DNA of 64,000 nucleotides, taken from assembly GCF_000993785.3 (NCBI RefSeq), contig NZ_CP009922.3, forward strand, positions 1,550,001 through 1,614,000. Reading direction: 5' to 3'. This document shows, one piece after another, positions 1 to 64,000 of the stretch. The DNA comes from Streptomyces xiamenensis. Its GTDB lineage: Bacteria > Actinomycetota > Actinomycetes > Streptomycetales > Streptomycetaceae. Positions within the stretch are counted from its first letter, which is position 1. Each line of letters starts with the position of its first letter. Position numbers and translations under genes: made by a program. The notes below the pieces were generated by a model that did not search any database, was not told the DNA's origin, and saw only the letters and a list, made by a program, of their open reading frames with translations.

Positions 1-917
1 CCCGTCAGGTAGGAGTCCGTCCACCCGTTGTCCCGCAGCGCCCGCCGCCACTGCGGGGTGGCGTGCAGCGCGTCCAGGACCGCCGTCGTCCCGGCCAGGT
101 CCCGCTCGCTCAGCCCTGGCGGGGCCAGCAGCCCGCGCCAGTTGGTGACCGCCAGGTCGAACCCGCTCTCCCGCAGCGTGGGCGCGTCGAGCCCCGCCAG
201 CGGCCGCTCGCCGGTCACCGCGAGCACCCGCAGCTCCCCGGCGGCGATCGCGTGCCGGTACTCGCTGATCCCGCTCATGATGAAGTCCACACCGTGGCTG
301 AGCAGCGCCGCCAGCAGCCCGCCGCCGCCGTCGTACACGGCCGACCGCACGTCATCGGGTGCGATCCCGGCCGCCTCGGCGGTCAGCATGAGCGCCAGGT
401 GGTCGGGGCCGCCGGGGAGCGAACCGATGCCCGCCCGCAGGGCGCCGTCCCGCCAGGCGGACACGAGCGCGGCCAGCGTGCGGTACGGCGAGTCCGGCGC
501 GACGATCACCGCCTCCGCCTCGTCCACCAGCCGCGCCACCGGCGTCGCGTCCGCGATCCGGGTCGGGTTGCGTTCGGCGTGGGTGGTGACGCTGCCCACC
601 AGGCCCAGGCCCATCTGGAGCAGCAGCCGGTGGTTGCCCGCCTCGTGGACGAGCCGGGTCAGCGCGACGGTGCCCGAGCCGCCCGTCAGGTTGAAGACCT
701 CCACCGCCTCCACCAGTTCGGCGTCGCTCAGGGTGACGGCCAGGGTGCGGGCGGTGTAGTCGTAGCCGCCGCCCGGGATGTTGGGCACCATGAGCCGCAG
801 TTCGTGGTGCGGCACGGGGCCGCTCGCGGCGCAGCCGGCCGCGCCCACCGCCCCCAGCAGCAGGCCGCCGAGGGTGCCCGCGCCGCCCGCGAGCAGCGTC
901 CTTCGCGTGGTACTCAC
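1..917 (-). CDS. TctC-type tripartite tricarboxylate transporter binding lipoprotein (partial, C-terminus off the window)
   Basis: Substrate-binding protein of a tripartite tricarboxylate transporter, expected outside the membrane capturing citrate-like acids for a TctAB permease. I translated this frame by hand: it opens with GTG at 915-917 behind a GGAAGG-type ribosome site, has a twin arginine at residues 5-6, a hydrophobic stretch and a Cys near residue 29 (GAAGC), so a Tat-like lipoprotein signal is likely. The motif MVPNIPGGGYDYTAR after the signal is typical of the TctC/Bug family (Pro-Gly-Gly-Gly substrate loop). The frame stays open to base 1, so the last residues and any tctB/tctA lie outside. 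It is divergent from the CitA/CitB pair at 997-3293, the usual regulators of such transporters. The substrate cannot be read from sequence. Confidence 0.85.
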   Translation of the reverse strand, partial: MSTTRRTLLAGGAGTLGGLLLGAVGAAGCAASGPVPHHELRLMVPNIPGGGYDYTARTLAVTLSDAELVEAVEVFNLTGGSGTVALTRLVHEAGNHRLLLQMGLGLVGSVTTHAERNPTRIADATPVARLVDEAEAVIVAPDSPYRTLAALVSAWRDGALRAGIGSLPGGPDHLALMLTAEAAGIAPDDVRSAVYDGGGGLLAALLSHGVDFIMSGISEYRHAIAAGELRVLAVTGERPLAGLDAPTLRESGFDLAVTNWRGLLAPPGLSERDLAGTTAVLDALHATPQWRRALRDNGWTDSYLT

Positions 918-996
918 CGCCCGCCCTTCCGCCCGTCGCCATTGAGGTACCTAGGATGCAACACCAGCGCATGTCCGAAGAAGGGAGGCGGAGCCA

Positions 997-2607
997 GTGA
1001 TGTCGGTACGTGCCCGGCTGCCCCGCCTCACCCTCGCCGGACAGTTCCTGGTCCTGCAGCTGGGGCTGATCGTGGTGGTCCTCGGCGTCATCGCGGCGGT
1101 CACCGTCGCGCAGGCGGACGCCGAGTTCCGGCGGGCGGAGGGCGGCCGGCTGCTGAGCGTCGCCGAGACGGTCGCCGCCCAGGACGCGGTGCGGGTCGGC
1201 CTCTCCGACCCGCACCGCGAGGGCATCCTCCAGACGGCCGCCGAGAACGCCCGCAGCGTCTCCAGCGCCTCCACGGTGGAGATCACCGGCACCGACCGGA
1301 TCGTGCTCACCGCCGCCGACCCGCGCCGGATCGGCACCGAGCTGCCGCTGGGCGGATCGCAGGTGCTCGGCGGCCGGTCCTGGATCGGCATCACCACCGC
1401 GGACGGCCACACCTCCCTGGTGGCGCACGTGCCCGTCTTCGGCGAGGACGGGCGGCTGCTGGGCATCGTCTCGGCCGGCCGCGACTACCAGAGCCTGACC
1501 GAGCGCATCGCCGCCGCCGCCCCGCAGATGCTCGCCTATCTCGGTATCGCCAGCGCGCTCGGCGCGCTCGGCTCCTACCTGCTGGCGCGCCGCATCAAGC
1601 GGCAGACCCTGGGCATGGAGCCGGAGGCCATCACCGCGCTCGCCGAACACCGCGAGGCCATGCTGCACGGCATCAAGGAGGGCGTGCTCGGCCTGGACCG
1701 GCAGGGCAGGGTCACCCTCGTCAACGACGCGGCCCGGGACCTGCTGCGACTGCCGGGCGACGCCCCGGGCCGTACCCTCGCCGACCTCGGTGTCGAGCCC
1801 CGGCTGCACGACGTGCTGACCGGCCGCTCTCCCGGGCACGACCAGGTAGTGTTCACTGCCGACCGGGTGCTGACCCTCAACCGGATGCCGCTGATCACCC
1901 GGGGCCAGTCCGCCGGGTCCGTGACCACCATGCGCGATCTGACCGAAATAGCCGCCCTCCAGCACCAGCTGGAGACCACCCGCAGCGCCACCGACACCCT
2001 GCGGGCCCAGGCACACGAGTTCTCCAACCATCTGCATGTCATCGCCGGACTCGTCGAACTGCGCGAGTACCCGGAAGTGGCCCGCTACGTCCGGGGGGTG
2101 AGCGGGGCGCACACCGAGCGGGCCGCCGAGGTCATCTCGAAGATCGCCGACCCGTCGCTGGCCGCGCTGCTCATCGCCAAGGCGTCGCTCGCCGCCGAGC
2201 AGGGCGCCGCCCTGCGGGTGACCGCCGACAGCGCGCTCGGCCCGGTCCCCGAGACCCTCGCCTCCGACCTGGTCACGGTCGTCGGCAACCTCGTGGACAA
2301 CGCCCTGGACGCGGTGCGCGGCGCGGGCCGCGCCGGCTGGGTGGAAATCGCCCTCACCGAGACGGAAACGGAGGTCAGGCTCACGGTCACCGACTCGGGC
2401 CCCGGGGTGGCACCCGAACTCGCCGAGGAGATCTTCCGGCACGGCTTCACCACCAAGGCCACCGCCGCCGACGCGACCCGCGGTCTGGGCCTGGCCATCA
2501 CCCGCCTGGTGTGCACCCGGCGCGGCGGGGCGGTCACCGTCGACGGGGCCGCGTTCACCGCCAGGCTGCCGCGCGACGCCGACCGCGAAGGAGCGGCCTC
2601 CTCATGA
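997..2607 (+). CDS. CitA/DcuS-type sensor histidine kinase
   Basis: Membrane sensor kinase of the CitA/DcuS family (536 aa) that probably senses extracellular di- or tricarboxylates. A first TM helix lies at about residues 17-40, then a periplasmic-type PAS sensor domain to about 170, a second TM near 172-192, a cytoplasmic PAS domain (about 215-310), the H-box AQAHEFSNHLH with phospho-accepting His340, and an HATPase domain with N box VGNLVDNALDAV and G boxes DSGPGVAPE and GLGLAI. The start is GTG997 followed directly by ATG1000; both sit behind AAGGGAGG at 981-988. Its stop overlaps the ATG of the response regulator by 4 bp (ATGA), so the two are coupled. The divergent TctC gene 80 bp away suggests the target is that transporter. 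Confidence 0.9.
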   Translation: MMSVRARLPRLTLAGQFLVLQLGLIVVVLGVIAAVTVAQADAEFRRAEGGRLLSVAETVAAQDAVRVGLSDPHREGILQTAAENARSVSSASTVEITGTDRIVLTAADPRRIGTELPLGGSQVLGGRSWIGITTADGHTSLVAHVPVFGEDGRLLGIVSAGRDYQSLTERIAAAAPQMLAYLGIASALGALGSYLLARRIKRQTLGMEPEAITALAEHREAMLHGIKEGVLGLDRQGRVTLVNDAARDLLRLPGDAPGRTLADLGVEPRLHDVLTGRSPGHDQVVFTADRVLTLNRMPLITRGQSAGSVTTMRDLTEIAALQHQLETTRSATDTLRAQAHEFSNHLHVIAGLVELREYPEVARYVRGVSGAHTERAAEVISKIADPSLAALLIAKASLAAEQGAALRVTADSALGPVPETLASDLVTVVGNLVDNALDAVRGAGRAGWVEIALTETETEVRLTVTDSGPGVAPELAEEIFRHGFTTKATAADATRGLGLAITRLVCTRRGGAVTVDGAAFTARLPRDADREGAASS

Positions 2608-3293
2608 TCAACGTGCTGGTCGTCGACGACGACTTCATGGTGGCCCGGCTGCACAGCAAGCTGGTGGAACGGGTTCCCGGCTTCACGGTCGTCGGGGAGG
2701 CCCGTACCGGCGCCGAGGCGCTCGCGCTGGTCGCCGCGCTGCGCCCCGACCTCGTCCTGCTGGACATCTACCTGCCCGACATGAGCGGCCTCGAGGTGCT
2801 GCGCGACCTGCGCGCCGACGAGGACTCGGACGTGGACGTGCTGGTCATCACCGCGGCCCGGGAGGCCGAGACGGTACGGGGCGCGCTGCGCGGCGGGGCG
2901 GTGCACTACATCATCAAGCCGTTCGACCCGCCGGTGCTGGCCGAGCGGCTGCGGGACTACGCGCGGCGGGCACAGGAGCTGGCGGCCATCGCCGTGCCCG
3001 GACAGGACGACGTGGACCGGGTGTTCGGCGCCGGAGCCTCCCGTACCCCGCCCCGGCTGCCCAAGGGGCTCTCCGAACAGACGGCCGAGCTCATCCGGGG
3101 CACCCTCGCCGCGCTGGACCCGGCGCAGGACCTGTCGGCGGCCGAGTGCGCCGTCCGCAGCGGTCTGTCACGGGTGAGCGCGCGCCGCTACCTCGAATAC
3201 TTCGTCTCCACCCGGCAGGTGGGGGTGCGGCTGCGGTACGGGGCGACCGGCCGCCCCGAACGGCGCTACCACTGGTCGGCGCCCAGCGCGTGA
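2604..3293 (+). CDS. CitB/DcuR-type response regulator
   Basis: Response regulator (229 aa) of the CitB family, partner of the kinase just upstream. The receiver domain (about 1-120) has the acidic pair VVDDD, the phospho-acceptor Asp54 in VLLDIYLP, Thr/Ser in VITAA and Lys in IIKPFD. The C-terminal half (about 155-225) carries a helix-turn-helix with SAAECAVRSGLSRVSARRYLEY, as in CitB/DpiA proteins. It most likely activates the divergent tricarboxylate transporter. The last 28 bp overlap the end of the convergent ArsR-like gene (stop at 3266). Confidence 0.9.
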   Translation: MINVLVVDDDFMVARLHSKLVERVPGFTVVGEARTGAEALALVAALRPDLVLLDIYLPDMSGLEVLRDLRADEDSDVDVLVITAAREAETVRGALRGGAVHYIIKPFDPPVLAERLRDYARRAQELAAIAVPGQDDVDRVFGAGASRTPPRLPKGLSEQTAELIRGTLAALDPAQDLSAAECAVRSGLSRVSARRYLEYFVSTRQVGVRLRYGATGRPERRYHWSAPSA

Positions 3294-4249
3294 GTGGGCA
3301 GCAGTTCGGTGCCGAGCGGAGTGAGGGTGTGCAGCACCTCGTTGCCGCGCCGCACCGACAACACCAGCCCCGCCTCGCGCAGGACGCCGGCGTGCTCACT
3401 GGCGGAGGCGGCGGATATCCCGGCGCGCCGGGCGAGATCGCCGGTCGTGGCGCCGTGCCCGACGCAGCGCAGCACCCGGGCGCGGGTGGCGCCGATCAGC
3501 CGCCCCAGCGCGGCGCTGCCGGGCAGGGTCGACACGGTGTGCTGGATCGGGTACACCAGCACCGGATTGGGGCCGTCGTCGTAGAACGTCACCGGGTGGC
3601 GCCAGCAGAAGAAGGACGGGATGAGCAGCAACCCGCGCCCGTCGAGACGCAGTTCGCGCGGGACGGGGTAGTCCGCCTCCAGGACGGGTGACTCCCAGCG
3701 CAGCACGGGACGCAGCCCGTGCAGCAGCCCTTCGATGCCGCCGGAGGTCAGATGCCGGATCCGCAGCGCGCGGTCGGCGTCCACCTGGGTCTGGACGGCG
3801 GACCAGATACCGGGCGGGGCGACGGCGGACCGGTAGTAGCGGTCGAGGTCACCGGCGACCTTGTCGAGCGTCTCCCGCTCTCCGTCGGCCAGTTCCCGTA
3901 CCCAGCCGGGCAGCGCGACGGCGGACTCGGCGTCGAGCGTGAGCATCTCGGCCCGCAACTGCCGCCGGGGCGTGGAGCGCAGCCGGTCGACCCGCTCCTC
4001 CCAGTCGGCACCGGCGGTGACCGGGGTCAGGAAGTCCGGGAAGTAACCGCCGAGCGGGATGAGTGCCCGCAGGGTGTGCGGCAGTGCCCGTAAGCGCCCC
4101 CGCACCTGCCCTCGCCACCGTCCGTACGAGGCCGGTCCGCGCCGGTCCCGGAAACGGAGCGAGCTGAGGACGGTCTCCCACATCGGATCCGGCCGGTCCG
4201 CCAGGCGTATCCGGGCCAGGTCCTCCCCCGTGACATGGATGCGCAGCAA
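3266..4249 (-). CDS. ArsR-family winged-helix regulator with N-terminal DUF5937-like domain
   Basis: Probable transcriptional regulator (327 aa). The C-terminal 80 residues form an ArsR-type winged helix: LRCVGHGATTGDLARRAGISAASASEHAGVLREAGLV. The first 200 residues resemble the uncharacterised N-terminal domain (DUF5937-like) attached to many Streptomyces ArsR proteins; no metal-binding Cys cluster is visible, so metal sensing is not indicated. The ATG at 4249 is preceded by GGGAGGTGC. A near-perfect 18-bp palindrome 31 bp upstream (4280-4297) could be its own operator. It is transcribed towards the CitB gene and overlaps it by 28 bp. Target genes cannot be named from the window. Confidence 0.8.
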   Translation of the reverse strand: MLRIHVTGEDLARIRLADRPDPMWETVLSSLRFRDRRGPASYGRWRGQVRGRLRALPHTLRALIPLGGYFPDFLTPVTAGADWEERVDRLRSTPRRQLRAEMLTLDAESAVALPGWVRELADGERETLDKVAGDLDRYYRSAVAPPGIWSAVQTQVDADRALRIRHLTSGGIEGLLHGLRPVLRWESPVLEADYPVPRELRLDGRGLLLIPSFFCWRHPVTFYDDGPNPVLVYPIQHTVSTLPGSAALGRLIGATRARVLRCVGHGATTGDLARRAGISAASASEHAGVLREAGLVLSVRRGNEVLHTLTPLGTELLPTHALGADQW

Positions 4250-4279
4250 CGAGCACCTCCCAGGCGTGTGACCTTGGTT

Positions 4280-4297
4280 TTTCAGCGTACGCCGAAA
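4280..4297. promoter_or_regulatory. Candidate ArsR operator palindrome
   Basis: TTTCAGCGTACGCCGAAA is an 18-bp inverted repeat centred on GTAC with a single mismatched pair. It lies 31 bp upstream of the ATG of the ArsR-like gene, where an autoregulatory operator is expected. Binding is inferred from position and symmetry only. Confidence 0.5.
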
Positions 4298-4526
4298 TGA
4301 TTGGCCGCACCGGTGCTCCGTCCACGAAGGTAGGGGTGCTCGGCGCCTCGGGGGACGGGGGGATCAGCGAACGGCCTTGAGCGGCCTCCGCTGCTGACCA
4401 AGCCGCTTTCCTCGGCGGCGACCCCCGACCGCGCCGGGCTCATTCACGTGGGTGTGTCACGAACGTGTCCTGGGGCATGGTGTGGTGCAACCGGGGCAGC
4501 CGGGTTGATGTCCGCAGAGACAGCAG

Positions 4527-4546
4527 CCCCGCTCGCACGAGCGGGG
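4527..4546 (+). other. Hairpin in the leader of the lipoprotein gene
   Basis: Nine-bp perfect stem CCCCGCTCG/CGAGCGGGG with a CA spacer, ending 26 bp before the ATG at 4573. No U-tract follows, so it is not a typical terminator; it could affect translation or mRNA stability. No known riboswitch class was recognised. Confidence 0.35.
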
Positions 4547-4572
4547 ACCCCCACCCCCAGAGGACAAGAGCA

Positions 4573-4974
4573 ATGCGCGTTCGGAAGATCTCGGTGTTGG
4601 CCATCGCCGCGGTGGCGGCCTGTCTGGCGCTGACGGCCTGCGACAGTGATGACACCGAGGGCGCCTCCTCGTCCGGGGCCGACTCCTCGGTGGACGCCCC
4701 CAAGGATCCCGCGCAGAGCTGTACGGACCAGTTCGACTACGCGGGGGACTCGCGTTCCAACGCCGAGATCAACACCATCGGCGAGGAGACCGGCACCTGC
4801 CCCGAGCCCGAGGGAACCGAAGGCGCCGAGGCCGGGGACGACGCCGGGGACGGCACCCCCAAGGAGCCCGGCCTCAGCTGCACCGACCAGATCAACTACG
4901 CGGAGGACCCCCGCTCCAACGCCGAGATCAACACCATCGGCGAGGAAACCGGCACCTGCCCGCCGGTCGAGTAG
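4573..4974 (+). CDS. Small lipoprotein with a duplicated Cys-containing unit
   Basis: Secreted lipoprotein of 133 aa with unknown function. The signal peptide (MRVRKISVLAIAAVAACLAL) ends in the lipobox LTAC with Cys23 as the lipid site. The mature part has two copies of a 29-residue unit (residues 49-77 and 102-130) that start SCTDQ and end NAEINTIGEETGTCP; 25 of 29 positions match, and each copy has two Cys residues that could form a disulphide. The copies are joined by an acidic Glu/Gly/Asp linker. The ATG at 4573 was chosen because the signal peptide begins there and AGAGGAC lies 5-12 bases upstream; a longer frame from 4465 has no ribosome site. Neighbours are convergent or unrelated, so it is probably monocistronic. 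Confidence 0.8.
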   Translation: MRVRKISVLAIAAVAACLALTACDSDDTEGASSSGADSSVDAPKDPAQSCTDQFDYAGDSRSNAEINTIGEETGTCPEPEGTEGAEAGDDAGDGTPKEPGLSCTDQINYAEDPRSNAEINTIGEETGTCPPVE

Positions 4975-5116
4975 GCGTACGGGGGGCGGCGTTTCCCCGG
5001 AGCGCCTCGCGGGTGAACCGCCCCGGGCCGTGTGCCCACCGCGGACGCCCGCCCCGGTGCCCGTCGCCGGTGGACGACGCACGACGCCGGTGAACAGGCC
5101 CGGGAACACGGCAAAG

Positions 5117-5148
5117 GGGGGCGGCGCCTCCGCACAGGCGCCGCCCCC
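5117..5148 (-). terminator. Terminator downstream of ppdK
   Basis: Thirteen-bp perfect GC stem (GGGGGCGGCGCCT and its complement) with a 6-base loop. It lies 77 bp past the ppdK stop, and on the minus strand it is followed by CTTT. It may also stop transcription coming from the lipoprotein gene. Confidence 0.65.
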
Positions 5149-5224
5149 GGGGTCCCCGTGAGGGGCCGGGACCTTCCGCCGGGTGAGGGTCGGGGTGGCG
5201 GACGTCCCGGTGGCTCCGGCGTCG

Positions 5225-7942
5225 CTAGGCGCGCGCCGTCGCCGCCCGGCCTGCTTCCAGGCGGGCCACGGGGATGCGGAAGGGCGAGCAGGACACGTAG
5301 TCCAGGCCCACCTCGTCGAAGAAGTGCACCGACTCGGGGTCGCCGCCGTGTTCGCCGCACACGCCAAGCTTCAGGTCCGGGCGGGCGGCCCGGCCGGCGC
5401 GGGCCGCGGTGCGCACGAGGGCGCCGACGCCGTCCCGGTCGATCGTCTCGAACGGCGAGACGCCGAAGATCCCCTTCTCCAGGTAGGCGGAGAAGAAGCT
5501 CGCCTCCACGTCGTCCCGGGAGAAGCCCCATACGGTCTGGGTCAGATCGTTGGTGCCGAAGGAGAAGAAGTCGGCGGACCCGGCGATCTGACCCGCCGTC
5601 AGTGCCGCCCGGGGCAGCTCGATCATCGTGCCAAGCGACAGGGACAGTTCCGTCCCGCGGGCCTTCTCCACCCGGGCGATCTCGCGTTCGGCCTCGTCCC
5701 GCACGATCTCCAGTTCCTGGACCGTGCCCACCAGCGGGATCATGATCTCCGCGTGCGGGTCCCCGCCGGCCGCCCGGCGGTCGGACGCGGCCTCGGCGAT
5801 GGCACGTACCTGCATGGTGAACAGGCCGGGTACGACGAGCCCCAGCCGGACGCCGCGCAGCCCCAGCATGGGGTTCTGCTCGTGCAGCCGCTGCACGGCC
5901 GGCAGCAGCGCCCGGTCGTGCGGGTCGTCCCCGGTGGCCACCCGTACCGAGAGCTCGGTGAGGTCGGGGAGGAACTCGTGCAGTGGCGGGTCCAGCAGCC
6001 GGACGGTCACCGGCAGGCCGTCCATCGCCTCGAAGAGCTCGGTGAAGTCGCCCCGCTGCAACGGCAGCAGCGCCGCCAGCGCCGCTTCCCGGTCCGCGTC
6101 CGAGGTGGCCAGGATGAGCCGTTCCACCATGTCCCGGCGCTCGCCCAGGAACATGTGCTCGGTACGGCACAGCCCGATGCCCTGCGCGCCGAACCGCCGG
6201 GCGCGGGCCGCGTCCTGGGTGGTGTCGGCGTTGGCGCGCACACCCAGGCGCCGTACGCGGTCGGCGTACCGCATGATCCGGTCCACCGAGCGGACCAGGT
6301 CGTCGTCGTCCGCGCCCGTGCCGTGCTCGAAGTAGTCGACGACGGCGGACGGTACGACCGGGACCCGGCCGCGGTGCACGGTGCCACTGGTGCCGTCGAT
6401 CGAGAGGATTTCGCCCTCCTCGATCACCCTGCCGTCCGCCGTGGTGAAGCGGCGCCGCCCGGTGTCGACGTCGAGCCCTTCGGCGCCGCAGACGCAGGTC
6501 TTGCCCATGCCCCGGGCGACCACCGCCGCGTGCGAGGTCTTGCCGCCCCGCGAGGTCAGGATGCCCGCCGCGGCCAGCATCCCGTCCAGGTCATCGGGGT
6601 TGGTCTCGCGGCGCACCAGGATGACGGCCTCGCCGCGCGCCGCCCGTTCCACCGCCGTCGCGGAGTCGAAGACGGCCGCGCCGACCGCCGCGCCGGGGGA
6701 GGCGGCGATGCCCTTGCCCAGCACGTCGGTCTCCGCCGCCGAGACATCGAAACGGGGGAACATCAGCTGGGCCAGCTGGTTCCCGGTCACCCGGCGCAGT
6801 GCCTCGCGCTCGTCGATCAGGCCCTGGTCCAGCAGTTGGGTGGCGATCCGGAAGGCCGCCGCCGCGGTCCGCTTGCCGACCCGGGTCTGGAGCATCCACA
6901 GGGTGCCGCGCTCGATGGTGAACTCGATGTCGCACAGGTCGAGGTAGTGGTTCTCCAGCACCTCCATGATGTGCAGCAGCCCGGTGTACGAGGCGGCGTC
7001 CAGGCGTTCGAGGTCGGCGAGCGGCACGGTGTTGCGGATGCCCGCCACCACGTCCTCGCCCTGGGCGTTGGGGAGGTAGTCGCCGTACACGCCCTGGTGT
7101 CCGGTGGCCGGGTCACGGGTGAAGGCGACGCCGGTGCCGGAGTCGGGGCCGAGGTTGCCGAAGACCATCGCGCAGATGGTGACGGCGGTGCCCAGGTCGT
7201 GCGGGATGCGTTCCTGGCGGCGGTAGAGGCGGGCCCGGTCGCCGTTCCAGGAGGCGAAGACGGCGCGCACGGCGAGGTCCATCTGGGTGCGCGGATCCTG
7301 CGGGAAGTCCCGGCCGGTCCGCTCCCGCACGATGGACTTGAACGTGTCCACCAGAGAGCGGAGTTCGCCCGCCCCCAGGTCGACGTCCGTGGCGGCGTCC
7401 GCCGCCCGGCGGGCGTCCTCCAGCGCCGATTCGAAGAGTTCGCCGTCGATGCCGAGCACCGTCTTGCCGAACATCTGGATGAGCCGCCGGTAGGAGTCCC
7501 AGGCGAAACGTTCATCCCCGGCCTGGGCCGCCAGCGCGTCCACCGAGGCGTCCGACAGTCCGATGTTGAGGACGGTGTCCATCATCCCGGGCATCGAGAA
7601 CTTGGCCCCCGAGCGCACCGACACCAGCAGCGGATCCGCCCCTTGCCCGAGCCGCTTGCCCATCCGCCGCTCCAGCGCGTCGAGGTGCGCACGCACCTCG
7701 TCGCGCAGGCCGGCCGGTTCCGTGCCGTTCGCCAGGTAGGCGCGGCACGCCTCGGTGGTGATGGTGAAGCCGGGCGGGACGGGGAGCCCCAGCCGGGTCA
7801 TCTCGGCCAGGTTGGCGCCCTTGCCACCGAGCAGATCCTTCAGGTCCTTGTTGCCTTCGGCGAAGTCGTAGACCAGCTTCGCCGGCTGCGTGGGAGGGAC
7901 GGACGGTGGAGATATGGAGGGTGGTTCCACGGTCTGCGTCAC
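5225..7942 (-). CDS. ppdK: Pyruvate, phosphate dikinase
   Basis: Reversible cytoplasmic enzyme that interconverts pyruvate + ATP + Pi with PEP + AMP + PPi (905 aa, normal length). The N-terminal ATP-grasp part starts with LGGKGANLAEMTRLG and contains RRLIQMFGKTVLG. The central swivelling domain has the phospho-histidine loop TSRGGKTSHAAVVARG with His471. The C-terminal TIM barrel has GLCRTEHMF, FGTNDLTQT and LGVCGEHGG, whose Cys862 is the expected catalytic residue. The start is GTG7942 behind AGAGGAG. A GC-rich hairpin (7965-7985) lies in the leader. It stands alone between convergent genes, with a terminator at 5117-5148. Confidence 0.96.
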   Translation of the reverse strand: MTQTVEPPSISPPSVPPTQPAKLVYDFAEGNKDLKDLLGGKGANLAEMTRLGLPVPPGFTITTEACRAYLANGTEPAGLRDEVRAHLDALERRMGKRLGQGADPLLVSVRSGAKFSMPGMMDTVLNIGLSDASVDALAAQAGDERFAWDSYRRLIQMFGKTVLGIDGELFESALEDARRAADAATDVDLGAGELRSLVDTFKSIVRERTGRDFPQDPRTQMDLAVRAVFASWNGDRARLYRRQERIPHDLGTAVTICAMVFGNLGPDSGTGVAFTRDPATGHQGVYGDYLPNAQGEDVVAGIRNTVPLADLERLDAASYTGLLHIMEVLENHYLDLCDIEFTIERGTLWMLQTRVGKRTAAAAFRIATQLLDQGLIDEREALRRVTGNQLAQLMFPRFDVSAAETDVLGKGIAASPGAAVGAAVFDSATAVERAARGEAVILVRRETNPDDLDGMLAAAGILTSRGGKTSHAAVVARGMGKTCVCGAEGLDVDTGRRRFTTADGRVIEEGEILSIDGTSGTVHRGRVPVVPSAVVDYFEHGTGADDDDLVRSVDRIMRYADRVRRLGVRANADTTQDAARARRFGAQGIGLCRTEHMFLGERRDMVERLILATSDADREAALAALLPLQRGDFTELFEAMDGLPVTVRLLDPPLHEFLPDLTELSVRVATGDDPHDRALLPAVQRLHEQNPMLGLRGVRLGLVVPGLFTMQVRAIAEAASDRRAAGGDPHAEIMIPLVGTVQELEIVRDEAEREIARVEKARGTELSLSLGTMIELPRAALTAGQIAGSADFFSFGTNDLTQTVWGFSRDDVEASFFSAYLEKGIFGVSPFETIDRDGVGALVRTAARAGRAARPDLKLGVCGEHGGDPESVHFFDEVGLDYVSCSPFRIPVARLEAGRAATARA

Positions 7943-7964
7943 GAGACTCGACTCCTCTGAGGGA

Positions 7965-7985
7965 CCCCCGGACGGGATCCGGGGG
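7965..7985 (-). other. Hairpin in the ppdK leader
   Basis: Eight-bp stem CCCCCGGA/TCCGGGGG with a 5-base loop, ending 23 bp upstream of the GTG start of ppdK and just ahead of its ribosome site. Its position could influence ppdK expression, but it may be incidental in such GC-rich DNA. Confidence 0.35.
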
Positions 7986-8025
7986 GTGGTGCTGTCTGCC
8001 CTGACAGCGGGAGAGTACCCCGGCG

Positions 8026-8043
8026 AACGCTCATCTGAGCGTT
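8026..8043. promoter_or_regulatory. Palindrome upstream of ppdK (possible operator)
   Basis: AACGCTCATCTGAGCGTT is a perfect 8+2+8 inverted repeat in an unusually AT-rich stretch (about 8040-8150) between ppdK and the ROK gene. It sits 84 bp upstream of the ppdK start, in the likely promoter region. The binding protein is unknown. Confidence 0.45.
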
Positions 8044-8196
8044 ACTTCCATCATAAGTGGGGAACTCCGCGCGCACAAAAGCTGGATATATGCCTGCAAG
8101 CAGCGCAAAGAACCCCGGAGAGAAGGGGAAAGATTAGGTAAAGAGGAGCAGAGGAACGCGCCGCCGTGACCGGCCGGGCGTTCCGTCAACGACCGG

Positions 8197-9564
8197 TCAG
8201 CGACCCGGAACGAACGGCGGCGCGGCAGGTCCCGACGGCACGGCCGGCAGGCCCTCCGCATGCGGCGACTCCCGTACGTCCGGCGCCTCCGGCGCGGCCG
8301 GTGCCCCCGGTGCGGCCGGCGCGCCCCGCACCTCCGCCCGGGCCGCCAGCCGCGCGTCCGCACGGTCCGGCGCGTACAGATGCTCCACCACCATCGCGCC
8401 CGCGCCCGCCAGACCCGCGTGGTCCCCCAGCCGGCCCGTCACCACCTGGAGTTCCGCCGTGGTCCGCGGCATCGCCCGCTGGTACAGCAGCTCCCGCACC
8501 CCGGTCAGGAACGGCGGCCCCGCCAGATCCCCGGCGATCACCAGCACCCCGGGATTCAGCAGCGTCACGACGGTGGCCAGCACCTCCCCGACCTGCCGCC
8601 CGGCCGCCCGCGCCAGCCGCACCGCGTCCGGCTGCCCGATCGCCAGTTGGTCGCGCACCCCGGACCCCGAGGCCGTCGGTACCCCGGCCGCCGTGAGCTG
8701 CTCCGCCAGCGCCCGGCCACTGGCCACCGCCGCCAGACAGCCGTACGAACCGCACCGGCACAGCGCGTCCGGGAACCCGCTCAGCCGGATGTGCCCGATG
8801 TCCCCGGCACCGCCGTCGATGCCCCGGTACATCTCACCGTCGACCACCACCCCGGCGCCGATCCCGGTGGACACCTTGACCAGCAGAAACGCCGAGCAGT
8901 CCGGGAACCCCAGGCGCTGCTCGGCGTACGCCATCACATTGGCGTCGTTCTCTATCAGGACGGGCAGCCCGTCCTCGCCCTCGGCCGCACCGCCACCCGT
9001 GTGGCGCAGCAGGGCCGCGCGCAGGGCCTCGCGCACCGGGAAGCCGTCCCACCCGGGCATCATCGGCGGCTGGACGATCTCCCCCGAGGCGAAGTCCACC
9101 GGCCCGGGCACCGAGAGCCCGACCCCGCAGACCTTCTCCATGCCAGTGCCGGCCTTCGTCAGCAGCTCCGCGAACCAGGCCCCGAGCCGGTCGAGGACCA
9201 CCGCGGGCCCGTCGTCGATCAGCAGCCGCCCCGCGTGCTCGGCGAGCACCTCGCCGCTCAGGTCCAGCACGGCCACGCGGGCGTTCCGCGTCTCCAGGTC
9301 GGCAACCAGGACCACCGCGTGCGACCCGTCGAACTCCAGTCGGACCGCCGGGCGCCCGCCGGTCGGATCCGCCACCGGATCACCGGCGTGCTCGCGCACC
9401 CAGCCGGCCCGGAACAGCTGATCGAGGCGGGCGGAGACGGTGGACCGTGACAGTCCCGTCACCCGCTGCAGTTCTCCCCGGGTGCCCGCCTGCCCCCGGC
9501 GGATCAACCGGAGCAGATGCCCGGCGCTCGCCTGGTTCATGGGCTTGGGCTGGTTCATGGGCAC
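8197..9564 (-). CDS. ROK-family transcriptional regulator
   Basis: Sugar-responsive repressor of the ROK (NagC/XylR) family, 455 aa. The N-terminal winged helix (about 8-70) reads LLRLIRRGQAGTRGELQRVTGLSRSTVSARL. The kinase-fold domain has GVGLSVPGPVD, IENDANVMAYAEQRLG, STGIGAGVVVDGEMYRG and the ROK zinc motif region GHIRLSG...CRCGSYGCL. The last 55 residues are an Ala/Pro-rich, probably disordered tail, longer than usual for the family. The ATG at 9564 is used; a second ATG seven codons later is also possible. It is divergent from the glycosidase pair at 9712-13144 with 147 bp between them, so it probably controls those genes. Confidence 0.88.
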   Translation of the reverse strand: MPMNQPKPMNQASAGHLLRLIRRGQAGTRGELQRVTGLSRSTVSARLDQLFRAGWVREHAGDPVADPTGGRPAVRLEFDGSHAVVLVADLETRNARVAVLDLSGEVLAEHAGRLLIDDGPAVVLDRLGAWFAELLTKAGTGMEKVCGVGLSVPGPVDFASGEIVQPPMMPGWDGFPVREALRAALLRHTGGGAAEGEDGLPVLIENDANVMAYAEQRLGFPDCSAFLLVKVSTGIGAGVVVDGEMYRGIDGGAGDIGHIRLSGFPDALCRCGSYGCLAAVASGRALAEQLTAAGVPTASGSGVRDQLAIGQPDAVRLARAAGRQVGEVLATVVTLLNPGVLVIAGDLAGPPFLTGVRELLYQRAMPRTTAELQVVTGRLGDHAGLAGAGAMVVEHLYAPDRADARLAARAEVRGAPAAPGAPAAPEAPDVRESPHAEGLPAVPSGPAAPPFVPGR

Positions 9565-9711
9565 CGGTCCATCTCCGGTCGCGATCTGATGACGTTCGCC
9601 ACTTCATCTTGTGATGGAGATATTACAGCGCTACTTTTGCGTGTTAAGTAGACGTAACTCTACGGTGTCATCGACAAAAACGGTGGCCCCGAACCTGCTT
9701 CCGGAGTTCAC

Positions 9712-11214
9712 GTGGAACGAGCCGAACAGACCAGCACCCTCCACCCCCTCACCCCCGACGCGATCAGCGCCTACGACGGTGCCTGCCACGTACTCCTCGA
9801 CAACTGGACCGGCTCCTCCACCATCCCCTCGCACAGCCTCTACCCGCACCAGTGGAGCTGGGACTCCGGCTTCATCGCCATCGGCCAGCGGCACCTGTCC
9901 CCGCTGCGCGCCCAGCAAGAGCTGGAAACCCTGCTCGCCGCCCAGTGGGGGGACGGCCGCATCCCGCACATCGTGTTCCACCCCGAGGTGCCCCTCGCCG
10001 CCTACTTCCCCAGCCCGGACTTCTGGCGCAGCACCACCGCGGGGCGCGGCGCGGGAGCCGGCGCCCCGACCGCCCCCGAGACCTCCGGCATCGTCCAGCC
10101 GCCCATCCACGCGCTCGCCGCCTGGCTGGTGCACCAGGCCGACCCCGACACCTCGCAGCGGCGCGGCTTCCTCGTGCGCGTCTACCCCAAGCTGGCCGCC
10201 TGGCAGCGCTACCTCACCGAGCGCCGCGACCTCGGCGGGCACGGCCTGGCCTCGATCGTCCATCCGTGGGAATCCGGCATGGACAACAGCCCCAGCTGGG
10301 ACCAGCCGCTGGCCGCCGTCCCACCCGCCGCCCCCGGCTCCTTCACCCGCGCCGACCTCGCCCACGGCGCGCCCTGCGACCGGCCGACGGATCTCGACTA
10401 CCGCAAGTACGTACGGCTCGCCCTCGACTACCGCGACCACGGGTACCGCGACGATCTCGCCCCGCACCCCTTCGCCGTCGAGGACCCGGCCTTCAACGCC
10501 CTGCTCATCGCCTCCGAGCACGCGCTCGCCGAGATCGCGATGGAGATCGGCGAGGACTCCTCCGCCCACCTGGTGCGCGCCGAGGAGTGCACCGCGGCGC
10601 TGCGCGAGCGGCTGTGGGACGAGGACGCCGGGCAGTTCTTCAGCTTCGACGTACGCGCCGGGTCACGGGTGCGCGAACGCAGCGCGGCCGGGCTGATCCC
10701 GCTGATCGTGCCGGGGCTGCCCGCCCCGGTCGCCCGGGCGCTGATCGACACGCTCACCGGGCCGCACTTCGGCCTCGGCGACATCACCGCCATGGCGCCC
10801 AGCTACGCGCTGACCGGCGCCGCCTTCGACGCCAGCCGCTACTGGCGCGGCCCGGCCTGGTTCAACGTCAACTGGCTGCTGGAACGCGGGCTGCGCAGGT
10901 ACGGGCAGCCACGCCGCGCCGCCGCGCTGCGCGCCGCCATGCTGCGGGCCGCCGTCGCGTCGGACTTCACCGAGTACGTGGACCCGTACACGGGCGCGGC
11001 CCGCGGCAGCCGCGACTTCGGCTGGACGGCCGCGCTCACCATCGATCTGCTGGCCCAGGGCGCCACCGACAGCCTGGCCACCGGCGCCACCGGCACGACC
11101 GGCTCCATCAGCTCCACCAGCACTGCCACCACCACATCAACCGAGCATTCCGAGCCACAGGCCGCAGGGGGGCTTCGTGACCACCACCACGCACCACAAA
11201 CAGCTCGTCCATGA
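9712..11214 (+). CDS. MGH1-like (GH63/trehalase-fold) glycoside hydrolase
   Basis: Cytoplasmic alpha-glycosidase-like enzyme (500 aa) with an (alpha/alpha)6 barrel of the MGH1/GH63 type. Motifs include YPHQWSWDSGFIAIG near residue 44, HPWESGMDNSPSWD near 184 (the acidic catalytic region of the family), and YWRGPAWFNVNWLLERG near 383. No signal peptide is seen. The GTG start at 9712 follows CCGGAG. The C-terminus ends in a Thr/Ser-rich tail, and its last 38 bp overlap the next gene in another frame. With the ROK regulator upstream and the debranching-type enzyme downstream this looks like a sugar-catabolic cluster. The substrate (mannosylglycerate, glucosylglycerate or an oligosaccharide) cannot be decided here. 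Confidence 0.82.
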   Translation: MERAEQTSTLHPLTPDAISAYDGACHVLLDNWTGSSTIPSHSLYPHQWSWDSGFIAIGQRHLSPLRAQQELETLLAAQWGDGRIPHIVFHPEVPLAAYFPSPDFWRSTTAGRGAGAGAPTAPETSGIVQPPIHALAAWLVHQADPDTSQRRGFLVRVYPKLAAWQRYLTERRDLGGHGLASIVHPWESGMDNSPSWDQPLAAVPPAAPGSFTRADLAHGAPCDRPTDLDYRKYVRLALDYRDHGYRDDLAPHPFAVEDPAFNALLIASEHALAEIAMEIGEDSSAHLVRAEECTAALRERLWDEDAGQFFSFDVRAGSRVRERSAAGLIPLIVPGLPAPVARALIDTLTGPHFGLGDITAMAPSYALTGAAFDASRYWRGPAWFNVNWLLERGLRRYGQPRRAAALRAAMLRAAVASDFTEYVDPYTGAARGSRDFGWTAALTIDLLAQGATDSLATGATGTTGSISSTSTATTTSTEHSEPQAAGGLRDHHHAPQTARP

Positions 11215-13144
11215 CGGGACCTTCGCGGCGGTGGGCCCCTCGGGGGACATCACCGGCGAACGCGGTGCCTGGCCGGACGGCCTGTTCGCGCGGGACGCCC
11301 GGCACCTCAGCCGCTGGCAGCTGACGATCGACGGCAGCACCCCGACCGTCCTGGTCCCCGCCTCCGACGACCTGACCGCCACCGCCACCACCGTGGTCAC
11401 CCGCCCGGGCAGCCGGGCGGAGGCGCCGGCCCACACCGTCTTCCGGCAGCAGACCGTCTCCACCGCCGCGCTGACCGAGCGGCTGCGGCTGCGCAGCAAC
11501 CGGGGCGAGGAATCCACCGTCTTACTCGCGCTCACCGTGGACGCCGACTTCGCCGACCAGTTCGAGCTGCGCTCCGATCACCGCTGGTACGAGAAGCCGC
11601 ACGCGGTGCGTACCCGTCAGGCGTTGCCGGACGGCGTCGAGTTCGGCTACCGGCGGCGCGACTGGGAGGCCCGCACGGTGGTCACCACCGAACCGGCCCC
11701 CGACGCCGTCGAGGAGACCGGCAGCGGCGCGCGCCGGCTGTGCTGGGTGCTGCGGCTCCCGCCGCACGGCACCGCGGAGCTGCTGCTGCGGGTCACCGCC
11801 CATCCGCACGTGGCGCCGGAGCCGGTGCCCGCCGCCGTCGTCCCGCAGCCGGCGGCGCCGGAGGACGGCGCACCGCGCGGCGTGGCCCCGTCCGGCTGGC
11901 CGGAGCTGGACCGGGCCTGCGAGCGCGGGCTCGCCGACCTCGACGGGCTGCGGATGGCCGCCACCGGACCGGAGGGCGAAACGGTTCACGTACCGGCCGC
12001 CGGGGTGCCGTGGTTCCTGACCCTGCTGGGGCGGCACGCCCTGATCACCTCCCTCTTCGCCCTCCGCGACCGCCCGGAGCTGGCCCGGGGCACGCTGCTG
12101 GCGCTCGCCGCCGCCCAGGCCCGCGAGGCCGACCCGGCGCGCATCGCGCAGCCGGGCAAGATCGTCCACGAGGTGCGCCACGGGGAGCTGGCCCACTTCC
12201 GGCAGGTGCCCTACGACCGCTACTACGGCTCGGTCGACAGCACCCCGCTCTTCTTGGTGCTGCTCGACGCGTACGCCGTCGCACACGGTCCGGAGCTGGC
12301 CCGCCGCCTGGAGCCGCACGCCCGTGCCGCGGTGCGCTGGATGCTGACGGACGGCGGCCTGGAGGAGCACGGCTACCTGCGCTACCGGGCCGACGAGGGC
12401 GGGCTCGCCAACCAGAGCTGGAAGGATTCGGCCCGCGCGATCTGCTTCACGGACGGTTCCCCGGCCAAGGGCGTGATCAGCGCGGCCACCGCACAGGGAT
12501 ACGCGTTCGACGCGCTGACCCGTACCGCGGGCCTGGCCCGTACGGTGTGGGGCGACGCAGGCTACGCGGACGGGCTCCAGGAGCGGGCCGACCAACTGAG
12601 GAACCGTTTTCTCAACGACTTCTGGCTGCCGGCCGACCGCTTCCCCGCCCTCGCGCTGGACGGCATCGGCCGCCGCGCGGACGCCCTGGGCTCGGACGCG
12701 GGCCATCTGCTGTGGTCCGGCATCCTGGACCAGGACCGGGCCGAGGCCGTCGCCCGCCGGCTGCTGTCCCCCGACTTCTTCTCCGGCTGGGGCATCCGCA
12801 CCGTGGCCGCCGGCCAGGGCGCGTACCACCCGCTGTCCTACCACCGCGGCGGCGTGTGGCCGCACGACAACGCCATCGCCGCGCTCGGCCTGGCCCGGTA
12901 CGGGCTGCACGAGCAGGCCCGTACGGTGGCCGGCGCGATCGTGGACGTGGCGGCGCGCAGCGGGTGGCGGCTGGCCGAGGTGATCGCCGGGTACGACCGC
13001 GAGGACCGGCTCGGCCCGGTGCCCTACCCGCACGCCTGCTCGCCGCAGGCCTGGTCGGCGGCGGCACCCCTGGCGCTGCGCACGGCGGTCGGCGCGGCGA
13101 CGCCGGCCGTACGCGAGCCGGCCGCGGCCGCACAAACCGGGTGA
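11177..13144 (+). CDS. Glycogen-debranching N-terminal domain protein (amylo-alpha-1,6-glucosidase-like)
   Basis: Protein of 655 aa with the N-terminal debranching-type beta-sandwich (about 1-220: GTFAAVGPSGDI, FARDARHLSRWQLTIDG) followed by an (alpha/alpha)6 barrel (about 240-630) with the motifs VPWFLTLLGRHALITS, YDRYYGSVDSTPLFLV, NQSWKDSARAI and YHRGGVWPHDNAIAALG. It is expected to trim alpha-linked sugars in the cytoplasm. The GTG at 11177 lies behind a G-run (GCAGGGGGGC) and overlaps the upstream gene by 38 bp, so translation is likely coupled. It ends 34 bp before the TPR protein gene. The family is often annotated as glycogen debranching protein, but true glycogen debranching is unproven. 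Confidence 0.85.
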   Translation: MTTTTHHKQLVHDGTFAAVGPSGDITGERGAWPDGLFARDARHLSRWQLTIDGSTPTVLVPASDDLTATATTVVTRPGSRAEAPAHTVFRQQTVSTAALTERLRLRSNRGEESTVLLALTVDADFADQFELRSDHRWYEKPHAVRTRQALPDGVEFGYRRRDWEARTVVTTEPAPDAVEETGSGARRLCWVLRLPPHGTAELLLRVTAHPHVAPEPVPAAVVPQPAAPEDGAPRGVAPSGWPELDRACERGLADLDGLRMAATGPEGETVHVPAAGVPWFLTLLGRHALITSLFALRDRPELARGTLLALAAAQAREADPARIAQPGKIVHEVRHGELAHFRQVPYDRYYGSVDSTPLFLVLLDAYAVAHGPELARRLEPHARAAVRWMLTDGGLEEHGYLRYRADEGGLANQSWKDSARAICFTDGSPAKGVISAATAQGYAFDALTRTAGLARTVWGDAGYADGLQERADQLRNRFLNDFWLPADRFPALALDGIGRRADALGSDAGHLLWSGILDQDRAEAVARRLLSPDFFSGWGIRTVAAGQGAYHPLSYHRGGVWPHDNAIAALGLARYGLHEQARTVAGAIVDVAARSGWRLAEVIAGYDREDRLGPVPYPHACSPQAWSAAAPLALRTAVGAATPAVREPAAAAQTG

Positions 13145-13178
13145 CGGCCGGGTCCGCGCCGTGGGAGGGTCGGGCTCC

Positions 13179-13685
13179 ATGAGCACCGACGACACGCACG
13201 AGGGCGGCTGGGACGAGCGGCTGGCGGCCCTGTGGGACGCCTGCGAGGACCTCGAACCGGCCGCCTTCCGCGCACGGATGGCCGCGCTGGCGGCCGAGCG
13301 GCCCGGCGAGGCCCGCGCCCTGTTCGAGCTGGCCTCCGCCCACGACGCCACCGACAGCGAGGAAGCGGCGGCCGGACTCTACGAGGAGGCCTTCGCCGCG
13401 GGCCTCACCGGGGAACTGCGCGTGCAGGCGGCCGTCCAGTACGCCAGCACGCTGCGCAATCTGGGCCGGGCCGAGGAGGGCGCGGCACTGCTGGCCGCCG
13501 AACGCGCGGCGGGGCACGGGGTGCTGACGGACGAGATCAACACGTTCGCCGCGCTCGCCCTGCTCGACCTGGGCCGGGACCGGGAGGCGGCGCTGCTGGC
13601 GCTGCGCACCCTCACCCCGCATCTGCGCCGCTACCGCGCCTCGGTGAGCGGATATCTGGACGACCTGGAGAGGGAAGGCTGCTAG
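13179..13685 (+). CDS. Tetratricopeptide repeat protein
   Basis: Small helical protein of 168 aa, almost all alpha-helix, with TPR-like repeats: for example [40 protein letters not shown] and [21 protein letters not shown]. No signal peptide or TM. I chose ATG13179, behind GGGAGGG at 13162-13168; a GTG 18 bases earlier is in frame. Related actinobacterial proteins are annotated only as TPR proteins, so the role is unknown. A hairpin 40 bp past its stop may end the transcript. Confidence 0.72.
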
Positions 13686-13724
13686 CCTGACCGGCATGTC
13701 GAGTCCCGAGGCGTCCAGAAGCTA

Positions 13725-13744
13725 GCCACCGGTCATCCGGTGGC
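13725..13744 (+). terminator. Hairpin after the TPR gene
   Basis: Perfect 8-bp stem GCCACCGG/CCGGTGGC with loop TCAT, 39 bp past the TPR gene stop. It lacks a U-tract, which is common for Streptomyces terminators. Confidence 0.45.
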
Positions 13745-13812
13745 GCCGGCCGAGCCCTCCTCGACGGATCACCTGTTCCGGCACGCTCTGTGCTGTGCCG
13801 TGCTCCCCGCTG

Positions 13813-13884
13813 TCCGCGCGTTCGCGTGTCCGCGCGTTCGCGTGTCTGCGCATTCGTGCGTCTGCGCGTTCGTGCGTCTGCGCG
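13813..13884. repeat. Tandem array of a 16-bp unit, about 4.5 copies
   Basis: Units start at 13813, 13829, 13845 and 13861, with a partial copy at 13877. The first two are identical (TCCGCGCGTTCGCGTG) and the later ones differ at a few positions (TCTGCGC[A/G]TTCGTGCG). Sixteen is not a multiple of three and no gene spans the array, so it is a non-coding minisatellite in the leader or promoter region of the MFS gene. Copy number may vary between strains. Confidence 0.85.
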
Positions 13885-13987
13885 GGCCCGCTTCCGTCGT
13901 GCTGTTCCACGCTCCTTCCGTGCCGCACCCGATCGACCGGTGCCGTGTTCCCCACCGGTATCCACCGATCACTCACGGAGCCTTCTC

Positions 13988-15235
13988 ATGCCTGGCCACC
14001 CCAGGGAATCCATGCCGCCCACCGTCCATCTCCTCGCGCTGGCGGTCTTCGCCCAGGGCACCTCCGAGTTCATGCTGGCCGGCCTGGTGCCGGACATCGC
14101 GGCCGATCTCGGCGTCTCCCTCTCCGAGGCGGGGCTGCTGACCTCCGCCTTCGCCGTCGGCATGGCGGTCGGCGCCCCGCTGATGGCGCTGCTCTGCCGG
14201 CGTCTGCCGCCCCGCGCGACACTCGCCGCGTTCCTCGCCGTCTTCGTCCTCGTCCATGTCGTCGGCGCGCTGACCGGCAGCTTCGCCGTCCTGCTGGCCA
14301 CCCGGGTCGCCGGGGCGCTGGCGAACGCCGGGTTCATGGCGGTCGGGCTGACCACCGCCACCGCGCTCGTCCCGGCCGACGCCAAGGGCCGGGCACTGTC
14401 CGTCCTGCTCGGCGGCACCACGCTCGCCTGCGTGGCCGGGGTGCCCGGCGGGGCGCTGCTCGGCCAGCTGTGGGGCTGGCGGGCGGCGTTCTGGGCGGTC
14501 GCGCTGGTGACGCTGCCGGCGATCGCCGCCGTGCTGACGTCCGTACCGGGCGCGCCGAAGGGCGCGGAAAGCACCGCCACCGACGGACCGCCGCTCGACG
14601 CGCGTGCCGAGCTGCGGGTGCTGCGCGCGCCCCGGCTGCTGGTGACGCTGCTGCTGGGCGCGCTGGTCAACGGGGCGACGTTCTGCTCGTTCACCTTTCT
14701 GGCACCGGTGATCACGGAGGTCGCCGGGCTGGGCGCCGGTGCGGTGCCGGGGCTGCTGGCGCTGTTCGGGATCGGGTCGTTCCTGGGGGTGCGGATCGGT
14801 GGCCGGTTCGCCGACACGCGCCCCGTGCCGCTGCTCGCCGGGGGCGGGGTGGCGCTGGCGGCCGGCTGGGCGGTGTTCGCGCTGAGCGCCGCGCACCCGG
14901 TGGCGGTGCTCGTCCTGGTGCCGGCCCTGGGCACGCTGTCCTTCGCGGTGGGCAGCACCCTGATCTCGCAGGTGCTGTACGCGGCGGCCGGTGCCCCGAC
15001 CCTGGCGGGCAGTTTCGCGACCGCCTGCCTGAACATCGGCGCGGCGGCGGGCCCCTGGCTGGGCGGGGTGGTGATCGCGGCCGGGCTGGGCCTGCGTTCC
15101 CCGCTGTGGGTGAGCGCGGCGCTGGTGACGGCGGCCCTGCTCACCGCCGCCGTCGCGGCGGCGGCCCGGGCCCGCACGGCCACACCGCCACCGGCGGCCC
15201 CCGCACCGGAGGTCCGGGCCGTGCCCGAGGCGTGA
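13988..15235 (+). CDS. MFS drug exporter, Cmx/CmlR (chloramphenicol efflux) type
   Basis: Inner-membrane proton antiporter of the 12-TM major facilitator superfamily (415 aa). The opening LALAVFAQGTSEFMLAGLVPDIAADLGVSLSEAGLLTSAF and the loop ALLCRRLPPR resemble the actinobacterial chloramphenicol exporters Cmx/CmlR and the AraJ-like group. ATG13988 has CGGAG upstream; longer in-frame extensions run through the tandem-repeat leader and are unlikely. It is monocistronic. A short ACCCCG-GTA-CGGGGT hairpin (15263-15277) follows the gene, and then the MITE-like element. The true substrate is unproven; other amphiphilic compounds are possible. Confidence 0.85.
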   Translation: MPGHPRESMPPTVHLLALAVFAQGTSEFMLAGLVPDIAADLGVSLSEAGLLTSAFAVGMAVGAPLMALLCRRLPPRATLAAFLAVFVLVHVVGALTGSFAVLLATRVAGALANAGFMAVGLTTATALVPADAKGRALSVLLGGTTLACVAGVPGGALLGQLWGWRAAFWAVALVTLPAIAAVLTSVPGAPKGAESTATDGPPLDARAELRVLRAPRLLVTLLLGALVNGATFCSFTFLAPVITEVAGLGAGAVPGLLALFGIGSFLGVRIGGRFADTRPVPLLAGGGVALAAGWAVFALSAAHPVAVLVLVPALGTLSFAVGSTLISQVLYAAAGAPTLAGSFATACLNIGAAAGPWLGGVVIAAGLGLRSPLWVSAALVTAALLTAAVAAAARARTATPPPAAPAPEVRAVPEA

Positions 15236-15318
15236 CGTCCGGGCGGCCGGGGGCACTGCCGCACCCCGGTACGGGGTCAACTTGCCGTGCTCCCCCGGCC
15301 GCCTCGCCCGGACCGGGC

Positions 15319-15513
15319 CTAGGCCCTGTCTGACACATCCCGCCTGGCCCACGTCGCCTGGCACGGCACCTCGCTGCGTTGTCGAGACGCCCAAGTAGCC
15401 CACTACGAGGACGCCCCTCCGCCTTGCGATGCTCCCCCAGCCTTCGGCCGGGAGGTGCCCCCAGCACCAGACAACGCGGGCCTGACCGGCGCCATGTGTC
15501 AGACAGGACCTAG
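15319..15513. mobile_element. MITE-like element of 195 bp with 20-bp terminal inverted repeats
   Basis: The left end CTAGGCCCTGTCTGACACAT and the reverse complement of the right end, CTAGGTCCTGTCTGACACAT, match at 19 of 20 positions, and similarity continues weakly inwards (GCGCC/CCGCC, GGCC). The interior encodes nothing convincing. Both ends carry CTAG, which could be a 4-bp target duplication or part of the repeat. From memory, similar short sequences recur between genes in Streptomyces, which would make it a non-autonomous element mobilised in trans. Its right end contains the stop codon of dusB. Confidence 0.75.
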
Positions 15514-16649
15514 CCGCCCGAGGTGTCCAGTTCGGCGTCGGCCGCCACCCCCGCGCAGTCGTAGGGGTCGCCCAGCCAGCCATCGGGCAGCGCCACCTTG
15601 TTGCGGCCCGAGGTGCGGCCCCGGGGGCCGTCCGCCCCCGCGGGCCACTCCTGGGTCAGGTCCAGCTCGTTCAGCAAGGTGGCCAGCTCGTCCAGGGAGC
15701 CGGCCACCGCCAGCCGGCGCCGGGCCTCCGAGCCGACCGAGAAGCCCTTGGTGTACCAGGCGACATGCTTGCGGAAGTCGATGACGCCGCGCGCCTCGTC
15801 GCCCAGCCACTCCCCCAGCAGCCGGGCGTGCCGCACCATCACCTCGGCGACCTCGGCGAGCGAGGGCCGCGCGTACGCCTGTGGCCCCCGCCCGTCGAAG
15901 GCGGCCACCAGATCGCCGAACAGCCAGGGCCGGCCCAGGCAGCCGCGCCCCACGACCACCCCGTCGCAGCCGGTCTCGCGCATCATCCGTACCGCGTCCT
16001 CCGCGGTCCAGATGTCGCCGTTGCCGAGCACCGGGATCTCGGGCACGGCCTCCTTCAGCCGGGCGATGGCCGACCAGTCGGCCTGCCCGCCGTAGTGCTG
16101 CGCGGCGGTCCTGCCGTGCAGGGCGATGGACGTCACGCCCTCCTCGACGGCGATCCGTCCCGCGTCCAGGTAGGTCAGGTGGTCGTCGTCGATGCCCTTG
16201 CGCATCTTCATCGTCACCGGCAGCGCCCCCGCGTGCCGTACGGCCTCCCGCAGGATGGCGCGCAGCAGCGGCCGCTTGTACGGCAGGGCGGACCCGCCGC
16301 CGCGCCGGGTCACCTTGGGGACGGGGCAGCCGAAGTTCAGGTCGATGTGGTCGGCGAGATCCTCGTCGGCGATCATGCGCACGGCCCGCCCGACGGTGAC
16401 CGGGTCCACGCCGTACAGCTGGATGGAGCGCGGCTTCTCTGCGGCGTCGAAATGAACGAGCTGCATGGTCTTCTCGTTGCGCTCGACCAGCGCCCGGGTG
16501 GTGATCATCTCGCTGACGAACAGGCCCCGGCCCCCGGAGAACTCCCGGCACAGGGTGCGGAACGGCGCGTTGGTGATCCCGGCCATGGGGGCGAGCACCA
16601 CGGGCGGGTCGACGGTGTGCGGTCCGATCTGGAGGGGCGGTGCGGTCAT
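15510..16649 (-). CDS. dusB: tRNA-dihydrouridine synthase
   Basis: Flavin enzyme that reduces specific uridines of tRNA to dihydrouridine (379 aa). The TIM-barrel motifs are clear: VVLAPMAGITNAPFR, IDLNFGCPVPKVTRRGGGSAL (catalytic Cys in the loop), VTMKMRKGIDDDH, IALHGRTAAQHYGG, VLGNGDIW and CDGVVVGRGCLGRPWLF. I start it at ATG16649; longer frames reach into the palindromic region upstream and lack a ribosome site. The C-terminus ends LDTSGG, and the stop TAG (15510-15512) lies inside the CTAG end of the MITE-like element, so the native stop may have been replaced. It is divergent from the aldo/keto reductase. Confidence 0.93.
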   Translation of the reverse strand: MTAPPLQIGPHTVDPPVVLAPMAGITNAPFRTLCREFSGGRGLFVSEMITTRALVERNEKTMQLVHFDAAEKPRSIQLYGVDPVTVGRAVRMIADEDLADHIDLNFGCPVPKVTRRGGGSALPYKRPLLRAILREAVRHAGALPVTMKMRKGIDDDHLTYLDAGRIAVEEGVTSIALHGRTAAQHYGGQADWSAIARLKEAVPEIPVLGNGDIWTAEDAVRMMRETGCDGVVVGRGCLGRPWLFGDLVAAFDGRGPQAYARPSLAEVAEVMVRHARLLGEWLGDEARGVIDFRKHVAWYTKGFSVGSEARRRLAVAGSLDELATLLNELDLTQEWPAGADGPRGRTSGRNKVALPDGWLGDPYDCAGVAADAELDTSGG

Positions 16650-16731
16650 TCCCCCATTGTCCCGTACGCGTCCGGCTGCTCCGCCGCGCCGGGTGGGGGC
16701 CCCGGGCTCCGGTCGATGACCCCCCACCTCC

Positions 16732-16775
16732 GCCACATGGAATGACAGATTTTGAAATCTGTCATTCCATGTGGC
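16732..16775. promoter_or_regulatory. 44-bp palindromic operator with 21-bp perfect arms
   Basis: The arms are 16732-16752 (core TGACAGATTT) and its exact complement 16755-16775, separated by TG. The site lies 11 bp before the ATG of the aldo/keto reductase and covers a possible -35 (TTGAAA, 16752-16757) and the spacer of its promoter. A TetR gene follows the reductase, so this is the likely operator of that repressor. It also lies 82 bp upstream of dusB. Symmetry is seen directly; the binding partner is inferred. Confidence 0.85.
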
Positions 16776-16786
16776 ACGCTCGACCC

Positions 16787-17824
16787 ATGACAGCCACACC
16801 TCACCCGGCCGTACCCACCCGCACTCTCGGCACCTCCCCCGGCGTACCGGTCTCCGCCCTCGGCCTCGGCTGCATGGGCATGTCCGCCCTCTACGGGGCC
16901 GCCGACCGCGAGGAGTCCGTCGCCACCCTGCACACCGCCCTGGAGGCCGGCATCACCCTGCTGGACACCGGCGACTTCTACGGCATGGGCCACAACGAGA
17001 TGCTGATCGGCGAGGCGCTGCGCGGGCTCTCCGCCGACCTGCGCGACCGCGCCCTGATCAGCGTCAAGTTCGGGGCCCTGCGCAGCGTGGAGGGCGGCTT
17101 CCTCGGGTACGACGGCCGGCCCGCCGCCGTGCAGAACTTCGCCGCCTACTCCCTCCAGCGCCTGGGCACCGACCACATCGACATCTACCGCATCGCCCGC
17201 GTCGACCCGGACGTGCCCATCGAGGAGACGGTGGGCGCCATCGCCGACCTCGTCCGCGCCGGACACGTGCGGCACATCGGCCTCTCCGAGGTGGGCGCCG
17301 ACACCATCCGCCGCGCCGCCGCGACCGCGCCCATCAGCGACCTCCAGATCGAGTACTCGCTGATCTCGCGCGGCATCGAGGAGGAGATCCTGCCCGTCTG
17401 CCGGGAACTGGGCATCGGCGTCACGACGTACGGGGTACTCTCGCGCGGCCTGATCAGCGGCCACTGGCAGCCGGACCGCGCGCTGGACGCCCGTGACTTC
17501 CGGACCGCGAGCCCGCGCTTCCAGGGCGACAACCTGCGGCACAACCTCGGCCTGGTGGAGACCCTGCGGGCGATCGCCGAGGAGCGCGGCGTCTCCGTGG
17601 CCCAGCTCGCGATCGCCTGGGTGCTGGCCCGCGGCGAGGACATCGTGCCGCTGGTCGGCTCGCGTACCAGGAAGCGGCTCAGTGAGGCCCTGGGCGCGCT
17701 GGACGTTACGCTCGATGCCGGTGATCTGGCCGCCATCGAGGCGGCGGTGCCGGCGGGGGCCGCCGCTGGCGACCGCTACCCGGCGGAGCAGATGGCCCAT
17801 CTGGACAGCGAGAAGAAGAGCTGA
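16787..17824 (+). CDS. Aldo/keto reductase
   Basis: NAD(P)H-dependent oxidoreductase of the AKR superfamily, 345 aa. Motifs: LGLGCMGMSALYGAADREESVATL, LLDTGDFYGMGHNEMLIGEAL (catalytic Asp and Tyr), LISVKFG (catalytic Lys), HIDIYRIARVDP, HIGLSEVGADTIRRAA, and the cofactor segment PLVGSRTRKRLSEALGAL near the C-terminus. ATG16787 has no ribosome site. It lies 6 bp after CACGCT (16775-16780), with TTGAAA 17 bp further up, so a leaderless transcript is plausible. The palindrome at 16732-16775 overlaps this promoter. The TetR gene starts 40 bp downstream, suggesting an inducible aldehyde or xenobiotic reductase unit. Substrate unknown. Confidence 0.9.
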   Translation: MTATPHPAVPTRTLGTSPGVPVSALGLGCMGMSALYGAADREESVATLHTALEAGITLLDTGDFYGMGHNEMLIGEALRGLSADLRDRALISVKFGALRSVEGGFLGYDGRPAAVQNFAAYSLQRLGTDHIDIYRIARVDPDVPIEETVGAIADLVRAGHVRHIGLSEVGADTIRRAAATAPISDLQIEYSLISRGIEEEILPVCRELGIGVTTYGVLSRGLISGHWQPDRALDARDFRTASPRFQGDNLRHNLGLVETLRAIAEERGVSVAQLAIAWVLARGEDIVPLVGSRTRKRLSEALGALDVTLDAGDLAAIEAAVPAGAAAGDRYPAEQMAHLDSEKKS

Positions 17825-17864
17825 CCGACCCCGACCCGACCCGAGCACCACGAACCGAGGACCG

Positions 17865-18452
17865 ATGCCGCCGGAGCCGCTGACCCCCGAGGACATCCTG
17901 CGGGCCACCGAGGATGTGCTGCGGCGCTACGGCCCGGCCAAGGCCACGGTGGTGGACGTGGCGCGCGCCCTGGGGGTCAGCCACGGCACGGTCTACCGCC
18001 ACTTCCGCACCAAGGCCGAGCTGCGCGAGGCCGTCACCCGGCGCTGGCTGGACCGGGCGACCGGCGAACTGGCGGCGATCGCCACCGGCGAGGGACCGGC
18101 CGCCGGCCGCCTGGAGCGGTGGCTGCGGGCCCTGTTCGCGGCGAAGCGGCGCAAGGCCGTGGAGGACCCGGAACTCTTCGCGACCTACCAGGTGCTGGCT
18201 CAGGAGCAGCGCGAGACGGTCTCCCGGCACATAGCCGAGCTCGTCGGCCAGCTCACCGCGATCATCGAAGCGGGCCGCGCCTCGGGGGAGTTCGCCGCCG
18301 GGCCCCCGGACGCCCCCGCCGCGGCCCGGGCCGTCTTCCGGGCCACGGCCTCCTTCCACAAGCCCTCGCACGCCGCCGAGTGGTCCGCGCCCGACGTCCA
18401 GGAGTCCTTCGAGGCGGTCAGCGCCCTGGTGATCCGCGGCCTGCGGGCCTGA
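17865..18452 (+). CDS. TetR-family transcriptional repressor
   Basis: TetR-type repressor of 195 aa. The N-terminal helix-turn-helix (about 8-55) reads ATVVDVARALGVSHGTVYRHF; the C-terminal helices (LERWLRALFAAKRRKAVEDPELFATYQVLAQEQRE and beyond) form the ligand pocket, of TetR_C/YxaF-like type. The ATG follows CGAGGACCG. It is co-directional with the aldo/keto reductase 40 bp upstream, and the 44-bp palindrome before that gene is the obvious operator, giving a self-regulated two-gene unit. Confidence 0.9.
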   Translation: MPPEPLTPEDILRATEDVLRRYGPAKATVVDVARALGVSHGTVYRHFRTKAELREAVTRRWLDRATGELAAIATGEGPAAGRLERWLRALFAAKRRKAVEDPELFATYQVLAQEQRETVSRHIAELVGQLTAIIEAGRASGEFAAGPPDAPAAARAVFRATASFHKPSHAAEWSAPDVQESFEAVSALVIRGLRA

Positions 18453-18538
18453 GCGAACCAGGCGAACTGAAGGGCGCTGTGAGTAGCCGCCCCTACACTT
18501 TGTGTGGTTACTGGCCCGACTGTGCGAAGAGGTGCATC

Positions 18539-19123
18539 ATGACGATGGTGATGGAGCGACGGGAATCGATAGGGGCCGCCACCCCGGCATCGTTCGATGA
18601 ACTGTGCCGCATGGTGGAGCAGATGGAGGTACCTGACGGCTTTCAGGCCGAGATCATCGAGGGGAAGATCGTCGTGTCACCGTGGTCGAAGGGCACCTAT
18701 CGCCCGGTGATGCGGAGCATCGTCCACCAGCTCTCCGGCCATGAGCCCGAAGGCCACGTCATCGACACCAGCCCGCACCTGTTCACCTTCCCCGGACAGG
18801 GCAGGGCGTACGGTCCCGACCTTCATGTGTCGGACGAGGTAGCGACCGACATCGACAGCATCCGCCTCCCCGGCGCGTCTCTATCCCTGGTCGCCGAGCT
18901 GACATCGGCCGCCACCGCCGACATCGACCGGGTGGACAAGGTCCTGGCGTACGGCAGGGCGGGGGTCCCCGTCTATCTCCTGGTGGACATGCTGGAACGC
19001 AGCGTCACCGTGTACCACTCCCCGGGAGAGGCGGGGTACCGACGGCACAACACCGCGCTCTTCGGCGACAGCTTCACCCTCCCGCAGCCGTTCGACTGCA
19101 AGCTGGACACCTCGGGCTGGTGA
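18539..19123 (+). CDS. Uma2-family putative restriction endonuclease (DUF820)
   Basis: Protein of 194 aa of the Uma2/DUF820 family, a PD-(D/E)xK nuclease fold very abundant in Streptomyces and cyanobacteria. The expected core is present: AEIIEGKIVVSPWSKGTY, YGPDLHVSDE, SLVAELTSAATADIDRVDKVLAYGRAGVPVYLLVD (Asp, Glu and Lys of the nuclease site). ATG18539 follows AAGAGG. No modification or partner gene lies nearby. The biological role of this family is unknown; nuclease activity is inferred from the fold. Confidence 0.85.
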   Translation: MTMVMERRESIGAATPASFDELCRMVEQMEVPDGFQAEIIEGKIVVSPWSKGTYRPVMRSIVHQLSGHEPEGHVIDTSPHLFTFPGQGRAYGPDLHVSDEVATDIDSIRLPGASLSLVAELTSAATADIDRVDKVLAYGRAGVPVYLLVDMLERSVTVYHSPGEAGYRRHNTALFGDSFTLPQPFDCKLDTSGW

Positions 19124-19135
19124 CGCCGGACACGG

Positions 19136-19171
19136 CCGTGGCCCGGTCCCCGTACGGGGACCGGGCCACGG
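19136..19171. terminator. Bidirectional terminator between Uma2 gene and glyS
   Basis: A perfect 36-bp palindrome (16-bp arms around GTAC; arm starts CCGTGGCCCGGTCCCC) in the 72-bp gap between two convergent genes. No U-tract on either side, but length, stability and position fit a shared terminator. Confidence 0.8.
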
Positions 19172-19195
19172 TGCGCTCTCGCGGCTGCGACCGGC

Positions 19196-20578
19196 TCAGC
19201 AGCCGATCAGACGGCTCGCCAGGTAGGACTCGATCTGGTCCAGCGAGACCCGCTCCTGCTTCATGGTGTCGCGCTCGCGCACGGTCACCGCGTTGTCCTC
19301 CAGGGTGTCGAAGTCGACGGTGACGCAGAACGGCGTACCGATCTCGTCCTGGCGGCGGTAGCGGCGGCCGATGGCGCCCGCGTCGTCGAACTCGATGTTC
19401 CAGTGCTGGCGCAGCGCGGTGGCCAGCCCCTTCGCCTTCGGGGACAGCTGCGGGTTGCGGGACAGCGGCAGCACCGCGACCTTCACCGGGGCCAGGCGCG
19501 GGTCGAAGCGCATCACGACGCGCTTCTCCAGCTTGCCCTTGGCGTTGGGCGCCTCGTCCTCGACGTAGGCGTCGAGCATGAACGCCAGCATCGCCCGGCC
19601 GACACCGGCGGCCGGCTCGATGACGTAGGGGGTCCAGCGCTCGCCGGCCTCCTGGTCGAAGTAGCTCAGGTCCTGGCCCGACGCCTTGGAGTGCGCGCTC
19701 AGGTCGTAGTCCGTGCGGTTGGCCACGCCCTCCAGCTCACCGAATTCCGAGCCGCCGAAGTTGAAGCGGTACTCGATGTCGGCGGTGCGCTTGGAGTAGT
19801 GCGACAGCTTCTCCTTGGGGTGCTCGTACCAGCGCATGTTCTCCTCGCGCATACCGAGGCCGCGGTACCAGTTCCAGCGCTGCTCCATCCAGTAGATCTG
19901 CCACTGCTCGTCCTCGCCGGGCTTGACGAAGAACTCCATCTCCATCTGCTCGAACTCGCGGGTGCGGAAGATGAAGTTGCCGGGCGTGATCTCGTTGCGG
20001 AACGACTTGCCCATCTGGGCGATGCCGAACGGCGGCTTGCGCCGCGAGGTCTGCTGCACGGAGGCGAAGTTGGTGAAGATGCCCTGGGCGGTCTCCGGGC
20101 GCAGGTACGCCACCGAGCCCGAGTCCTGAGTCGGGCCGAGGTGGGTGGAGAGCAGTCCGGAGAACTGCTTGGGCTCGGTGAAAGTGCCCTTGTTGCCACA
20201 GTTGGGGCAGTTGAGGTCGTTCAGGCCACCGGTGGGGAGGTGACCGTGCTTGGCCTCGTACGCCTCCTCCAGGTGGTCCGCGCGGTAGCGCTTGTGGCAG
20301 GAGGTGCACTCGGTCAGCGGGTCGGAGAAGGTGGCGACATGACCGGACGCTTCCCACACCTCGGTGGCCAGGATGACGGAGGAGTCGATTCCGACCACGT
20401 CGTCGCGCGAGGTGACCATCGAGCGCCACCACTGGCGCTTGATGTTCTCCTTCAGCTCCACGCCCAGCGGACCGTAGTCCCAGGCGGCGCGCTGCCCCCC
20501 GTAAATCTCACTGCACGGGTAGACAAAGCCACGGCGCTTGCTGAGGCTGACGATAGTGTCGATCTTGTCGGCGGCCAC
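19196..20578 (-). CDS. glyS: Glycyl-tRNA synthetase, dimeric type
   Basis: Class II aminoacyl-tRNA synthetase that charges tRNA-Gly (460 aa, the usual actinobacterial length). Motifs: [17 protein letters not shown], a Cys4-type insert (CTSCHKRY...CPNCGNKG), [38 protein letters not shown] (motif 2), and [15 protein letters not shown] (motif 3). The C-terminal anticodon domain begins near [11 protein letters not shown] start it at GTG20578 (sequence [10 protein letters not shown] follows); an upstream in-frame extension reaches into the znuA promoter and has no matching family sequence. Monocistronic; it is divergent from znuA. Confidence 0.96.
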
Positions 20579-20715
20579 GGTGCTCTCTTCAGGACGACGA
20601 TGGAGTGGCCCCAGATTACCGGCGTACGAGGGCCCATCAGCAAATCGTGATGGCCGGATCACGGGCGGGTATCCGGGGTATCGGGAGGTACCGGTCACAT
20701 ACCCTCCCGATCGTT

Positions 20716-20730
20716 TGACAATGGTTTCCA
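20716..20730. promoter_or_regulatory. Zur box 1 upstream of znuA
   Basis: TGACAATGGTTTCCA fits the 15-bp Streptomyces Zur-box pattern TGAAAATGATTTTCA at most positions. It overlaps a good -35 hexamer (TTGACA, 20715-20720). Confidence 0.75.
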
Positions 20731-20737
20731 TCCCACT

Positions 20738-20752
20738 TGAAAATGGCTGTCA
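20738..20752. promoter_or_regulatory. Zur box 2 overlapping the znuA start
   Basis: TGAAAATGGCTGTCA is a second Zur-box match, 22 bp (two helical turns) from the first. It covers the likely -10 (GAAAAT, 20739-20744) and the first base of ATG20752, so Zur bound here would block the znuA promoter. Confidence 0.8.
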
Positions 20753-21765
20753 TGAGCAGACGACGCCGCCCCCGGATATCCCCCGCCCGCACCCTCGCCG
20801 CCGGTGCGGCGGCCCTGGGGATGCTGGCCCTGACCGCCTGCGGATCCGACGCGGACGGCGGAGGTGGCGGCGGCAGCGCGGACGGCACGCTGGACGTCGT
20901 GGCCTCGTTCTACCCGATGGAATTCCTGGCCGAGCGGATCGGCGGCGAGCACGTCTCGGTCAGCACGCTCACCAAGCCCGGCGTCGAGCCGCACGACCTC
21001 GACCTCTCCCCCAAGGAGACCGCCCGGCTGACCGAGGCCGACGTGATCGTCTACCTCAAGGGGCTCCAGCCGGCCGTCGACGAGGCCATCGCCCAGTCCG
21101 GCGTGACCCACATCGCCGAGGCCACCTCGTACACCTCCCTGGAGGCCCACAGCACGGACGAGGACCACGCCCACGACGAGGACCACGACGACCACGACCA
21201 CGCGGACGACGACGGCCACGACCACGGTCACGACCACGGCGCCGAGGACCCGCACATCTGGCTCGACCCCGTGAAGTACGCCGAGGTCGCCCAGGGCGTC
21301 GGCACGGCGCTGGCCGAGGCCGACCCGGACAACGCCGCCGACTACGAGGCCAACACCGAGGCGCTGGTCGCCGACCTGGCCACCCTCGACGAGGAGTTCA
21401 CCGCCGGCCTCGCCGACACCGACACCAGGACCTTCATCACCACCCACGCCGCCTTCGGCTACCTCGCCGAGCGCTACGGGCTGCACGAGGAGGCCATCGC
21501 CGGCCTGGACCCCGAGTCGGAGCCCAGCGCGGCCCGGCTGCGCGACCTGCACGAGGTCGCCCAGCAGGAGAACGTCTCCACCGTCTTCTTCGAGACCCTC
21601 GCCAGCGACGCCACCGCGCGCACCCTCGCCGACGACCTCGGCCTGGCCACCGCCGTCCTGGACCCGCTGGAGGGAATCACCGACCGGTCCGCCGGCGCTG
21701 ACTACCTGGAGGTCATGCGCGCCAATCTGGAAGCGCTGCGCCAGGCACTGGGCGCCTCCTCCTAG
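20752..21765 (+). CDS. znuA: Zinc ABC transporter substrate-binding lipoprotein
   Basis: Zinc-binding lipoprotein (337 aa) feeding the ZnuCB transporter. Signal peptide with lipobox LTAC (Cys at about residue 28), then the cluster A-I fold with VEPHDLDLSPKE (metal-binding His), a His/Asp-rich loop (about 138-165, rich in HDHxHDHG) typical of zinc-specific members, DPHIWLDP, ITTHAAFGYLAERYG and VFFETLASDATARTLADD. ATG20752 is favoured over TTG20737 and ATG20743: there is no ribosome site, and a TTGACA/GAAAAT promoter puts the transcript start at the ATG (leaderless). Two Zur boxes cover this promoter. It is first in a znuA-znuC-znuB-zur run. Confidence 0.95.
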   Translation: MSRRRRPRISPARTLAAGAAALGMLALTACGSDADGGGGGGSADGTLDVVASFYPMEFLAERIGGEHVSVSTLTKPGVEPHDLDLSPKETARLTEADVIVYLKGLQPAVDEAIAQSGVTHIAEATSYTSLEAHSTDEDHAHDEDHDDHDHADDDGHDHGHDHGAEDPHIWLDPVKYAEVAQGVGTALAEADPDNAADYEANTEALVADLATLDEEFTAGLADTDTRTFITTHAAFGYLAERYGLHEEAIAGLDPESEPSAARLRDLHEVAQQENVSTVFFETLASDATARTLADDLGLATAVLDPLEGITDRSAGADYLEVMRANLEALRQALGASS

Positions 21766-21788
21766 ACGACCGAAGGGACGAGACCCGG

Positions 21789-22499
21789 ATGGAATCCGAC
21801 TCCGCCATACCGCTGACCCTGCGCGACGTGCACGCCGAACTGGGCGGTCGCAACGTGCTGCGCGGCGTCGACCTGACCGTGGGCCGCGGCGAGGTGGTGG
21901 CCCTGCTCGGCGCGAACGGCTCGGGCAAGTCCACCGCGGTACGGGCGGCGGTCGGCCAGGTGCCGGTCAGCGGCGGCGAGCTGACGCTGTTCGGCACACC
22001 GGTGCGCCGCTTCCGCGACTGGCGGCGGGTCGGGTACGTGCCGCAGCGTTCGACCGCGGCCGGCGGAGTGCCCGCGACCGTACGGGAAGTGGTGTCCGCC
22101 GGCCGCCTGGCGCGGCGCCGGCTGCGGCCCCTGGGACGCGCCGACCGGGCCGCCGTGGAGCGGGCGCTGGAACTGGTGGGCCTGGCGGACCGGGCGCGGG
22201 ACCCGGTGGAGTCACTCTCCGGCGGCCAGCACCAGCGGGTGCTCATCGCGCGGGCGCTGGCCGGTGAGCCGGAGCTGCTGATCATGGACGAGCCGCTGGC
22301 CGGAGTGGACCTGGCCAGCCAGCGGATCCTGGCGGACACGCTGCGCAGCCAGCTGGCACAGGGGGTGTCCACCCTGGTGGTGCTGCACGAGCTGGGCCCG
22401 CTGGAGCCCCTGATCACCCGCTCGGTATCGCTGTCGGCGGGCCTGGTGGAGGCCACGAACGCCTGCCACCCCCACGAGCTGGAGACGGGAATCCTGTGA
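21789..22499 (+). CDS. znuC: Zinc ABC transporter ATP-binding protein
   Basis: ATPase of the zinc importer (236 aa) on the inner face of the membrane. Walker A LLGANGSGKST, Q-loop VGYVPQR, signature LSGGQHQR, Walker B LLIMDEPLAGVD, and the switch His in VVLHELG are present. It lies 23 bp after znuA with GAAGGGA as ribosome site, and its stop overlaps the start of znuB. Confidence 0.95.
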   Translation: MESDSAIPLTLRDVHAELGGRNVLRGVDLTVGRGEVVALLGANGSGKSTAVRAAVGQVPVSGGELTLFGTPVRRFRDWRRVGYVPQRSTAAGGVPATVREVVSAGRLARRRLRPLGRADRAAVERALELVGLADRARDPVESLSGGQHQRVLIARALAGEPELLIMDEPLAGVDLASQRILADTLRSQLAQGVSTLVVLHELGPLEPLITRSVSLSAGLVEATNACHPHELETGIL

Positions 22500-23371
22500 T
22501 GCTGGAACTCCTCGACTACGCCTTCATGCAGCGCGCCCTGCTGGCCGCGCTGCTGATCGGGGTGGCCGCGCCCGCGGTGGGGATCTTCCTCGTGCAGCGC
22601 AGGCAGGCCCTGATGGGCGACGGGATCGGCCATGTGGCGCTGACCGGGGTGGCGCTGGGGTTCCTGCTCCAGACCAACCCGGTGTGGATGGCGGTGCTGG
22701 TCTCCTCGGTCGGCGCGGTGGCCATGGAGCTGCTGCGCTCCTCGGGGCGGGCGCGCGGGGACATCGCGCTGGCGATGCTGTTCTACGGCGGCATGGCGGG
22801 CGGCGTGATGATCATCAACCTGGCGCCCGGTGGCTCGACCGCCAACCTGACCAGCTACCTCTGGGGCTCGATCACCACCGTCTCCCCGCAGGACATCACG
22901 GCCATCTGCGTCCTGTCGGCGTTCATCCTGCTCATCACCTTCACGCTGCGCCGCCAGCTGTTCGCGGTCTGCCAGGACGAGGAGTTCGCCCGCGTCACCG
23001 GCCTGCCGGTACGGGCCCTGAACCTGCTGCTGGCGGTGACCGCGGCGGCCACGGTGACGGTCGCGATGCGGGTGGTGGGACTGCTGCTGGTGAGCGCGCT
23101 GATGGTCATCCCGGTGGTGACCGCCCAGGCGGTCACCCGGGGCTTCGCGGCGACGCTGGGCCTGTCGATGGCGCTGGGCGTGCTGGTCTCCATCTCGGGG
23201 ACGGTGACCTCGTACCACGCGGACGTGCCCCCCGGCGCGACGATCGTCCTGATCGCGCTCGGCCTGTTCGCGGTGGTGTCGCTGCTCGCCCTGCCGCTGG
23301 CCAGACACCGTGCCCGGCGTTCCGCCCAGCCGTCACCGGCCGGCGAGAAGGCGCTGGCGGCCTCGTCGTAG
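22496..23371 (+). CDS. znuB: Zinc ABC transporter permease
   Basis: Membrane permease of the zinc importer (291 aa, 8 or so TM helices) of the ABC-3 family. Family motifs include GDGIGHVALTGVALGFLL and the cytoplasmic loop CQDEEFARVTGLPVRALNLLL; RVVGLLLVSALMVIPVVTAQ is highly conserved. The GTG at 22496 (followed by ATG22499) overlaps the znuC stop, showing coupling. zur starts 64 bp downstream. Confidence 0.95.
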   Translation: MMLELLDYAFMQRALLAALLIGVAAPAVGIFLVQRRQALMGDGIGHVALTGVALGFLLQTNPVWMAVLVSSVGAVAMELLRSSGRARGDIALAMLFYGGMAGGVMIINLAPGGSTANLTSYLWGSITTVSPQDITAICVLSAFILLITFTLRRQLFAVCQDEEFARVTGLPVRALNLLLAVTAAATVTVAMRVVGLLLVSALMVIPVVTAQAVTRGFAATLGLSMALGVLVSISGTVTSYHADVPPGATIVLIALGLFAVVSLLALPLARHRARRSAQPSPAGEKALAASS

Positions 23372-23435
23372 CGGAGCCGCTACCCTTGGGGCGCACACAG
23401 GGACGCGGCAGCATCAGCAGGGAGCAGTGGTAGAC

Positions 23436-23870
23436 GTGGACACGCCAGGACCGCCGGTCCGTGGCCGGTCGACCCGCCAGCGCGCGGCGGTGGCGGCGGC
23501 ACTGGCCGAGGTGGACGAGTTCCGCAGCGCGCAGGAACTGCACGACATGCTCAAACACCGCGGCGACTCGGTCGGCCTGACCACCGTCTACCGGACCCTC
23601 CAGTCGCTGGCGGACGCCGGTGAGGTCGATGTCCTGCGCACCAGCGACGGTGAGGCCGTCTACCGCCGGTGCAGCACCGACGACCACCATCACCACCTGG
23701 TGTGCCGGCTGTGCGGCAAGGCCGTCGAGGTGGAGGGCCCGGCCGTGGAGAAATGGGCCGAGGCGGTCGCCCGCGACCACGGCTTCACGGACGTCGGCCA
23801 CACGGTGGAGATCTTCGGCACCTGCGACGAGTGCACGGCGGCGGCAAGAGGAAACGGGAAACACACCTGA
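23436..23870 (+). CDS. zur: Zinc uptake regulator, Fur family
   Basis: Zinc-dependent repressor (144 aa) of the Fur family. The winged helix spans about 10-75 (RSTRQRAAVAAAL, SAQELHDMLK, VGLTTVYRTLQSLADAGEVD); the dimer and metal part has DHHHHLVCRLCGKAVEV and ends CDECT, giving the two Cys pairs of the structural zinc site. I chose GTG23436 (then DTPGPPVRGR), 11 bases after AGGGAG; GTG23427 is too close to it. The gene closes the znu cluster, and the Zur boxes before znuA make a feedback loop: zinc-loaded Zur turns uptake off. Confidence 0.95.
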   Translation: MDTPGPPVRGRSTRQRAAVAAALAEVDEFRSAQELHDMLKHRGDSVGLTTVYRTLQSLADAGEVDVLRTSDGEAVYRRCSTDDHHHHLVCRLCGKAVEVEGPAVEKWAEAVARDHGFTDVGHTVEIFGTCDECTAAARGNGKHT

Positions 23871-23911
23871 CCGTCTTGTGAGCGACTGGCACGGTGCCGC
23901 ACGCTTTCCTT

Positions 23912-25141
23912 GTGACTGAGAGCCACGAGCACACTACTCAAGAAGTCCATCCGTGCTTCGGCGCGGAACTACGAAGGTTACGGAGCCTGGCCGGGCTGAG
24001 CCTCGGCCAGCTCGCTCAGAAGATCCACTACAGCAAGGGTCACCTGAGCAAGATCGAACGCGGCGCCAAGCAGCCTCCTCCCCAGTTGGCCCGCCTGTGC
24101 GACGCTGCTCTGGGCGCAAACGGCAGGCTGGCGTCTCTCTCCTCCTCATCCGCCGACCCGCCTCGCCGGAAGGTCGTGACGGTGGGCGCTGCCTCGGTGC
24201 TTTTGAGTTCCCTTCCCGGGAATCAGACAGCGCCGGCCGCCAGCAAGGAGGAGGGCGTCTCACTGGCCTTTTTCCGCTCCCTCTTCGATCAGTTCCGTCG
24301 GATCGGCCAGGTCGCGGGGCCACACGCCGTGCTGCCTGCGCTGACCGCGCAAACCCACACCCTGACGGGGATCGCGTCGAAGGCCGGAGACCCCGTACGC
24401 ACCCAGTTGCTGCTGCTCGCCTCGCGATATGCCGAGTTCGCGGGCTGGATGGCGCAGGAAGGCGGTGACGATGTCTCCGCCATGAAATGGACCGACGAGG
24501 CGGCCAGTCTCGCCTCTTCGGGCGGTGATCACGACCTGACGCACTACGCCGTACTGCGCAGAGCGCTTGTCACGATGTACGCCGGCGACGCGGATGGGAC
24601 CATCACCCTGGCGCGCGCGGCACAGGACAAGAACACCTCCTACCGCATCCGTGGCCTCGCCGCGGTACAGGAGGCCCAGGGGCACGCCCTGGCAGGCCAG
24701 GAAGTCTTGTGCAGACGCGCCCTGGACAGGTCGCGTGACTTGCTCGACCGCGCCACGAAGGGAGACGCGGCACCCGTTCTCGGTACCTCCCATGTCAGCG
24801 ATCCGACAGCGATGGCGGAAGGCTGGTGCCTGTACGACCTCGGTCGACCCGCAGAAGCCGCTGCTCGCTTGGGTCGTGAATTGAACCGCCTCCCCGCAGA
24901 CGCGATGCGAGCAAGGGCGCGGTACGGGATGCGCCAGGCCCTTGCCCACGCCACGGCAGGAGATATCGACGAGGCGTGTGCGGTAGCAGACTCGCTGCTT
25001 CGATCGGTCGATGTGGTGAGCTCAGCGACGATCAGAACCGACCTGTACCGGCTCAACAGCGAGCTGAATCGCTTCCGTACGCACAGCGTGGTCCGGGAGC
25101 TTTCCCCTCGCATGGCGGCCTCCCTGCGGCCGGCGGTCTGA
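23912..25141 (+). CDS. XRE-family HTH regulator with TPR-like C-terminal region
   Basis: Protein of 409 aa. Residues 15-65 are a Cro/C1-type helix-turn-helix (FGAELRRLRSLAGLSLGQLAQKIHYSKGHLSKIERG). A basic stretch and a short hydrophobic segment follow (RRKVVTVGAASVLLSSLPG, about 90-108), and the rest is helical and TPR-like (AGDADGTITLARAAQD, VQEAQGHALAGQE, RPAEAAARLGRELNRLP). Such HTH-plus-TPR proteins are common in Streptomyces next to variable gene sets. GTG23912 lies 6 bp after CACGCT with no ribosome site, so a leaderless start is likely; GTG23894 is the alternative. The TIR gene follows 55 bp downstream in the same direction, so this is the probable regulator or sensor of that cassette. 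Codon use is less GC-biased than in zur. Confidence 0.8.
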   Translation: MTESHEHTTQEVHPCFGAELRRLRSLAGLSLGQLAQKIHYSKGHLSKIERGAKQPPPQLARLCDAALGANGRLASLSSSSADPPRRKVVTVGAASVLLSSLPGNQTAPAASKEEGVSLAFFRSLFDQFRRIGQVAGPHAVLPALTAQTHTLTGIASKAGDPVRTQLLLLASRYAEFAGWMAQEGGDDVSAMKWTDEAASLASSGGDHDLTHYAVLRRALVTMYAGDADGTITLARAAQDKNTSYRIRGLAAVQEAQGHALAGQEVLCRRALDRSRDLLDRATKGDAAPVLGTSHVSDPTAMAEGWCLYDLGRPAEAAARLGRELNRLPADAMRARARYGMRQALAHATAGDIDEACAVADSLLRSVDVVSSATIRTDLYRLNSELNRFRTHSVVRELSPRMAASLRPAV

Positions 25142-25196
25142 GCGCGACCACCGCCCCGCGCCCCATTCATCACTTTCTCAGAGAGGTGCCTCAAGC

Positions 25197-25982
25197 ATGC
25201 CCGCTTCCCCGGAAATCTTCGTCAACTATCGCACAGGCGATGGAGAAATGGCTGCCGCTATGATCCGGCAGGAGCTAGCTCTCCGGTTCGGAAATGGCCG
25301 TGTTTTCTTCGACAACCAGTCGATCGACAGCGGCGAGAACTACACCCATCGACTTCCTGATGCCATTCGCCGCTGCCAGGTTGTGATCGCGGTCATCGGA
25401 CGCGCGTGGGCAGGTTTCCGGGGAGCAGACGGCGGGCGCGCGCTGGAGAACCCGCATGACTGGACTCGCCGGGAGATCGTGGAGGCTCACGAATACGGAA
25501 TCCCGGTGATTCCTGTGCTGATCGGAAAGAACACTCCATGGCCCAAGAGGTCGGAAGTTCCGCAGGAGTTGGCGTTCGTTACCGAGCACCAGTATGTGAC
25601 TTTCGATCACCGCTCCGCTCCCGCCGATCTGCACCGCATCGGAGAGGAACTGATCAAGACGGTGCCGGAACTCGCGGAACATGATGCGGACCAGGCCGAC
25701 GAGACGGACACGAAAGGCCCGGATGACGAGATGGCGACATCGCAAACCATGGGCGACAACAGTGGCACCGCCTATCAGATGAACAACGTCCCCGGCAACG
25801 TGCGCATCGGGGACACCGGAGCCACCTACAACGGTGGTGTGGGTGCCCTCTTCACCCAGCCCAACGGTGTGGTCAACACCGGAAACGGTCCGCAGCACGT
25901 CACCCAATTCTCCGGTGACGTGCGGGATGCCCGACAGCAATTCTTCCGATCCGAGCCGAGTGACACGGACGACGCTCGGTGA
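25197..25982 (+). CDS. TIR-domain protein with C-terminal NTGxGPQ tail
   Basis: Probable effector (261 aa). Residues 5-135 form a TIR domain: EIFVNYRTGDGE, VFFDNQSIDSGENYTHRLPDAI, CQVVIAVIGRAWAG, then DWTRREIVEAHEYGIPVIPVLI, where Glu93 is in the place of the NAD-cleaving Glu of active TIR enzymes. An acidic linker (about 160-180) leads to a Gly/Asn-rich tail (185-245) with GTAYQMNNVPGNVRIGD and GVVNTGNGPQHVTQFSGDV. The tail motif recurs at the N-terminus of the next protein. The ATG follows GAGAGGTGCC. The stop overlaps the next start (GTGA), so the two are coupled. NAD hydrolysis or signalling is inferred from the fold; it could instead be a scaffold. Confidence 0.85.
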   Translation: MPASPEIFVNYRTGDGEMAAAMIRQELALRFGNGRVFFDNQSIDSGENYTHRLPDAIRRCQVVIAVIGRAWAGFRGADGGRALENPHDWTRREIVEAHEYGIPVIPVLIGKNTPWPKRSEVPQELAFVTEHQYVTFDHRSAPADLHRIGEELIKTVPELAEHDADQADETDTKGPDDEMATSQTMGDNSGTAYQMNNVPGNVRIGDTGATYNGGVGALFTQPNGVVNTGNGPQHVTQFSGDVRDARQQFFRSEPSDTDDAR

Positions 25983-27931
25983 ACGACCCGCTCCAGAACA
26001 TCTTCAACGGGGCCGCCGGCGCGGTGAACACAGGATCCGGTCCGCAGGTCGTTTTCACCATCCTGCAGGACGGCCTGCTGGGGACGAAGCGCGATCCACG
26101 ATTCATCGGGCAGGACTATCTCCGCTGGCTCGCCCGGCGATTCTCCACCCCAGCCGGCTGGGGCGTCGCCCACCGCCTTCTGACGGAGCACGGAATCGTA
26201 CTTCTCAGTGCCCCCGAAGGAGCTGGGAGAAAGAGCGCCGCAATGATGCTGCTGCGGCCGCATCATCGTTCCCGGCGCACCATCATCGAACTTGCGGACA
26301 CCCCGGACGGCCCCGGAGTACCGGTCCTCGCGCCTGACACCGTGGAGCCGGGTGATCACCTTCTGCTCGACCTGAGCCGCTCCGACTCCGCATCTCTCGC
26401 GGCCATTCAGCGCAGGCTGGCGTCCTACCACGCCGCTATCCGTGATCTGGATGCCCGGCTGGTGGTCATTCTGCCGGCGAACCCGGAATTCACTCCGTCG
26501 GAACTGCGGCCGTTCCACGCCTCACTCAACCGCCCCGATAGCATCAACCTCTTGCAACGCCACTTGCGAGCCGATGGCCTCGTGCTCGGGCGGAAAGACT
26601 TTCAGTACCCTCCCCTCACGGCGTGGCTCAACGAGGCTCCGGCTCGTGCGCTCGCCGAGTTGGCCACGCTGATCCTGTCCGCACGTCACGAGACACCGGC
26701 CGAGTCCTTCACGACGTGGTGTGACCACGCGCTGAGCGCCCTGCGTCCCTGGACGCGCGATGTCACCAGCCGCATCACCCGCCACCGCCTGGCATGGCAA
26801 CGAGCCATGCTCCTGTCGGCCGCGATGCTCACCGGCGCACCGGGGGAAGCGGTACTGACAAGCACTCGCATCCTGCTCGGCGTGATGCGTCAGCCCGACG
26901 GGGAAGACATTCCGGTACTGGAACGGGACGACCTGTCCCAGATGCTGACCTCCATCGACGCCGAAACCGACGGGGAAGGCAGGGTTCATTTCCCACGACT
27001 CGCCTATGACCAGGCGGTGCGCCGCCACTTCTGGACCAACAGACCGGCTCTGCGCCACGGTTTCCGTGAGTGGGCGGACCGTCTGTGCAAAGAGGTTCCC
27101 CTGGCCCCTGACGAACGTGCGGCTTTCGTCGCACGCTTCGCGGAACAGTGTCTGCGTACCGGACGGCCTCAGGACTTGGAGGAACTGGCCAGCAGTTGGA
27201 CGGAGCCCGGCCAGCCCAGTGAGCTGATGGCAGGAGCAGCGAACGCTCTCGAGCGGGGATTGCGCAGCGAACCGTACGCCCTCCGGTTCCGAGGCACCCT
27301 GTACAACTGGGCGAAACAGAGCCACCTCGGCGACAGCCGACGCACTGTCATTGCCAAGGTGTGCGCCGATGTTCTCGCGCCAAGCCGCCCGAATGAGGCA
27401 CTTGTCCGCCTGCACCATCTGGCACGCCGCGAGGATGTGGCCGGAAAGCGTGTCGCCTTTGAAACACTCCGCGGTCAGGTCGACGGCGATAGCGGGCAGC
27501 GACGCCGGTTGCTACGACGACTTGCCCGAGCCAGCGCAGAGTACCGCGACGCAGATCTCCGGCTCTTCCTCGACTTCTCCGACCCCTACGTCATCGGATC
27601 CGATGACGGACTGATAGGCCGCGCGGACGTGCGCCTCGACCTCAGAACCTGCTGGCGCACGGTCCTCCTGGACGAACCGCGCGAACTGTGGCTGGGACCG
27701 CTTCATCAGTGGCTCGGAGCTTGCGCTGCGGGACATCGCCCGGAACTCCTGCTGGATCTGCTGGTGCGGGCGGTGAGTGACAGGCAGGACAGCATCGAGG
27801 AGTTGTACACGGTGGCCCGAGCCTGGTCGTGCGCGTCCGTGGAAGAACGCGAACAGCGACGGACAACGGTCTCGCTGCTTCTCGACACGATCGATGTGGT
27901 GCAGGACAGGGAAATGGAGCCCACCGGATGA
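25979..27931 (+). CDS. Large P-loop ATPase-like protein (STAND-like) with N-terminal NTGxGPQ motif
   Basis: Protein of 650 aa not confidently assigned to a named family. The N-terminus has AVNTGSGPQVVF (residues 15-26), the motif also found in the TIR protein. A P-loop-like strand-loop follows: IVLLSAPEGAGRKSAA (73-88), with Arg between the last Gly and Lys of Walker A, then a Walker-B-like HLLLDLS with Asp131. Residues about 190-640 are mostly helical with winged-helix-like and repeat-like stretches, as in STAND-type sensors. There is no TM helix. GTG25979 overlaps the TIR stop, and its own stop overlaps the next ATG. Family assignment is inference; an inactive NTPase is possible. Confidence 0.7.
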   Translation: MNDPLQNIFNGAAGAVNTGSGPQVVFTILQDGLLGTKRDPRFIGQDYLRWLARRFSTPAGWGVAHRLLTEHGIVLLSAPEGAGRKSAAMMLLRPHHRSRRTIIELADTPDGPGVPVLAPDTVEPGDHLLLDLSRSDSASLAAIQRRLASYHAAIRDLDARLVVILPANPEFTPSELRPFHASLNRPDSINLLQRHLRADGLVLGRKDFQYPPLTAWLNEAPARALAELATLILSARHETPAESFTTWCDHALSALRPWTRDVTSRITRHRLAWQRAMLLSAAMLTGAPGEAVLTSTRILLGVMRQPDGEDIPVLERDDLSQMLTSIDAETDGEGRVHFPRLAYDQAVRRHFWTNRPALRHGFREWADRLCKEVPLAPDERAAFVARFAEQCLRTGRPQDLEELASSWTEPGQPSELMAGAANALERGLRSEPYALRFRGTLYNWAKQSHLGDSRRTVIAKVCADVLAPSRPNEALVRLHHLARREDVAGKRVAFETLRGQVDGDSGQRRRLLRRLARASAEYRDADLRLFLDFSDPYVIGSDDGLIGRADVRLDLRTCWRTVLLDEPRELWLGPLHQWLGACAAGHRPELLLDLLVRAVSDRQDSIEELYTVARAWSCASVEEREQRRTTVSLLLDTIDVVQDREMEPTG

Positions 27932-28932
27932 CTGCGAACCACAAAACTCTGCTCGGCTATCTCACTGTGCTGTCGATCCTGGCCTTTCTCATCGTCGGTA
28001 TCGGCTTGAGCTGGCCCCCTTGGTGCTGGGTCATCCTCGTTGTCACCGCGCTGAGCACGTCGGTGGCCACCATGGTCCCCACAAGGGAGCACCGGGTGCC
28101 GCCGCCGGACGATCCCTATTTCTTGGCGCCCGACGCGGAGCCGACCCCCGCCGGACCGCAGTACATGGAGCACCGCATTCACCGTGTCGCCCTTCCGAGC
28201 TGCACTCCGGACTATCGCTTCGAGTTTTCGGCCACGGTTCGCTGGTACGAGATGGAGACAGAGGACGACTCACCACTGGACGGAGGGTCTCTCGCCGCGA
28301 GAGCAGTTCTGTCACGCGCCCGGGTTATCACGCAGTACGAGCACCCGTCCCAGTACTCCCTCACCGAGCATCTACTCAGCGGTGAACTGGGCCTCACCGC
28401 CCCCGACGACCGGCGCAGAGTGATGGCCATGGCCCGCGATGTACGCCTCGCGCTCCCTGAGACGGACCGGGAGCGGCTGGAGAAACTGGCCATGATCCGC
28501 AAGGACGAGGACGTCTGGGAGCACGAGCGCAACCACGAACGGAACAAACGCGCCTATCTGGGGGACGACGTGCTGAAGGATCCGGGCAGCGCCCTTGTGT
28601 GGTGGCTCGCGAGGAACGAAAACAAGCTGCACGAAACGGCGGATCTCATCGGTCTGTTCACCCTGCTGTCGGCCGCGGCCAACAACCAGGACCTTCCCGA
28701 TGTCTCCACCTCCCCGCTGAACCCCTCGGAACCGGTGGAGGACGCCCCTCTCACCGAGTCGGAACGGACGGTGGTGGAGGCGCTGGTCGATCTGATGCGC
28801 CACGCGGACATCTCCGTGGACAACACCCTGTTCATCGATCGGATCATCAAAATCCTGGAAAACTCCGGCCGGCCCGCAGCCGCCGACGAGATCCGGCGGG
28901 CGTTCGCGCCCGATGAGGGTCCTGACGACTGA
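27928..28932 (+). CDS. Two-TM membrane protein with SPFH-like cytoplasmic region, function unknown
   Basis: Protein of 334 aa. Two TM helices lie at about 8-27 (LLGYLTVLSILAFLIVGIGL) and 33-50 (CWVILVVTALSTSVATM). The remainder is cytoplasmic: a beta-rich part (YRFEFSATVRWYEME), then helices with ARVITQYEHPSQYSLTEHLLSGELG, a charged WEHERNHERNKRAYLGDDVL segment and LVWWLARNENK. The strand followed by long charged helices recalls SPFH/band-7 proteins, but the match is weak. ATG27928 overlaps the ATPase stop (ATGA), so it is the fourth member of the cassette and could anchor it to the membrane. A kinase gene with its own ribosome site starts 53 bp later. Confidence 0.7.
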   Translation: MTANHKTLLGYLTVLSILAFLIVGIGLSWPPWCWVILVVTALSTSVATMVPTREHRVPPPDDPYFLAPDAEPTPAGPQYMEHRIHRVALPSCTPDYRFEFSATVRWYEMETEDDSPLDGGSLAARAVLSRARVITQYEHPSQYSLTEHLLSGELGLTAPDDRRRVMAMARDVRLALPETDRERLEKLAMIRKDEDVWEHERNHERNKRAYLGDDVLKDPGSALVWWLARNENKLHETADLIGLFTLLSAAANNQDLPDVSTSPLNPSEPVEDAPLTESERTVVEALVDLMRHADISVDNTLFIDRIIKILENSGRPAAADEIRRAFAPDEGPDD

Positions 28933-28985
28933 CACTCCGGGCGCGTACCCTGAGTGCCCTTGATTCCGGGGGAGGTCGGGGCACC

Positions 28986-30548
28986 GTGGCGGGGAGTCTG
29001 TTCGTGGGGCCGCAGGGGGCGGCCGACCGGTACCGGCTGGTGCGGTCCATCGGGCGGGGCGGCGAGGCGGTGCTGTATCTCGCCGAGATCGAGCTGTCCG
29101 GCGGCACCGAGCCCGTGGTCGTCAAAGTGCTGGACATGCGCCGCACCGTCCCCCAGCAGCGGTTCGCGCAGATCAGCGCCAAGTGGAACGAGCAGGCCGA
29201 ACTGCTGCGATTCGCGCACCGCGTGGGGGTGGTCGGGGTCAGGGAGCACTTCGAGGGGCCGCCGCCGCATCCGGCGGGGCGGGCGGAGGAGACGAGCGGG
29301 CGGACCCTGTGCCTGGTGATGAACCATGTCGACGGGCTCGATCTGCGGGACTGGCGCGAGGAGTTGACCCCGCACCTGGAGTTTCCGGCCGAGCGCCGCG
29401 CCGTCCTGCGCGTCCTGGAGCAGCTCGCCGAGGTGCTCGACTGGCTGCACTCGGGCGCCGCGACCCCCTCGGGCCGGACCGTCATCCACGGCGATCTGTC
29501 GCCGGGCAATGTGATGGTGAACGCCGACGGCCAGGCGACGCTGGTGGACTTCGGGCTGAGCAAGCTCGCCACCGAGCATCAGACCGCCGAGCCGTGGCTG
29601 ACCCCCGGATTCGCGGCGCCCGAGGTGTACGAGGGCAAGCGCTCACCGGCGGCCGACCGGTACGCCTTCGGGGCGCTGGCGTACTTTCTGCTCAGCGCGC
29701 AGTCCCCGCCCGGCACCGCCGAGGAGCTGCGGGACGCGTTCGGCGCGCTGCCACGGCTGGGGGCGTTGCCGCAGGAGCGGCTGGACCGGCTTCTCACCCT
29801 GTTCGCGCCGCGCCCGGAGCGCCGGCCGCACACGCTGACCGAGTGGGTACGCCTGGTCGCGCTGCGGACCAGCGGCGCGGCGGCGGCCTCCCCCTCCGTA
29901 CCGCCTCCGCCCCCGCTGCCCCCGGCGACCGCCCCGCACCGCAGGACGGTGCGTGAGCCGCTGCTGGCGGCGGCGGCCGTGGCGGCGATCGCGCTGGGCG
30001 GGGTGGGCGGCTATCTGCTGGGCGGCGGGGGCGACGGAGCGGGCGCCGGAGCGGGGCCGGCCGCCACGGTCACCGAGACCGTCACCGAGACGGTCGGCGA
30101 GGGCGGAGACGATCTCGGCCTGGGTGAGATCTGGGACGAGGGCGAGGGGGGCGAGGCGCCGCCCGTCAGCCCGCTGGTCGACCTCGAACCGGTGGAGATG
30201 CCCTACGGGATCATGCGGGAGCCCGCGCACATCGACGGCACGGAGTACCAGGACTCCCTCACCTTCAGCAGCTGCGTCCTGGAGGGCCCGGTCTCCTACA
30301 ACCTGGGCCGCTCCTGGACCTCCCTGGAGTTCACCGCCGGGCTCCACGACGCGTCCGTCAAGGAGTCGGTGCGGTTCACCGTGCGCGCCGACGGCGAGCC
30401 GCTGGTGAGCGAGACACTCACGCTGGGCGACGCCGACTCCTACACCCTCGACGTGACGGACGTCCTGCGCCTGGAGATCGAGGCGCTCCCCGAGTCGTAC
30501 TGTTCCGACTGGGTCTTCGCCGTCGGCGACCCGGTCCTCAGCCGCTGA
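28986..30548 (+). CDS. Receptor-like serine/threonine protein kinase with extracellular domain
   Basis: Membrane protein kinase of 520 aa. The kinase domain (about 16-295) has the Gly-rich loop [10 protein letters not shown], Lys47, the catalytic HGDLSPGN (168-175; HGD instead of HRD) and DFG (188-190) followed by [11 protein letters not shown] Pro-rich linker and one TM helix (about 324-347) precede an extracellular part with a Thr/Glu/Gly linker and a C-terminal beta-sandwich (about 400-520) resembling NPCBM-type carbohydrate-binding domains (TYQDSLTF-like start, [16 protein letters not shown]). GTG28986 is preceded by GGGGGAGG. It follows the TIR cassette by 53 bp but has its own TACCCT promoter-like box, so membership is uncertain. 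The last 11 bp overlap the convergent uppS. Confidence 0.85.
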
Positions 30549-31398
30549 CCTCGCGCTGGGCCGCCGCCTCCGCCTCCTGCGCGAGCAGCACCTCGTTGGG
30601 CAGCGCCCCGCCGAAGCGGCGGTCGCGCGAGGCGTACTCCACGCACGCCGCCCACAGCGCGCGCCGGTCGAAGTCGGGCCACAGGATGTCCTGGAACACC
30701 ATCTCCGCGTAAGCGCTCTGCCAGATCAGATAGTTGGAGGTGCGCTGCTCGCCCGAGGGCCGCACGAACAGGTCCACGTCGGGCATGTCGGCGTGGTACA
30801 TGTACCGCGCCACCGTCTTCTCGGTGACCTTCTGCGGGTCGAGCCGGCCCGAGGCCACGTCCTGCGCCAGCCGGGCCGCCGCGTCCGCGATCTCCGCCCG
30901 GCCGCCGTAGTTGACGCACATGTACAGCGTCATGGCGTCGTTGTCGCGGGTCCGCTCCTCCGCCGCCTTGAGCTTGGTCACCACCGACTTCCACAGCCGC
31001 GGCTCGCGCCCCGCCCACCGGATGCGCACGCCCAGCGCGTGGAGTTCCTCGGTGCGGCGGTCGATCACGTCGCGGTTGAAGGCCATCAGGAAGCGGATCT
31101 CCTCGGGGGAGCGCTTCCAGTTCTCGGTGGAGAAGGCGTACAGGGAGAGGTTCTTGACGCCCAGCTCCAGGCAGCCCTTGACGACGTCGAGGACGACGGA
31201 TTCGCCGATCTTGTGGCCCTCGGTGCGCGGCAGTCCGCGGTCCTTCGCCCACCGGCCGTTGCCGTCCATGACGATCGCCACGTGCCGCGGGATCAGCTCG
31301 CCCGGCAGTTTCGGCGGCTGGGCGCCGGAGGGGTGGGGATCGGGCGTCCGGTACTCACGGTGCTGCCGGGACAGAAACCGGCGCTGGACGGCGGCCAT
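30538..31398 (-). CDS. uppS: Isoprenyl transferase (undecaprenyl diphosphate synthase family)
   Basis: Cis-prenyltransferase (286 aa) that makes the long isoprenoid carrier lipid for cell-wall synthesis. Family motifs are intact: [25 protein letters not shown] (catalytic Asp, Arg, His), [27 protein letters not shown], and [27 protein letters not shown]31398 was chosen because the family region begins soon after and upstream sequence belongs to the recO coding end. It lies 47 bp downstream of recO and is probably co-transcribed with it, the usual Streptomyces order. Confidence 0.95.
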
Positions 31399-31445
31399 AG
31401 GGGACTCTCCACGGTTCGAATGCTCTGCCGCTGAGGGTAACCCGT

Positions 31446-32195
31446 TCAGCCCTTCTCCACGAATCTCAACGAACGCAGCCCACGCTCCAGATGCCAGTGC
31501 AGATACGCGGACACCAGCCCGCTGCCCTCCCGTACGTGCCGGCTCTCGGCCGCCTCCGCCGCCGGCCAGTCGCCGGTCAGCAGCGCGCCGAGCAGCCGCA
31601 GCGCCTCGGGCGAGGGAACGACGCTCCCGGGGACCCGGCAGTCCCCGCATATCACCCCGCCCGCCGCGATCGAGAAGAACCGGTTCGGCCCCGGCAGCCC
31701 GCACTTCGCGCAGTCCTCGAAACTGGGCGCGTACCCGCCCATCGCCAGCGACCGCAGCAAGAACGCGTCCAGCACGAGGCCCGGCGCCCGTTCCCCGTTC
31801 GCCAGGGTGCGCAGGCCGCCGACCAGCAGCAGATACTGCTGGACGTTCGGCTCTCCCTCGTGGTCGGTGAAGCGTTCCGCGGTCTCCAGCATGGCCGTGC
31901 CGGCGGTGTAGCGGCCGTACTCGCCCACGATGTGCCGGCCGTAGGGGGCGATAGTCTCGGCCTGGGTGCACAGCGGCAGCCCGCGGCCGATCAGCTCGCT
32001 GCCGCGCGCGAAGAACTGCACGTCGACGTGCGAGAACGGTTCCAGGCGCGCCCCGAACTTCGACTTCGTCCGCCGTACCCCGCGCGCCACCGCCCGTACC
32101 CGCCCGTGAGCGCGGGTGAGGAGGGTGATGATCCGGTCCGCCTCTCCCAGCTTCTGGGTACGCAGCACGATGCCGTCGTCGCGGAACAGACTCAT
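31446..32195 (-). CDS. recO: DNA repair protein RecO
   Basis: Recombination mediator (249 aa) of the RecF pathway that helps load RecA on SSB-coated single strands. The N-terminal OB fold starts [26 protein letters not shown]; the C-terminal domain has the zinc-binding Cys pairs CAKCGLPG and CGDCR, and helices ending [14 protein letters not shown]. It is divergent from the HTH/DUF4180 pair with 188 bp between. Confidence 0.95.
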
Positions 32196-32349
32196 GCCGT
32201 CATTCTGCCGGACGGGACACCGGGGCGACGCGGAGCGGCGGCCGAGACGGCTGGGGGGTGGATCACCTCGCCCGCCGGGAGGCCATCGCGGTCGGCACGG
32301 GCATGCGTCTCACTCCTTCGTATCACCTTTCTTTCCCCTTCTGAGGTAA

Positions 32350-32380
32350 TGTGAGGGAAGTCAAGGGAGTGTGAGGGAAG
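32350..32380 (+). promoter_or_regulatory. Direct repeat TGTGAGGGAAG x2 upstream of the HTH gene
   Basis: Two identical 11-bp copies start at 32350 and 32370, 20 bp apart (about two helical turns), ending 4 bp before the ATG of the excisionase-like HTH gene. Two same-face half-sites suggest an operator, perhaps for the HTH protein itself. Confidence 0.5.
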
Positions 32381-32383
32381 AGA

Positions 32384-32863
32384 ATGGCGGGGCGGATGCC
32401 GCAGCGGTACTACTCGGTGGAGCAGGTCGCCGGTCTGCTCGGGCTGCATGTGCGCACCGTGCGCGGCTATGTGCGGGACGGGCGGCTGAGGGCGAGCCGG
32501 GTGGGGCGGCAGTACCGGATCACCGGCGAGGATCTCGCGGCGTTCACCGGCGCCCCGGCCCCCACGGAGGCCACCCCGGGCGGCACGGGCGGCACGGGCG
32601 CACGCCGCCAGGCGGAAGTGTCCGGGATCGTGCGCATCGACGCCATCACCCCGGCGGAGGCCAACCGGGTCTCCACCACCGTGCTGGCCGCGATCCACAA
32701 CCGGCGGGGCGCCCCGCTCCGGGTGGAGAGCGTCTACGACGAGGAGCGGGCCGTCCTCAAGGTGATCGTCCTCGGGGATCTGGCCGACACCGCCGAGTTG
32801 CTGCGCATCATCCACGCCCTGACCGACGACGAGAACCACGAGAGCGACGAGGACCCGCGATGA
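32384..32863 (+). CDS. MerR/excisionase-type helix-turn-helix protein with MoaB-like C-terminal region
   Basis: DNA-binding protein of 159 aa. Residues 8-60 are an excisionase/MerR-type HTH (YYSVEQVAGLLGLHVRTVRGYVRDGRLRASRVGRQYRITGEDLAAF). After a Gly/Thr/Ala linker, residues 80-150 (VRIDAITPAEANRVSTTVLAAI..ERAVLKVIVLGDLADTAELL) form a small alpha/beta domain I do not recognise. Its stop overlaps the ATG of the DUF4180 gene (CGATGACG), so the two are coupled. Direct repeats just upstream may be its operator. Gene pairs of this type are found widely in bacteria as an autoregulated unit. Confidence 0.8.
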   Translation: MAGRMPQRYYSVEQVAGLLGLHVRTVRGYVRDGRLRASRVGRQYRITGEDLAAFTGAPAPTEATPGGTGGTGARRQAEVSGIVRIDAITPAEANRVSTTVLAAIHNRRGAPLRVESVYDEERAVLKVIVLGDLADTAELLRIIHALTDDENHESDEDPR

Positions 32864-33264
32864 CGACCGACACCGGCCCGGCGGCCAACAGCGTCCAGCA
32901 GCTCTCCGGCACCCAGGTTCTGGTCTGCCCGGCGGACGGCCCGCCCGTGCGGGACGAGCGGGCCGCCACCGATCTGATCGGCGAGGGCTGGTATCTCGGC
33001 GCGACCTGGGTGGCGCTCCCGGCCGCCCGCCTGGGCGAGGACTTCTTCCGGCTGAGCACCCGCGTCGCGGGCGACATCGTCCAGAAGTTCGCCACCTATC
33101 GCCTCGGCCTGGCGGTCATCGGCGACATCTCCCGCCAGGTGGAGGGGAGTACGCCGCTGCGTGACTTCGTCCGCGAGAGCAACCGGGGCGGCCAGCTGTG
33201 GTTCCTGCCCGACCTGGACGCGCTGCGCACCCGGCTCGCCGAGCAGGAGCGCGCGGGCGGGTGA
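32860..33264 (+). CDS. DUF4180 domain protein
   Basis: Small protein of 134 aa matching the DUF4180 pattern: PVRDERAATDLIGEGWYLGATWVALPAARLGEDFFRLSTRVAGDIVQKFATYRLGLAVIGDIS and a Trp-Phe-Leu end. The biochemical role is unknown. It is translationally coupled to the HTH gene and probably regulated by it. Confidence 0.85.
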   Translation: MTTDTGPAANSVQQLSGTQVLVCPADGPPVRDERAATDLIGEGWYLGATWVALPAARLGEDFFRLSTRVAGDIVQKFATYRLGLAVIGDISRQVEGSTPLRDFVRESNRGGQLWFLPDLDALRTRLAEQERAGG

Positions 33265-33271
33265 CGCCCCC

Positions 33272-33296
33272 GCCCGCGCGGGCCGCCCGGCGGGCG
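33272..33296. terminator. Possible terminator between DUF4180 gene and the SDR remnant
   Basis: Two adjacent GC palindromes (GCCCGCGCGGGC, then CGCCCG-G-CGGGCG) in the 48-bp gap between convergent frames. Loops are very short, so folding is uncertain. Confidence 0.35.
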
Positions 33297-33312
33297 TCGG
33301 CACCCGGCACTG

Positions 33313-33659
33313 TCAGGCGGTGAACCCGCCGTCCACGTGCACCGCGGTCCCGGTGAGGTAGCCGCCGTCCGCCCCCGCCAGATGGGCCACGGTGGCGGCG
33401 ACCTCGGCCGGCTCGGCGAACCGGCCCAGCGCCGTGAAGCCGGCGAAGGTCTCGGCGTTGGGCCCGTCGGCCGGGTTCGCCTCCGTGTCGGTGGGCCCGG
33501 GATGCACCAGGGTGACCGCGATACCGCGCGGCCCGAGGTCGCGCGCCAGGCCCTTCGTCATGCCGGTCAGCGCCGACTTGCTCAGCGCGTACAGGGCCAT
33601 GCCGGGGAACGGGGCGCGCTCGGCCACATTGCTGCCGATGCTGATGACGCGTCCGTCCG
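33313..33659 (-). pseudogene. Truncated short-chain dehydrogenase (C-terminal part only)
   Basis: The frame encodes the C-terminal half of a classical SDR: GRVISIGSN (the catalytic Ser strand), ALYALSKSALTGMTKGLARDL (catalytic Tyr and Lys), VTLVHPGPTDTEANP and GTAVHVDGGFTA at the end. The NAD-binding TGxxxGIG part, roughly the first 120 residues, is absent. The SDR sequence begins immediately next to the stop codon of ridA (33660-33662), so a deletion seems to have joined ridA to the middle of the SDR gene. Upstream of the junction the same frame is ridA antiphase sequence with no SDR similarity. It may still be transcribed with ridA, but a functional enzyme is not expected. Confidence 0.8.
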
Positions 33660-34067
33660 TCAGTCGATGAACGCGGTGGCCTCCACCTCCACCAGATGCT
33701 CGGGGACGTCCAGCGCCGCGACACCCAGCACCGAGATCGGCGGCGCCGGGGTGACCCCCAGCTTCTCGGCCGCCCGCGCCACGCCCTCCAGGAACGGCTC
33801 CAGCTTGTCCGGCGTCAGGTCCACGACGTAGACGGTCAGCTTCGCCACGTCGTCGAAGGTCGCCCCCGCCGCGGCCAGCGCCGTGCCGACATTGAGGTAG
33901 CACCGCTCGACCTGGGCCACGAAATCGCCCTCCCCCACCGGGGCACCCGTCTCGTCCCAGGAGACCTGCCCGGAGACGAAGACCATCTTCGAGCCGGTGG
34001 CGACCGACACCTGCCGGTAGCCATCGATCTTCGGCAGACCGTCCGGGTTCAGCAGCGTCACAGCCAT
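33660..34067 (-). CDS. RidA-family protein (YjgF/UK114)
   Basis: Small trimeric protein of 135 aa; family members deaminate reactive enamine/imine intermediates from amino-acid metabolism. Motifs: VSVATGSKMVFVSGQVSWDETG, QVERCYLNVGTALAAAGATFDDVAKLTVYV and APPISVLGVAALDVPEHLVEVEATAFI. The usual active-site Arg of the RPPRxTV region is not present: the segment reads APPISVLG, so activity may differ from classical RidA. ATG34067 is preceded by GAGGAAAGA. It is divergent from an HxlR regulator (112 bp), which probably controls it, and abuts the truncated SDR gene. Confidence 0.88.
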   Translation of the reverse strand: MAVTLLNPDGLPKIDGYRQVSVATGSKMVFVSGQVSWDETGAPVGEGDFVAQVERCYLNVGTALAAAGATFDDVAKLTVYVVDLTPDKLEPFLEGVARAAEKLGVTPAPPISVLGVAALDVPEHLVEVEATAFID

Positions 34068-34094
34068 GTTCTTTCCTCTTCTCCGCATTCCTGC

Positions 34095-34112
34095 AACCGC
34101 TCTCTTGCGGTT
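34095..34112. promoter_or_regulatory. Inverted repeat between ridA-like and hxlR-like genes
   Basis: AACCGC-N6-GCGGTT in the 112-bp divergent promoter region, 28 bp from the ridA-like start. It is a candidate site for the HxlR protein; symmetry and position are the only evidence. Confidence 0.45.
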
Positions 34113-34179
34113 ACTCAGGAACCATAGGAGAGTGAACGCTGAACTGGAAGAACGCACTTTTTGGTGACGGAGGAACCTC

Positions 34180-34572
34180 ATGGTGACCCAGCAGCTCAGC
34201 GGCCTGCCCGACGAAGCGAATCTGCGCCGCGCCGACTCCCTCGCCCGCGAGATCTTCTCGGACGTCGCCAACAAATGGGCCCTGCTCATCATCGAGTCCC
34301 TGGGCGAGCGCACCCTGCGCTTCAGCGAACTGCGCACGGAGGTCGAGGGCATCAGTCACAAGATGCTCACCCAGAACCTGCGCATGCTGGAGCGCAACGG
34401 CCTGGTCGAGCGCGAGGTGCACCCCACGGTGCCCCCGCGCGTCGACTACACGCTCACCCCGCCGGGCCGGGCCCTGCGCGAGACCGTCGATGTGATGTGC
34501 GACTGGACCGCCCGCCACCTCGCTCACATCGAGGAGTCCCGGGTCCGCTTCGCCGAGCGGACGGCCCCGTAA
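34180..34572 (+). CDS. HxlR-family transcriptional regulator
   Basis: Winged-helix regulator of 130 aa. The HxlR core is clear: IFSDVANKWALLIIESLGERTLRFSELRTEVEGISHKMLTQNLRMLERNGLVEREVHPTVPPRVDYTLTPPGRALRE. Many HxlR proteins sense reactive electrophiles or quinones and control a divergent enzyme gene; here that is the ridA-like gene and the remnant SDR. ATG34180 has GGAGGAA 6 bases upstream. Confidence 0.9.
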   Translation: MVTQQLSGLPDEANLRRADSLAREIFSDVANKWALLIIESLGERTLRFSELRTEVEGISHKMLTQNLRMLERNGLVEREVHPTVPPRVDYTLTPPGRALRETVDVMCDWTARHLAHIEESRVRFAERTAP

Positions 34573-34584
34573 CGCCCCAGGGCC

Positions 34585-35127
34585 TCAGCCCATGGTCTTC
34601 TGGCCGTCCAGCGTCTCCCTGATGATGTCCGCGTGCCCCGCGTGCTGCGCCGTCTCCGCGATGATGTGCAGCAGCGTCCGGCGCGCCGACCAGCGCGCGC
34701 CCTCCTCGAACCAGGGCGCCCTCGGCAGCGGATGCGAGACGCCCAGGTCCGGGAGCGTGGCCACGATCGCGTCGGTACGGGCGGCCACCGCCGCGTACTC
34801 CTCCAGCAGCCCCTCCAGCGTCTCCCCCGGCCCCACCACGGACCGGGCGGCCCACCGCTCCTGCTCCTCCGGCGTCATCGCCGAGAAGTCACCCATCGCC
34901 GCGGGGCCGTCCAGGATGAAGTCCGTCCAGCCCCGCTCCCCGGCCGTCACATGCTTGATCAGCCCGCCCAGGCACAGCTCGCTGGCCGTCGTGCGCAACC
35001 GGATCTGTTCCTCGTTCACGCCGCGCACGGTGAACCGGAGGAAGCCCCGGTGCAGCCGCAGCGACTCCAGCAGGTCCGCGCGCTCATCACTGACGACGCC
35101 CGTGGACGCGGTGGTGGCCATGGTCAT
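34585..35127 (-). CDS. DinB-family (DUF664) protein
   Basis: Four-helix-bundle protein of 180 aa of the DinB/mycothiol-transferase-like group. It starts ADLLESLRLHRGFLRFTVRGVNEEQIR, has LGGLIKHVTAGERGWTDFIL with the first metal His, and ends LLHIIAETAQHAGHADIIRETLDGQKTMG with the second His pair. Related proteins in actinobacteria bind a divalent metal; some use mycothiol. The ATG at 35127 has GGAGG upstream (AGGAGAACCACC). It is divergent from the WYL regulator 101 bp away. Confidence 0.85.
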   Translation of the reverse strand: MTMATTASTGVVSDERADLLESLRLHRGFLRFTVRGVNEEQIRLRTTASELCLGGLIKHVTAGERGWTDFILDGPAAMGDFSAMTPEEQERWAARSVVGPGETLEGLLEEYAAVAARTDAIVATLPDLGVSHPLPRAPWFEEGARWSARRTLLHIIAETAQHAGHADIIRETLDGQKTMG

Positions 35128-35228
35128 GGTGGTTCTCCTCCGACGTGCTGTCCGCTCCTGCCCGACACCCACCACGCTAGGAACCACAGCGGTCACTTCC
35201 TGACCTGAAGCGGCCGGAGAATGGCCGC

Positions 35229-36203
35229 ATGGCCAACACCAGCTCCCGGACCCTGCGGCTGCTCTCCCTCCTCCAGACCCACCGCCACTGGCCCGGCACC
35301 GAACTGGCCGGGCGGCTCGGGGTCTCCGTGCGCACCCTGCGCCGCGACATCGACCGGCTGCGCGAGCTCGGCTACCCGGTCCAGGCCCAACGCGGCACCG
35401 AGGGCGGCTACCAGCTGGCCGCCGGTGCCGCACTGCCGCCGCTGGTGGTGGACGACGAGGAGGCCGTGGCCCTGGTGGTGGGTCTCCAGGCCGCCGCGCA
35501 GGGCCCGGTGGAGGGCATCGCGGAGTCCTCGCTGCGGGTGCTGGCCAAGGTCGTCCAGGTGATGCCGACCCGGCTGCGGCACCGGGTGGACGCCCTGCAC
35601 CGGGTGACCGTCCCGGGCCCCGGCTGGGGCGACTCGGCCGCCCCGCCGACGGTGGACCCGGATCTGCTCACCGGCGTCGCCATGGCCTGCCGCGACAGCG
35701 AACGGCTGCGCTTCGCCTACACCTCGGCGGCCGGCGAGCGCACCGAACGGCATCTGGAGCCGCACCGTCTGGTGATGCTCGGCCGCCGCTGGTACCTCGT
35801 CGGCTACGACCTCACCCGGCACGACTGGCGCAGCTTCCGCCTGGACCGCGTCGCGGGCGCGGCCGAGCGCACCGGCGACCGGTTCCGCCCCCGCGAGCTG
35901 CCCGCCGCCGACGCCGCCGCCTTCGTCCGCGCGGGCATCGACACCTGGCCCGCCCCGCACCGGGTGGAGGCCCTGGTGGCCGCCCCGGCCGCCGGCGTCC
36001 GCGCTCGCGTCGGGCAGTGGGCCACGGTGGAGGAGACTGCGGATGCCGGACGCTGCCGGGTGGTGATGACGACCGACTCCCTGGAGTGGCCGCTAGTGGC
36101 CCTGGGCATGACCGGCGCGGAGTTCGAGGTCGTGGAGCCGCCCGCGCTGCGCGAGCGACTGCACGACTGGGGCACCCGCTTCACCCGCGCCGCCGCGGGG
36201 TGA
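35229..36203 (+). CDS. WYL-domain HTH transcriptional regulator
   Basis: Regulator of 324 aa: DeoR-type HTH at about 6-60 (RTLRLLSLLQTHRHWPGTELAGRLGVSVRTLRRDIDRLRELGYPVQ), then a WYL domain (about 150-225: SERLRFAYTSAAGERTERHLEPHRLVMLGRRWYLVGYDLTRHDWRSFRLDRV) and a C-terminal WCX region. WYL proteins bind ligands or nucleic acid and often control stress genes. It is divergent from the DinB gene, which is a likely target. Confidence 0.88.
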   Translation: MANTSSRTLRLLSLLQTHRHWPGTELAGRLGVSVRTLRRDIDRLRELGYPVQAQRGTEGGYQLAAGAALPPLVVDDEEAVALVVGLQAAAQGPVEGIAESSLRVLAKVVQVMPTRLRHRVDALHRVTVPGPGWGDSAAPPTVDPDLLTGVAMACRDSERLRFAYTSAAGERTERHLEPHRLVMLGRRWYLVGYDLTRHDWRSFRLDRVAGAAERTGDRFRPRELPAADAAAFVRAGIDTWPAPHRVEALVAAPAAGVRARVGQWATVEETADAGRCRVVMTTDSLEWPLVALGMTGAEFEVVEPPALRERLHDWGTRFTRAAAG

Positions 36204-36207
36204 GGGT

Positions 36208-36879
36208 TCAGGAAGCGGGCGGGGCGGTCCGTACGGTGACGAGTACCCCGCGCTCCCGGCCGCCGTCCGGCTGCTCCCAGGACGCCTCGACCTCACCGGC
36301 GTCACCGGCCGGCGCGCCCGAGCCGGGACCGGCCCCCGGGCTCAGTACCCGGCGCACCCGCAGCACGCTGCCGTCCCCGGCCGTCAGCTCCGTACGGTCC
36401 CGGTGGTCGGTGACCCCGGCGGAGCCGAAGTCTCCGGCCAGCGCCGCGGTGCCGCGGTACACGCGGAGGACGTCGTCGTCGGGGGTGTCGCTGACGCTCT
36501 GCGCCTGGGCCAGGACCCGGCCCTCGATCAGGGCGGGCAGCTGCGCGGCGAACACCGGGTCGTGGCAGGCGTCGTACACCCACCGCCGCCCCAGCACCCC
36601 GTGCTCCAGGGTGCCCACCAGGGCGTGCTCCGCGCCCGCCGGCGGAGCCCCGCGGTAGGTCAGCGGCGCCAGGTAGACGACCGGTTCGGCCCCGGAGGTG
36701 TCGCGCACGATGACGAACTCGACGCCGACCTCGCCCGCCGGATCGTCCAGCCGGAACCCGCCCGCCCTGATCAGCCGCGGCTCCCCGTCACCGCCCCGGT
36801 ACCACGGCCGGGACGGCAGCCAGGCGGCGAGCAGTTCGGACTTGGTCGGGGTGAGGGTGGTGTGGTGAATGACAGCCAT
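36208..36879 (-). CDS. Maltokinase N-terminal cap-like domain protein
   Basis: Protein of 223 aa that resembles only the N-terminal cap domain of trehalose/maltose kinases (Mak_N_cap): MAVIHHTTLTPTKSELLAAWLPSRPWYRG, FVIVRDTSG...YLAPLTYRGAPPAGAEHALVGTLEHGVLGRRWVYDACHDPVF. No kinase domain follows; the C-terminus is a beta-rich part ending in a short Gly/Pro linker region. The function of these stand-alone caps is unknown. It ends 5 bp from the convergent WYL gene. Confidence 0.8.
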   Translation of the reverse strand: MAVIHHTTLTPTKSELLAAWLPSRPWYRGGDGEPRLIRAGGFRLDDPAGEVGVEFVIVRDTSGAEPVVYLAPLTYRGAPPAGAEHALVGTLEHGVLGRRWVYDACHDPVFAAQLPALIEGRVLAQAQSVSDTPDDDVLRVYRGTAALAGDFGSAGVTDHRDRTELTAGDGSVLRVRRVLSPGAGPGSGAPAGDAGEVEASWEQPDGGRERGVLVTVRTAPPAS

Positions 36880-37015
36880 GCCGGACAGCCTCTCATCCGC
36901 GCCCCGTTGAAGAGCGGGAGCGGACGCAAGCGCGGGAGGGGGTGAGGGGCGAGCGTCGCACCACCCGGTGCCGCGTGGCCCCCGGCACCCGCGATACGGG
37001 CCGGGGCCGCCCGGC

Positions 37016-37603
37016 CTACGCCGCCGCCAGCAGCCGTTCCCGGTCCGCCGCCGCCAGGCGCAGGGAGCTGCCGATCAGGGTCAGAGTGACGCGTTCGGCA
37101 TCGGTGTACGGGCCGTCCGCCAGGGCGATCCGGGCGCCGTGCAGCAGCAGGCTCTCCCGGCCCTGGGGCGCGAGATGCGGGGCCAGCGGCTCCAGGGCGT
37201 CCCGTACCTCGGTCTCCGTGGGCAGCCCGGCCAGCCCGTCCGCCGAGATCTCCGGGAAGCCCGCCTCGCGCAGCGAGTCGACCGCCGCCGCCCGGGTCAC
37301 GGGGTCCGCGGGGGCCAGCAGTGCCAGGGCCACCACCAGGTAGGCGTTCCGCAGCAGCGCGGACAGGCCCGTGGTGGTCGGGTCGTCCAGGGCGGTCAGC
37401 GGGTAGTGGCCCGCGCAGGAGACGCAGGAGACCACCGGGGCGGCCTTCCCCAGCCGCAGCAGGGGCACTCCCAGCAGCGTCATCCGCCGCCGTCCGGCCA
37501 GCCGCTGATAGCAGCGGTCACCACCGCACCCGGGGCAGAAGAAGTCCCCGTCGTCGATGACCCGCCACGCCGTTCGGATACCTGTCCCTGCCACCCTCGG
37601 CAC
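37016..37603 (-). CDS. Zinc-ribbon TerB-like (TerB-family) protein
   Basis: Protein of 195 aa. An N-terminal zinc ribbon (FFCPGCGGDRCYQ and CVSCAGHY, about 22-66) precedes an all-helical TerB-like domain (about 75-190: NAYLVVALALLAPADPVTRAAAVDSLREAG, ESLLLHGARIALADGPYTDAERVTLTLIGSSLRL). TerB proteins are linked to tellurite resistance and phage inhibition, but this type occurs alone and its role is unknown. GTG37603 is chosen for the GGAGG 5 bases upstream. Confidence 0.8.
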   Translation of the reverse strand: MPRVAGTGIRTAWRVIDDGDFFCPGCGGDRCYQRLAGRRRMTLLGVPLLRLGKAAPVVSCVSCAGHYPLTALDDPTTTGLSALLRNAYLVVALALLAPADPVTRAAAVDSLREAGFPEISADGLAGLPTETEVRDALEPLAPHLAPQGRESLLLHGARIALADGPYTDAERVTLTLIGSSLRLAAADRERLLAAA

Positions 37604-37712
37604 GCCGACCTCCGTAACACACCCGCAACACTGCGAGTGTGAGACGTGATGTTAACCACACTCCCCCGTCGGGGTCAGTAGTCAGACCGGCCAAATGCGC
37701 GGCCGAAACGAA

Positions 37713-37736
37713 TCCGCGCCCCGGCCGGGGCGCGGA
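37713..37736 (-). terminator. Terminator downstream of leuA
   Basis: Perfect 24-bp palindrome starting TCCGCGCCCCGG, 18 bp past the leuA stop. On the minus strand it is followed by TTCGTTTC. Confidence 0.75.
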
Positions 37737-37753
37737 CCCGCACGTTCCGGTGA

Positions 37754-39648
<1,895 letters not shown>

Positions 39649-39757
39649 CGCCCGCCAAGCCTAACCCGGCGCCGTACGGACCGGACCGACCCGTATCACT
39701 ATGCGAGACCGGGCAAAACCGGTGGCGCCGGCGGGGCGCCGGTGGTCAGCTGGCCCG

Positions 39758-40540
39758 ATGGACGACACGGCGGTGCTGGCCCGCTTCGACGCGCAGCTGA
39801 GAGAACACCTGTCCCCGGCCGAGCGCAGCGGGCCCGTGGTCCGCGTGACCCGGGAGCTGGGCGGCTGGGACGGGGTGGTGTGGTCGGACCTCACCGAGGA
39901 GACGGCGGACGCCGCGATCGCCGCGCAGGTCGCGCACTTCACGGGGCTCGGCCGCGGCTTCGAATGGAAGACGTACGCCCACGACGGCCCGGCCGATCTG
40001 GGCGAGCGGCTGCGCCGGGCCGGGTTCAGGGCGGGGACGCCGGAGACCCTGATGGTCGCCGAGACCGCCACCTTGTCCACGGAGGCCGCGCTGCCGCCGG
40101 GCATCACCCTGCACCGCGCCACGGACGAGGCGGGGGTGCGGCTGATGATGCGGGCGCACGCGGCGGCGTTCGGAACGGACCCGGCCGCGCTGGGCGCGAT
40201 GGTGCGCGCCCAGCTGGCCGCCTCGCCCGAGCTGGTGGACGTGCTGGTGGCCCTGGCGGGTGAGGACGGCGAGCCGGTGTGCGCGGCCCGGATGGAGCGC
40301 TATCCGGGGACGGACTTCGCCGGCCTGTGGGGCGGCGGCACCGCCCCCGGCTGGCGGGGCCGGGGCATCTACCGGGCGCTGGTCGCCGCGCGGGCCCGGA
40401 TCGCCGCCGCGCACGGCGTCCGCCACCTCCAGGTGGACGCCTCCGAGGACAGCCGCCCGATTCTGCGGCGGCTGGGCTTCAAGGCGATCGGCACCACCAC
40501 CCCGTACCGCTACGGCGACGGTGACGGGCTGGACGGGTGA
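39758..40540 (+). CDS. GNAT-family N-acetyltransferase
   Basis: Acetyl-CoA-dependent acetyltransferase (260 aa). The C-terminal GNAT fold carries the CoA-binding loop GTAPGWRGRGIYRALVAARARIAAAHG and the strand LQVDASEDSRPILRRLGFKAIG, followed by TTTPYRY. The N-terminal half is a degenerate second lobe. ATG39758 was chosen as the first Met with family-like sequence; the frame is open further upstream to 39701 without a ribosome site. Substrate unknown. It is convergent with era. Confidence 0.85.
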   Translation: MDDTAVLARFDAQLREHLSPAERSGPVVRVTRELGGWDGVVWSDLTEETADAAIAAQVAHFTGLGRGFEWKTYAHDGPADLGERLRRAGFRAGTPETLMVAETATLSTEAALPPGITLHRATDEAGVRLMMRAHAAAFGTDPAALGAMVRAQLAASPELVDVLVALAGEDGEPVCAARMERYPGTDFAGLWGGGTAPGWRGRGIYRALVAARARIAAAHGVRHLQVDASEDSRPILRRLGFKAIGTTTPYRYGDGDGLDG

Positions 40541-40565
40541 CGGCAACGGCGAGGGCTGGAAGGGG

Positions 40566-41528
40566 CTAGAAGCCCAGCCGGCGCAGCTGCTTGGGGTCGC
40601 GCTGCCAGTCCTTGGCCACCTTCACATGCAGGTCCAGGAAGACGGGCGTGCCCAGCAGCGCCTCGATCTGCTTGCGCGCCTTGGTGCCCACGTCCTTGAG
40701 ACGGCTGCCCTTGGGGCCGATGACGATGCCCTTCTGGCTGGGCCGCTCGATGTAGACGTTGGCGTGGATGTCCAGCAGCGGCCGGTCCGCGGGGCGGTCC
40801 TCGCGCTGCTGCATCTCCTCCACGACGACCGCGATGGAGTGCGGCAGCTCGTCCCGTACCCCTTCGAGCGCGGCCTCACGGATCAGCTCGGCGATCATGG
40901 TCTGCTCGGGCTCGTCGGTGAGATCGCCCTGCGGGTACAGCGGCGGGCCCTCCGGCAGCAGCGGGACGAGCAGGTCCGCGAGCAGCCCGACCTGCTGGTC
41001 GCCGACGGCGGAGACCGGCACGATCTCGGCCCACTCCAGGCCGAGTTCGGAGCCCAGCCGCTGTACGTCCAGGAGTCGCTCGGCCAGGATCTTCGGCTCC
41101 ACCAGGTCGGTCTTGGTGACGACCGCGATCTTGGGGGTGCGCTTGATCTCCGCCAGTTCCTTGGCGATGTAGCGGTCGCCGGGGCCGATCTTCTGGTCGG
41201 CGGGCAGGCAGAAACCGATGACATCGACCTCGGCCCAGGTGGTGCGGACCACGTCGTTCAGCCGCTGGCCCAGCAGGGTGCGCGGCTTGTGCAGCCCGGG
41301 GGTGTCCACCAGGACCAGCTGGGCGTCCTCGCGGTGCACGATGCCGCGCACCGAGTGCCGGGTGGTCTGCGGGCGGCTGGAGGTGATGGCGATCTTCGTG
41401 CCGACCAGCGCGTTGGTCAGGGTCGACTTGCCGGCGTTGGGGCGGCCGACGAAGCAGGCGAAGCCCGAACGGTAGCCCTCCGGCACAGAGCCGAACATCG
41501 CGGACATCGGGGAAAGGGAGTCACTCAT
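40566..41528 (-). CDS. era: GTPase Era
   Basis: Essential GTPase (320 aa) for 16S rRNA processing and 30S maturation. G1 GRPNAGKST, G3 DTPGLH, G4 TKTD and G5 SAV are present; the C-terminal KH domain contains GIVIGPKGSRLKDVGTKARKQIE and ends LRRLGF. Its ATG overlaps the stop of the upstream cytidine-deaminase-like gene by 4 bp. Confidence 0.96.
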   Translation of the reverse strand: MSDSLSPMSAMFGSVPEGYRSGFACFVGRPNAGKSTLTNALVGTKIAITSSRPQTTRHSVRGIVHREDAQLVLVDTPGLHKPRTLLGQRLNDVVRTTWAEVDVIGFCLPADQKIGPGDRYIAKELAEIKRTPKIAVVTKTDLVEPKILAERLLDVQRLGSELGLEWAEIVPVSAVGDQQVGLLADLLVPLLPEGPPLYPQGDLTDEPEQTMIAELIREAALEGVRDELPHSIAVVVEEMQQREDRPADRPLLDIHANVYIERPSQKGIVIGPKGSRLKDVGTKARKQIEALLGTPVFLDLHVKVAKDWQRDPKQLRRLGF

Positions 41529-41869
41529 GAGGCCGCGATCGTCGCACGAAGGTCGCCCTCGGGGCCAGCCAGCAGGACGGGGGTGCCGGGACCGCCCAGG
41601 TCCCGCACCGCCGCCAGGTCCTCGGCCGGCACCTCGGCGGTGTCCGCGTCCGCGACGAGTGCCGCCGCCTCCAGCGAGGTCGCGCCGCTGGCCACGGCCA
41701 TCGCCACCGCCGTGCGCAGGGCACTCAGCCGCAGCGAGGGCAGTTCGACGGTGGCCGCCACGTACGTACGGCCCGTCTCGTCCCGTACCGCCGCACCCTG
41801 CGGCACCCCGTTGCGGGCGCGGGCGCTGCGCGCCAGGGTGATGATCTTGCGGTCCTCGGCGTCACTCAT
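41525..41869 (-). CDS. Cytidine deaminase homologue lacking the zinc site
   Basis: Protein of 114 aa with the fold-level pattern of cytidine deaminase: ARSARARNGVPQGAAVRDETGRTYVAATVELPSLRLSALRTAVAMAVASG. The position of the catalytic C-A-E motif reads SALRTA, and no PCxxC follows, so the zinc ligands and catalytic Glu are missing. It is probably not a deaminase, yet it is kept in the era operon (ATG/TGA overlap). Role unknown; perhaps nucleotide-binding. Confidence 0.8.
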   Translation of the reverse strand: MSDAEDRKIITLARSARARNGVPQGAAVRDETGRTYVAATVELPSLRLSALRTAVAMAVASGATSLEAAALVADADTAEVPAEDLAAVRDLGGPGTPVLLAGPEGDLRATIAAS

Positions 41870-41897
41870 ACCCAGGAGCTTACGGGCTGGGCGTGGC

Positions 41898-42694
41898 CTA
41901 CAGTTCCGTGGTCCCCGGCTGGTCCGGCTGGGGGCGGGGGGTGTGGCCGTCGGTGACCTGCCGCAGCTTCTCCACGGCGCGTTCGGCGAGGTCGCCGAGC
42001 CCGCCCGCGGCGGCGTCGTCCCGGCCGGCCTGGGCGATCCGTACGGTGTGGGCGCCGATCCGGGCGATCACCACCTCGGCGACGATCCCGGCCTCCTCCG
42101 CGTCCCCGGCCTCCCGTTCGAAGCGCAGCGCCGCGGCCTCCTCGCCGAGTCCCGCGCCGTCGGTGCCGCTCGCGCTCTCCCCGGCGGTGTAGGAGACGGT
42201 GGCGCTGTTCTGCTCGGGGCCCTCCTCGGCGTGGAAGGTGGCGCACTCTCCCGCGGCCCGCGCGAACCCCTCCATGGCGGCCCGCGCCCCGGCCTCGTCG
42301 CCGTGCGCGGCGGCGACGGTGACCACGAAGGGCCCGGTGTGGGTACGGGCGAACCCGGCCCGTACGGCGGGCTGACCCGCGGCGGGTTCGAACAGTTCCC
42401 GGCAGCCGTCCTCGGTGGGACGCGGGACGCCGATGCCGCGCCGTTCGGCCTGTTCGTCGCTGTCGCCGGCCCAGCCCATCGGGAAGTCGGTGTGGTCGAG
42501 CAGAGCGGCTCGCAACCCCTCCTCGTCGAGCACCTGGGGTCCGGCCACGACGGAGGCGGCCGAGGTCGCCGGGCCTGTGGAGGAACCGGCGGGGGCGCCC
42601 GGGGCAGTGCCGACCCGGCGAGCAGGCCGAGGGCGGCGATCGAGGCGAGGGAGGCGACGGCGGCGGTGCGCTGCGAAAGCTCCATGCCTCCCAT
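41898..42694 (-). pseudogene. Secreted PknH-sensor-like protein, frameshifted in the N-terminal region
   Basis: Two frames together make one secreted protein. The signal-peptide part (MGGMELSQRTAAVASLASIAALGLLAGSALP, from ATG42694 or ATG42685) is in one frame. The mature part (about 42590 down to 41898: GAPAGSSTGPATSAASVVAGPQVLDEEGLRAALLDHTDFPMGWAGDSDEQAERRGIGVPRPTEDGC...) is in the frame that is one base off. The mature part resembles extracellular PknH-like sensor domains common in Streptomyces. Joining needs one extra base in the C/G-run near 42590-42605, so the gene is either disrupted or carries a sequencing error. Its 3' end lies 28 bp upstream of the cytidine-deaminase-like gene. Confidence 0.75.
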
Positions 42695-42837
42695 GGCGCC
42701 ACCCGAACGGCCCCCCGGCCACCGCCGCAGGCCCGTTCGGGTGAGGGGGGCTGCCCGCGGGCACGCGGTGGGCATGCGCCGGGTGCTGGCGGCGGTCGGC
42801 CGCCGGTCGGGGTGACCGGCGGCCGGTGTCGCCGCTG

Positions 42838-44157
42838 TCAGGCCGCGTCCTCCGTCGGGGCGTCGGCTTCGTGGCGGATCGGCTCGACCACCACCCGGTC
42901 GATGCGGTTGCGGCGTCCGGTCGGCGGCTCGGCCGTCAGCCGCAGGCCCGCCAGTTCCGGATGGGCGCGCTCTCCCGTCAGATCCACCAGAGTGGTGGCT
43001 CCCGCGATCGGGACCCGGCCCAGGGACTTCGCCAGCAGCCCGCCGACCGTCTCGACGTCCTCGTCCTCCAGGTCCACCCCGAACAGCTCGCCCAGGTCGC
43101 CCAGGTCCAGCCGCGAGGTCACCCGGTAGGCACCGTCCGCGAGTTCGGCGACCGGAGGCAGCTCCTGGTCGTACTCGTCGGCGATCTCGCCGACGATCTC
43201 CTCCAGGATGTCCTCGATCGTGACGACCCCGGCCGTGCCGCCGTACTCGTCGATCGCCACGGCCACGTGGATGTGGTCGCGCTGCATCTCGCGCAGCAGG
43301 TCACCGGCGTTCTTCGTGTCGGGCACGAAGGTCGCGGGCCGCATGAGCGACTCCACCGGGTCGGCCTCCGCCTCCCGGCTGATGTGCACGGCGCGCGCCA
43401 GGTCCTTGAGGTAGACGATGCCGACGATGTCGTCGTCGCTCTCCCCCGTCACGGGGATCCGGGAGAACCCGGACCGCAGCGCCAGCGAGAGCCCCTGCCG
43501 CAGCGTCTTGCCCCGGTCTATGGAGATGAGGTCGGTGCGCGGCACCATCACCTCGCGCACCAGGGTGTCGCCCAGTTCGAAGACCGAGTGCACCATGCGG
43601 CGTTCCTCGTCCTCGATCAGCGACTCCCGCTCGGCCAGGTCCACCATCGCCCGCAGCTCCGCCTCCGAGGCGAAGGGCCCCTTGCGGAAGCCCTCGCCCG
43701 GCGTCAGCGCGTTACCGACGATGATCAGCAGCTGGGCGAGCGGCCCCAGCACCCGCGACAGCGGGATGAGGATCAGCGCCGCCGCGCCGGAGACGGCCAC
43801 CGGGTGCTGGCGGCCGATGGTGCGCGGCGAGACCCCGATGACGACGAACGAGAGCACCACCGTCACGGGGACGGCGACGAGCAGCGCCTGCCACACCTCG
43901 TCGAAGCTCTTGAGACAGGCGTAGGTGACCAGGACGGCCACACCCATCTCGCCGGCGACGCGCAGCAGCAGCGCCAGGTTCAGATAGCGGGTCGGGTCGG
44001 CGGCCACCGTCACCAGCCGGCTCGCGCCGCGCCGGCCCTCGCGGGCCGCCTGTTCGGCGCGGAAGGCGGTGATCCGGGTCAGCCCGGCCTCGGCGCAGGA
44101 GGCCAGCCAGGCGATGACCAGCAGAGTCAGCAGAAAGGTCCACAGTGTGGCGTCCAT
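42838..44157 (-). CDS. CNNM/CorC-type (hemolysin-like) transporter with CBS pair
   Basis: Membrane protein of 439 aa. An N-terminal DUF21 domain (four TM helices, to about residue 150; sequence starts DATLWTFLLTLLVIAWLASCAEAG) is followed by two CBS domains (about 190-320: VMVPRTDLISIDRG, FSRIPVTGESDDDIVGIVYLKDL, VAIDEYGGTAGVVTIEDILEEIVGEI) and a C-terminal CorC_HlyC domain. Family members transport or sense Mg2+/Co2+. I start it at ATG44157. It is in the phoH-ybeY run, 20 bp after ybeY. Confidence 0.92.
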   Translation of the reverse strand: MDATLWTFLLTLLVIAWLASCAEAGLTRITAFRAEQAAREGRRGASRLVTVAADPTRYLNLALLLRVAGEMGVAVLVTYACLKSFDEVWQALLVAVPVTVVLSFVVIGVSPRTIGRQHPVAVSGAAALILIPLSRVLGPLAQLLIIVGNALTPGEGFRKGPFASEAELRAMVDLAERESLIEDEERRMVHSVFELGDTLVREVMVPRTDLISIDRGKTLRQGLSLALRSGFSRIPVTGESDDDIVGIVYLKDLARAVHISREAEADPVESLMRPATFVPDTKNAGDLLREMQRDHIHVAVAIDEYGGTAGVVTIEDILEEIVGEIADEYDQELPPVAELADGAYRVTSRLDLGDLGELFGVDLEDEDVETVGGLLAKSLGRVPIAGATTLVDLTGERAHPELAGLRLTAEPPTGRRNRIDRVVVEPIRHEADAPTEDAA

Positions 44158-44177
44158 CGTCGCGTCTGCCCGCCCGC

Positions 44178-44675
44178 TCAGGTGATCGTCGGGGCCGGGG
44201 AGGGGCCGGAGAGCCCCGCCTCGGCGCGCCAGCCGTCCACGATGGCCTTCTGGAGGCCGAACATCTCGGCCCGCTCGTCGGGCACCTCGTGGTCGTATCC
44301 CAGCAGATGCAGCACGCCGTGGACGGTGAGCAGTTGCAGCTCGTCGTCCATGGAGTGCCCGGTGGGCGCGGCGGCCCCCTGGGTCTTCGCCACCTGGGGG
44401 CACAGCACGATGTCGCCGAGCAGCCCCTTGACGGGCTCCTCCTCGTCCTTGGCCGGCGGACGCAGTTCGTCCATCGGGAAGGACATCACATCGGTGGGGC
44501 CGGGGAGGTCCATCCACTGGATGTGGAGGGCCTCCATGGCCTCCTCGTCGATCGCGATGACCGACAGTTCGGACAGCGGGTGGATCCGCATCCTGCTCAG
44601 CGCGTAGCGGGCGATGTCGTGCACCGCCGCCACGTCGATCTCCAGGCCGGATTCATTGTTGACCTCGATCGCCAT
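44178..44675 (-). CDS. ybeY: Endoribonuclease YbeY
   Basis: Metal-dependent endoribonuclease (165 aa) for 16S rRNA 3'-end maturation and ribosome quality control. The zinc motif [11 protein letters not shown] and the segment [15 protein letters not shown] are intact. It lies between phoH and the CBS protein gene, the conserved arrangement. Confidence 0.95.
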
Positions 44676-44688
44676 GGTGGTGTCGCGG

Positions 44689-45735
44689 CTACTTTCCCTG
44701 TCCGTTGCTTCTGCTGTCGCCCGTGCGCTCGTCGAACCGCTCGTAGGCGTCCACGATCCGGCCGACCAGCTTGTGCCGTACGACGTCGGTGCTGGTGAGC
44801 CGGGAGAAGTGCACGTCCGGCACCCCGTCCAGGATCTCCTGCACCTGCCGCAGTCCGCTCTTGCTGGTGCCGGGCAGGTCCACCTGGGTGACGTCGCCCG
44901 TGATGACGATCTTGGATTCGAACCCGAGCCGGGTGAGGAACATCTTCATCTGCTCGGGGCTGGTGTTCTGCGCCTCGTCCAGGATGATGAACGCGTCGTT
45001 CAGCGTCCGGCCGCGCATGTACGCCAGCGGCGCGACCTCGATCGTGCCCGCGCTCAGCAGCCGCGGGATCGAGTCGGGGTCGAGCATGTCGTGCAGCGCG
45101 TCGTACAGCGGGCGCAGATACGGGTCGATCTTCTCGTAGAGCGTGCCGGGCAGGAACCCGAGCCGCTCGCCCGCCTCCACGGCGGGGCGGGTCAGGATGA
45201 TCCGGTTGACCTGCTTGGACTGGAGCGCCTGCACCGCCTTGGCCATGGCGAGGTAGGTCTTGCCGGTACCGGCCGGGCCGATCCCGAAGACGATCGTGTG
45301 CCGGTCGATGGCGTCCACGTACCGCTTCTGGTTCAGCGTCTTGGGCCGGATGGTCTTGCCCCGGTTGGACAGGATGTTCTGGGTGAGCACCTCGGCGGGG
45401 CTCTCCGCGGCGTCGGAGGCGCCGTTGTCCGCCGAGCGCAGCATCGCGATGGAGCGCTCCACGGCGTCCTCGCTCAGCGGCTGGCCGGTGCGCAGCACCA
45501 GCATCATCTCGTCGAACAGGCGCTGGATCAGCGCCACCTCGGTGGCCTCGCCGGTGGCGGTGATCTCGTTGCCGCGGACGTGGATGTCGGTGGCGGGGAA
45601 CGACTTCTCGATGACCCGCAGCAGGGAGTCGCCGGAGCCCAGCACCGTGACCATCGGGTGCTTGGCGGGAACGGCGAACCGGGCGGTCGCCTCAGTGGCC
45701 GGGGCCACTGGCTGGTGCGTGGGTGTCTGTGTCAT
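44689..45735 (-). CDS. phoH: PhoH-family ATPase (YbeZ type)
   Basis: ATPase of the PhoH/YbeZ group (348 aa), thought to act with YbeY in RNA processing. An N-terminal KH-like part (about 30-110) precedes the P-loop domain: Walker [48 protein letters not shown], Walker [24 protein letters not shown], and [13 protein letters not shown]. The gap to ybeY is 13 bp, so they form one operon. The likely promoter (TACCCT box) is in the 89-bp gap upstream. Confidence 0.94.
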
Positions 45736-45824
45736 GGGCGGCCCGGATGGGCCAGCTCATCCCTCTCTAGTCCTCGGCTTCCGGGATCCCAGGGTACGAC
45801 GCGGCGCGGACAGACCCTAGAGAA

Positions 45825-46997
45825 TTACGCAGTGCGATCGTCCCGTTGCGCCACGGTGGCGGCGCCCGGCGTGCCGCGGAAGCCCAGCGTGGGCACCGCG
45901 CGGGCGCGCGGCCACGGCGGGGCGGAACAGGGCAGCAGCCGCTCCAGGAACGCGTACCGCTCCATCGCCCGCTCCATCGGGGTGCCGGCCGGGGTGAGCG
46001 AGCACAGCCGCTGCCACCACGCCGCGATCTCGCCCCAGCCGGGCGCCGACAGCGAGCCGCCGAACTCCTGCACCGACAGCGCGGCGGTCAGCCCCGCGAA
46101 CGCGAGACGGTCCGCGAGCGGCCAGCGGGCCAGCGTCCCGGTCACGAACCCGGCCACGAAGACGTCCCCGGCCCCGGTGGTGTCCAGCGCCTCCACGACG
46201 ATCGCCGGGACCTCGGCGGTCTCCCCCGTCCTGCCGTCGGCCGCGTACGCGCCCTCGGCGCCCATCGTGACCACGGCCAGCGGCACCCGCTCGGTCAGCG
46301 CCCTGGCCGCCGCGCGCGGGCACTCGGTGCGGGTGTAGCGCATGGCCTCCTGCGCGTTGGGCAGGAACGCCTCGCAGTGCGCCAGCTCGGGCAGTGCCGC
46401 CAGATCCCAGGCGCCGGTGTCGTCCCAGCCCACATCGGCGAAGACCAGGCTGCCGCCGCCCGCCGCCGCGGCGATCCACTCCTGCGGCTGCCCGGGGCTG
46501 AGCGAGGCGACGGCGGAGCGGGCGGCCGGTGCCCCGCGCACCCCGGGGGCCCCTCCCCCGGGCAGCGGCGCCTCGTGGCCGTGCGAGACCATCGTGCGCT
46601 CGCCCTCGTACGCCATGGACACCGTCACCGGCGAGTGCCAGCCCGGCACCGTCCACGAGGCGTCCAGGTCGATGCCCTCGCCCCGCTCCAGCGTCTCCCA
46701 GCAGTACTCGCCGTACTTGTCGTCCCCGAACGCCGCCGCCAGCGAGGTCCGCAGGCCCAGGCGGGCCAGCGCGGTGGCCATGTTGGCGACCCCGCCCGGG
46801 CTGGAGCCCATGCCCCGCGCCCAGGACTCGGTGCCGCGCACCGGCGCCGAGTCCAGGCCGGTGAAGATGATGTCCAGGAACACGGTCCCGGTCAGATACA
46901 CGTCGCAGCCCGGATCACCGGGCCGGCGCAGCCCCGCCAGCGGGTCGAGCGCGTGCCCCAGGGGTCCCGGTCGTGGGGTCTGGTCGTCGGTGGTCAC
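45825..46997 (-). CDS. PfkB-family carbohydrate kinase
   Basis: Sugar or nucleoside kinase (390 aa) of the ribokinase family. N-terminal signature SSPGGVANMATALARLGLRTSLAAAFGDDKYG, substrate-proximal PNAQEAMRYT, and the C-terminal anion-hole signature DTTGAGDVFVAGFVTG with the catalytic Asp are present. GTG46997 has AGGAG seven bases upstream. The gene ends with a TAA stop, rare in this GC-rich DNA. It is divergent from the GH4 glycosidase with only 51 bp between starts, so they may share control and substrate range. Confidence 0.9.
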   Translation of the reverse strand: MTTDDQTPRPGPLGHALDPLAGLRRPGDPGCDVYLTGTVFLDIIFTGLDSAPVRGTESWARGMGSSPGGVANMATALARLGLRTSLAAAFGDDKYGEYCWETLERGEGIDLDASWTVPGWHSPVTVSMAYEGERTMVSHGHEAPLPGGGAPGVRGAPAARSAVASLSPGQPQEWIAAAAGGGSLVFADVGWDDTGAWDLAALPELAHCEAFLPNAQEAMRYTRTECPRAAARALTERVPLAVVTMGAEGAYAADGRTGETAEVPAIVVEALDTTGAGDVFVAGFVTGTLARWPLADRLAFAGLTAALSVQEFGGSLSAPGWGEIAAWWQRLCSLTPAGTPMERAMERYAFLERLLPCSAPPWPRARAVPTLGFRGTPGAATVAQRDDRTA

Positions 46998-47048
46998 CTG
47001 CTGCTCCTGGTACGGACGTGCCTCCACGGTACGTGTACGTTGCCGTGC

Positions 47049-48374
47049 ATGAGGCTGGCGATCATTGGCGGCGGCGGATTCCGCGTCCCCCTGGTATACC
47101 GTGCGCTGCTGGGCGACGACGGACCGGCGCGGGTCACGGAGGTGACGCTGCACGACACCGACCCGGGGAGGCTGCGGGTGATCGCGGCCGTGCTGGCGGC
47201 GCAGGGCTCCTCCGTACGGGTCCGTGCGACCACCGATCTCGACCAGGCCCTGGCCGGCGCCGACTTCGTCTTCTCGGCGATCCGGGTGGGCGGGGTGCGG
47301 GGCCGGGTGGAGGACGAGCGGGTGCCGCTGGCGGCCGGTGTGCTGGGCCAGGAGACGGTCGGGGCCGGCGGGGTGCTGTACGGGCTGCGCTCGGTCCCCG
47401 TGGCGCTGCGGATCGCCGAGCGGGTCGCGGCGGTGGCGCCCGGCGCGTGGGTCATCAACTTCACCAATCCGGCCGGGATGGTCACCGAGGCGATGTCCGC
47501 GGTGCTGGGCCACCGGGTGATCGGCATCTGCGACTCGCCGGTGGGCCTGGTGCGGCGCGCGGCGCGGGCGGCGGGCGCCGACCCGGCGGAGGTCGGCTTC
47601 GGGTACACCGGGCTCAACCACCTGGGCTGGCTGCACTCGCTCACCCTGCACGGCCGGGAACTGCTGCCGGGGCTGCTGGCGGACGAGGCGGCGCTCGCCT
47701 CGTTCGAGGAGGGCCGGCTGTTCGGGGCCCGCTGGCTGCGCGCGCTGGGGACGCTGCCCAACGAGTACCTGCACTACTACTACTTCCGCCGCGAGACCCT
47801 GGCCGCGGCGCGGGACGCGCGGGAGACCAGGGGCGCGTTCCTGGCCCGGCAGCAGGACGGCTTCTTCGAGGCGGCGCTGGCCGAGGTGGATTCACCGGAA
47901 AGAGTGCACGCCCGGTGGGAGCGGACCCGGCTGGAGCGAGAGGAGACCTACGGGGCCGACGCCCGCGCGGCGGCCGGCGACGCGGCACCCCGCGACAGCT
48001 GCGACCTGGACGGCGGCGGCTACGAGCAGGTGGCCCTGGCGCTGATGCGCGCCATCGCCACCGACCGCGCCACCCGTCTCATCCTCAACGTCCGCAACGC
48101 CGGCACGCTGCCCGGGCTGCCGCCGGACGCCGTCATCGAGACGGTCTGCGAGGTGAACGCCCAGGGTGCCCACCCGGTGCCGGTCATCTCCCCGGGGCTC
48201 GCGGAGACCGGGCTGATGCTCCAGCTGAAGGCGGTCGAGCGCGCCACCATCGACGCCGCCACCACCGGGTCGCCGGAGGCCGCACTGCGCGCCCTGGCGC
48301 TGCACCCGCTGGTGGACTCCCCGGCCACGGCCGGGCACATCCTGGCGGCGGCCGGGTGGCCGGTGTCCGGCTGA
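47049..48374 (+). CDS. Glycoside hydrolase family 4 (6-phospho-beta-glucosidase-like)
   Basis: NAD- and metal-dependent GH4 enzyme (441 aa) that cleaves phosphorylated disaccharides through a redox mechanism. The Rossmann start LAIIGGGGFRVPLVYRALLG, ETVGAGGVLYGLRSVPVALRI, WVINFTNPAGMVTEAM, GICDSPVG (metal-binding Cys) and GLNHLGWLHSL (metal His) are all seen. ATG47049 has no ribosome site; translation may be leaderless. With the divergent PfkB kinase it could process a phosphorylated glycoside. Exact sugar unknown. Confidence 0.92.
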   Translation: MRLAIIGGGGFRVPLVYRALLGDDGPARVTEVTLHDTDPGRLRVIAAVLAAQGSSVRVRATTDLDQALAGADFVFSAIRVGGVRGRVEDERVPLAAGVLGQETVGAGGVLYGLRSVPVALRIAERVAAVAPGAWVINFTNPAGMVTEAMSAVLGHRVIGICDSPVGLVRRAARAAGADPAEVGFGYTGLNHLGWLHSLTLHGRELLPGLLADEAALASFEEGRLFGARWLRALGTLPNEYLHYYYFRRETLAAARDARETRGAFLARQQDGFFEAALAEVDSPERVHARWERTRLEREETYGADARAAAGDAAPRDSCDLDGGGYEQVALALMRAIATDRATRLILNVRNAGTLPGLPPDAVIETVCEVNAQGAHPVPVISPGLAETGLMLQLKAVERATIDAATTGSPEAALRALALHPLVDSPATAGHILAAAGWPVSG

Positions 48375-48429
48375 CGCCCGGTCGCGGACGGCCCCGGCAC
48401 CCGGCGCCACCCCGGGGTGCGCGGGCGCC

Positions 48430-48456
48430 CCGGGGCGGCGGGCACCGCCGCCCCGG
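48430..48456. terminator. Bidirectional terminator between GH4 and GH43 genes
   Basis: Perfect 12-bp stem CCGGGGCGGCGG/CCGCCGCCCCGG with a 3-base loop in the 110-bp gap between two convergent genes. Confidence 0.7.
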
Positions 48457-48484
48457 TGATCACCGACCCCGCGGGGGCCGGTGG

Positions 48485-50011
48485 CTACTCCTTGTCCCCG
48501 GCCTCGAGTGCGAACCAGTCGAAGCGCACCGTGCCCTCCGCCGCGTACATACCGATCACCCGGCCGGTGAAGCCGCCCGCCACCTCGGTGGACAGATAGC
48601 GGCCGTCCAGCTCGGCCAGCACCTCCAGCTCGCCGTCCGGCCCCTCCACCCCGAGCCGCAGCACGTCGGGGCCCTGCCGGGGGTCCCAGGTCTCCGTCGG
48701 CGCGCTGATGTCGATCCGCAGGGTGACCGGGCCGGCCGGCACCCGCCGCTCGCCCAGCGTCTGCCGCAGCGGCCCGATCCGCGCGACCACGCGTACCGTG
48801 CCGGTGCCCGCCGCCTCGACCGCGTAGTGGTGCCGCTCGTCCAGCCGCACCGCGAGCCCGCCGAGCCCGACCCCCGGATCGATGAGCGTGCGCGCCCGGC
48901 AGGAACGATCCTGCTGACGGCGGCCCGCGAACGTCACGGCCTGGTCGTCCAGCGACGCGCCGCGCGCCCGCAGCGTCAGCCAGCCCGGCCGCTCCGTGGT
49001 CGAGAAGTACCCCTCGGGCCGGGAGCGCACCGACAGCCAGTGCGGGTGCAGCCGCGCGGCGTCGAAGTCGTCCCTGGCCGGCGGCGCGGGCACCGGCCGC
49101 GGCGGCCACGGCGGTGCCGCCATCGCCGGGGTGGCCGCGCCGATCACCGGCCAACCCCCATCCGTCCAGGTCACCGGCGCCAGGAAGGTCTCGCGGCCCA
49201 GCACGTGCCAGCCGGGGCTGCCGCCGCCGGGCCGCACCCCCAGGAACACCAGCCACCACGACCCGTCCGGGGCCTGGACGAGATCCCCGTGCCCGGTGTT
49301 CTGGATCTCCAGATCGGTGCTGCGGTGGCTGAGCACCGGGTTGTCCGGGCAGGGCTCGAACGGCCCGTACGGCGCGGGCCCGCGGGCGATCGAGATGCCG
49401 TGGCCCCGTTCCGTACCGCCCTCGGCGATCAGCAGGTACCAGTGGTCACCGATGCGGTACAGGTGCGGCGCCTCGGGGGCCTTGGCCCCGGGCGTGCCGG
49501 ACCACAGCCGCCGCGGCGCGCCGATCGTCTGCCCGGTGCCGGGGTCGATGCAGATCTGGCTGATCCCGGCCGTGGTGACCCAGCAGCGGCCGTCCTCGTC
49601 CCACGCCAGGTCGGGGTCGATGCCCTTCACTCCGGGCAGCCGCACCGGGTCCGACCAGGGCCCGGCCGGGTCGGTGGCGCTGAAGAGCACATTGCCGTCG
49701 TGCGAGACATCCGTGGTGATCAGCCAGAACCGGCCGTCGTGGTGCCGGAGCGTCGGCGCGTACACGCCTCCGGAGGAGGGCGCGGTGTCCGGCAGCCGCA
49801 GCTGGGCCGGGCGCTCCATGACGTTGCCTATCTGCTCCCAGTGCACCAGGTCCTTGCTGTGGAAGACCGGCACCCCGGGGAAGTACTCGAAGCTGGAGCA
49901 GACGAGGTAGTAGTCCTCGCCGACCCGGCAGATGCTGGGGTCGGGATGGAACCCGGGGATCACCGGATTGCTGAACGTGCCGCCTGCCCAACCGTCAGCC
50001 GTCGCCTTCAT
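48485..50011 (-). CDS. Glycoside hydrolase family 43 (beta-xylosidase-like)
   Basis: Five-bladed beta-propeller glycosidase (508 aa), likely a beta-xylosidase or arabinofuranosidase. The propeller begins FSNPVIPGFHPDPSICRVGEDYYLVCSSFEYFPGVPVFHSKDLVHW (catalytic base Asp in HPDPS), continues with GIDPDLAWDEDGR and KAPEAPHLYRIGDHWYLL (catalytic Glu), and STDLEIQNTGHGDLVQAPDG. A C-terminal beta-sandwich (about 315-505) is the GH43_C2-type domain. No signal peptide, so it probably cuts short xylo-oligosaccharides in the cytoplasm. Confidence 0.93.
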   Translation of the reverse strand: MKATADGWAGGTFSNPVIPGFHPDPSICRVGEDYYLVCSSFEYFPGVPVFHSKDLVHWEQIGNVMERPAQLRLPDTAPSSGGVYAPTLRHHDGRFWLITTDVSHDGNVLFSATDPAGPWSDPVRLPGVKGIDPDLAWDEDGRCWVTTAGISQICIDPGTGQTIGAPRRLWSGTPGAKAPEAPHLYRIGDHWYLLIAEGGTERGHGISIARGPAPYGPFEPCPDNPVLSHRSTDLEIQNTGHGDLVQAPDGSWWLVFLGVRPGGGSPGWHVLGRETFLAPVTWTDGGWPVIGAATPAMAAPPWPPRPVPAPPARDDFDAARLHPHWLSVRSRPEGYFSTTERPGWLTLRARGASLDDQAVTFAGRRQQDRSCRARTLIDPGVGLGGLAVRLDERHHYAVEAAGTGTVRVVARIGPLRQTLGERRVPAGPVTLRIDISAPTETWDPRQGPDVLRLGVEGPDGELEVLAELDGRYLSTEVAGGFTGRVIGMYAAEGTVRFDWFALEAGDKE

Positions 50012-50030
50012 GGGGCACCTTTCTCATGGG

Positions 50031-50936
50031 TCACGGCCGTCTGGGAACCGGGATCCGGTCCAGGTCCTCGGCCACCGTCAGTTCGCCCGTGAACCCCGCC
50101 GCGCGGGCCTGCGCCCCGAGCGGGGCCGGGTCGGGGTAGCGCTGCGAGAAGTGCGTCAGCACCAGGTGCCGTACGCCGCACCGCGCCGCCACGGCGCCCG
50201 CCTCACCGGCCGTCAGATGGCCGTACCTCTCGGCGAGAGCGGCGTCCTCGTCGAGGAACGTGGCCTCGATGACCAGCAGGTCGCAGCCCTGGGCGAGGGT
50301 GTACACCCCGTCGCACAGCCGGGTGTCCATGACGAACGCGAACCGCTGTCCCGGCCGTTCCTCGCTCATCTCCTCAAGGCGCACCCCGCGCAGTTCGCCC
50401 TCCTGCTGCAACCGCCGTACCTCGGCCCCGCGGATGCCGGCGGCCGCCAGCCGGTGCGGCAGCATGCGGCGGCCGTCCGGCTCCACCAGCCGGTAGCCGA
50501 AGGACTCCACCGGATGGGAGAGCCGTGCCGCCGACAGGGTGAAGCGCTCCCCGGCGTCCAGGACGCCGTCCTCGCGCACCGGGTGCTCCTCGATGACGGC
50601 CCGCTCCTGATAGGCCGTCGCGTACCGCAGCCGCTCGAAGTACACCTGGCCACTGGCGGGATAGTGCGCGCGCACCGGGTGCGGCACCCCGTCGCCGTTG
50701 ATCCGCTGGATCACCCCGGCCAGGCCGAGCGAGTGGTCGCCGTGGAAGTGGCTGACACAGATGCGGGTGATCTCGGTGGCGGAGACCCCGGCGTGCGTCA
50801 TCTGCCGCTGGGTACCCTCCCCCGGATCGAACAGCAGCCCTTCGCCGTCCCAGCGCAGCAGATAGCCGTTGTGGTTGCGGCGCCGGGTGGGCACCTGGCT
50901 GGCGGTGCCCAGCACCACCAGTTCACGTACGGACAT
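50031..50936 (-). CDS. rnz: Ribonuclease Z
   Basis: Metallo-beta-lactamase-fold endonuclease (301 aa) that matures tRNA 3' ends. Start [25 protein letters not shown], zinc motif [20 protein letters not shown], then [24 protein letters not shown] and [16 protein letters not shown]50936 lies inside the 3' end of the HIT gene (14-bp overlap), so translation is coupled. Confidence 0.93.
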
Positions 50937-51303
50937 GGTGCCGGTTACCCGGGGGCCACTCGAAGCCGCGCCCGCCCAGCACGTGGGCGTGCACGTGGAA
51001 GACGGTCTGTCCGGCGCCCGCGCCGGTGTTGAGCACCACGCGGTAGCCGCTGGCGTCGATCTTCTCCTGCGCGGCGACCTCCGCCGTCTCGCGCAGCACA
51101 TCGGCCGTCAGCTGGGGATCGGCGGCGGCCAGCGCGCCCGCGTTGGGGTGGTGGGCGCGCGGCACCACGAGCACGTGGGTGGGCGCCTGGGGGTTGATGT
51201 CCCGGAAGGCGACCGTCGTCGGTGTCTCACGGACGACGGTCGCCGGCACCTCCCCGGCCACGATCTTGCAGAACAGGCAGTCCGCCTGGGCTTCTCCCGC
51301 CAT
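50923..51303 (-). CDS. HIT-family hydrolase (HINT type)
   Basis: Nucleotide phosphoramidase-like protein (126 aa). Typical features: [37 protein letters not shown] and the triad [12 protein letters not shown]51303 is chosen; an extension of the same frame further upstream is the antiphase of the protease gene. It overlaps the RNase Z start by 14 bp, and it lies 45 bp downstream of the tricorn-type gene, all on the same strand. Confidence 0.95.
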
Positions 51304-51347
51304 CGCCGGGCTCTCCTCGGTGCGTTGGTCGTGCGTTCCCCGGGATG

Positions 51348-54300
51348 CTACCGGGCGCGGCCGGGGACCTGGGGCGGTACGGAGGCGGGCCGCTCGGCGA
51401 GTGCGGCCAGGAGGTGCCGTACGGCTTCGGCCAGCTGCGGGTCGGCACCGGTGGCCCAGTCCTGCGGGCGGCGCACCACCTCGATATCGGGGTCCACGCC
51501 GTGATTCTCCACGCCGAAGCCGATGCCGTCCTCCAGCCAGGAGGCGAACGAGGGCTGGGTGACGCCGGTGCCGTCGGCGAGCCGGGGGCGCCCGCCCAGG
51601 CCGATCAGCCCGCCCCAGGTGCGGACGCCGATCACGGGCCCGAGGCCCAGCAGCCGCACCGCCGCGTTGATCTTGTCGCCGTCCGAGCCGGAGTACTCGT
51701 CGGCGAGCACCGCCAGCGGCCCGCGCGGGGCGTGCGCCGGATAGGTGTGGCTCTCCCGGCCGCGCGGGAACTCCCAGCCCAGCACCCGGCGGGCCAGCCG
51801 TTCCACCACGAGCTGGGAGGTGTGGCCGCCGCGGTTGCCCCGGACGTCCACCACCAGGCCCTCGCGTGCGGTCTCCAGCCGCAGGTCGCGGTGGAGCTGG
51901 GCCCAGCCGCCCTCCATCATGTCGGGGATGTGCAGATAGCCGAGCCGGCCGCCGGAGCGTTCGGCCACCTCGGCGCGCCGCCCGGCCACCCAGTCGTGGT
52001 ACCTCAGCGGCTCCTCGTCGGGCAGCGGGACGACCACGGGATGGCGTACGGGACCGCCGTCCGCCGGCGCCACGGTCAGCTGGACGGGCCGCCCCGCCGT
52101 GCCTTCCAGCAGCGGTGCCGGGCCCGTCACCGGGTCCACGGGACGGCCGTCGACGGCGGTGACGGCGTCGCCCGCGCGGACCGCCACTCCGGGCGCGGCC
52201 AGCGGGGAGCGGGCGCGCGGGTCGGAGGGCTCGGCGGGCAGCACGCGCGTCACCCGCCAGCGGCCGTCCTCCCCCCGTGCCAGGTCGGCGCCCAGCCAGC
52301 CCTGGGGGCGGACGGGCTTGGGGGCGGCGGGGATGACGTAGGCGTGCGAGGTGCCGAGTTCGCCCTGCACCTCCCACAGCACGTCCATCAGGTCGTCGTG
52401 GCTGCCGATCCGCTCCAGCAGAGGCCGGTAGCGGGCCAGTTGGGCGGCGTAGTCGACGCCCGACATGTCGGTGCGCCAGAACCGCAGGCGCATGAGCCGG
52501 CCGGCTTCGTCGTACATCTGGCGCCATTCGGCGGCGGGGTCGACGGTGAGCCGGATGCGGTTCAGGTCGGGGGCGCGCTCGGGTCCGCCGTCGCCGGTGA
52601 GCGGCAGGACGCACAGCCCGTCCCCGGTGTGCAGGACGGCGTGCCGTCCGTCGCCGCTGACGGTGGCGGAGGCGACGCCGGTGGCGATCTCCTCGGCCGT
52701 CGCGTCGTCCGCGCCGTCGAGCGGGAAGCGGTGCAGCGTCTGCCGGGGCTCGGGCGGTTCGCCGAGGGAGATCCAGGTGCCGTCGAAGCCGGTGACGGGG
52801 TGGGCGAGCCACAGCACGCCGCCGTCGTACGCGCACAGTCCGCTGTAGCGTCCGGCCGGTACCGGAAACGGCTCCACGCGCTGGTCCAGGCCCTCGGGGT
52901 CCACCTGGACCTCGTGGGTGCCCAGGGCGGGTGCCGGGGGGACCGGTCCGAGCGGCGAGGGGATGTCGGCGGCCAGGGTGAGCAGGTGGGGCCGGGCGGC
53001 CACCGGGAAGGACACCTCGAAGACATGGGCGTCGTAGACCGGCTCGAAGCTGCGCTCGGACAGGAAGGCGAGGTGCCGGCCGTCGCGGGTGAAGGCGGGC
53101 GCGTAGTCGCGGAACCGCAGCGGCGTGGCCTCGATGACGGTGGCGTCGGCGAGCCGGGCCAGCCTGAGCTGCCGCAGCGGCTCCTTGCCCGGGTGGGACC
53201 AGGCCAGCCAGGCCGAGTCGGGTGAGAACACCGGGCCGGTGACGGGGCCGTGCGGGCCGCTGTCCAGTTCGCGCACGGTCTCCCGGTCCAGGTCGGCCAG
53301 GAGCAGCCGGCCGTCCAGGAGGGCGAGGGCGGCGAGCCGCCCGTCCGGTGAGGCGGCGAGTTCGAGGACGTGGCCGAGTTCGCCCGCGCCGATGAGGGTG
53401 GGCGCGGTGCCGTCCGCCCCGGGTCCGGTGGGGCGGACGGCCAGTGCTTCCGCGCCGTCGGCGTCGGTGATCCACAGCGCGCGGTCCCCGGTGATCAGCG
53501 GCAGCCTGGCCCGGACGCCCGGCTCGGCGGCCAGCGCCCGGGCGGGGCCCCGGCCGTGCGGCAGCAGATGGAGGGTGCCCCGGGTCTCCACCAGGCTGGC
53601 GTCACCGGTGTGGTCGGGGGCGGCGGCCGCGAGGTGGTCGGCAGCGGCCGGGTGGTGGGGGCGGCGGCCGGTGCGCGGGCCGCCGAGGGTGATGTCCGGG
53701 CGGTACGGCTCGGTGCCCGGCTCCAGGTCGTCCAGCAGCCACAGCTCGCCGTGCGCGGCGTAGCTCACCCGGACGCCGTCGCCCGCCGCGTGCCGGGCAT
53801 AGGCCCCGCCCAGCGGGGTGTGCCGGCGCAGTCCGGTGCCGTCGGGGAGGGAGGAGTACAGGGCGCCGGTGCCCTCGTGGTCGGAGAGGAAGGCGATGCG
53901 CTCGCCCTGCCACAGCGGGTATTCGATGGCGCCGTCGAGGTCCGCGTGGATCCGCTCGAAGTCGCCGTCCCCGGTGCGGTCGATCCACAGCTTGCCGGCC
54001 GCGCCGCCCCGGTAGCGCTTCCACGCCGATGCGTCGCGGCCGCGCCCCATGCGCCCGGAGCGCAGCAGGACGCCGCCGTCGGCTCCGTACGCCACGGCGC
54101 CCACCGAGCCGTACGGGAGGGTGCGGGCCGGTCCGCCGGCCAGTGGCACCGCCCGGGCCCAGGTCCAGCGGAAGTCGGGCTGACCCACGCCGCTGATCGC
54201 CAGTACCTCGTCGGGGCCGCACCAGCCGCGTACCGAGGTCTCGGGGTGGCCCCACCAGGTGAGGCGGTTGGCCGGGCCGCCGTCGACCGGCGCCACATAG

Positions 54301-54515
54301 ATCTCGGGGGTGCCGTCCCGCCACGAGGTCCAGGCGACCCGGCTGCCGTCCGGGGATATCCGGGGGTGGTTGGCGGGGGCGTGGTCGGTGCTGATCCGCC
54401 GGGCTCTGGCCGTCCCGCCGGCGCTCAGCGGGGCGACCCACACATCGTCCTCGGCGACGAAGGCCACCAGTTCTCCGTACACATGCGGAAATCGTGCGTA
54501 GAAAGGCAGGGTCAT
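51348..54515 (-). CDS. Tricorn-type S41 peptidase
   Basis: Large cytoplasmic protease of 1055 aa, related to archaeal tricorn and its Streptomyces homologue. Two N-terminal beta-propellers (about 1-650; repeats such as RISPDGSRVAWTSWRDGTPEIYV and FSPDSAWLAWSHPG) are followed by a C1 helical domain, a PDZ domain (about 745-840: LAAPGVAVRAGDAVTAVDGRPVDP) and the S41 catalytic domain with RGNRGGHTSQLVVERL and EYSGSDGDKINAAVRLLGLGPVIGVRTWGGLIG, where the Ser after the first Gly is the probable nucleophile. The ATG at 54515 is used. It heads the HIT and RNase Z run. Confidence 0.93.
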   Translation of the reverse strand: MTLPFYARFPHVYGELVAFVAEDDVWVAPLSAGGTARARRISTDHAPANHPRISPDGSRVAWTSWRDGTPEIYVAPVDGGPANRLTWWGHPETSVRGWCGPDEVLAISGVGQPDFRWTWARAVPLAGGPARTLPYGSVGAVAYGADGGVLLRSGRMGRGRDASAWKRYRGGAAGKLWIDRTGDGDFERIHADLDGAIEYPLWQGERIAFLSDHEGTGALYSSLPDGTGLRRHTPLGGAYARHAAGDGVRVSYAAHGELWLLDDLEPGTEPYRPDITLGGPRTGRRPHHPAAADHLAAAAPDHTGDASLVETRGTLHLLPHGRGPARALAAEPGVRARLPLITGDRALWITDADGAEALAVRPTGPGADGTAPTLIGAGELGHVLELAASPDGRLAALALLDGRLLLADLDRETVRELDSGPHGPVTGPVFSPDSAWLAWSHPGKEPLRQLRLARLADATVIEATPLRFRDYAPAFTRDGRHLAFLSERSFEPVYDAHVFEVSFPVAARPHLLTLAADIPSPLGPVPPAPALGTHEVQVDPEGLDQRVEPFPVPAGRYSGLCAYDGGVLWLAHPVTGFDGTWISLGEPPEPRQTLHRFPLDGADDATAEEIATGVASATVSGDGRHAVLHTGDGLCVLPLTGDGGPERAPDLNRIRLTVDPAAEWRQMYDEAGRLMRLRFWRTDMSGVDYAAQLARYRPLLERIGSHDDLMDVLWEVQGELGTSHAYVIPAAPKPVRPQGWLGADLARGEDGRWRVTRVLPAEPSDPRARSPLAAPGVAVRAGDAVTAVDGRPVDPVTGPAPLLEGTAGRPVQLTVAPADGGPVRHPVVVPLPDEEPLRYHDWVAGRRAEVAERSGGRLGYLHIPDMMEGGWAQLHRDLRLETAREGLVVDVRGNRGGHTSQLVVERLARRVLGWEFPRGRESHTYPAHAPRGPLAVLADEYSGSDGDKINAAVRLLGLGPVIGVRTWGGLIGLGGRPRLADGTGVTQPSFASWLEDGIGFGVENHGVDPDIEVVRRPQDWATGADPQLAEAVRHLLAALAERPASVPPQVPGRAR

Positions 54516-54648
54516 TCACCGGACCGTAGTCGCCCGCACCCCTGGTGTCACCACCTCTTCCGTCCTCTGACTGGACTCCTGATGCCGTACTTTCATCACA
54601 CTGGTACGGTTCGCGCAGTTGTACCGGGACGATAAGGACGCTCGACAC

Positions 54649-56184
54649 ATGACCGACCAGCCGCCTCGCGAACAATGGGGAACCCGAGCCGGGTTCCTCA
54701 TGGCCGCGATCGGGTCAGCCATCGGACTGGGGAACATCTGGCGATTCCCCAAAGTCGCCTTTGACAATGGTGGCGGCTCTTTTCTGCTGCCCTATCTCAT
54801 CGCGCTGCTCACCGCCGGAATTCCGCTGCTGATCCTCGAATACACGATCGGCCGCAAATACCGCGCCTCACCACCCGCCGCACTGCGCGCGCTGTACCGC
54901 CCCACCCAGGCGATCGGCTGGTGGCAGGTGGCGATCTGTTTCGTGATCGCCACCTACTACGCCGTGATCCTGGCCTGGTCGGTGCGCTATGTCGGCTTCT
55001 CCTTCACCAGGGCGTGGGGAGACGACCCGAACGGTTTCTTCTTCAACGACTTCCTGAAGATCGCCGACGAGCCGGGGACCATCAGCGCCTTCGTGCCCGG
55101 GGTGGCCGTCCCGCTGATCGGCATCTGGATCATCACGCTGATCATCCTGGCCCTCGGGGTCCGGCGCGGGATCGAGCGCGCCAACAAGATCTTCATCCCG
55201 CTGCTGGTGGCCTTCTTCGTCGTGCTGGTGATCCGTGCCGTGACGCTGGAGGGCGCCGCGGACGGGCTGAACGCCCTGTTCGCACCCGACTGGGGAGCGC
55301 TCACCAACGGCAGTGTCTGGGTCGCGGCCTACGGACAGATCTTCTTCTCGCTGTCCATCGGGTTCGGCATCATGATCACCTACGCCTCGTACCTCAACCG
55401 CCGCTCCGACCTCACCGGGTCCGCGATGGTGGCCGGCTTCGCCAACAGCTCCTTCGAGATCCTGGCCGGCATCGGCGTCTTCGCGACGCTCGGCTTCATG
55501 GCGGCCCAGTCGGGCGTCGGAGTCAACGAGGTGGCCAGCCAAGGCGTCGGACTGGCCTTCATCGCCTTCCCGCAGGTGATCTCCGAGATGTGGTTCGGCC
55601 AGGCGTTCGGCGTGCTGTTCTTCGGCTCGCTGGTGATCGCCGGACTGACCTCGCTCATCAGCATCGTCCAGGTGATCGTCGCGGCGGTGGAGGACCGTAC
55701 CGGGATCAGCCGCACCCAGGCGGTCCTCACGGTCGGCGGCGCCACCGGCGTGGTGTCGATCGCCCTGTTCTCCACCAACGGGGGCCTGTACTTCCTGGAC
55801 GCCGCCGATCACTTCATCAACCAGTACGGCATCGCGCTGGCCGCTCTGGTGCTGCTGATCATGGTGAGCTGGATCAGCCGCAAACTTCCCGCCCTCCAGC
55901 GGAACGCGGACGGCACCTCCTCCATCCTGCTGGGCCGCTGGTGGAAGATCTGCCTGGGCGTCGTCACCCCCGTGGTGCTCGGCTGGATGATGATCGACAG
56001 CCTGGTGCACGAGTTCCAGGAGAACTACGGCGAGCTCCCCACCTCGTTCCTGCTCTACGCGGGCTGGGGTGTGGCCCTGGCGGCACTCGTCGTCGGCATC
56101 GTGCTCTCCCTCATCCCGTGGCGGCGGCCGAGCCCGGCTCTCACCGATGACCATGACCTGCTGACGAAGGGAGATCCGCGATGA
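54649..56184 (+). CDS. NSS (SNF)-family sodium-dependent amino-acid transporter
   Basis: Sodium symporter of the neurotransmitter:sodium family (511 aa, about 11-12 TM helices). The hallmark sequences are WGTRAGFLMAAIGSAIGLGNIWRFPKVAFDNGGGSFLLPYLIALLTAGIPLLILEYTIGRKY (TM1 and TM2, Na+ site) and FFSLSIGFGIMITYASYLNRRSDL (TM6-7). Its stop overlaps the ATG of a 36-residue subunit, as in the methionine/alanine importer MetPS of Corynebacterium, so methionine or alanine is a likely substrate. ATG54649 has AAGGA upstream. Confidence 0.93.
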   Translation: MTDQPPREQWGTRAGFLMAAIGSAIGLGNIWRFPKVAFDNGGGSFLLPYLIALLTAGIPLLILEYTIGRKYRASPPAALRALYRPTQAIGWWQVAICFVIATYYAVILAWSVRYVGFSFTRAWGDDPNGFFFNDFLKIADEPGTISAFVPGVAVPLIGIWIITLIILALGVRRGIERANKIFIPLLVAFFVVLVIRAVTLEGAADGLNALFAPDWGALTNGSVWVAAYGQIFFSLSIGFGIMITYASYLNRRSDLTGSAMVAGFANSSFEILAGIGVFATLGFMAAQSGVGVNEVASQGVGLAFIAFPQVISEMWFGQAFGVLFFGSLVIAGLTSLISIVQVIVAAVEDRTGISRTQAVLTVGGATGVVSIALFSTNGGLYFLDAADHFINQYGIALAALVLLIMVSWISRKLPALQRNADGTSSILLGRWWKICLGVVTPVVLGWMMIDSLVHEFQENYGELPTSFLLYAGWGVALAALVVGIVLSLIPWRRPSPALTDDHDLLTKGDPR

Positions 56185-56291
56185 GCACCGGAGCCATCAT
56201 CATGATGACCGTCGCGATGATCATCGTCTGGGGCGGCCTGATCGGCGCCGTCGTCAAGCTGGTCCGGCACCCGGAGCACCCGGAGGACTGA
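56181..56291 (+). CDS. metS: MetS-like small subunit of NSS transporter (36 aa)
   Basis: Very short gene found by reading past the transporter. It encodes MSTGAIIMMTVAMIIVWGG followed by LIGAVVKLVRHPEHPED: one TM helix and a short charged tail, the typical form of the MetS family of NSS small subunits needed for transport. The ATG overlaps the transporter stop (ATGA) and GGGAG lies 7-11 bases upstream. A strong terminator follows 10 bp after its stop. Confidence 0.88.
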   Translation: MSTGAIIMMTVAMIIVWGGLIGAVVKLVRHPEHPED

Positions 56292-56300
56292 CACCCGTAC

Positions 56301-56348
56301 ACACGCCGGAGGCCGCCGTCCCGAGAAGGACGGCGGCCTCCGGCGTGT
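56301..56348. terminator. Terminator between metS and rsmE
   Basis: Perfect 21-bp stem (arm begins ACACGCCGGAGGCC) with a 6-base loop, between convergent genes; one of the strongest hairpins in the window. Confidence 0.9.
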
Positions 56349-56357
56349 GAAGAGGAT

Positions 56358-57104
56358 TCAGCCCCAGCGGCCGGTCCTGGTCAGCAGCAGCGCCGCCGCC
56401 GCCGTCCCGGCCGTGGAGGTGCGCAGCACGGTCGGCCCCAGCCGATACGGCCGCGCCCCGGCCGCCGCGAACGCCTCCAGCTCCTGCGGCGCGACCCCGC
56501 CCTCGGGGCCCACCACCAGGACAATGTCCCCCTCGACAGGCAGCGGCACGGCGGCCAGCGGTTCGGTGCCCGACTCGTGCAGCACCCCGGCGAACGCCGC
56601 GCCCGCCAGCAGCTTCGCCACCGCCGCCGTCCCCATCGGCTCGCCGACCTCCGGGATCCACAGCCGCCGGGACTGCTTGGCGGCCTCGCGGGCGGTCGCC
56701 CGCCACTTGCCCAGGGACTTCGCGCCCCGCTCGGCCTTCCACTGCGTGATGCAGCGGGCGGCGGCCCAGGGCACGATCGCGTCCACACCCGTCTCGGTCA
56801 TGGTCTCCACGGCCACTTCGCCGCGGTCACCCTTCGGCAGGGCCTGCACCACCGTGATCCGGGGGGCGGCCGGCGGCTCGGAGCGGACCGCGTCCACCGT
56901 CACCACCAGCCGGTCCTTGCCCTCGACGGCGGCGACCGTGCCGGCGGCGCCGGTGCCCGCGCCGTCGGTGAGGACGACCTCCTCGCCCACCCGCAGCCGC
57001 CGCACCGACACCGCGTGCCGGCCCTCGGCGCCGTCCAGGGTCAGCGAGGAACCCGCCCGTGCCCCCGTCAGCGGTCCGTCCGTCACAAAGACCGGAGCCG
57101 TCAT
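56358..57104 (-). CDS. rsmE: 16S rRNA m3U1498 methyltransferase
   Basis: SPOUT-family methyltransferase (248 aa) that methylates U1498 of 16S rRNA using S-adenosylmethionine. An N-terminal PUA-like part (LTLDGAEGRHAVSVRRLRVGEEV) precedes the knotted domain: VQALPKGDRGEVAVETMTETGVDAIVPW, KWRATAREAAKQSRRLWIPEV, IVLVVGPEGGVAPQELEAF and YRLGPTVLRTSTAGTAAAAL. It lies 21 bp after dnaJ on the same strand, the usual hrcA-dnaJ-rsmE order. Confidence 0.95.
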   Translation of the reverse strand: MTAPVFVTDGPLTGARAGSSLTLDGAEGRHAVSVRRLRVGEEVVLTDGAGTGAAGTVAAVEGKDRLVVTVDAVRSEPPAAPRITVVQALPKGDRGEVAVETMTETGVDAIVPWAAARCITQWKAERGAKSLGKWRATAREAAKQSRRLWIPEVGEPMGTAAVAKLLAGAAFAGVLHESGTEPLAAVPLPVEGDIVLVVGPEGGVAPQELEAFAAAGARPYRLGPTVLRTSTAGTAAAALLLTRTGRWG

Positions 57105-57125
57105 CGTTCTTCCGTAACGCCTTTC

Positions 57126-58268
57126 CTAGGTACGGCCGTTGAAGGCGTCCTTCAGCCGCGAGAAGAGGCCCTGCTGCCCCGGCTGAAACTGACCGAGCGG
57201 CCGCTCCTCACCCCGGAGCTTCGCCAGCCGCCGCAGCAGCTCCTCCTGCTCGGGGTCGAGCTTCGACGGAGTCTGCACCTCGACATGGACCACCAGATCA
57301 CCGCGCCCGTTGCTGCGCAGATGCGTCACACCCCGGCCGTGCAGCGGGATCGACTGGCCGGACTGCGTCCCGGGCCGGATGTCGACCTCCTCCGTGCCGT
57401 CCAGCGTCTCCAGCGGCACCTTGGTGCCGAGCGAGGCGGCCGTCATCGGGATGGTGACCGTGCAGTGCAGATCGTCTCCGCGCCGCTGGAAGACCGGATG
57501 CGCGCTCTCGCGGATCTCCACGTACAGGTCGCCGGCCGGGCCGCCACCGGGACCGACCTCGCCCTCGCCCGCCAGCTGGATGCGGGTGCCGTTGTCGACA
57601 CCGGCCGGGATCTTCACCGTGAGCGTGCGCCGCGACCGTACCCGGCCGTCGCCCGCGCACTCGGGGCACGGGGTCGGGACGACCGTGCCGAAGCCCTGGC
57701 ACTGCGGACACGGCCGCGAGGTCATGACCTGCCCCAGGAAGGAGCGGGTGACCTGCGAGACCTCGCCCCGGCCCCGGCACATGTCACACGTCTGAGCGGA
57801 GGTACCGGGCGCGGCGCCCTCACCGTTGCACGTGTTGCACACGGTGGCGGTGTCGACCTGGATCTCCTTGGTCGTGCCGAAGGCCGCCTCCTTGAGGTCG
57901 ATCTCCAGCCGGATCATGGCGTCCTGGCCGCGCCGGGTGCGCGACTTCGGGCCCCGCTGCTGGGCGGTGCCGAAGAAGGCGTCCATGATGTCCGAGAAGT
58001 TCCCGAACCCGGCCGCCCCGCCGAATCCCGCAGCGCCCGCCCCGCCGCCGGGACCCATCGGGTCCCCGCCGAGGTCGTACATCTGTTTCTTCTGCGGGTC
58101 GGAGAGCACCTCGTAGGCGGTGTTGATCTCCTTGAACCGCTCCTGGGTCTTGGGGTCCGGATTCACATCCGGGTGCAGCTCCCTCGCCAGTCTGCGGAAG
58201 GCCTTCTTGATCTCGTCCTGTGAGGCATCACGCTGCACGCCCAGGATCGCGTAGTAGTCCGTCGCCAC
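57126..58268 (-). CDS. dnaJ: Chaperone protein DnaJ
   Basis: Hsp40 co-chaperone (380 aa; the DnaJ2 type of Streptomyces). J domain with [33 protein letters not shown] (HPD motif), Gly/Phe-rich region, four CxxCxGxG zinc repeats ([32 protein letters not shown]) and the substrate-binding C-terminal domain. GTG58268 directly follows the TAG of hrcA with no gap, so the pair is coupled and under HrcA/CIRCE control. Confidence 0.96.
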
Positions 58269-59285
58269 CTAATTCTCCGCGAGGATCTGTCCGACGTACC
58301 GTGCCACTGCGCGCACCGCTCCCATCGTTCCGGGGTAGTCCATGCGGGTCGGTCCGACCACGCCGAGTTTCGCGACCGCCTCGTTACCGGAACCGTAGCC
58401 GACCGCCACGACCGATGTGGAGGTCAGCCCCTCATGAGCGTTCTCATGCCCGATGCGCACGGTCATACCCGTGTCCTTGGCCTCGCCGAGCAGCCGGAGC
58501 AGCACCACGTGCTCCTCCAGCGCCTCCAGCACCGGCCGGATCGTCAGCGGGAAGTCCTGGCCGAACCGGGTCAGATTGGCGGTGCCGCCGATGACCAGGC
58601 GTTCCTCGGTCTCCTCGACCAGGGTTTCCAGCAGGGTGGACAGCACCGTGGACACCGTGCCCCGGTCCTCACTGTCGAAGGACTCGGGCAGGTCCTGCAC
58701 CAGCCGGGGCACCTCGGCGAAGCGCTCGCCCACGATCCGGCTGTTCAGCCGGGCCCGCAGGTCGGCCAGCGAGGTCTCCCCGAACGGCGCGGGGCAGTCC
58801 ACCATGCGCTGCTCGACCCGCCCGGTGTCGGTGATCAGCACCAGCATCACCCGGGCCGGGGCCAGCGAGAGCAGTTCGACGTGCCGCACCGTGGAGCGGC
58901 TCAGCGAGGGGTACTGCACCACGGCGACCTGCCGGGTGAGCGTGGCCAGCAGCCGCACCGTACGGCCCACGACGTCGTCGAGGTCGACGGCGCCCTCCAG
59001 GAAGCTGGAGATGGCGCGCCGCTCGGCGGTGGTCAGCGGCTTGACGTCGGCGAGCTTGTCGACGAACAGCCGGTAGCCCTTGTCGGTGGGCACCCGTCCG
59101 GCGCTGGTGTGGGGCTGGGCGATGTAGCCCTCCTCCTCCAGCGCCGCCATGTCGTTGCGCACCGTCGCCGGGGACACCTGGAGGTTGTGCCGCTCCGTCA
59201 GCGCCTTGGAACCCACCGGCTCCTCGGTGCCGACATAGTCCTGGACGATGGCCCGCAGCACTTCCAGTCTGCGTTCACTGAGCAT
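58269..59285 (-). CDS. hrcA: Heat-inducible transcription repressor HrcA
   Basis: Repressor of chaperone genes (338 aa). N-terminal winged helix ([51 protein letters not shown]) and the GAF-like C-terminal domain. ATG59285 is the first start matching the family. A CIRCE operator lies 44 bp upstream (59329-59355), so HrcA regulates its own operon with dnaJ. Confidence 0.96.
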
Positions 59286-59328
59286 GCAGCGACACCTCCC
59301 GTCCGGCCGCATTCCCGTCAGTACCGTC

Positions 59329-59355
59329 CTGGCACTCATCCACTCCGAGTGCCAA
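59329..59355. promoter_or_regulatory. CIRCE operator upstream of hrcA-dnaJ
   Basis: Inverted repeat TGGCACTC-N9-GAGTGCCA with the canonical 9-bp spacer; compared with consensus TTAGCACTC-N9-GAGTGCTAA only the inner third base differs. It is the binding site of HrcA. Confidence 0.93.
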
Positions 59356-59474
59356 TCCCTGGTCCAGTGTACGGCCGGGTAGCAAGGCCAGGGAAAGCGC
59401 GACCGCCCGACGGTATCGCGGGAGTAGCCCCGTAAGGCAGAGCATGCCCCGCTCCGTGACGTTAACTTCGCACT

Positions 59475-60155
59475 GTGGAGACCTCTTGGGAAGAGCTTGC
59501 CCCGGGCGTACTGCGGATCCGGCTGCCCGGCTGGGACGAGACGGTGGGCGCGATCGCGGGCGCGCGCGGGGTGCTGCTGGTGGACGCGGGCCCCTCCCCG
59601 GACGCGGCCGGGGCGATCCGGGCGGAGCTGCGCGGCCTGCTGGGACTGCCGGTGCGCTGGGTGGTGCTGACCCATCCGCACTTCGATCACGTCCTCGGGG
59701 CCGGCGGTTACCCCGGGGCACGGGTGTACGGGGAGCTGGGCGATCCGGCGGAGCTGGCGGCGGACGCGGTACGGCACGGGATGCCGGAGGCGGAGGCGGC
59801 GCAGGGCGCGGCGGCGCTGGCGGAGGTACGGACTCAGCCGGTGGAATCGCGGCTGTCTCTGTACCTGGGGGGCGGGCGCACCGTGTCGGTGGCGCGGCTG
59901 GGCCCCGCGCACACCCCCCACGACATGGTGGTGAAGGTGGACGACATCGTCTTCTGCGGCGACCTGGTGGAGGAGTCGGGCGAGCCGCAGGCCGGGCCCG
60001 ACGCCGACCCGGCCGCCTGGCCCGCCGCGCTGGACCGGCTGCTGGAGCTGGGCGGCCCGCGGGCCCGGTACGTTCCGGGGCACGGCGCGGTGGTGGACGC
60101 CGCGTTCGTACGCGCCCAGCGCGCCTTTCTCGCCGCACGCGCCGGGGCACAATGA
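59475..60155 (+). CDS. MBL-fold metallo-hydrolase
   Basis: Metallo-beta-lactamase-fold hydrolase (226 aa). The metal site [17 protein letters not shown], the later His in [10 protein letters not shown], the Asp in [13 protein letters not shown], and PGHGAVVD are present. GTG59475 has no ribosome site but lies 6 bp after a TAACTT -10 box (59463-59468), so it is probably leaderless. It is divergent from hrcA and coupled to the DUF3097 gene by an overlapping ATG/TGA. Confidence 0.88.
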
Positions 60156-61003
60156 CGGCCATGCGCAGCAGAGAGTACGGCCCCGACCTGACCCCGCCGT
60201 GGAAGCGGTCCGCCCCCGTCCCCGAGGTGCCGGCCGAGCCCGGTCTCGTGGTGGAGGAGGCCGGCACCGGGTACTGCGGGGCGGTGATCCGCTGCGAGAA
60301 GACGGCGCAGGGGCCGACGGTGACGCTGGAGGACCGGTTCGGCAAGCGGCGGGTGTTCCCGCTGGAGCCGCGCGGCTTCCTGCTGGAGGGCAATCCGGTG
60401 ACGCTGACCCTGCCCAGGCCGGCCGGCTCCCGTCCCGCGTCGGGGCCGGCGCGGACCGCCTCCGGCTCGGTGGCGGTCCCCGGGGCGCGGGCCCGGGTGG
60501 CGCGCGCCGGGCGGATCTATGTGGAGGGGCGCCACGACGCGGAGCTGGTGGAGAAGGTCTGGGGCGATGACCTGCGGATCGAGGGGGTGGTCGTCGAGTA
60601 TCTGGAGGGCATCGACGACCTCCCGGCGATCGTCCGGGAGTTCGGGCCGAGTGCCGACGCCCGGCTCGGGGTGCTGGTGGACCATCTGGTGCCGGGGTCC
60701 AAGGAGTCCCGGATCGCGGCCAGCGTGACGGACCCGAACGTGCTGATCGTGGGCCACCCGTTCATCGACATCTGGGAGGCGGTCAAGCCGTCCTCGGTGG
60801 GCATCGCCGCCTGGCCGCGGGTGCCGCGCGGCCAGGACTGGAAGACGGGGGTGTGCCGCGCCCTGGGCTGGCCGGCCAACACCGGCGCCGCCTGGCAGCA
60901 CATCCTGGGGAAGGTGCACAGCTTCCGCGACCTGGAGCCCACCCTGCTGGGCCCGGTGGAACACCTGATCGACCACGTCACGGTGGGCGGCCCGGTGCCC
61001 TGA
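60152..61003 (+). CDS. DUF3097 family protein
   Basis: Actinobacterial protein of 283 aa. It is recognisable from [101 protein letters not shown] and [13 protein letters not shown]; the [16 protein letters not shown] segment recalls Toprim-type cores. Function unknown. The ATG overlaps the preceding stop, and hemW follows. Confidence 0.88.
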
Positions 61004-61028
61004 GCACGGATGCCGGACAATGGAGGGC

Positions 61029-62261
61029 ATGCCCTCCGTCCTGCCCGATGGCGAGCCCGTCCCCGAGGACGGCTCGCTGCCCGCCGCCGCCCTGACCGGG
61101 GCCGCCGGCCGGCCGCTCGCGTTCTACCTGCACGTGCCGTACTGCGCCACCCGCTGCGGCTACTGCGACTTCAACACCTACACCGCCGCCGAGCTGCGCG
61201 GCGCGGACGGGGCGATCGCCTCCCGGGAGAACTACGCGGCGACCCTCGCCGAGGAGATCCGGCTGGCCCGCAAGGTGCTGGGCGACGACCCGCGCCCGGT
61301 GTCGACGGTCTTCGTCGGCGGCGGCACCCCCACCCTGCTGCCGGCCGCCGATCTCGGCGCGATGCTGGGCGCCGTGCGCGAGGAGTTCGGACTGGCGCCG
61401 GACGCCGAGGTGACCACCGAGGCCAACCCGGACTCGGTGGACCCCGCCTACCTGGCGGAGCTGCGCGCGGCCGGCTTCAACAGGATCTCCTTCGGCATGC
61501 AGAGCGCCAGCCCTCACGTACTGAACATCCTGGAGCGCACCCACACCCCCGGCCGCCCCGAGGCGTGCGTGGCCGAGGCCCGCGCCGCCGGGTTCGCGCA
61601 CGTCAATCTCGACCTGATCTACGGCACCCCCGGCGAGTCCGACGCGGACTGGCGCGGCACGCTGGAGGCGGCGGTGGCCGCCGGGCCCGACCACGTCTCG
61701 GCGTACTCGCTCATCGTCGAGGAGGGCACCCGGCTCGCCGGGCGGGTGCGGCGCGGCGAGATCCCGATGACGGACGACGACGTGCACGCGGACCGCTACC
61801 TGATCGCCGAGGAGACCCTTTCGGCGGCCGGATTCGGCTGGTACGAGGTGTCCAACTGGGCCACTTCGGAGGCCGCGCGCTGCCGGCACAACGAGCTGTA
61901 CTGGACGGGCGCCGACTGGTGGGGCGCCGGGCCCGGCGCCCACAGCCACGTGGGCGGGGTCCGCTGGTGGAACGTGAAGCACCCCGCCGCGTACACGCGG
62001 GCGCTGGCCGCCGGCCGCTCCCCCGGTGCCGGGCGCGAGCTGCTGTCTGCGGAGGACCGGCGCGTGGAGCGCATCCTGCTGGAGCTGCGCCTGGTGGCCG
62101 GCTGCGAGCTGACGCTGCTGCGCGAGGCCGGAACGGCGGCGGCCGCCCGCGCGCTGGCGGACGGCCTGCTGGACCCGGCGGCCCACGACGCCGGCCGGGC
62201 GGCCCTCACCCTCAAGGGCCGCCTGCTGGCCGACGCGCTGGTCCGCGACCTGATCGACTGA
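61029..62261 (+). CDS. hemW: Radical SAM heme chaperone HemW (HemN-like)
   Basis: Radical SAM protein of the HemW/HemN-like group (410 aa), now regarded as a heme chaperone rather than a coproporphyrinogen dehydrogenase. The cluster motif CATRCGYCDF, the SAM segment VFVGGGTPTLL, TTEANPDS, ISFGMQSASPHVLNILERTHTP and NLDLIYGTPGES are present, and the HemN C-terminal domain contains EVSNWA and the late TLKGRLLAD. ATG61020 and ATG61029 are both possible; I prefer 61029 (PSVLPDGEP) because a -10-like GACAAT lies 7 bp upstream, fitting a leaderless start. Confidence 0.92.
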   Translation: MPSVLPDGEPVPEDGSLPAAALTGAAGRPLAFYLHVPYCATRCGYCDFNTYTAAELRGADGAIASRENYAATLAEEIRLARKVLGDDPRPVSTVFVGGGTPTLLPAADLGAMLGAVREEFGLAPDAEVTTEANPDSVDPAYLAELRAAGFNRISFGMQSASPHVLNILERTHTPGRPEACVAEARAAGFAHVNLDLIYGTPGESDADWRGTLEAAVAAGPDHVSAYSLIVEEGTRLAGRVRRGEIPMTDDDVHADRYLIAEETLSAAGFGWYEVSNWATSEAARCRHNELYWTGADWWGAGPGAHSHVGGVRWWNVKHPAAYTRALAAGRSPGAGRELLSAEDRRVERILLELRLVAGCELTLLREAGTAAAARALADGLLDPAAHDAGRAALTLKGRLLADALVRDLID

Positions 62262-62276
62262 CGCACCGCCTCGCGG

Positions 62277-62303
62277 CGCCCCGCGCCTCAGGTGCGCGGG
62301 GCG
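62277..62303. terminator. Hairpin at the hemW/fadD junction
   Basis: Ten-bp perfect stem CGCCCCGCGC/GCGCGGGGCG with a 7-base loop, covering the stop of the convergent acyl-CoA ligase; a likely bidirectional terminator. Confidence 0.6.
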
Positions 62304-64000
62304 TACATCTCGTCGATCAGTTCCTTGTACTCGCCCTCGACGACCGGCCGCTTCATCTTCAGGCTCGGCGTCAGCTCCCCGTGCTCCACATCGAGGTCGC
62401 GGGGCAGCAGCCGGAACTGCCGGATGGTCTGCCAGCGCTGGAGGCCCTCGTTGAGCTGCCCCACGTACCCGTCGATGAGCTCACGGGTGCGCGGGTCGGC
62501 CATGACCTGGGCGTACGTCGTGCCGGCCATGCCGTTCTCGGCCGCCCAGCCCAGGATCATCGCCTCGTCCAGGCCGATCAGCGCGGAGCAGAACTTCCGG
62601 TCCGCGCCGATGACGAGCACGTTGGAGACGTAGGGACAGACCGCCTTGAAGCGCCCCTCGATCTCGGTGGGCGCCACGTACTTGCCGACCGAGGTCTTGA
62701 ACAGGTCCTTCTTGCGGTCGGTGATCTTCAGATAGCCGTCGTCGGACAGCTCACCGATGTCCCCGGTGTGGAACCAGCCGTCCTCCTCCAGGACCTCCGC
62801 GGTCAGCTCCGGCTTGCCGTGGTAGCCCTCCATGATCCCCGGGCCGCGCAGCAGGATCTCGCCGTCCTCCTCCGCGATGCGCACCTCGCAGCCGGGCAGC
62901 GCCTTGCCGACCGTCCCGGTGCGGTAGCCGACCTCGGGGTTCACGAAGCTCGCCGCGGCGGACTCGGTCAGCCCGTAGCCCTCCAGGATGTGGATCCCGG
63001 CGCCGGAGAAGAAGTAGCCGATGTCGGGGGCCAGCGCGGCCGAGCCCGAGACCGTACCGCGCAGGTTGCCGCCCATGGCGGTGCGCAGCTTCGCGTAGAC
63101 GAGGGTGTCGGCCACCTTGTGCCGCGCCGACAGGGCGAAGGGCACGGACGCGGAGCCGGTGCGCCGGTAGTTCTCCTGCGAGACCTTCGCGTACTCCACG
63201 GCCGTGCGCGCCGCCCACTCGAAGATCTTCAGCTTGGCGGCGCCGCCCGCGCGCGCCTTGGCCTGCGCGCCGTTGTAGACCCGCTCGAAGATGCGGGGCA
63301 CGGCGGCCATGTAGGTGGGCCGGACCACCGGCAGGTTCTCCACGATCTTGTCGGCGCGGCCGTCCACCGCGCTGACATGGCCGACCTTCACGTGGGCCGA
63401 GATCAGCACCTTGCCGAAGATGTGCGCCAGCGGCAGCCACAGGTACTGCACGTCGTCGGAGCGCAGCAGGTTGATGGCCTCGATCGCGTACCCCATGTAC
63501 GACCAGGTGTCCTGCCTGAGCCGGACGCCCTTGGGTCTGCCGGTGGTGCCCGAGGTGTAGATGAGGGTGGCCAGCTGCTCGGGGCGCAGCGCGGCCACGG
63601 CCTCCTTGACGGCCTCGGGGTGCTTGTCGAGGTAGGCGGCGCCGCGCTCGGCGAGGTCCGACAGGGAGAGCACCCAGCCCTCGGGGTCGCCCTCGGCGGG
63701 CACCGCGTCGGCGTCCTCGATCACCACGACGTGTTCGAGGGCGGTCAGCTCGGCGCGGCGCTCGCGCGCCTTGGCCAGTTGCTCGGCGTCCTCCGCGATC
63801 AGGATTTTGCTGCCGGAGTCGGCGAGGATGTACGCGGTCTCGTCGGCGTTGGTCTGCGTGTAGATGGTGGTGGTGGCCGCCCCGGCGCACATCACGCCCA
63901 GGTCGGACAGGATCCAGTCCACGCGGGTGGTGGAGGCGATGGCGACGCGCTCCTGCGGGCGCACCCCGAGGTCCATCAGCCCGGCGGAGATGGCGAAGAC
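62288..64000 (-). CDS. Long-chain fatty acid-CoA ligase (partial, N-terminus off the window)
   Basis: AMP-forming acyl-CoA synthetase of the FadD15/AMP-dependent type; 570 residues are visible and the frame continues past base 64000. The P-loop LIYTSGTTGRPKGVRL, the gate HIFGKV, EGYGLTESAA (A5), GWFHTGDIGELSDDGYLKITDRKKDLFKTSVGKYVAPTEIE (A7-A8, catalytic Lys region) and GELTPSLKMKRP near the end are intact. It activates long-chain fatty acids for beta-oxidation or lipid synthesis at the membrane face. An ATG at 63976 is internal to the family region and not the true start. Confidence 0.95.
   Translation of the reverse strand, partial: VFAISAGLMDLGVRPQERVAIASTTRVDWILSDLGVMCAGAATTTIYTQTNADETAYILADSGSKILIAEDAEQLAKARERRAELTALEHVVVIEDADAVPAEGDPEGWVLSLSDLAERGAAYLDKHPEAVKEAVAALRPEQLATLIYTSGTTGRPKGVRLRQDTWSYMGYAIEAINLLRSDDVQYLWLPLAHIFGKVLISAHVKVGHVSAVDGRADKIVENLPVVRPTYMAAVPRIFERVYNGAQAKARAGGAAKLKIFEWAARTAVEYAKVSQENYRRTGSASVPFALSARHKVADTLVYAKLRTAMGGNLRGTVSGSAALAPDIGYFFSGAGIHILEGYGLTESAAASFVNPEVGYRTGTVGKALPGCEVRIAEEDGEILLRGPGIMEGYHGKPELTAEVLEEDGWFHTGDIGELSDDGYLKITDRKKDLFKTSVGKYVAPTEIEGRFKAVCPYVSNVLVIGADRKFCSALIGLDEAMILGWAAENGMAGTTYAQVMADPRTRELIDGYVGQLNEGLQRWQTIRQFRLLPRDLDVEHGELTPSLKMKRPVVEGEYKELIDEMYAPRT

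Follow-up and report, generated by a model that had tools for sequence, protein, structure and literature searches.

In fungi and filamentous bacteria, amyloid pairs couple an NLR receptor to an effector, the head of the receptor templating the tail of its partner, as set out in the relevant sections of PMC7889193, PMC8086366, PMC12261475 and PMC9815663. The BASS pairs (Dyrka et al. 2020), as summarized in part of PMC7889193, name TIR as a less frequent partner, so the principle is already known. According to the same summary, they resemble the cassette described here in that a receptor and an effector carry similar short motifs, the former at its N-terminus and the latter at its C-terminus, in their adjacent or overlapping genes and in their actinobacterial hosts. 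By contrast, the receptor of our cassette is degenerate and nSTAND3-like, it is linked to an NsdA-type regulator and to a third, SPFH-like gene, no Bell domain is recognized, and the TIR protein is exchangeable with a cyclase-like protein. The EAD-coupled conflict systems, as outlined in parts of PMC7159879 and PMC8195603, likewise have a homotypic module on the core component and a neighbouring TIR or other signalling enzyme. EADs are described there as small, mostly helical domains, whereas the module of the cassette is a Gly/Asn-rich motif of roughly 10–35 residues. No EAD was found in the TIR protein or the receptor by a Pfam scan, which may not cover every EAD, and the term SPFH occurs once in PMC7159879, in the reference list, and is absent from PMC8195603.

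The cassette consists of four genes, P1 to P4, in the window (the whole stretch of 64,000 nucleotides that was analysed), with the following features:

23894..25141, + strand: P1, regulator of the NsdA family with HTH_31 and a TPR-like region (23912 is an alternative in-frame GTG start)
25197..25982, + strand: P2, TIR protein with a Gly/Asn-rich C-terminal tail
25473..25475, + strand: codon of E93 of P2, a glutamate at what we take to be the SARM1 catalytic position (alignment with SARM1 DWVHKEIV)
25866..25895, + strand: motif copy 1 in the TIR tail, GVVNTGNGPQ
25979..25982, + strand: GTGA stop/start overlap of P2 and P3, 4 bp
25979..27931, + strand: P3, degenerate nSTAND3-like putative receptor, P-loop domain plus predicted helical array
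26018..26047, + strand: motif copy 2 at the P3 N-terminus, GAVNTGSGPQ
26210..26236, + strand: degenerate Walker A of P3 with Arg84 replacing Lys (family alignment)
27928..27931, + strand: ATGA stop/start overlap of P3 and P4, 4 bp
27928..28932, + strand: P4, membrane protein with a predicted SPFH/stomatin-like fold
28153..28566, + strand: SPFH-like region of P4 (residues 76–213, span of the best structural matches)

The four genes, both overlaps and the 55-bp spacer between P1 and P2 are where a preliminary description, made from the sequence alone, had placed them. Its remark that codon use is less GC-extreme than in the surroundings is borne out as well: GC3 is 0.77, 0.72, 0.75 and 0.82 for P1 to P4, all below the flanking znuB-like (0.97), zur (0.89) and kinase (0.94) genes, which supports a foreign base composition. 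Together with the kinase gene, the cassette sits between zur and uppS. In 17 of 23 zur loci of relatives, uppS lies within about 1.1 kb of zur and the cassette genes are absent between them; the remaining six, in which uppS was not found within the 1.5 kb examined, count neither way. The gene next to the cassette (28986-30548), before uppS, encodes a Ser/Thr kinase-like protein with a C-terminal NPCBM domain. Among 40 relatives, two have a match at E 1e-60, which spans just the kinase part; being GC-rich, the gene possibly arrived separately. The closest named protein matches are from Streptomyces carpaticus for P4 (90%) and S. harbinensis for the TIR protein (49%). In the S. carpaticus record, P4 is 90% identical to that of the window and the TIR protein just 47%, as if the TIR and SPFH genes were diverging or recombining at very different rates.

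P1 had been described as an HTH/TPR regulator. The HTH is present (Pfam HTH_31, E 6.4e-14) and the assignment can be refined to the NsdA family (NCBIfam NF053720, 173.9 bits against a cut-off of 75); among PADLOC models, HTH-type and RmrA/control-protein entries were matched through the HTH (best 9.6e-8). NsdA has a role in differentiation.

P2 carries a TIR domain (Pfam TIR_2, E 8.4e-10) whose closest PDB relatives are SARM1 TIR structures (E 6e-7), and E93 is invariant in all 112 aligned TIR sequences, not all of which are independent. On this likeness, P2 would cleave NAD+. A TIR protein with a conserved catalytic glutamate is also the feature shared with Thoeris. However, the cassette lacks ThsA: no SIR2/SLOG domain was recognized in P1, P3, P4 or the adjoining kinase by Pfam, PADLOC or NCBIfam, in agreement with the earlier view that this is not Thoeris. 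The only PADLOC match of P2 was ThsB at E 0.031, and the ThcB4 model of NCBIfam matched at E 4.7e-6, far below its cut-off.

The label 'STAND-like ATPase' given to P3 needs qualifying. P3 matches nSTAND3 weakly (Pfam, E 0.017, below the cut-off), and its P-loop domain is followed in the predicted structure by a helical array; the structural search covered residues 29–256 and barely the C-terminal helices. At the position of the Walker-A lysine, 91 aligned P3 sequences have R in 86, K, L and A in one each and a gap in two, and this absence of the lysine from the family makes ATP hydrolysis, and with it the name ATPase, doubtful. Residues 1–37 are modelled at low confidence and lack a clear fold. 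A housekeeping enzyme was considered and rejected, since no Pfam or NCBIfam profile of that kind matched P3 and its distribution is patchy. In Avs and other STAND defence proteins a helical array comes after the P-loop STAND-like domain, and the same layout is predicted for P3; unlike them, the cassette carries its enzyme as a separate protein, and P3 lacks both a PADLOC match and the Walker lysine.

P4, previously noted as a two-TM membrane protein, does have two predicted TM helices, behind which a stomatin/prohibitin-like (SPFH) fold is predicted; all of the top 27 rows of a Foldseek search were vault or SPFH proteins. The modelled arrangement, an SPFH fold with a membrane anchor after N-terminal TM helices, is that of stomatin, prohibitin, HflK/C and vault, from which P4 differs in having no Pfam match, even at E 1, and in its tight linkage to the TIR/STAND pair. 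The titles of two vault cages among these matches (rows 7 and 8) list complexes with ADP and ADP-ribose, perhaps by coincidence; ADP-ribose is a TIR product. PADLOC returned nothing for P3 or P4, and NCBIfam nothing above cut-off for P2, P3 or P4. A known defence system was rejected, ThsB at E 0.031 and the HTH-based P1 models being all that PADLOC gave, and the lack of fit to described systems reported earlier stands as far as these libraries go.

To what extent the cassette recurs was measured with P3 as query against 293 genomes of the order. Some match was obtained in at least 73 and a near-complete one (E <1e-40) in at least 52, window included, both being lower bounds, with four candidates scored per genome. 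All 51 near-complete loci outside the window were retrieved, giving 52 with it. P2 is the direct upstream neighbour of P3 in 52/52, P4 the downstream neighbour in 50/52, and P1 lies next upstream of P2 in 47/52. Genes were called with a purpose-written codon-score script, which missed or shortened some of them (that of L158, for example, was regained by tblastn). With starts set by codon score alone, P2 and P3 are offset by −4 bp in 39 of 51 loci; taking the start closest to the TIR stop, a choice that favours overlap by design, raises this to 50 of 52. P4 as sole query matched 55 of the 293 genomes, namely all 52 with a near-complete P3 and three others (G163, G173 and G227), with partial matches. 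A P4-led search of named genomes gave 16 loci, with P3 beside P4 in 15, P2 in 14 and P1 in 14; the exception is a solitary P4 relative, lacking TIR and receptor, at L122:7920-9083 (Saccharopolyspora). Across the class, 26 of 296 genomes yielded P3 relatives in a profile search. Twenty regions were retrieved, 19 from outside the order and one (L174) from the same genus; together they take in 21 of the 31 places listed. Eleven are P2–P3–P4 cassettes, with P1 upstream in four, downstream on the other strand in five and absent from two. In L171 and L174, P3 has no evident partner; the P3-like gene of L171 is a stand-alone receptor relative without an adjoining partner gene, and by eye its head is RHIM-like (LLQIGHMHGHVSIHMGD).

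The cassette is therefore real and conserved, its recurrence in the same gene order exceeding chance; that the three genes might never co-occur, which would have spoken against a system, is clearly contradicted across the 52 genomes. Flanking genes vary among many loci, and one set of loci has a common neighbourhood. As to defence-island surroundings, among the 20 of 25 chosen flank proteins that were scanned, at loci of our own choosing, no clear island was seen, with just five model matches at E 1e-10 (generic kinase models at L055, part of mad3 at L054, HEAT-ARM at L058, PDC-S27 at L061 and PDC-S07 at L073). This lack of defence-island flanks would suit a developmental or stress circuit of the mycelium instead of defence, for example NAD-linked control of the cell cycle or of death under an NsdA-type regulator, and NsdA is described, in the part of the literature consulted, as regulating antibiotic production. 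Against such a circuit, the cassette has the traits of accessory genes: its presence is patchy (52/293), its composition is foreign, its neighbours vary, and in relatives the zur–uppS site is empty. We regard such a circuit as very unlikely.

The best clue to mechanism is a feature overlooked in the preliminary description: a paired motif, GPVHTGxGxQ (G-P-V-H/N-T-G-x-G-x-Q), is found in the C-terminal tail of P2 and in the N-terminal head of P3. Of the 52 loci, 49 carry it in the tail and 42 in the head, compared with 7 background matches over the remaining 75,612 residues of the four proteins; a third copy in P4 or P1 was looked for and rejected on the count of those 7 matches. Among the ten heads without it, L052 and L078 are truncated gene calls and L048, L050, L053, L055 and L076 carry near variants. 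L037, L047 and L072 lack the motif in both P2 and P3; they are adjacent in the leaf order of the tree, so a single joint loss may account for them. The last position of the motif changes from Q to a hydrophobic residue in both copies at 15 loci, in the tail only at 8 and in the head only at 1, and the tree gives only 4 and 2 changes, that is, few independent switches.

The two copies of the window match locally with a score of 50, reached by 1 of 1,000 shuffles (z 5.0), and in 41 of 52 tail–head pairs the score was never reached by shuffled heads (200 shuffles each). Cognate pairs outscored permuted ones, with 0 of 20,000 permutations reaching them, in the 33 loci that have both motifs by the first regular expression (19 loci dropped; kinship uncontrolled). 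By eye, certain P3 heads, such as HTGDGNQY (P0010), resemble the BASS3 peptide GVQVGDGNVQIN given in a passage of PMC8086366.

A short, Gly/Asn/His-rich motif, next to P3 residues 1–37 that are modelled at low confidence without a clear fold, could also be a plain docking peptide, holding P2 and P3 in a fixed, non-amyloid complex that is activated by conformational change of the receptor. Two similar copies, however, suit homotypic assembly better than a peptide and its pocket, and the section of PMC7889193 on amyloid NLR pairs describes the identical layout; fixed docking seems to us improbable.

The enzyme itself is not constant. In 7 of the 20 class-wide regions (L164, L166, L168, L169, L170, L172 and L173) another protein family occupies the place upstream of P3. 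Its members have D, GDG and LRMRVSxHxG blocks, the latter two of which we take to be class III cyclase hallmarks. A PDB profile search put the unrelated BST2 (E 0.024) ahead of the Ma1120 cyclase (E 0.05), and Pfam (four of the seven sequences) and PADLOC (two of seven) were silent save for one chance Pfam match (E 0.13), so 'cyclase-like' remains a weak assignment. At six of the seven loci the replacing protein and its own receptor match, tail against head, with z of 18.4 (L164), 16.8 (L166), 10.3 (L168), 8.3 (L169), 5.0 (L172) and 5.5 (L173); at L170 the two do not match (z 0.5). Four of the six matching tags are unlike that of the window (NFSGASGTFVGVNQNS in L164, GGVDGTISASTVIAGHNHG in L168 and the RHIM-like VQ..G.GGV in L172 and L173), and the other two, QTHVGIGDI (L166) and PTHNGFGDL (L169), vary on the THTGxGD type of the window but sit on a different enzyme. 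When receptors were relabelled among the seven loci, 3 of 5,040 arrangements, including the true one, reached the cognate sum, and in an 11 × 11 table with four TIR pairs added the cognate was best in 8 rows and 10 columns. At least four of the seven loci (L164, L168, L172 and L173) have a P4-like protein after P3, the calls at L172 and L173 coming from a joint profile comparison (probability 95.4). That the enzyme changes and the tag may change with the copies staying matched is what should be expected of a tag coupling receptor to enzyme. With TIR and cyclase-like proteins exchangeable in the slot, the conserved part would be the logic of receptor, tag and enzyme and not one chemistry.

A slot filled by a TIR protein or by one with weak likeness to class III cyclases (Ma1120, E 0.05) might alternatively serve a messenger system, in which a nucleotide made by either protein is read by P3 or the SPFH protein, the membrane protein acts as effector, and NAD+ depletion is beside the point. 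Thoeris-type TIRs do produce messengers, and the ThcB4 model matches P2, at E 4.7e-6, below the cut-off. Yet no ligand-binding domain was recognized in P3 or P4 by Pfam, PADLOC or NCBIfam, and a diffusible signal has no need of a matched motif on tail and head. We consider a messenger unlikely.

We favour, with a probability of about 0.5, a signalosome model: once triggered, the receptor would template the matching motif of the TIR tail into ordered and probably amyloid-like assemblies, which would turn NAD+ cleavage on. The helical array of P3 would sense an invader, probably a phage, and sensing would expose the flexible N-terminal head, which would nucleate the tails of P2. Assembly of the tails would gather the TIR domains, and NAD+ cleavage would start. 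P4 may form a platform or cage at the membrane in which the complex is held or confined, and P1 may set expression of the cassette. Loss of NAD+, or a TIR product, would then arrest growth of the infected hypha and so confer phage resistance. More tentatively, the cassette may represent an undescribed class of signalosome, in which a STAND-derived pseudo-ATPase receptor templates the enzyme tail in prion-like fashion on an SPFH membrane cage and a swappable amyloid tag plugs different nucleotide-consuming enzymes into one receptor chassis. Searches of the open-licence literature showed nothing that combines a degenerate nSTAND3 receptor, an SPFH partner linked to it and an enzyme slot open to exchange.

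If this model is true, one tightly linked cassette would unite a TIR enzyme and a membrane protein of the SPFH type with a prion-like tag, likewise a combination not found in the open-licence literature, carried by about one in six of the genomes of the order examined (52/293). It would also pose the question of how a STAND receptor without the Walker lysine gets switched. The existence of natural matched and mismatched tag pairs would then make the idea of signalling through amyloid templating in bacterial NLR pairs directly testable.
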